Virus record (IMG/VR): IMGVR_UViG_3300048447_000249
Location: 1 to 21,484 of that record
Strand: one strand, 5' to 3'
Origin: a virus
DNA length: 21,484 nucleotides
The position numbers and the translations under genes are program-made. Position 1 is the first letter of the stretch. Every line of letters starts with the position of its first letter. The notes beneath the pieces are model-generated. The model worked only from the letters and a program-made list of their open reading frames with translations. It ran no database searches and was not told the origin of the DNA. Shown here piece after piece: positions 1-21,484 of the stretch.

Positions 1-543
1 GAATTAGATGGTGATAGTGATGATATTACAGAAGGAGCTACTAATGTATTTTTCACAAATGCTAGAGTAGATACTAGATTAAATACAAAAACAGTAGTTA
101 GTGGTTCACAACAGATATTAAACTTAGTATCGGTTGATGAAGATAACTTCGCATCCAATTCAGCAACTAAAGTACCAACTCAACAATCTGTAAAAGCATA
201 TGTAGATTCTAAAGCACAATCACAAGATAATACAGATGAAATAACCGAAGGTTCAACAAATCTTTATTATACAGATGCAAGAGTAAAAACAAAATTAAAT
301 GCAGATACGATAGTAAGTGGTTCAACACAAATTACAGATTTAACAACACATAAAGAAACTGTAAGTGGAGCATCTTCATATGCAGTAGACCACAATTTAA
401 GTGAACAATATCCAATAGTACAAGCTTGGAATACTGCTACATCTCAACAAGAAGTACCAGTTTCAATTACTACAAACTCTTCAAATAGAGTTACTGTTGT
501 ATTCTCAACAACATTTGCTGGAATTATAATCGTAAAAAAATAA
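1..543 (+). CDS. Tail fibre protein, C-terminal part (5' end outside window)
   Basis: An open frame enters from the left edge and ends at a TAA at 541-543, giving 180 residues with no start codon visible. It holds two copies of the collagen-free fibre repeat typical of marine T4-like phages, of the form ITEGxTNxxxTxARVxTxLN followed by a VSGSxQI turn, spaced 72 residues apart. The last residues form a hydrophobic beta strand ending in GIIIVKK, a common end for a trimeric fibre tip. It probably forms part of a tail fibre that contacts the host surface. Its neighbours, a glycosyltransferase and a Hint/FN3 protein, fit a host-recognition block. The family is clear from the repeat. The exact fibre type (long, short, side) cannot be told from this fragment. 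Confidence 0.8.
   Translation, partial: ELDGDSDDITEGATNVFFTNARVDTRLNTKTVVSGSQQILNLVSVDEDNFASNSATKVPTQQSVKAYVDSKAQSQDNTDEITEGSTNLYYTDARVKTKLNADTIVSGSTQITDLTTHKETVSGASSYAVDHNLSEQYPIVQAWNTATSQQEVPVSITTNSSNRVTVVFSTTFAGIIIVKK
22..336 (+). repeat. Two-copy fibre repeat, 216-nt period
   Basis: Copy 1 is at 22-120 and copy 2 at 238-336, in the same reading frame and 216 nt apart. Both encode [DE]-I-T-E-G-[AS]-T-N-x-x-[FY]-T-[ND]-A-R-V followed by a T-V-S-G-S or T-I-V-S-G-S segment. Similarity is clear at protein level but diverged at DNA level, so this is an old structural repeat of the fibre shaft. More copies probably lie upstream of the window. Confidence 0.75.
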
Positions 544-546
544 AAT

Positions 547-1542
547 ATGTATGATGTTTATTATACAACTGGTGGTGGCCCTTGGGTAAACGCTGGTACT
601 GATACATGGGTAAATCTATGGATGGAGTTGGTTGCACCTAAATTAGATGTAAAACCAATTCTTTTAATTCATAGAAATAAACCAAATGGACATGAAGATT
701 ATGAATTTCCAATTGAAACTTATTGGCATGGAGATAATATAGAAAAGTTTGAAGAACTATGTAAAGGGGCCCGAAGAATTAATATATTACATGGCCATTA
801 TACACCAATGAAAGTTATTGATGATAATTTAGATAAAATTCATTCAAACGTTTTACACAATTCAGTAGATGATGTTATTAAATCACAAGTAGTAACAGAT
901 GCTTCGATGGGATGGCATCCTTTTATAGATTCATCATGGGAACAAAAAATAGCAGAATATTCAAAACACAATATATGGATAGGATTGTATAAGATAAAAT
1001 ATAATAATATTAATATAAAAAACTTTTACGAATTTAAACATAATTTAAAATTATCTGATTCAAACAATATAGGTTTTGCTTCAAGATGTGAAGGTAGAAA
1101 AAATCCTCACTTTTTAGATAATAAGAAAGCTTTTATTTTTACTAATTCAAATGATTTTATAACTGTATGGAAAAATAGTGTAAAATTGGATACAAGAAAA
1201 CATAAAATATATCATTATGATTCAAAATTTAAAAATATGTTTTATAATATGGATTGGGGTATTTCACATTCTTGTTTTTCAGTAGAACCGTTTGGGTATG
1301 GTATAATTGAAGCAGTAGATAGAGGTAAACTACCAATAATACATCAAGATTGGTGTAAAGATTTTGAGTATCCATATAGAGCTTCATCTAAAAAAGAATT
1401 TAATCATATTTATAGTAGGTTAAAAGAAACCTCATATTCAGAAAAAAATAAATGGTTTAATTTGTTAAAAGAATATATGATTAACAATTTTACTAATAAA
1501 GATAAATGGGTAAACGATTTACTTAATATTTATAATATATAG
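547..1542 (+). CDS. Glycosyltransferase, GT-B fold, GT4-like
   Basis: The 331-residue product carries the C-terminal signature of retaining GT-B glycosyltransferases: FSVEPFGYGIIEAVDRGKLP, in which E247 and E255 form the E-x7-E motif that binds the nucleotide-sugar donor. A GFASRCEGRKNPH segment near residue 177 resembles the start of the second Rossmann domain of GT4 enzymes. The N-terminus (TTGGGPWVNAGTDTW) is glycine-rich, as in acceptor-domain loops. It starts three bases after the fibre stop codon, so the two are likely co-transcribed. The enzyme could glycosylate the fibre or another virion protein, or alter host surface sugars to exclude competing phages. The donor and acceptor cannot be read from sequence. 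No signal peptide is seen, so it should act in the cytoplasm. Confidence 0.75.
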   Translation: MYDVYYTTGGGPWVNAGTDTWVNLWMELVAPKLDVKPILLIHRNKPNGHEDYEFPIETYWHGDNIEKFEELCKGARRINILHGHYTPMKVIDDNLDKIHSNVLHNSVDDVIKSQVVTDASMGWHPFIDSSWEQKIAEYSKHNIWIGLYKIKYNNINIKNFYEFKHNLKLSDSNNIGFASRCEGRKNPHFLDNKKAFIFTNSNDFITVWKNSVKLDTRKHKIYHYDSKFKNMFYNMDWGISHSCFSVEPFGYGIIEAVDRGKLPIIHQDWCKDFEYPYRASSKKEFNHIYSRLKETSYSEKNKWFNLLKEYMINNFTNKDKWVNDLLNIYNI

Positions 1543-1554
1543 GAAACAGTATAT

Positions 1555-2925
1555 ATGGCAACACTTTCATCGGGAGATACACTTAGTTTAAATGGTTTAG
1601 CAGGAGCCGCGGGAGTAACACAAAATTCTAATGTTTCATTGGGAAGTAGGTACAATGGAATTGCTCAAGCAGGTTCTAATATTTCGTTATCAGATTTTGC
1701 AATCGATTCCGTTGGTTCAATTAGTGGTTATACCTATGTGGTAGAAAATACTGATGAAACTTATACTCTTGGTTTTGGTGGAGCAGGTACACAATTCGCA
1801 TCCTCAATTTCTAATAAAAGTAGTAATTTTACTTGGTCAATATCACCAGCATTTAATTCGAGTCCAAACTCAGGTGGTTATATAACATTGGCTCCAGGAA
1901 CAGATATAGGAGGATATGGTTCGAATAGCACAGATGCAACTCTGAATATACGAGTTGGACAAATGAATCCCCAACAAGGAGATTGGAACACTAGTGTTAA
2001 CCAAAGGGATATATCTTCAACTTTATCACATACTTTATCAGTAACATTTGCTGATGGATTCAATGACCATGCAACTGATTATAACGTTGCAAAAACAAAA
2101 ACAGTTTACTCGGTAGATACTTATGATGGAAATACTTCATTATGTTTAACTGCTGATTCACCTGTAACACTTGCAGATGGAACTATTGTGGAAGTAGGTG
2201 ATTTAGAAGAAGGTGATATATTAAGTGGATATTCTTTAGAGGGATTATCTGATGATGAATATACATATGATTTTTATTCGTGGAATACTAGTAGTCTTGA
2301 AACCACCGCTAAAGATGTAGAGGTAGTAAATGTAATTTACTCATTTGCAGAAAGATATTATTCAATAAACAATGGAGAAGTAACAGCAACAGCTGAACAT
2401 CCGTTGTTGGTAAAAGATTCTACGGATGATGAATATAGATTCAAACAGATAGCATCTATTATAGTAGATGATAAATTAATAAAAGGAGATGGTACTGAAG
2501 TTTCGGTAACATCAAATAGTTTAGTAGACGAAACCGTAGAAATTGTATCAATTGATGTTGAAGAACAAGATACATATTTAGTAAATGGATATATAACTCA
2601 CAATAAAGGTGGAAATACTCATAGTGGAGATTTAGGTGCACCTGGTAAGGTTAGTGGAGTACAATTTAAAGCTGGTTCAGAAGGTAAAGTAATAGAATGG
2701 TCTGTTCCAACTTCATCAGGTACCACAGGTATTACGGCATATCATGTACAAATAGATAATAACTCTGATTTTAGTTCACCAACCGTAAGTTATGATGAAT
2801 GGTCAACTACTGAAATATCAATACATGGACATAGTTTAGCTTCTGGTACTAATTATATTAGAATAAGAGCTATAGACCATGGATTATATGGAGCTTATAG
2901 TGATAGTTTTAGTTTTACTGTATAA
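1555..2925 (+). CDS. Virion/fibre-like protein with inserted Hint (intein-like) domain and C-terminal FN3 domain
   Basis: The 456-residue protein has three parts. Residues 1-196 are Ser/Gly/Asn-rich and beta-like, as in phage structural proteins. Residues 197-350 form a Hint domain: Cys197 in SLCLTADSPVTLADG (block A), T279-A-E-H282 (block B TxxH), and YLVNGYITHN ending at H349-N350 (block G). The residue after Asn350 is Lys, not Cys/Ser/Thr, so classical splicing is not expected. This matches bacterial intein-like domains that cleave or ligate by other routes. No homing endonuclease is inserted, because the domain is only 154 residues. Residues about 358-456 look like a fibronectin type III domain, starting APGKVSGVQF and ending YSDSFSFTV. 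It lies 12 nt behind the glycosyltransferase gene and is preceded by AGGAAA. Its position next to a fibre gene suggests a surface-exposed virion protein. The exact location is unknown. Confidence 0.75.
   Translation: MATLSSGDTLSLNGLAGAAGVTQNSNVSLGSRYNGIAQAGSNISLSDFAIDSVGSISGYTYVVENTDETYTLGFGGAGTQFASSISNKSSNFTWSISPAFNSSPNSGGYITLAPGTDIGGYGSNSTDATLNIRVGQMNPQQGDWNTSVNQRDISSTLSHTLSVTFADGFNDHATDYNVAKTKTVYSVDTYDGNTSLCLTADSPVTLADGTIVEVGDLEEGDILSGYSLEGLSDDEYTYDFYSWNTSSLETTAKDVEVVNVIYSFAERYYSINNGEVTATAEHPLLVKDSTDDEYRFKQIASIIVDDKLIKGDGTEVSVTSNSLVDETVEIVSIDVEEQDTYLVNGYITHNKGGNTHSGDLGAPGKVSGVQFKAGSEGKVIEWSVPTSSGTTGITAYHVQIDNNSDFSSPTVSYDEWSTTEISIHGHSLASGTNYIRIRAIDHGLYGAYSDSFSFTV
2143..2604 (+). other. Hint / bacterial intein-like domain coding region
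   Basis: This part of the previous gene encodes residues 197-350. All residues needed for N-S acyl shift (Cys197 with block B Thr279 and His282) and for Asn cyclisation (His349-Asn350) are present. The +1 nucleophile is replaced by Lys351 in HNKGG. The domain is in frame with the host protein on both sides, and no endonuclease motif is present. Predicted chemistry is cleavage at one or both ends, possibly with transfer to an external nucleophile. Confidence 0.75.
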
Positions 2926-2926
2926 T

Positions 2927-2956
2927 GTAAATTAAATTTACGTTTTGTAAAAAACG
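2927..2956 (+). terminator. Weak terminator-like hairpins
   Basis: Two short AT-rich hairpins follow the stop codon. GTAAAT at 2927-2932 pairs with ATTTAC at 2936-2941, and CGTTTT at 2941-2946 pairs with AAAACG at 2951-2956. They share position 2941, so they are alternatives. Neither has a strong GC stem or long U tract, so termination would be partial at best. The placement directly before a late promoter motif is the main reason to list them. Confidence 0.3.
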
Positions 2957-2957
2957 A

Positions 2958-2967
2958 TATATTTATA
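2958..2967 (+). promoter_or_regulatory. Late promoter motif TATATTTATA
   Basis: This is an exact copy of the 10-mer found before five tail genes in this window. It lies 37 nt before the ATG at 3005. There is no TTG 20 nt upstream, unlike the promoters right of 17000, which suggests an alternative (phage-directed) RNA polymerase specificity. Function is inferred from recurrence and placement. Confidence 0.6.
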
Positions 2968-3004
2968 TATATACAAAAAACAATAGTCAATTAAACACAA
3001 AACA

Positions 3005-3310
3005 ATGGCAAAAGAAATTAAGTTTACAAAAGAAGAAGTTTCACAGATTGCACAGATAAGAAAAGATGCATCTGATATATTTACTCAACTTGGACAATTA
3101 ACAATTGAGAAAGATAGAAGAATTAAAGAAATCGAAAATATCGAATCTAATTTAATTAACAAACATCAACAATTACAACAATCAGAGCAATCCTTGTTTG
3201 AAACACTTAATAAAAAATATGGTGATGGAAATTACGACCCACAGAGTAATGTATTTATTCCAACTCCACAAGAAAAACAAAAAACTGAAACTAAAGAAGA
3301 AGAAAAATAA
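3005..3310 (+). CDS. Small coiled-coil protein, unknown
   Basis: The 101-residue product is mostly charged helix. Residues about 8-70 show heptad-like spacing of Ile/Leu (FTKEEVSQIAQIRKDASDIF, then an IEKDRRIKEIENIES segment), which predicts a coiled coil. The C-terminal tail from about residue 75 is Pro/Lys/Glu-rich and likely disordered. No signal peptide or catalytic motif is seen. It has its own TATATTTATA motif and is followed by another one before the sheath gene, so it is probably expressed late with the tail genes. It could be a minor virion component or an assembly factor. I do not recognise the family. Confidence 0.7.
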   Translation: MAKEIKFTKEEVSQIAQIRKDASDIFTQLGQLTIEKDRRIKEIENIESNLINKHQQLQQSEQSLFETLNKKYGDGNYDPQSNVFIPTPQEKQKTETKEEEK

Positions 3311-3328
3311 TCTTTAGAAAAAGTATTT

Positions 3329-3338
3329 TATATTTATA
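3329..3338 (+). promoter_or_regulatory. Late promoter motif TATATTTATA
   Basis: An exact copy of the shared 10-mer lies in the 70-nt gap before the sheath gene, 42 nt upstream of its ATG. A good ribosome binding site (AAGGAGT, about 3366-3372) sits between the motif and the start, so the leader is short. A dedicated promoter fits the high copy number of sheath protein. Confidence 0.65.
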
Positions 3339-3380
3339 AGAGTACGTTTACAGAACAAAATTAACAAGGAGTAAAATAAA

Positions 3381-5738
3381 ATGGCAGAAAAAATTGTATC
3401 ACCTGGTGTATTTACGAGAGAAAATGACCTTTCTTTCTTAGCACAAGGGATTGGAGAAATCGGAGCAGCTATAATAGGACCTACAAAAAAGGGACCTGCT
3501 TTCGTACCAACCGTTGTAAGTACACAATCGGAATTTGAAGAAATATTCGGTACACCTGATGGTTCTTACTATACAGGATATACCGTACAAAATTATTTAA
3601 GAGAAGCTGGAACTGTTACTATCGTAAGAGTTGGAAACATTGGAGGATATTCTCATGTTTCACCAATCGCTATTAAAGTTAGTGGTTCAGATGGAGGAAT
3701 CAAAGTAATTGGTTCTTTATTTGCAACACATAACGGAGATGAAAGTATTGGATTCCCAACTACATCAATAGATGCAGCGGATTCCGCATCAGCATTCTCA
3801 ATTAGTGGTTCATTTGGAGAACTATCAGCATCTGTACTACCAAGTGCAGGTAATGATTTATCTGATGTATTTGGAGAAAATGCAAGAGGTTCTAAAAGTG
3901 CTTATTCATATGTTTATTATGAAAATGAAGCTATCAACCAAACAAACTACTTCACAAGTGGTTCTAAGGTAATCTTAGAAACTTTACCAACACAAGACTT
4001 TGGTCAAGATATACAACATGCATCCACTCCTTGGATAAAATCGCAGTTGATTTCTGGTGAAAGACATGATTTGGTAAAATTCCATACTATCGGTGATGGT
4101 TCAAACTATAACAAAGAATTTAAAATTTCAGTATTCGGTGTAAAAGCAGCTGGTTCAAATAATTCTACTGATTATGCAACATTCTCAATCGCAGTTAGAG
4201 GATACTCTGATACAAATAAGAGACCAGTAATCTTAGAAACATTTAACAATGTAAACCTAGACCCTGCATCACCAAACTATATTAAGAAAGTAATTGGTGA
4301 TAGAAATGTTGTTATCGATACTAATGGTAAACAAACTGAAAATGGTGATTATGTAAATCGTTCTAAGTATATTAGAGTTGAATGTAAACCAGAAGGTTCG
4401 TTCCCAATAACAGCAGGACCATTCGGACATGGTGCTTACATTAATCCAATTATAGCTGGAAATCCTGCTGAGGTACCAGCAGTGGTATTCTCAACTGGTT
4501 CAAAAGATAATAGTGCATCTAATGGTGTACAATATAGTGGTATTGATTTAGAAACAATCAATGTTAAACTAGATAACAATCATTATTTAAATCCAACACC
4601 AACAGGTGCTACCGCAGGTGCAAATACTGTATTTGCATTCGATGCTACCGTAAATATTAATAACGGAACACATGCATTTGGATTTGAACTAACTGGTTCA
4701 GCCGCTTCGGATGTTAATAAGAGACAATTCGTATTAGGATTCCAAGGTGGATTTGATGGTGTATCTCCAACTACTGAAAAAGCACTTGCTGGTTCATCAG
4801 CAAACTTTGGTAGTGGTAACACACAAGGATTTAATTGTTCAACTTCTACAGCAAGTGGTTCAGTTGCATATGTTAAGGCAGTTGCTTCTGTATCTAACCC
4901 TGATGATTTTGATATTAACTTAGTATCAGCACCTGGTATTGTTCGTAGACATCACTCTTATGTATTTGATAAGATTGTTGATATGGTAGAAGCTAGAGAA
5001 GATGCTTTCTTTATCGGTGATGTTGTAGGTGTAACTTACAATAGTGGAACTGGACAAGTTTCAACTGATAGTATATCACAAGCTGTTGAACAGGCAGGTA
5101 ACTTAGATAGTAACTATGTAGGTACATACTACCCATGGGTTAAAACAATCGATTCAAGAACGAATAGATTAACATCTGTTCCACCATCAGTATTGATGCC
5201 TGGAATATATGCTGGAAATGATGCAATCGCCGCTGAGTGGTTTGCACCAGCAGGTTTAAACAGAGGTGGTATCGTAGGTGCTGTTTCTGTATTAAACAGA
5301 TTAACACATGCGGAACGAGATACTCTATATGAAGGAAAAGTTAATCCAATCGCTGCTTTCCCTGGTGAAGGTATTGTTGCATTTGGACAGAAAACTTTAC
5401 AAGATAGAGCATCTGCACTTGATAGAATTAATGTAAGAAGATTAATGATTAAGGTTAAGAAGTACATTGCTTCTACATCAAGATATTTAGTATTTGAACA
5501 GAATACGGCTCAAACAAGAGGTAGATTCTTAAATACTGTAAACCCTTATTTAGAGGGAATACAACAAAGACAAGGACTTTATGCATTTAGAGTGGTGATG
5601 GATGAATCAAACAACACACCTGATGTAATCGACAGAAACATATTGGCTGGACAGATTTTCCTACAACCAACGAAAACTGCTGAATTCATCGTGTTAGATT
5701 TCAACATCTTACCAACTGGAGCTTCGTTCTCGGCATAA
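3381..5738 (+). CDS. Contractile tail sheath protein (T4 gp18-like)
   Basis: The 785-residue product has the family's N-terminus: VSPGVFTRENDLSF, then a GEIGAAIIGPTKKGPAFVPT strand-loop that leads into FEEIFGTP and a YLREAGTVTIVRVG segment. The C-terminal domain includes RRLMIKVKKYIASTSRYLVF, where sheath subunits interlock, and ends FIVLDFNILPTGASF. It is somewhat longer than T4 gp18 (659 residues), with the extra length in the variable middle region (about 120-500) that usually faces outward on the sheath. Sheath subunits form the outer cylinder that contracts to drive the tube through the host envelope. An AAGGAGT ribosome binding site precedes the ATG, and the gene lies behind a late promoter motif and directly before the tube gene, the normal order. 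Confidence 0.97.
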   Translation: MAEKIVSPGVFTRENDLSFLAQGIGEIGAAIIGPTKKGPAFVPTVVSTQSEFEEIFGTPDGSYYTGYTVQNYLREAGTVTIVRVGNIGGYSHVSPIAIKVSGSDGGIKVIGSLFATHNGDESIGFPTTSIDAADSASAFSISGSFGELSASVLPSAGNDLSDVFGENARGSKSAYSYVYYENEAINQTNYFTSGSKVILETLPTQDFGQDIQHASTPWIKSQLISGERHDLVKFHTIGDGSNYNKEFKISVFGVKAAGSNNSTDYATFSIAVRGYSDTNKRPVILETFNNVNLDPASPNYIKKVIGDRNVVIDTNGKQTENGDYVNRSKYIRVECKPEGSFPITAGPFGHGAYINPIIAGNPAEVPAVVFSTGSKDNSASNGVQYSGIDLETINVKLDNNHYLNPTPTGATAGANTVFAFDATVNINNGTHAFGFELTGSAASDVNKRQFVLGFQGGFDGVSPTTEKALAGSSANFGSGNTQGFNCSTSTASGSVAYVKAVASVSNPDDFDINLVSAPGIVRRHHSYVFDKIVDMVEAREDAFFIGDVVGVTYNSGTGQVSTDSISQAVEQAGNLDSNYVGTYYPWVKTIDSRTNRLTSVPPSVLMPGIYAGNDAIAAEWFAPAGLNRGGIVGAVSVLNRLTHAERDTLYEGKVNPIAAFPGEGIVAFGQKTLQDRASALDRINVRRLMIKVKKYIASTSRYLVFEQNTAQTRGRFLNTVNPYLEGIQQRQGLYAFRVVMDESNNTPDVIDRNILAGQIFLQPTKTAEFIVLDFNILPTGASFSA

Positions 5739-5760
5739 TTAATTAAAAATAAAAAAGAAC

Positions 5761-5770
5761 TATATTTATA
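5761..5770 (+). promoter_or_regulatory. Late promoter motif TATATTTATA
   Basis: An exact copy of the shared 10-mer lies 25 nt before the tube ATG, the same distance as at 6370 and within 1 nt of that at 7401. A GGAG ribosome binding site lies between it and the start. It would let the abundant tube protein be made independently of read-through from the sheath. Confidence 0.65.
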
Positions 5771-5795
5771 GTAGAATAAATTAGGAGAAAACAAA

Positions 5796-6284
5796 ATGGC
5801 AGAAGTATTAGAATTTAATGATATGTTTTATACCAACTTTGAACCAAAGATGCAAAACAGGTTCATCATGGAAATAGATGGTATTCCTTCATATCTTATA
5901 AAAGTAGCTACAAGACCAACAATTTCATTTGAAACTGTTACCTTGGACCACATCAACGTTAAAAGAAAACTTAAAGGAAAAGGTGACTGGGCTGATGTTA
6001 CCATGACACTTTATGACCCAATTGTACCATCAGGTGCACAGGCAGTTATGGAGTGGGTAAGAACTTCTCACGAATCAATTACAGGTAGAGATGGATATGC
6101 GGATTTCTATAAGAAAGATATCCAATGTTATCTATTAGGACCTGTTGGTGATAAGATTGAACAATGGACTCTTAAAGGTGCATTTATCCAATCAGCAAAC
6201 TTCGGTAGTTTAGATTGGTCATCAAATGAACCAACTTCAATCGAGTTAACATTATCATATGATTATGCTATCCTAGAATTCTAA
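5796..6284 (+). CDS. Tail tube protein (T4 gp19-like)
   Basis: The 162-residue product matches T4 gp19 (163 residues) in length and pattern. It opens with a short FNDMFYTNFEPKMQNRFIME segment leading to a beta strand, has the central VKRKLKGKGDWADVTMTLYD strand typical of the tube fold, and ends with SIELTLSYDYAIL. Hexamer rings of this protein stack to form the rigid inner tube of the contractile tail through which DNA passes. TTAGGAGAAA precedes the ATG. It follows the sheath gene by 57 nt and is closed by a strong terminator. Confidence 0.96.
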   Translation: MAEVLEFNDMFYTNFEPKMQNRFIMEIDGIPSYLIKVATRPTISFETVTLDHINVKRKLKGKGDWADVTMTLYDPIVPSGAQAVMEWVRTSHESITGRDGYADFYKKDIQCYLLGPVGDKIEQWTLKGAFIQSANFGSLDWSSNEPTSIELTLSYDYAILEF

Positions 6285-6310
6285 TATTCCTCCAAAATTA
6301 TTTTTATAGA

Positions 6311-6340
6311 AAAAAGTTCTCTTAGTGAGAACTTTTTTTG
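6311..6340 (+). terminator. Intrinsic terminator after tail tube gene
   Basis: AGTTCTC (6315-6321) pairs with GAGAACT (6327-6333) around a 5-nt loop, extended by A-U pairs and followed by a run of T (6333-6339). It lies 26 nt past the tube stop codon and before the next late promoter motif, so it separates the sheath/tube unit from the chaperone unit. Confidence 0.9.
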
Positions 6341-6369
6341 TGCCTTATTTTCTAATTTTTTAAAACTTA

Positions 6370-6379
6370 TATATTTATA
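6370..6379 (+). promoter_or_regulatory. Late promoter motif TATATTTATA
   Basis: An exact copy of the 10-mer lies 24 nt before the chaperone ATG and directly downstream of the tube terminator. The terminator-then-promoter layout supports a real transcription start here. Confidence 0.65.
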
Positions 6380-6403
6380 TACGAACAATTAAAATAAAGT
6401 TAT

Positions 6404-7168
6404 ATGGCAAATTACGATTTTCCTACCGAAGTGATATCACTACCATCACAAGGTAAATGTTATCCAGAAGATAATCCCCTATCATCTGGAGAAATAGAAA
6501 TAAAATACATGACTGCGAAAGAAGAAGAAATTCTTGCTTCACAGAATCTCATACGAAAGGGGGTGGTTCTTGATAAGTTATTTGAGTCGATTATAGTAGA
6601 TAAGAAGGTAAACGTAGATGACATTCTTATAGGGGATAAAAATGCTATAATGTTAGCGGCTCGTATTTTAGGTTATGGACCTGAATATGTTGTACAAATA
6701 ACCGATGAATATGGAGATGATATTGAAACATCTGTTGATTTGGGGAAAGTACAAACAAAAGAAGTAGATTTTGATATTCTATCACCAGAAAATAAGTATA
6801 AGTTTAAAACATCAACTGGTAAAGAATTAGAATTCAAGTTACTAACTCATGGAGATGAGAAAAAAATAGATGCTGATGTAAGAGCACTTAGTAGATTGAA
6901 CAAAAAAGCAGGAAAAGATACTTCATCTGAATTAACTACACGATATAGATATATGATTCTTTCTATTGATGGAGAAGAATCTACCCAAACTATTACCAAA
7001 TTCATAAACACTCAGTTTCTTACTAGAGATACAAGAGCGTTTAGAAAAGAAATTTCAAAACTACAACCCGATGTAAACATGGAATTTGAATTTGATAATC
7101 CAGAAACGGGTGAAAAGGAGGTAAAGCCCATCCCAATGGGTGTCGGGTTTTTTTGGCCTTCCGAGTAA
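6404..7168 (+). CDS. Tail assembly chaperone / baseplate hub assembly protein (T4 gp26-like), upstream frame
   Basis: The 254-residue product resembles the T4 gp26 baseplate family and the XkdN/P2 gpE-type chaperones. It starts with LPSQGKCYPEDNPLSSGEIE, has an MTAKEEEILAS helix, a DILIGDKNAIMLAARILGYG segment, and ends in PIPMGVGFFWPSE. The place between the tube and tape measure genes is where contractile phages encode the tail assembly chaperone, which keeps the tape measure soluble and starts tube assembly. In many tailed phages this gene continues by programmed frameshift into an overlapping frame. Here a run of seven T at 7148-7154, close to the stop, and an open downstream frame with family-like sequence suggest the same. 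If so, both a short and a long form are made. Confidence 0.8.
   Translation: MANYDFPTEVISLPSQGKCYPEDNPLSSGEIEIKYMTAKEEEILASQNLIRKGVVLDKLFESIIVDKKVNVDDILIGDKNAIMLAARILGYGPEYVVQITDEYGDDIETSVDLGKVQTKEVDFDILSPENKYKFKTSTGKELEFKLLTHGDEKKIDADVRALSRLNKKAGKDTSSELTTRYRYMILSIDGEESTQTITKFINTQFLTRDTRAFRKEISKLQPDVNMEFEFDNPETGEKEVKPIPMGVGFFWPSE
7113..7154 (+). promoter_or_regulatory. Candidate recoding signal: SD-like site, stem and T7 slippery run
   Basis: Near the end of the chaperone frame lie, in order: an SD-like AAAAGGAGGT (7113-7122), a GC-rich stem in which CCC 7127-7129 pairs with GGG 7145-7147 and CCC 7132-7134 pairs with GGG 7138-7140 (alternatively CCCAT 7127-7131 with ATGGG 7136-7140), then seven T (7148-7154). 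The upstream frame reads GGG TTT TTT TGG. Moving to the downstream frame needs a +1 or -2 shift. A Phe tRNA on TTT 7151-7153 can re-pair perfectly at +1 (7152-7154) or -2 (7149-7151). A stem just before a U run could also promote slippage by RNA polymerase. Confidence 0.5.
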
Positions 7169-7379
7169 TTACTCAGTTCAACTTCATAAACAGATTTTTG
7201 AATTGTGTTATTATGGTAATGGATTTACTCAAGAAGGAGTATATAGATTACCTGTGCATCTCAGAAACTTTTACTATAAACAACTTGTTGATGCAAAAGA
7301 AGCTGAAAAGAAAAACGCTGAAAGTAATAGACAATCAAGTTCCTCTACTAGAGGACCAAATGTAAGAGTGAGGAAATAA
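7140..7379 (+). CDS. Downstream frame of tail assembly chaperone (probable frameshift extension)
   Basis: This frame overlaps the end of the chaperone gene and continues for about 75 residues past it. The part after the overlap reads as real protein: VQLHKQIFELCYYGNGFTQE, then VYRLPVHLRNFYYKQLVDAK and a Ser/Arg-rich tail. The only in-frame start in the overlap is GTG at 7140, which has an SD-like site 17 nt away, too far for normal use. It is therefore more likely reached by frameshift in the T run at 7148-7154, giving a long chaperone of about 325 residues. Separate translation from GTG, or a homopolymer sequencing error that splits one gene, are the alternatives. A terminator begins inside its last codons, so it ends this transcription unit. 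Confidence 0.7.
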   Translation: MSGFFGLPSNYSVQLHKQIFELCYYGNGFTQEGVYRLPVHLRNFYYKQLVDAKEAEKKNAESNRQSSSSTRGPNVRVRK

Positions 7380-7396
7380 TTCCTCACTTTTTTTTT
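7367..7396 (+). terminator. Intrinsic terminator overlapping the stop codon
   Basis: AGTGAGGA (7367-7374) pairs perfectly with TCCTCACT (7381-7388) around a 6-nt loop AATAAT that contains the TAA stop of the preceding gene. Nine T follow (7388-7396). Because ribosomes reach the stop inside the loop, translation could reduce hairpin formation and couple termination to translation of the long chaperone form. Confidence 0.9.
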
Positions 7397-7400
7397 GACT

Positions 7401-7410
7401 TATATTTATA
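7401..7410 (+). promoter_or_regulatory. Late promoter motif TATATTTATA
   Basis: An exact copy of the 10-mer lies 24 nt before the ATG at 7435 and five bases after the T run of the terminator. It would start a transcript covering the small gene, the tape measure and the baseplate genes; no further exact copy is seen downstream. Confidence 0.65.
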
Positions 7411-7434
7411 GTAGTACAAATAAGGAATAATATT

Positions 7435-7686
7435 ATGAAACTTACAGAAAAACAATCAAAAAAGATTTCTAGTGCTTTAGCTAAAAAGCATAACATGAAC
7501 GAAGGGTTGGTGGATTATATTTTTGGTAAAGTTCTCACACGTCAATTGAAAAGAGATAAAAAGTTAAATAAGATAACAAACAACTTAGATAATGCTTTGA
7601 ATAATCTTAAAAAAGAAGTAGAGAGAATGAAACAAAATGGAGAAGAGATTCCATCAGAATACAAAAGAATTTTAAACATGAAGTAA
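7435..7686 (+). CDS. Small basic helical protein, unknown
   Basis: The 83-residue product is Lys-rich. It has a short N-terminal helix (MKLTEKQSKKISSALAKKHN), an Ile-Phe-Gly turn, and a C-terminal helical stretch (residues 43-68) with a leucine/asparagine repeat (NNLDNALNNLKKEVER) that could form a coiled coil. No signal peptide or known motif is seen. It sits between the chaperone and the tape measure and shares their transcript start. It may be an assembly factor for the tape measure or a minor baseplate part. I do not recognise the family. Confidence 0.7.
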   Translation: MKLTEKQSKKISSALAKKHNMNEGLVDYIFGKVLTRQLKRDKKLNKITNNLDNALNNLKKEVERMKQNGEEIPSEYKRILNMK

Positions 7687-7699
7687 TAGGAACTTTTAA

Positions 7700-10600
7700 A
7701 TGGCCAGTAAAGAAGATTTAAAATTAGAAAAAGAATACCAAGAATCGTTGAAGATATCAGCGAGTTCTGTTGGTGCTTTACAGGCTCAACTTCAAAAAAT
7801 ACTAAACTCAAAAAAGGCTTTAAAGGATTCTACAAAAGACTACATCAAAGGCCTCCAACAAAGTGCGAATTCGTTAAACGATTCAACTTCAATTCAAAAA
7901 AAGATTGTTAGTAATCAATCTGAAATAAATAAACTTAAAAACGGTGAACATAAATTACAACAAGGTAGTAATAAGTTTACTAAGGCAGGAACTGCGGCTG
8001 CTATTAAATCATTAGAACAACAAAACTTATTATTAGATGTATATGGAAATCAACAAGCTGCTATTGAAAGAGTTGATGAAAAATCACAAGGCTTAAAAGG
8101 AAGATTTGATGAACTGATAGATAAAGCTACTGGATTTACTTCAAATATACCCATAATTGGAAATTCATTTGGAAAAGTGGCTACTAAGATGGGTGATGCA
8201 CTCAAGAATAAAGTTGGAAAAGCCGCTAAAAAATTTACATCAACTTATGCTGCTGGATTGAGAAGTGGTATGGGTAGTATGAAAGCTCTTGGTGCCGCGG
8301 GAGCAAAAGCTGGTTCAATGCTGGTAAGTGCATTTATGGGCCCACAAGCTGTAATCTTACTTATTGTTGCCGCTCTTGGAGCAGCATTCTTTGCTTTAAA
8401 ACAAATGGAAGCTGGTATGAAGGCCTTCCGAAGTGAAACAGGTCTTGTAAAAGGACAAATGGATGGGTTGGAACAAACAGCTACTAATATTGGTATGAAA
8501 ACAATGCACCTATCTGGTTCATTGGAAGAAGGTGCTAAATTAGCTGGTCAAATGGTTAAAGAATTTGGTAGTGTTGAAAAACTATCAGCTGATACTCTTG
8601 AAAATGCAGTTAAGTTATCCTTATCAATGGGTATTGGTATGGAAAATATTGCAGGTACTAATAAACTATTTCAAAACTTAAATGGATTAACTGAAGAACA
8701 AGCTCAGATGATGACTACTAATGTTGCCAAAATGGCAGAGTTAGCAGATGTATCACCTAACGCAGTTCTGAAGGATATGGCTGATAGTTCTGAAGAAATA
8801 ACAAAGTACTTCAAAGGAACACCAGCTCAATTACAGAAAGCAGCAATACAAGCCGCTAAATTTGGTACTTCATTAAAACAAGCAGGTCAAGTTGCTGGTA
8901 GTTTATTAGATTTTGAAAGTAGTATAAATGCAGAACTAGAAGCAAGTGCTATTTTAGGTACCAACTTAAATCTAAGTAGAGCTAGAGGTTTAGCCGCTCA
9001 AGGAGATATGGTTGGGGCTCAACAAGAAGTTCTTAAACAAGCAAGTAAATTAGGTGATTTAAGTAAGTTAAATGTTTATGAACAAGAGGCATTGGCCAAA
9101 GCAGCAGGAATGCCTATTGGTGATTTAATTAATCAACAAAGGATAAAACAAAAACTTGGTAAATTAAATGCTGAAGAGCAAAAAGCTATGGATGCTCTTA
9201 TGAAAAAGGGTACTGATATTTCAAAAATGACCAAGGAAGAAGCAAAAGCAGCTCTGAAAAAACAACAGATAGAAAACAAAAATGTTGAAGCTACTGAAGT
9301 AATGACCAATCAATTAAAACAACAAGGATTGGCTTTAGCATCTCAACTATTACCATTAGCAACTGGTTTTATGAAATTAATTTCAGGTCTTAAACCTTTA
9401 TTTAAAGGATTTATCTCACCTATAATGGCAGCCTTTAAAGGTATAGGTAGTGCTTTCAAAACAATACAAGATGCTATAAGTTCGGCATTTGGTAAGGGTT
9501 CAGCTGCATTTGGTTTTTCTAAAATTCTCGAAACCATAGGAAGAATACTTTCTATCTTTATTGTTGCTCCTATTAATATGATGGCCAATGGAATAAAAGC
9601 GGTAGCGGGTATTGCGGGTGGTTTGATGAATATCTTTAAAGGTATAGCAAGTTTCGATATGGGTATGATATTCGATGGACTAAAAGATGTTGGAATAGGT
9701 ATTATACGAACTATAAAAGCAGTTCCGATAGTTCTTATTGAATCACTCTTTCAAATGTTTCCATCAGTTGCAGCCTTCTTTACAAATCTTTGGACAAAAA
9801 CAAAAGATATACTAACTGAAGTATTCTCAGGAATCAATCCATTTAAAGGATTGGGTGAAACTATTAAAGGACCTATTGAATCTATAAAAAAATCTTTTGG
9901 TTCTATTAAAGAAACATTTTCAAATATATTTTCATCAATTGGAGAAGCATTTAAACCCATCAAAGATGCATTTGCATCAATATTTTCTGGTGGTGGTGAA
10001 AGTGGTGGTTTTATAAAAACATTACAATCAGTATTTAGTTTTATTGGAAAGATAGTAGCTGGTACTATTGGTGTAGTATTTAATGTAATAGGTAAAATCA
10101 TGCAACCAGTAGCAAAAATATTTGGTTTTATTGGAAAAATAGTAGCTGGTACTATTGGTGTAGTATTTAAGGTAATTGCTAATATAGTAAATCATATAGG
10201 AAATGTATTTAAAACTATAAAAGGAGTACTTTCGGGTGATATTGGAATTGGTGATGCCTTACTATCCATTGGAGAATCATTCTTGAATGTATTTACAAGT
10301 ATTCCAGGTATCTTATGGGAAGGATTTAAATCTGTATTTGGTGGATTAGGTGAATGGTTATCTGAAAAGTTCATGCTTGCGGTTAGTAGTTTAGGTGATT
10401 TCTTTAGTAGTTTAGGTGATTCATTTGTTGGTATATTTAAAAGTATAGGTTCTAAAATAAAAGAAAAAATCACAGGATTCTTACCTAATTGGGCCAAAAA
10501 GTTAATTGGGGTTGAACCATCAGATGCTTCCGAGGCACAGAGTGCTGTATCAGATGGTGGTTCGATAGATGATGGTATTGTACAAAATGGTAAAGTAATA

Positions 10601-10939
10601 ACTACAAACCCAAAAGATACTATTCTTGCAACAAAAGACCCGAGTGGGTTATTTGGTGGTGTAGCTGAAAAAGCAGAAGGTTTATTCAATATGCCTAACC
10701 CACTACAAGATGCCGCATCATCCATTGGTTCAGCAATTGGAGGTATATTTGATAATATAACAGGTGAATCTGAAGAAAAACATAATGAAAAATTACTTAA
10801 AAAGTTAGATGTATTAATTGATACAGTTGCCGCAGGTGCTATAATTAATATGGATGGAGAAGCTGTTGCTAGAACAAGTGGTGGTAAGATGGATAAAGCA
10901 TTAGGTAGGTTTAATCAATTTGTAAGAAGTAATTCATAA
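7700..10939 (+). CDS. Tail tape measure protein
   Basis: The 1079-residue product is the longest in the window and lies after the chaperone, as expected. Its N-terminal 200 residues are helical and Gln/Lys-rich. A hydrophobic membrane-like segment follows at about 216-233 (AVILLIVAALGAAFFAL). Residues 240-560 are Ala/Leu/Gln-rich helices. Residues 560-960 are Gly/Ile/Phe-rich amphipathic segments, including a tandem duplication. The C-terminal region includes GSIDDGIVQNGKVITTNPKD, a pattern seen near the end of many phage tape measure proteins. The protein sets tail length inside the tube and helps DNA cross the inner membrane. T4 gp29 has 590 residues, so this tail may be markedly longer than T4's. 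It starts 13 nt after the preceding stop. Confidence 0.92.
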   Translation: MASKEDLKLEKEYQESLKISASSVGALQAQLQKILNSKKALKDSTKDYIKGLQQSANSLNDSTSIQKKIVSNQSEINKLKNGEHKLQQGSNKFTKAGTAAAIKSLEQQNLLLDVYGNQQAAIERVDEKSQGLKGRFDELIDKATGFTSNIPIIGNSFGKVATKMGDALKNKVGKAAKKFTSTYAAGLRSGMGSMKALGAAGAKAGSMLVSAFMGPQAVILLIVAALGAAFFALKQMEAGMKAFRSETGLVKGQMDGLEQTATNIGMKTMHLSGSLEEGAKLAGQMVKEFGSVEKLSADTLENAVKLSLSMGIGMENIAGTNKLFQNLNGLTEEQAQMMTTNVAKMAELADVSPNAVLKDMADSSEEITKYFKGTPAQLQKAAIQAAKFGTSLKQAGQVAGSLLDFESSINAELEASAILGTNLNLSRARGLAAQGDMVGAQQEVLKQASKLGDLSKLNVYEQEALAKAAGMPIGDLINQQRIKQKLGKLNAEEQKAMDALMKKGTDISKMTKEEAKAALKKQQIENKNVEATEVMTNQLKQQGLALASQLLPLATGFMKLISGLKPLFKGFISPIMAAFKGIGSAFKTIQDAISSAFGKGSAAFGFSKILETIGRILSIFIVAPINMMANGIKAVAGIAGGLMNIFKGIASFDMGMIFDGLKDVGIGIIRTIKAVPIVLIESLFQMFPSVAAFFTNLWTKTKDILTEVFSGINPFKGLGETIKGPIESIKKSFGSIKETFSNIFSSIGEAFKPIKDAFASIFSGGGESGGFIKTLQSVFSFIGKIVAGTIGVVFNVIGKIMQPVAKIFGFIGKIVAGTIGVVFKVIANIVNHIGNVFKTIKGVLSGDIGIGDALLSIGESFLNVFTSIPGILWEGFKSVFGGLGEWLSEKFMLAVSSLGDFFSSLGDSFVGIFKSIGSKIKEKITGFLPNWAKKLIGVEPSDASEAQSAVSDGGSIDDGIVQNGKVITTNPKDTILATKDPSGLFGGVAEKAEGLFNMPNPLQDAASSIGSAIGGIFDNITGESEEKHNEKLLKKLDVLIDTVAAGAIINMDGEAVARTSGGKMDKALGRFNQFVRSNS
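10038..10172 (+). repeat. Tandem duplication in tape measure gene, 87-nt period
   Basis: Positions 10038-10085 and 10125-10172 are nearly identical, with a single G/A difference through the first 44 bases, offset by 87 nt (29 codons). Each encodes FIGKIVAGTIGVVF (residues 781-794 and 810-823). The near-identity at DNA level, unlike the diverged sequence around it, points to recent duplication. Because the period is in frame, it changes protein length by 29 residues. Confidence 0.85.
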
Positions 10940-10953
10940 AGGGAAAAAGATAT

Positions 10954-13017
10954 ATGCCAACTATATTAGAACTATTTAAAGAATCTCCTCAAGATAAGGC
11001 AGTTAATTCAGCTGCTAATGAATCTAAAGGTGGATTTAAACAAGATGTAACTAATTTTGTTCAACAAGAATTGAATGGTATTAGAAAAGCATCCCTTGTT
11101 GATATAAATAATCCATTGATATATGGTAATCAAGCAGTTCGTATAGCACAAAGAACAACTCCTGATAAGGAGGATATGACTGCTGGTATTGTAGAAGGAG
11201 CTACTGGTGGATTAGGTCTTAATAAAGTAATTGGTAAAGCTAGAGATGCTGTAAATAGTGTATTAGGTATACCTGAAACAACATTACCATCAAGGGTAAT
11301 AAAATTAGATGGTTCGAAAAAAGGTTCAATTACCTTTTCAGAAAACTTATCATCTGAACCTATAACATTAGCTTCTTATGGTAAGAATGGTACCGAACTT
11401 GGAAAACTTCTAAAACAATCAGGTGGGAATCCATCTACAATAGTAAAACAAGCAGTTGGTGGTGGAATAGGAATGGCCAAAGATAAACTCAGAGGAGCTT
11501 TATTTGGAAGTCCAGGAACCATAGGTGATGCTATTGGTGATAACAATAATAAAAACTTAGAATATCATAATGATAACACATATTCTCAGGTATTAAAAGA
11601 TACATCAAGAGCAGCTTCTCGTAATATATTTGATGAGGGTGGAGAAATGGGTGCAGATACACATCTTCCTTTTGCAAATAAAAGTAAAGAACAACTTGAT
11701 TTTAGTTTAGTATCACCAATTTATGGTTTAGATAGAACTAATTCCGATGGTAAGTTTGGAAAATCTGAAAATGCATTTACATATAAAACAGGTAAGGATG
11801 TTATAAAAAATGTACCTGGTTATTCACCAGATAAAAAATTTACTGATAACGAAAGATTTAAACAAGGATGGGATGATATAAGTAAAATATTTGGAGGAAC
11901 TTCACTTGCTGATAGTAATGGAAAATATATTGATGCTGGTGGAACTGAAGTAGAAAAATCTAAAATGGAACAATATGATATAATACCATTTTGGATATCA
12001 GGACTAGATGCCAGTAAAGCTATATTTTTCAAATGTATTATCTCAGGTTTATCTGAAACATCTACACCATCATGGGCAGGTAATAAGTTTGTAGGTAATC
12101 CTTACAACTATTACACTTACGATGGAGTTGAAAGAGCATTAACTTTTTCTTTTGATATTTATTGTACTAATCAAGGTGAGTTAACTAATAATTGGGAAAA
12201 AATTACAGCTTTAACTAAAAAAACATATCCAACCATTGTAAATGGTATTTCAAATCCACCATTCATAAAATTTAGATTAGGTGATTTGTATAATGGTAAA
12301 ATAGGATTTATAGAATCCTTAACATATACTTTTCCAGATAATGGTACATGGGAAAGTCAATCATCTGGAATCTTATTACCAAAGTTTATAAATGCTTCCT
12401 TGACAATCAAGTTTGTTGAAATGCCAGGAAGTGAACTATCATTATATAGTTATGAAAAATCAGATGAGGCTATTGAAGAGATAAAAGAAAAAACTTCTCC
12501 TTCTGGTGATGGAGCTAATGAACAATCACAGACAGGTGATGGTGCACAAGTAAAAGTAACTGTAAATCCTAAAACAGGAGAAACTACTAGTACACCAGAA
12601 AAAGAAGAAGGTGGTAGTGGTACTCAAAATCTTGATGGTGGAGCTGAAAAAACACCTGAACAATTAAAAGAAGAAGCTATTGCAGCTTACAAATCAAAAA
12701 GAGCAGCCACCATTAAAGAACGATTAAAAGAAGTAAAAGGAAAAGGAATTGACCCTAACCTTATTTATTTGGGTAAGTCAATAGCTAACGATTTTGAAAT
12801 AGATATTTCAAGTATTAAGAAAGAAAAAGAAAATGCTTATTCATATATGAGAAACTATACTTTTTATGGAACTCCACGAACTCAAAAAATGGTAGGGTTT
12901 GATGATGGACCAGGTGGTTCTCATTCATTAAGTTATGATTATTGGCCTGGTAGAAATAAGGCAGATGAAGAACAAAGAATAGCTGAAAATTCTCAATATT
13001 CAGATATATTTGGTTAA
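10954..13017 (+). CDS. Baseplate / tail tube initiator protein (gp48/gp54- or U-like)
   Basis: The 687-residue product has a recognisable core at about 340-495: YDIIPFWISGLDASKAIFFK, then SPSW-like TPSWAGNKFVGNP, YNYYTYDGVERALTFSFDIY, an ELTNNWEKITALTKKTYP segment, and a LTIKFVEMPG strand. This pattern is found in phage baseplate proteins that cap the baseplate and start tube polymerisation. The N-terminal 330 residues are Gly/Asn-rich without a recognised domain. Residues about 505-570 are a low-complexity Gly/Glu/Thr linker (SPSGDGANEQSQTGDGAQ), followed by a charged helix and a Tyr-rich tail. It lies 14 nt after the tape measure and 11 nt before the LysM baseplate gene. The core assignment is fairly secure. 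The exact T4 or P2 counterpart is not. Confidence 0.7.
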   Translation: MPTILELFKESPQDKAVNSAANESKGGFKQDVTNFVQQELNGIRKASLVDINNPLIYGNQAVRIAQRTTPDKEDMTAGIVEGATGGLGLNKVIGKARDAVNSVLGIPETTLPSRVIKLDGSKKGSITFSENLSSEPITLASYGKNGTELGKLLKQSGGNPSTIVKQAVGGGIGMAKDKLRGALFGSPGTIGDAIGDNNNKNLEYHNDNTYSQVLKDTSRAASRNIFDEGGEMGADTHLPFANKSKEQLDFSLVSPIYGLDRTNSDGKFGKSENAFTYKTGKDVIKNVPGYSPDKKFTDNERFKQGWDDISKIFGGTSLADSNGKYIDAGGTEVEKSKMEQYDIIPFWISGLDASKAIFFKCIISGLSETSTPSWAGNKFVGNPYNYYTYDGVERALTFSFDIYCTNQGELTNNWEKITALTKKTYPTIVNGISNPPFIKFRLGDLYNGKIGFIESLTYTFPDNGTWESQSSGILLPKFINASLTIKFVEMPGSELSLYSYEKSDEAIEEIKEKTSPSGDGANEQSQTGDGAQVKVTVNPKTGETTSTPEKEEGGSGTQNLDGGAEKTPEQLKEEAIAAYKSKRAATIKERLKEVKGKGIDPNLIYLGKSIANDFEIDISSIKKEKENAYSYMRNYTFYGTPRTQKMVGFDDGPGGSHSLSYDYWPGRNKADEEQRIAENSQYSDIFG

Positions 13018-13028
13018 AATAAAACATT

Positions 13029-13325
13029 ATGGCGAACAGTAGATACGATAATAATAAAATACAGAAATTAAAGGATGGTAGACGAGTTTTTAGAAGCCGT
13101 TTATATCCCAACATCCCTTTGTCTGATAAAGATATTTATATAGTAACTCAAACGGGTGATAGACTGGATTCATTAGCTAATGAATATTATGGTGATTCTT
13201 CATTATGGTGGATAATAGCAACTGCTAACAATTTACATGATGTTACATTCGCGATGCCAGATGGTACTACACTTAGAATACCTGTAAATTACAGTAAGAT
13301 TGTTAATGATTTTAGAAAATTATAG
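13029..13325 (+). CDS. LysM-domain baseplate protein (T4 gp53 / P2 gpX-like)
   Basis: The 98-residue product carries a LysM-like fold: an IYIVTQTGDRLDSLANEYYG segment, then DSSLWWIIATANNLHD and a C-terminal MPDGTTLRIPV strand. In contractile phages this small domain clamps baseplate subunits together rather than binding peptidoglycan. An Arg-rich N-terminus (GRRVFRSRLYPNIP) precedes the domain. Its place directly before the hub gene agrees with gpX-gpD in P2 and XkdP-XkdQ in PBSX. Only three bases separate it from the hub gene, so the two are probably translated together. Confidence 0.88.
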   Translation: MANSRYDNNKIQKLKDGRRVFRSRLYPNIPLSDKDIYIVTQTGDRLDSLANEYYGDSSLWWIIATANNLHDVTFAMPDGTTLRIPVNYSKIVNDFRKL

Positions 13326-13328
13326 TTT

Positions 13329-15821
13329 ATGTTTTTTCCAAAATACTCAAATATATATCCTGAATTAAAAGACGTTCTATATAATAGAGCAGCTCAAACT
13401 ACAAACGTATATCAACAAGGTGGTGTAAGTGGATTAACATCATGGATACGAGTTATATCATCAGTTGAAGTTGGTGATACTAACGGTTTGGTAATGCAAT
13501 CTATACATGGAGGTCAAAACTTTGATTCTGTATATGGTAATAATGAAAAACCAGGTATGTTGGGTTACGCTTTAGATATGACAACTCCAGTTGAAATAGA
13601 TGGTATAGGGAGGGGTCTAAGACCTTCTCCTATCATTACAGGTGTGAGTATAAATGAAATGGCTAGAGGTTCTTTAAAACAATCAGAATTTACTGTTAAG
13701 TGTTTTACAAAAGAACAAATGAACAAAATACAAAAATTCCTTCTTGAACCAGGATTTCATATTTTACTAGAATGTGGTTGGAATGTAGCAGATTCATATA
13801 ATCAGAGAATTGGAGGAGGTGGTGCTATTGACCCATGTCAAATAGCAGCTTATGATAATTGGAACGTTATTAGAGAAAAAAGAAAATTATCTAAGTATCA
13901 ATACGATGCAACTTTAGGTATAGTAGTTGGTGGTGGTGTATCATTTGCAGATGGAGAATCATACGAATTAAAAGTAAAAATATCAGGAGCTGGTATAGCC
14001 GCTGAATATATGCAAACACATCGAGGAGGTAATTCAACTGATTCTGCAGGTGATGGACAAGAAGACCCATTCCCACCAGAAAATGTAGGAAAGAGTACAC
14101 CTGGTCAGCAACTATTCAAACAGATGTTTAATTCTTTACCTAAGTTTAAACAATCTAGTGTTATAAAAAAATGGAGTAGTAATAATGATAAAAATGGAAA
14201 TAATTGGGCCTATGAAGGAAACTATGTAAACTTTGATGAGGTTGCAAGAGATACATTATCTGAAGCTTTACAAAAAGGAACAACTATTACTAATAAGGGT
14301 GGGGATTCTGTTAAAATTCCAACGAATGTAGAAATATTTGATAAGGAAAGATTTATTAGATTTGAATTAGCTGTTGAAATATTAAATGATTTTATCATAG
14401 ATTTAGAATCACAACCATCTGATTGTCCAAATTTGGATACAAAAAATTTAACTATTAATATTAAAGATACTCCAATAAAAGCATTTCCACATATGTGGAG
14501 TACTGATAAATCTACTTTATATATACCAAATACAACAGCACCTAACTTTTCTCTAAAAAAATCTTTATTTGGTGAACCTGGTGAAGAAATTAAATATATT
14601 AATTATGATGATTTAAATAATAATGATAATATAGCTAATTTACATCCATTAGTTGAAGAGGCCCCAAGTGGAGATGAAAGAGCAGAATTAAACGGTTCAG
14701 CAAATGACCCAGCAACAGGTCAATCAAGACCAGTTCCTTTTGCATTTCCATGTTTATATGATTTAGATGAAACTATAATAACACACGATTGTGATGATAC
14801 TGTTTTACCATTAACCGAAAAACGAGGATTTTGGGGATGGTTAAAAGATTTATATATAAACTATGATTTCTTTGTAGAATGTCTAAATAAACCAAACTTT
14901 AACACACGAGATGTTTTATATGAAATGTTAAATGGTTTGAGTAGTGGATGTAATTCATTATGGGATTTTCAGATAATGGAACAACCAAAAACAGATGACC
15001 CTAACGGCCCAGCTGAACTAAGAGTAGTAGATTTTAACTTTACAGGAAAAACCGAACCAGATGATGAGGATATGGCAACTTTCCAAACGAGAGGTACAGA
15101 ATCACCATTTACATCGGTTAATTTTAACATGAGTGTTCAAGGAGCTATGATGAGTTCTATCATGATTAAAAAAATGAGTAAAAATAAGAAAGATGCTTCA
15201 GGAGATAGTCAACCTATTATGTTTGGTTCTGTTTTCGATGAAACATCGGTAGACCGAGTGGGAACTATATTGATGAGACAACAACTTGATGGTCAAGAGA
15301 GTGAATCTGATAGTACAGATACCTCTGATGAAGAAAGTGAACCAACCGAAGAAGAAACAGCTAAAGCAAAAGCTTTTGAAGTATTTGCACAGAGAGCTGG
15401 ATTGTTTTCAAGATATCAAGATAGAAAACAAGTTTTAAGTGGTGTTGGTAAAGATGGAACAACTGAAAACGTAAAAGAAGCTATTGAAACATTACTTTGT
15501 ATTGGTACATGGAATGACCCAACTGCCTTAAAATCGGTAGAACTAATCGATAGAGGTTTAAAATCAGCAGCTGTAAGTGGAGAACAACCAAAATCTGATA
15601 ACAATGTCCAAAATCCACCACTTGGATTAGCTCAAGTAGATTTTACAGTACATGGTGTTAGTGGATTTAAAGTTGGTGATAAAGTTAGATTTGAGGGAAT
15701 ACCTGATAAGTATGGTTACCCTAACTTTTTTCAAGTTATGAAGGTAGGACATTCTATTAGTGGAAATCAATGGATGACTGATGTTAAAACAGAAATGAGA
15801 ATGATAGGAAGTGAGAAATAA
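13329..15821 (+). CDS. Baseplate hub protein (gp27 / gpD-like)
   Basis: The 830-residue product has hub features at both ends. The N-terminal part contains RPSPIITGVSINEMARGSLK followed by EFTVKCFTKEQMNKIQKFLL, a beta-barrel segment seen in hub proteins of large phages. The C-terminal part has VDFTVHGVSGFKVGDKVRFE, then YPNFFQVMKVGHSISGNQW and a final strand TDVKTEMRMIG, the standard ending of gp27/gpD-type hubs. The middle (about 220-690) is variable and includes a Glu/Ser/Asp-rich stretch near 655-680. Hub trimers connect tube, spike and baseplate wedges. No lysozyme motif was seen, so peptidoglycan cleavage is presumably encoded elsewhere. Its stop overlaps the next start as TAATG. Confidence 0.8.
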   Translation: MFFPKYSNIYPELKDVLYNRAAQTTNVYQQGGVSGLTSWIRVISSVEVGDTNGLVMQSIHGGQNFDSVYGNNEKPGMLGYALDMTTPVEIDGIGRGLRPSPIITGVSINEMARGSLKQSEFTVKCFTKEQMNKIQKFLLEPGFHILLECGWNVADSYNQRIGGGGAIDPCQIAAYDNWNVIREKRKLSKYQYDATLGIVVGGGVSFADGESYELKVKISGAGIAAEYMQTHRGGNSTDSAGDGQEDPFPPENVGKSTPGQQLFKQMFNSLPKFKQSSVIKKWSSNNDKNGNNWAYEGNYVNFDEVARDTLSEALQKGTTITNKGGDSVKIPTNVEIFDKERFIRFELAVEILNDFIIDLESQPSDCPNLDTKNLTINIKDTPIKAFPHMWSTDKSTLYIPNTTAPNFSLKKSLFGEPGEEIKYINYDDLNNNDNIANLHPLVEEAPSGDERAELNGSANDPATGQSRPVPFAFPCLYDLDETIITHDCDDTVLPLTEKRGFWGWLKDLYINYDFFVECLNKPNFNTRDVLYEMLNGLSSGCNSLWDFQIMEQPKTDDPNGPAELRVVDFNFTGKTEPDDEDMATFQTRGTESPFTSVNFNMSVQGAMMSSIMIKKMSKNKKDASGDSQPIMFGSVFDETSVDRVGTILMRQQLDGQESESDSTDTSDEESEPTEEETAKAKAFEVFAQRAGLFSRYQDRKQVLSGVGKDGTTENVKEAIETLLCIGTWNDPTALKSVELIDRGLKSAAVSGEQPKSDNNVQNPPLGLAQVDFTVHGVSGFKVGDKVRFEGIPDKYGYPNFFQVMKVGHSISGNQWMTDVKTEMRMIGSEK

Positions 15822-16210
15822 TGGATTCAAATTTTAAAAGATATAGCCAAATTATAAAAAAAACTCCAAAGGAGATTAGTATTATTGCGTATTTGCCAGT
15901 CTTAAAAGATGTGGATTATCGTAGAGGATTTGTTAAAAGATATTTTATTCAAAAAACTAACGATAAAGGTTCTCCTATATATGAGATTTCCAAAAGAGAT
16001 AGAAATAGGTTTATAACTAATTCTTTATATACTATTGTTGAATTAAAATGGAGAATAAAAGGCCCAATGGAAACACAATATGATTCAGTCGGTAATATTA
16101 CAGATAAAGCTGTATCTGAATCAAATAGAATATCAATAAAACTAGTATCTCATTTGATACCTACATTAAAATTATATTTACCAAATTTATTACAATTTTA
16201 TAAAAGTTAA
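15821..16210 (+). CDS. Small protein after baseplate hub, probable tail-associated, unknown
   Basis: The 129-residue product is basic and starts at an ATG overlapping the hub stop codon (TAATG), so translation is coupled. It has two visible blocks: KDVDYRRGFVKRYFIQKTND, and ELKWRIKGPMETQYDSVG followed by a C-terminal hydrophobic helix (LVSHLIPTLKLYLPNLLQFY). No signal peptide, catalytic motif or metal-binding pattern is seen. Position and coupling suggest a baseplate component made in amounts matched to the hub. I do not recognise the family. Confidence 0.75.
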   Translation: MDSNFKRYSQIIKKTPKEISIIAYLPVLKDVDYRRGFVKRYFIQKTNDKGSPIYEISKRDRNRFITNSLYTIVELKWRIKGPMETQYDSVGNITDKAVSESNRISIKLVSHLIPTLKLYLPNLLQFYKS

Positions 16211-16242
16211 TATATATACATATACAAAGTAAAATATGTTAT

Positions 16243-16998
16243 ATGAGTTATTTATCACAAGAAGAAAAACAACAACTACAATTTGACTGGAGATACAAAG
16301 GAGTATCTATTTTAAATCTACTAACCGAGAGTGAAGTAGATTCATATGCTGAGGAGTTAGAACGAATCAGAATTCAACGACAAACTAATGATACTGAAAA
16401 ACAATGGGGAGAATATGACCCATTTATGCATCCACATAAACAATCTTCTAAGTTATATGAATTGATGAAACATCCTAAAATTATAGAAGCTTGTGAATTT
16501 GTAATGGAATCTAAAATATTTGCAGTACAATCTTGGGCATACTTTAAACCACCAGGTCAATTAGGAAGAGACCAACATCAAAATATATTTTATACACAAT
16601 GTAATACAAATGAAATTGTAAACATTTCTCTTGCTTTTGATAACCACGACCCCAATAATGGTTCTGTTTGGTATTTAGAAGGTTCACATAAGTTAGGTAG
16701 ATTACCAATAGAAATAGATGAAGAAAGAGCTGGTTCCAATCCAAAGAATTGGAGGAATGAGAGAGGTAAACCATGTATATTACCCAATGACCATAACTTT
16801 ACACATATAGATGGATATCTTAGAAAAGGACAGGTTGCATTATTACATTCAAATGTAGTACATGGTTCAGAACCAAATACTTCAAAACGATTCAGAAGAG
16901 CGTTTTTAACTGGTTATATCAAAGAAGGTGCAAACTTTGCATCAGGTAACCATATGAAAAGAGAACCAATCGATGTGGGTTCTGCTAAAATTTCTTAA
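16243..16998 (+). CDS. PhyH-family Fe(II)/2-oxoglutarate dioxygenase-like protein, altered metal motif
   Basis: The 251-residue product matches phytanoyl-CoA dioxygenase-like proteins, which are common in marine phages: a GVSILNLLTESEVDSYAEEL start, a GQLGRDQHQNIFYTQ segment, NISLAFDNHDPNNGSVWYLE with GSH, and LLHSNVVHGSEPNTSKRFRR. In active enzymes the metal is held by H-x-D plus a distal His. Here the proximal motif is H112-Q-N114, so the usual Asp is Asn, while the distal H207 and the Arg that binds 2-oxoglutarate (R216, R218 or R219) are present. Activity is therefore uncertain. Substrates of phage PhyH proteins are mostly unknown; hydroxylation of a protein, sugar or nucleotide is possible. 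It follows the tail module and has no clear promoter, so is likely expressed late. Confidence 0.85.
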   Translation: MSYLSQEEKQQLQFDWRYKGVSILNLLTESEVDSYAEELERIRIQRQTNDTEKQWGEYDPFMHPHKQSSKLYELMKHPKIIEACEFVMESKIFAVQSWAYFKPPGQLGRDQHQNIFYTQCNTNEIVNISLAFDNHDPNNGSVWYLEGSHKLGRLPIEIDEERAGSNPKNWRNERGKPCILPNDHNFTHIDGYLRKGQVALLHSNVVHGSEPNTSKRFRRAFLTGYIKEGANFASGNHMKREPIDVGSAKIS

Positions 16999-17013
16999 AA
17001 AAAAGTGTTAAAA
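16996..17013 (+). repeat. Upstream promoter element, copy 1
   Basis: TAAAAAAAAGTGTTAAAA, 18 nt, is identical to 17424-17441. It begins within the stop codon region of the PhyH gene and ends just before the promoter at 17017. The A tract before a promoter resembles an UP-type element, though it could also bind a regulator. Confidence 0.55.
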
Positions 17014-17016
17014 AAT

Positions 17017-17047
17017 TAGGTTTTCTCGTTTATTTTTCGTATATTTA
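17017..17047 (+). promoter_or_regulatory. Bacteroidota-type promoter, early/middle gene
   Basis: TAG (17017-17019) in place of TTG, a 20-nt spacer ending in TTTTTCG, then TATATTTA (17040-17047). It differs from the TTG/TAnnTTTG consensus by one base in each half. It lies 37 nt before the ATG at 17085. It shares the spacer end and the upstream A-tract repeat with the promoter at 17445. Confidence 0.7.
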
Positions 17048-17084
17048 CTATGTAAATAATTAATAACACTTAAAAGTTAAACGA

Positions 17085-17426
17085 ATGAATTACTTAGTAA
17101 ACCCTTCCAATATCGTATCAAGAGCCCTTGGTATTGATTCTTTCAAACAAATGATTAATGATGAACAAATTCAATTCTCTGAATTAGTTGATATTTCAGT
17201 GCAGATAGCTGAAGAATGGACTAACGATTGGGATGAAGACCAAGGATTTGGTTCTTCAGATGGAACTTATCTTCTAAAAGATTTTATAGATACAGTTATT
17301 AGTAACTTTACTAATAGTGTTTATAATCAAAGTGGATATCAAACAATATTCAACCCAACTTTATCAGTAACATACAAGTATTCTGAACCAGAATTGGTAT
17401 CATTTGAAGATGACGGCCAATTTTAA
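17085..17426 (+). CDS. Small acidic protein, unknown
   Basis: The 113-residue product is acidic and rich in aromatic and Asp/Glu residues (SVQIAEEWTNDWDEDQGFGS). It has predicted helices in the first 60 residues and beta-like segments near the end (LSVTYKYSEPELVSFEDD). There is no signal peptide, zinc motif or catalytic signature. It is the first gene of the right-hand block, is the only gene behind its own host-like promoter, and a second promoter follows its stop, so it is probably made early. Small acidic early phage proteins often bind host proteins or mimic DNA, but nothing here shows that directly. Confidence 0.7.
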   Translation: MNYLVNPSNIVSRALGIDSFKQMINDEQIQFSELVDISVQIAEEWTNDWDEDQGFGSSDGTYLLKDFIDTVISNFTNSVYNQSGYQTIFNPTLSVTYKYSEPELVSFEDDGQF

Positions 17427-17441
17427 AAAAAAGTGTTAAAA
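17424..17441 (+). repeat. Upstream promoter element, copy 2
   Basis: This is an exact 18-nt copy of 16996-17013. It again overlaps the stop codon of the upstream gene and lies directly before a TTG promoter element. Placement at both promoters at nearly the same distance suggests a shared function. Confidence 0.55.
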
Positions 17442-17444
17442 TAT

Positions 17445-17475
17445 TTGGTCAATTCAAATATTTTTCGTATATTAG
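17445..17475 (+). promoter_or_regulatory. Bacteroidota-type promoter, early/middle operon
   Basis: TTG (17445-17447), a 20-nt spacer, then TATATTAG (17468-17475). The transcript would start near 17480, leaving a leader of about 40 nt before the ATG at 17520. It probably drives the four genes up to 18573. Confidence 0.8.
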
Positions 17476-17519
17476 TACTGTAATTGAGTGGGAGTTTAAC
17501 CACGATTAAAACCTTAAAA

Positions 17520-17819
17520 ATGATAAAAGAAACACACATCGGATTAGTAAGAATGAATGAGAGTAAAACTGAGTTATACGGAGTTCAGTATATGTTATCT
17601 AAGTGGGAAAGAAACTTGGGTGATACTTTAAATATTGATGGAACTAAGTGGTTAGTTGGTATGATTGGTGATACTAAAAATGATGTAATTTCTGCTCTTA
17701 ATACAATAATCAAGAAACAAAATTCTATAATCAATAAGAAAAAATATCAAGAAAAAAAGAAAACAGATATGATATTTAATAATATTCTTAACGATATAAT
17801 GAAAGAAATAAACCTTTAA
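17520..17819 (+). CDS. Small basic protein, unknown
   Basis: The ATG at 17520 gives 99 residues. A TTG start at 17484 would lie almost at the transcription start of the promoter at 17445-17475, so the ATG is preferred. The N-terminal half looks like a small beta-rich domain (ETHIGLVRMNESKTELYGVQ, then GTKWLVGMIGDTKNDV). The C-terminal 45 residues are a Lys/Asn/Ile-rich helix. No known motif is seen. The next gene starts three bases after its stop, so they form an operon. Function unknown. Confidence 0.7.
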   Translation: MIKETHIGLVRMNESKTELYGVQYMLSKWERNLGDTLNIDGTKWLVGMIGDTKNDVISALNTIIKKQNSIINKKKYQEKKKTDMIFNNILNDIMKEINL

Positions 17820-17822
17820 AAT

Positions 17823-18146
17823 ATGAAAATACCTAAAATAACAAAACCTTGGAGTAAAGAAATGTATGAGTACAATGATTATGTTGCTAACTTCATGAAG
17901 ATAGAAATTGAAACCCAAATAAACAAAGCTGAACAGAATGATGATTTTGAAACCTTAAATGAACTAATGGTTCTTTGTGGTGGTATCAAATATGGTGATG
18001 GATATACCCTTGGTGAATTATGGGAAGATTGTTTAAATGAATTACATAACGTTCAAAACTATTGGTTGAATGAAGAGTATCCTTACTATGTTAAAAAAGG
18101 ATTAGTTCCACCTGTAACTCTTAATTTTATTGGTTATGACAAATAG
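17823..18146 (+). CDS. Small acidic protein, unknown
   Basis: The 107-residue product is acidic and mostly helical, with a central helix pair (MKIEIETQINKAEQNDDFET, then LNELMVLCGGIKYGDGYT) and a Tyr/Trp-rich C-terminal part (NYWLNEEYPYYVKKG). There is no signal peptide or metal motif. It lies three bases behind the preceding gene and overlaps the SWIM-domain gene by 11 nt, so translation is likely coupled. I do not recognise the family. Confidence 0.7.
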   Translation: MKIPKITKPWSKEMYEYNDYVANFMKIEIETQINKAEQNDDFETLNELMVLCGGIKYGDGYTLGELWEDCLNELHNVQNYWLNEEYPYYVKKGLVPPVTLNFIGYDK

Positions 18147-18327
18147 TTGGTATTATAGAGAAATGGGTTCTCGAAATAAAAAGACAGGTAAGTTATCTTA
18201 CTACCAAGTAAGGGTAACCGATTACAAGATTGATGATTGTGAATGTCCAGCAAGACAATTTCGTTCTTATTCACCTTGTAAACATATGAAAAGATTAAAA
18301 GAAAAGTTAAACCATTTAAGTATATAA
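18136..18327 (+). CDS. SWIM zinc-finger miniprotein
   Basis: The 63-residue product from the ATG at 18136 has a SWIM zinc finger, CxC-x(n)-CxH: C35-E-C37, ten residues, C48-K-H50 in CECPARQFRSYSPCKHMKRL. SWIM domains bind DNA or proteins and normally sit inside larger proteins (transposases, SNF2 helicases, recombination mediators). Here the domain makes up almost the whole protein, with a short N-terminal beta segment (SYYQVRVTDYKI). Many Lys/Arg residues flank it, which fits nucleic-acid binding. A TTG six bases upstream could also start translation. Its place upstream of a DNA polymerase suggests a role in replication or recombination, as an inference. Confidence 0.75.
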   Translation: MTNSWYYREMGSRNKKTGKLSYYQVRVTDYKIDDCECPARQFRSYSPCKHMKRLKEKLNHLSI

Positions 18328-18330
18328 ATT

Positions 18331-18573
18331 ATGAAAGAAACAAGAAAAAGATATGTAGTAACAGTTGATATGTATGTTTATGGAGAGGATGATTACATGG
18401 CTCGTAAAAATGTACATGAGATGTTAGATAAGATTGATGAAGAGTATCCAAATGCTAGACCAGAAATCACAGAAATGGGAATACAGCCATTTGCTTCATT
18501 TGATTACATGAAATTGGATGATTGGAGTAAACCAATCCCTAAAGAAAAAAAGGATGAACCTTTACCTTTTTAA
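18331..18573 (+). CDS. Small alpha/beta protein, unknown
   Basis: The 80-residue product starts three bases after the SWIM gene. It shows a beta strand (KRYVVTVDMYVYGEDDYMAR), a helix (KNVHEMLDKIDEEYPN), then a second strand (ITEMGIQPFASFDY) and a Pro/Lys-rich tail. This strand-helix-strand order resembles small ferredoxin-like domains, but no binding residue can be named. It is last in its operon, since a new promoter follows the stop. Function unknown. Confidence 0.7.
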   Translation: MKETRKRYVVTVDMYVYGEDDYMARKNVHEMLDKIDEEYPNARPEITEMGIQPFASFDYMKLDDWSKPIPKEKKDEPLPF

Positions 18574-18581
18574 AAAATAAT

Positions 18582-18612
18582 TTGGTAAATTCAAAAATAA
18601 TTCGTATATTTG
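18582..18612 (+). promoter_or_regulatory. Bacteroidota-type promoter before the polymerase operon
   Basis: TTG (18582-18584), a 20-nt spacer, then TATATTTG (18605-18612). This is a perfect match to TTG-N20-TAnnTTTG and the clearest host indicator in the window. It sits only 7 nt before the ATG at 18620, so the transcript is nearly leaderless. It should drive the two miniproteins, the polymerase and the glycosyltransferase-like genes. Confidence 0.88.
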
Positions 18613-18619
18613 TAATATT

Positions 18620-18757
18620 ATGAAAAAAACAGATTTAACACAACAAGATGGTATGTATTATATAGGACACTTAATCGATATCGATGGTAGTGGTTATGTA
18701 GATGAAGAAACTGCAGAACTAATCCTATTAGAATATAATAATGGAGTTACAGAATGA
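18620..18757 (+). CDS. 45-residue miniprotein, unknown
   Basis: ATG at 18620 gives 45 residues ending at TGA 18755-18757, which overlaps the next ATG. The sequence is acidic, with IDIDGSGYVDEETAELILLE. The DIDGSGYVD part resembles an EF-hand calcium loop, but the final Glu of the 12-residue loop is Thr and there is a single loop, so calcium binding is not claimed. Support for it being real: a perfect promoter immediately before it, no gap, and ATGA coupling to the next gene. The leader is only a few bases, so translation may start on a nearly leaderless transcript. Confidence 0.6.
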   Translation: MKKTDLTQQDGMYYIGHLIDIDGSGYVDEETAELILLEYNNGVTE

Positions 18758-18846
18758 AAAAGATATTAAAAGAAATGTACCTTGGTATTAAGATATCAAC
18801 AGAAATGTATCTTAGTGGTAAAGCGGGTATGTGGGGTAAATGGTAA
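18754..18846 (+). CDS. 30-residue miniprotein, possible leader peptide
   Basis: ATG at 18754 overlaps the preceding stop (ATGA), and the frame ends at TAA 18844-18846, overlapping the polymerase start at 18840. The product is 30 residues, basic, with Met/Tyr/Trp residues (MKKILKEMYLGIKI, ending MWGKW). It fits exactly between two genes and overlaps both, so it may serve mainly to pass ribosomes on to the polymerase start. A functional peptide is also possible. Nothing in the sequence indicates a function. Confidence 0.5.
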   Translation: MKKILKEMYLGIKISTEMYLSGKAGMWGKW

Positions 18847-20096
18847 TAGTAGAAACTAATAAAGAGAAAGACCAGTTTCTTGAATATTGGAATAACGAAC
18901 AATCAACGATTATTCCTATTTGGGAAGATTTGGAAAGACATCCTATGAATAATAGGTTGTCATTTTTGTATGTCCAATTCCGAAATCTTGATTTTATACT
19001 TCCATTCAACCATAATGATTGTGAAAAGTTAGAAATAGATTTATCAACCTCGAATCAACCAAAATGGATTTGGAACAAAAAAGGTTTCTTACAAACCGAT
19101 ATTAAGGTAAATAATCTAAAAGATGTGCAAACTTCTTTATTCTTTGAAAACTTTAAGATATACCCCTTCGGTGATAAATTAGAGGTTCTAACGAGTTTTT
19201 ATATCCGAATGGGTATAAGAGATGATTTAGGTAAAAGTATCTCTATAATGAAGTGGGGTGAGGTACTACGAGGTATTGTTGATGAGTGGGATATAAAACA
19301 TACAAACAATTGGGTGGATGAAACGATGATTCCTATCCTTTCAGATATCGAGAGAAAAGGGATTCAAGTCGATAGGGAAAAATTTTTTGATAGATGGCCA
19401 ACTCACCAAAAGTCATTACTTTTAGAGAATACATTCACCGAGTACAATCCATACACGATTACATCAAGACCTTCCAATAGACATTTAGGTATCAATTATG
19501 GTGCTCTTAATAAAAAAGATGGTAGTAGGGATGTATTCGTTCCAAGAAAAGGAAAACTCTTCTTACAATTCGATTACGATGCTTATCATGTCCGAATTAT
19601 TGGTAAGTTAATTAAATACAAACTTCCAAGTGGTTCGGTTCACCAATGGTTGGCAGACCAATATGGTTGTGATTATGGGGAATCCAAAGGAAGAACGTTT
19701 AGAATCTTATATGGGGGAGTATCCGATGAAGATAGAAATATACCATTCTTTGATAAAGTAGATAAGTTTATTAGAAAGATGCAAGAAGAGGCGGTGAAAA
19801 ATGGTTACTTACAAACTCCAAAAGGAAGAAAGATTCCATTGGGGTGGATTGAAAAACCTAACGCACAAAAGTTCTTCAACTATATTCTCCAAGCGACGGA
19901 AACTGAGTTTAATATTGAGGTACTGAGTAAACTTAAGAAGTTACAACTTCCTCTTCCTATATTATACACTTATGATTCATTCTTATTTGAATTCGATGAT
20001 TCTGAGGTAGAAGAAATTAAATTGGTTAAATCCGTTCTCGAAAGTTATGGATTTCCTGTCAAAGCAGATTGGGGTAGTGATTATGGAAAAGTTTAA
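18840..20096 (+). CDS. Compact family A DNA polymerase, divergent active site
   Basis: The 418-residue product has the polymerase motifs of family A in order. Motif A is FLQFDYDAYHVRIIGKL (D245, matching Pol I Asp705). Motif B is SKGRTFRILYGG (K283, F287, Y291, matching Lys758, Phe762, Tyr766). Motif C is ILYTYDSFLFEF (D379, matching Asp882). SRPSNRHLGINYGA, GYLQTPKGRKIPLG and FNYILQATETEF lie where expected. Differences: His250 takes the place of the Glu710 steric gate, and motif C is Y-D-S rather than H-D-E. Klenow fragment has about 605 residues and T7 polymerase 704, so this is very short. The first 160 residues may be a degenerate 3'-5' exonuclease domain (D30-L-E32 could be a DxE remnant; later exo motifs are not clear). 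It probably replicates the phage genome. The start overlaps the preceding miniprotein. Confidence 0.88.
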   Translation: MVIVETNKEKDQFLEYWNNEQSTIIPIWEDLERHPMNNRLSFLYVQFRNLDFILPFNHNDCEKLEIDLSTSNQPKWIWNKKGFLQTDIKVNNLKDVQTSLFFENFKIYPFGDKLEVLTSFYIRMGIRDDLGKSISIMKWGEVLRGIVDEWDIKHTNNWVDETMIPILSDIERKGIQVDREKFFDRWPTHQKSLLLENTFTEYNPYTITSRPSNRHLGINYGALNKKDGSRDVFVPRKGKLFLQFDYDAYHVRIIGKLIKYKLPSGSVHQWLADQYGCDYGESKGRTFRILYGGVSDEDRNIPFFDKVDKFIRKMQEEAVKNGYLQTPKGRKIPLGWIEKPNAQKFFNYILQATETEFNIEVLSKLKKLQLPLPILYTYDSFLFEFDDSEVEEIKLVKSVLESYGFPVKADWGSDYGKV

Positions 20097-21393
20097 AATT
20101 TATGTACATCATTATTATACCTATGAATTATTTTGGTTATTTTTTCATGGGTTAGAGATTGAGCCAGATAATGTTCCAACTTGGTTTAGAAACTATAATA
20201 GATGGAATAAAAATATAAAAGTAAAAGAAAGTGTTATTCTAAATGGAATCTATAAAAATAATAAAATTGAAATAGAATTTTGTAATGAAAAAAATTGGGA
20301 TAAAACTGATGGATTTCATTTATTTGATTATAGTATAAAATTATTAGAGGATGGTTTGGTTTCCGATAGAGGATTCAATTCTAATTTAATGGTAGAAACT
20401 AACAATAAAAATTTAGATTTTCTTAATTCTAAAGCTAAAGTATTAAATAATAAGATTCATTACCATTATATTGATTGGGAAGGACATGACCCATATATCA
20501 TGGAAGGGTGGTATAAAAGGATGAGTTCTAAAATACAATTTTTTGTGGATGAAGAAACTACATCTGTAAAAGAAAAAGTACCCAATCATCACTTTGTATT
20601 TACAAATCTAATATGGTCATTTATCTATCCAAATACATTGGGTGTTAGAGATTATTATTTTTTTGGGGATTACCTAAAATATAAAAACGACTACAAATAT
20701 AAAATTAATGTTCCAATTAGAAGGATGTATGGGGATAAAGAAGCAATGGCAAATATTGTTTTAAAATTAAACAATCCAACTATTTCGGTTACTCAATCAT
20801 CATTTGGAGATGAAAACCAAATAACACCTGATACTCATAAACCAACACCATATAGAAAAGAGTTAATTTCAAAAATACCAAAAGAAAACTTTATACAAAA
20901 AAGAGGATATGGTATTCATGATTGGGGTGGTGAGTGGAACTCAAACAATATGAATGAAAATATGTGGAAAATGTTTGGGATATCAGAAGTATGTATTTTA
21001 TTTGAACATTCTCCTACACGAGATAGAATATTAACATCTCGTTTTTCAGCAGTTGGAAACAATTTCATAACAGAAAAATCTATTTCACATATACTAGTTG
21101 GTAAGCCATTTATTCCATTTTATAAAGAAACTATTGATTTTTATAATAAATGGTTAACAATGTATGGAAAGGAAGTAATAGAATTTCCATTAGAATATGA
21201 TTGTATTTTAGATAAAATGGATTACATCGATAACTTAACACAGGATGAACACAAATGGAATGAATTTGTTGAAAAACTAAAAATATATGTAAATAACCTA
21301 AGAACACAATTGATTGAGTTAATTCATGAAAATAATTCTTATTTGGATTATGTTATATCCGATGAATCTAGTAAACCGTTATCCATATTATGA
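20083..21393 (+). CDS. Glycosyltransferase-like protein, first of tandem paralogs
   Basis: ATG at 20083 gives 436 residues and overlaps the polymerase stop by 14 nt. The N-terminus KFKIYVHHYYTYELFWLFFH recurs in the next gene. Near the C-terminus, FITEKSISHILVGKPFIPFY (E331-K332, G340-K341-P342) followed by a Tyr-Asp in EFPLEYD matches a motif of phage and bacterial glycosyltransferases related to the fucosyltransferase type (TEK...GxPFIP). A C-terminal helical region (about 385-430) ends the protein. There is no signal peptide. It may add sugars to a virion protein or to host glycans, or modify phage DNA given the polymerase next to it. Donor and acceptor are unknown and the family call rests on one motif. 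Confidence 0.6.
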   Translation: MEKFKIYVHHYYTYELFWLFFHGLEIEPDNVPTWFRNYNRWNKNIKVKESVILNGIYKNNKIEIEFCNEKNWDKTDGFHLFDYSIKLLEDGLVSDRGFNSNLMVETNNKNLDFLNSKAKVLNNKIHYHYIDWEGHDPYIMEGWYKRMSSKIQFFVDEETTSVKEKVPNHHFVFTNLIWSFIYPNTLGVRDYYFFGDYLKYKNDYKYKINVPIRRMYGDKEAMANIVLKLNNPTISVTQSSFGDENQITPDTHKPTPYRKELISKIPKENFIQKRGYGIHDWGGEWNSNNMNENMWKMFGISEVCILFEHSPTRDRILTSRFSAVGNNFITEKSISHILVGKPFIPFYKETIDFYNKWLTMYGKEVIEFPLEYDCILDKMDYIDNLTQDEHKWNEFVEKLKIYVNNLRTQLIELIHENNSYLDYVISDESSKPLSIL

Positions 21394-21484
21394 AAAAATT
21401 CTATGTACATCACAACTACTCTAATGATTTAGTTTGGTATTTTTTTCATGGCACTGATTTAAAAGAATCCGATATCCCTTCTTA
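21390..21484 (+). CDS. Paralog of preceding gene, N-terminal fragment (runs off window)
   Basis: ATG at 21390 overlaps the preceding stop (ATGA), and 31 codons are visible. MKKFYVHHNYSNDLVWYFFH aligns with the start of the upstream gene, sharing KF, YVHH, Y, W, FFHG and the later P. It is therefore a second member of the same family, encoded directly downstream and translationally coupled. Whether it is full-length cannot be seen. Confidence 0.75.
   Translation, partial: MKKFYVHHNYSNDLVWYFFHGTDLKESDIPS

Follow-up and report, generated by a model that had tools for sequence, protein, structure and literature searches.

A Phage Probably Cuts, and May Re-Join, a Hint-Bearing Virion Protein by Unusual Chemistry

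Ordinary splicing domains require Cys, Ser or Thr at the residue that follows the domain (+1). According to the literature, Cys1 of a Hint domain forms a thioester with the N-terminal flank, and the terminal Asn cyclises and thereby cuts the C-terminal junction (PMC4031507, PMC7664689). The A-type bacterial intein-like domains (BILs), which end in His-Asn and have no nucleophile at +1, mostly cleave (PMC4031507, PMC7664689), and for those with His-Asn a degree of splicing is described, in which the freed amine attacks the thioester (PMC4031507). For BIL2 of Tetrahymena, splicing via a lysine isopeptide bond has been reported, the lysine being located in the following ubiquitin-like domain, as has conjugation of the N-terminal flank to different substrates (PMC8616854). 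In the open-access literature, no report was found on the protein family described here, or on any Hint domain with lysine at +1.

The stretch of DNA analysed (the window), a virus fragment of 21.5 kb, contains the tail module of a myovirus. It opens with the C-terminal part of a tail-fibre/structural protein (1..543, plus strand), recognised by matches to tail-fibre and structural PHROGs and by conserved order. The next gene (547-1542) is conserved, has no credible match in Pfam, PHROG or NCBIfam and is of unknown function; by eye only, its product is glycosyltransferase-like. The Hint gene (1555..2925, plus strand) is followed by an ORF of 101 aa (3005-3310), the tail sheath gene (3381..5738, plus strand; domain and PHROG matches, conserved order), the tail tube gene (5796-6284) and a gene for a baseplate-hub-like protein. 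An earlier, sequence-only reading had placed a structural protein next to the fibre block, which agrees with the fibre upstream and the sheath and tube downstream, except that the gene at 547-1542 lies between the fibre and Hint genes. The order fibre, gene of unknown function, Hint gene, small ORF, tail sheath and tube is kept among homologous loci. Among 311 loci with a homologue (some contigs being represented repeatedly), 273 have the sheath, 273 the 101-aa ORF and 251 the 547-1542 gene; of the 144 loci that extend at least 3 kb downstream, 139 contain the sheath. Because the gene order of the tail module is conserved, synteny supports a role of the Hint protein in the virion or in tail assembly. 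Elsewhere in the window, a gene of the phytanoyl-CoA dioxygenase (PhyH) family (16243-16998; E-value, 3e-22) was observed in the tail-gene region, and a 418-aa ORF (18840-20096), a short or partial polymerase, matches no more than the C-terminal part of a DNA polymerase PHROG.

The Hint gene encodes a virion-module protein of 456 aa, in which an N-module, a Hint domain, a lysine at +1 and an FN3-like domain follow one another, an architecture common to all intact homologues (all coordinates below are on the plus strand). The N-terminal part (residues 1-196; 1555..2142) consists of a short N-terminal motif (GDTLSLN..L, residues 1-50) and a beta-rich domain, and its C-terminal end carries the conserved residues D188-x-Y190...L196. 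This part belongs to no database family and has no match to any phage record or PHROG. A fold search returned immunoglobulin-like matches only, all insignificant, and no confident PDB fold, and the likeness of the first 50 residues to the 'SG.ISL..I' N-terminal motif of phage Hint proteins L152 and L269, seen by eye, is not significant. The Hint domain comprises residues 197-350 (2143..2604), and the residues on which the sequence-only reading was built were all recovered where it had placed them. Cys197 (2143..2145) is Hint residue 1, the nucleophile of the N-S acyl shift; it corresponds to position 1 of the TIGR01445 model and is invariant in 83 representatives. Block B is represented by T279-A-E-H282 (2389..2400), with H282 and P283 invariant and T279 nearly so, and the C-terminal splice-junction pair His349-Asn350 (2599..2604), where Asn cyclisation is expected, is invariant at both positions. 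The +1 residue is Lys351 (2605..2607). With 154 residues, the domain has no space for an endonuclease, as had been claimed. Lys351 is followed by a flexible Gly/Asn/Ser linker (residues 352-362; 2608..2640) and the C-terminal FN3-like domain (2641..2922).

The Hint assignment, and with it the earlier description of an intact-looking, BIL-like domain that lacks the usual +1 nucleophile, is borne out by three lines of evidence. NCBIfam model TIGR01445 (intein_Nterm) matches residues 197-286 over its entire length (model positions 1-83 of 83) with 27.1 bits, above its cut-off of 24.5 bits. A profile built from 25 homologous Hint domains matches solved BIL and intein structures with E-values of 5e-7 to 3e-4, the best of them being Tetrahymena BIL2 (E-value, 5e-7). 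A Foldseek search with the AlphaFold model (35 sequences; mean pLDDT, 81.6; pTM, 0.50) placed BIL2 first (E-value, 9e-10), followed by CthBIL4, inteins and Hedgehog 1AT0. The Pfam Hint models all matched below their cut-offs; PT-HINT (PF07591) reached 17.2 bits against a curated cut-off of 27.7, and a background search with this model found few members. The protein carries a genuine Hint-superfamily domain, with the Hint fold and blocks A, B and G, and the TIGR01445 score, profile matches and Foldseek matches rule out a chance resemblance. The model has low-confidence stretches beside both junctions, at residues 191-194 and 353-360 (pLDDT < 50 in the latter), and the linkers there are probably flexible. 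As for the FN3 domain that had been read at the C-terminus, Pfam fn3 exceeds its cut-off (25 bits) in homologues L005 (31.7 bits) and L032 (32.2 bits), the model has beta strands in this region and FN3 structures are among the Foldseek matches, but the C-terminal part of the window's own copy does not reach the fn3 cut-off.

BIL2 of Tetrahymena thermophila BUBL1 (PDB 6Y75, 6TMM; crystallised with the terminal Asn replaced by Ala) resembles the window's Hint domain in Cys1, the block-B His and the ...NG..HN end and is its best match in both fold and sequence profile, yet the two share only about 20% identity. Unlike the window's domain, it sits between ubiquitin-like domains in a ciliate and has His as its block-F residue. 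A check of its sequence ruled out a lysine at +1 in BIL2 itself: this residue is Met, and the nucleophilic lysine lies elsewhere in the next domain. With A-type BILs, e.g., CthBIL4 (PDB 2LWY), the window's domain shares the Hint fold, the HN end, and the lack of both Cys/Ser/Thr at +1 and an endonuclease, and both are fixed in a surface or structural protein without a housekeeping role. It differs from them in its phage tail-module context and in a +1 residue that is always Lys, whereas +1 is varied in the sampled cellular Hints. Class 1 mini-inteins (KlbA, 2JMZ; gp41-1, 6QAZ) have the same fold and blocks A, B and G; the window's Hint, in contrast, has no Cys/Ser/Thr at +1, has Ser in place of the block-F Asp, and is neither mobile nor located at a conserved site of an enzyme. 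The related Hint domains of PHROG 38766 ('virion structural protein') and of tail proteins annotated with an 'intein domain' (Erwinia phage Y3, Dickeya phage AD1 and phage NCTB) likewise belong to tail-module proteins of myoviruses or jumbo phages. In these, however, the Hint is C-terminal with 7-10 residues behind it, +1 is Thr or Ala, there is no FN3 domain and the N-terminal part is different.

Homologues were gathered from viral contigs with whole-protein patterns and with profiles of the Hint domain, the N-module and diverse phage Hints. With the window included, they amount to 130 distinct full-length proteins (83 once thinned at 90% identity; pairwise identities average 53%, with a minimum of 35%) from a large group of environmental phages, which are myoviruses, many of them marine. 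N-module, Hint and FN3-like domain are present in all 130. The few incomplete homologues are at contig ends, apart from one contig (L067:3834-4511, also sampled as L216) whose reading frame is interrupted within the Hint, by a sequencing error or in a pseudogene. Conservation is higher in the Hint (58%) than in the N-module (50%) and the FN3 domain (45%). Leu196, Cys197, His282, His349, Asn350 and Lys351 belong to the invariant residues, which take in the catalytic positions as well as the two junctions. A tree of 37 Hint domains places the window's family in a clade of its own (support 100/99), all members of which have Lys at +1; the deeper branches are weakly supported, and BIL2 is found elsewhere on a long branch. 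An intein-like invader would leave empty sites among homologues. As searches of the homologous loci with N-module or FN3 profiles found no Hint-less homologue, the Hint domain appears to be fixed rather than such an invader, and the presence/absence polymorphism of class 1 inteins was not observed. Judged from the invariant Lys at +1, the lack of Hint-less homologues and the conserved gene order, the domain is best described as a domesticated, obligatory, A-type-BIL-like Hint: the C-terminal His-Asn is invariant and a nucleophilic Cys/Ser/Thr is absent at +1.

The sequence-only reading had proposed that conservation of the lysine be examined, with homologues bearing Ser, Thr or Cys at +1 as the observation that would speak against its interpretation. 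Residue 351 is Lys in 130/130 distinct homologues and in 83/83 of those below 90% identity, and never Arg; its codon in the thinned set is AAA in 75 sequences and AAG in eight. No other lysine in the protein is invariant; the remaining lysine columns also contain Arg, Gln or Ser. An artefact of search patterns that contain HNK is ruled out by three homologue sets obtained with patterns lacking the junction, in which 104/104 distinct proteins have Lys at +1, and by paired scans of 2.9 million viral contigs. In these scans, the motif D-T-[YF]-x-x-N-G-[YF]-x-[TS]-H-N (12 codons, degenerate at the DNA level) was followed by AAR (Lys) at no fewer than 119 loci, and never by a codon starting with C, G or T, nor by an AC, AG or AT codon; the scans thereby covered every +1 codon but AAY (Asn). 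Thus, Ser, Thr and Cys were found at +1 neither among the 130 homologues nor in the contig scans. The pattern argues for a lysine fixed under purifying selection rather than for decay, and since conservation is absolute and Arg never occurs, it suggests that Lys351 is a functional acceptor and not the trace of a lost nucleophile. The earlier label 'splicing-incompetent' is doubtful, since an invariant lysine has taken the place of the missing nucleophile.

In other Hint domains, +1 varies. In the cellular Hints found in a sample of about 570 genomes, this position is occupied by Gln, Asn, Cys, Ser, Gly or Ala, and by Lys in one protein (L253/L259); this bacterial-genome protein (L259:211-2262) has at least two Hints with a Gly-rich linker between them, the first followed by Lys (HNKYGDD). 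Phage relatives have Thr (Y3, AD1), Ala (two proteins of NCTB), Val (L269) or, in C-terminal and tandem Hints, Ile. Other phage Lys+1 cases are L072, L152, one NCTB protein (BN7874_135) and one tandem Hint junction. Hint domains in general thus do not share Lys at +1, which marks the window's clade rather than the Hint fold.

The reading preferred here, with a rough probability of 0.45, is that the Hint domain excises itself and that the N-terminal part is passed to an amine of Lys351. As judged from the conserved catalytic residues, Cys197 would form a thioester with the N-terminal part, Asn350 would cyclise and cut the chain before Lys351, and the N-terminal part would move either to the alpha-amine freed by this cut or to the lysine side chain. 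In the mature virion protein, the 17-kDa Hint would be gone and the N-module would be linked to the FN3 domain, and some of the product may be cleaved only. Calculated without Met1, the masses are 48.26 kDa for the precursor, 20.12 kDa for the N-terminal part, 17.00 kDa for the Hint, 11.17 kDa for the C-terminal part, 31.28 kDa for N- and C-terminal parts joined, 37.11 kDa for N-terminal part plus Hint and 28.16 kDa for Hint plus C-terminal part. Since attack by the alpha-amine requires no particular side chain at +1, a lysine that is invariant and never replaced by Arg suggests either that the side-chain amine takes part or that the new N-terminus has a specific requirement. The preferred reading is also favoured by the invariance of the catalytic residues and of Leu196 and Lys351 beside the cuts, the probably flexible linkers at both junctions, the higher conservation of the Hint and its presence in every intact N-module homologue, and the partial splicing described for A-type BILs with His-Asn. 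By analogy, the lysine isopeptide reported for BIL2, the closest solved fold, also speaks for self-excision. On the other hand, phage Hints with Ala, Thr, Ile or Val at +1 indicate that Lys is dispensable for Hint function generally, BIL2 has no lysine directly after its Hint, and known BILs mostly cleave rather than splice. In addition, the block-F Asp of inteins is Ser/Thr in the family (column 332) and the block-F His is Asp339; these replacements may slow or change the chemistry, and because of them reaction rates cannot be guessed.

In an unlikely, more specific form of this self-excision, the side-chain amine of Lys351 would take the N-terminal part from the Cys197 thioester before or together with Asn cyclisation, so that the two halves would be linked by an isopeptide at Lys351. 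What speaks for such BIL2-type acceptance is the conservation pattern. The Lys+1 Hints L072, L152 and NCTB BN7874_135 fit the side-chain acceptor less well: only 3-10 residues follow the Hint, which leaves little to splice on, and the last of them lacks Cys1. The isopeptide form is the novel reading, the Lys+1 Hint as such being a variant within the known BIL/Hint kind. A normal bond at Lys351 would give the separate tryptic peptides TVYSVDTYDGNTSLK and GGNTHSGDLGAPGK, whereas an isopeptide would block trypsin there and leave one branched peptide with the alpha-amine of Lys351 free. If active, the domain would represent self-processing permanently built into a phage tail protein, and acceptance by Lys351 would extend Hint chemistry from a thiol or hydroxyl to the amine of a defined lysine, with no ATP or partner enzyme. 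The isopeptide form, if true, would be a splicing class in which an amine replaces the +1 thiol or hydroxyl, used in building phage tails, and could serve as an isopeptide-ligation tool.

The main rival to self-excision with transfer to Lys351 is cleavage only, which comes close to the earlier suggestion of a released N-terminal part and is possible but somewhat doubtful: the Hint would cut one or both junctions and release the N-module and/or the FN3 domain, with Lys351 setting the rate of C-cleavage or providing the new N-terminus of the FN3 piece (e.g., an N-degron or a binding residue). This would agree with the mostly cleaved products of BILs without a +1 nucleophile (PMC4031507, PMC7664689) and with the C-terminal Hint relatives, which, with 3-10 residues past HN, need no ligation. 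Cleavage alone, however, leaves a lysine that is never arginine in 130 proteins unexplained, +1 being variable in other Hint families. Even so, it would account for a widespread, unnamed protein that environmental phages encode next to their tail sheath. It is improbable that the N-module is transferred from the Cys197 thioester to a different virion protein or to the host surface, where an amine or some other nucleophile would accept it in a Hedgehog-like or BIL2-like conjugation. The conjugation reported for BIL2 (PMC8616854), the place of the gene in the tail module and the C-terminal Hint proteins of phages, which would fit N-part transfer, favour such a conjugation, but the invariant lysine in cis is a nearer acceptor. 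Still less probable is an inactive Hint that serves the fibre or baseplate as a rigid spacer, with the conserved residues holding the fold. The replaced block-F Asp and His would suit such a spacer; the catalytic residues and both junctions, however, are invariant over 35-53% pairwise identity, and Lys351 is not part of the Hint fold but of a linker where model confidence falls. A mobile intein in decay, having lost its +1 nucleophile and endonuclease, would explain the intein-like motifs and the missing endonuclease, but is hardly credible and can be dismissed, given the lack of Hint-less alleles among the homologues examined, the Lys fixed at +1 under purifying selection and the separate 100/99 clade.

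Several further arrangements were observed among phage Hint proteins. The Hint-like protein NCTB BN7874_135 (L243:3891-4352) is a stand-alone protein of 154 aa ending in ...LVHNKVD, and its gene is flanked by two genes for Hint-bearing or tail-fibre proteins. The C-terminal Hints of phages and prophages (L072:3825-5483, L152:5506-6468, L269, L292 and L329) end 4-10 residues past His-Asn and are often preceded by a poly-Gly stretch; L152 lies in the tail-fibre region of a Shewanella hanedai contig. Other phage proteins carry two to four Hints in tandem, mostly with 2-6 residues between them, as in L301:1627-4317, whose junctions read ...LVHN-IPPK-CFVAGT...LVHN-KF-CFMPDQ...VSHN-TFR-CFTGDT... (further loci: L261, L280, L291, L295, L298, L302, L307, L308, L318, L321, L331, L333-L336 and L338). 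The first Hint lacks Cys1, in L301 the final one has no HN end, and the whole looks like an undescribed multi-Hint array.
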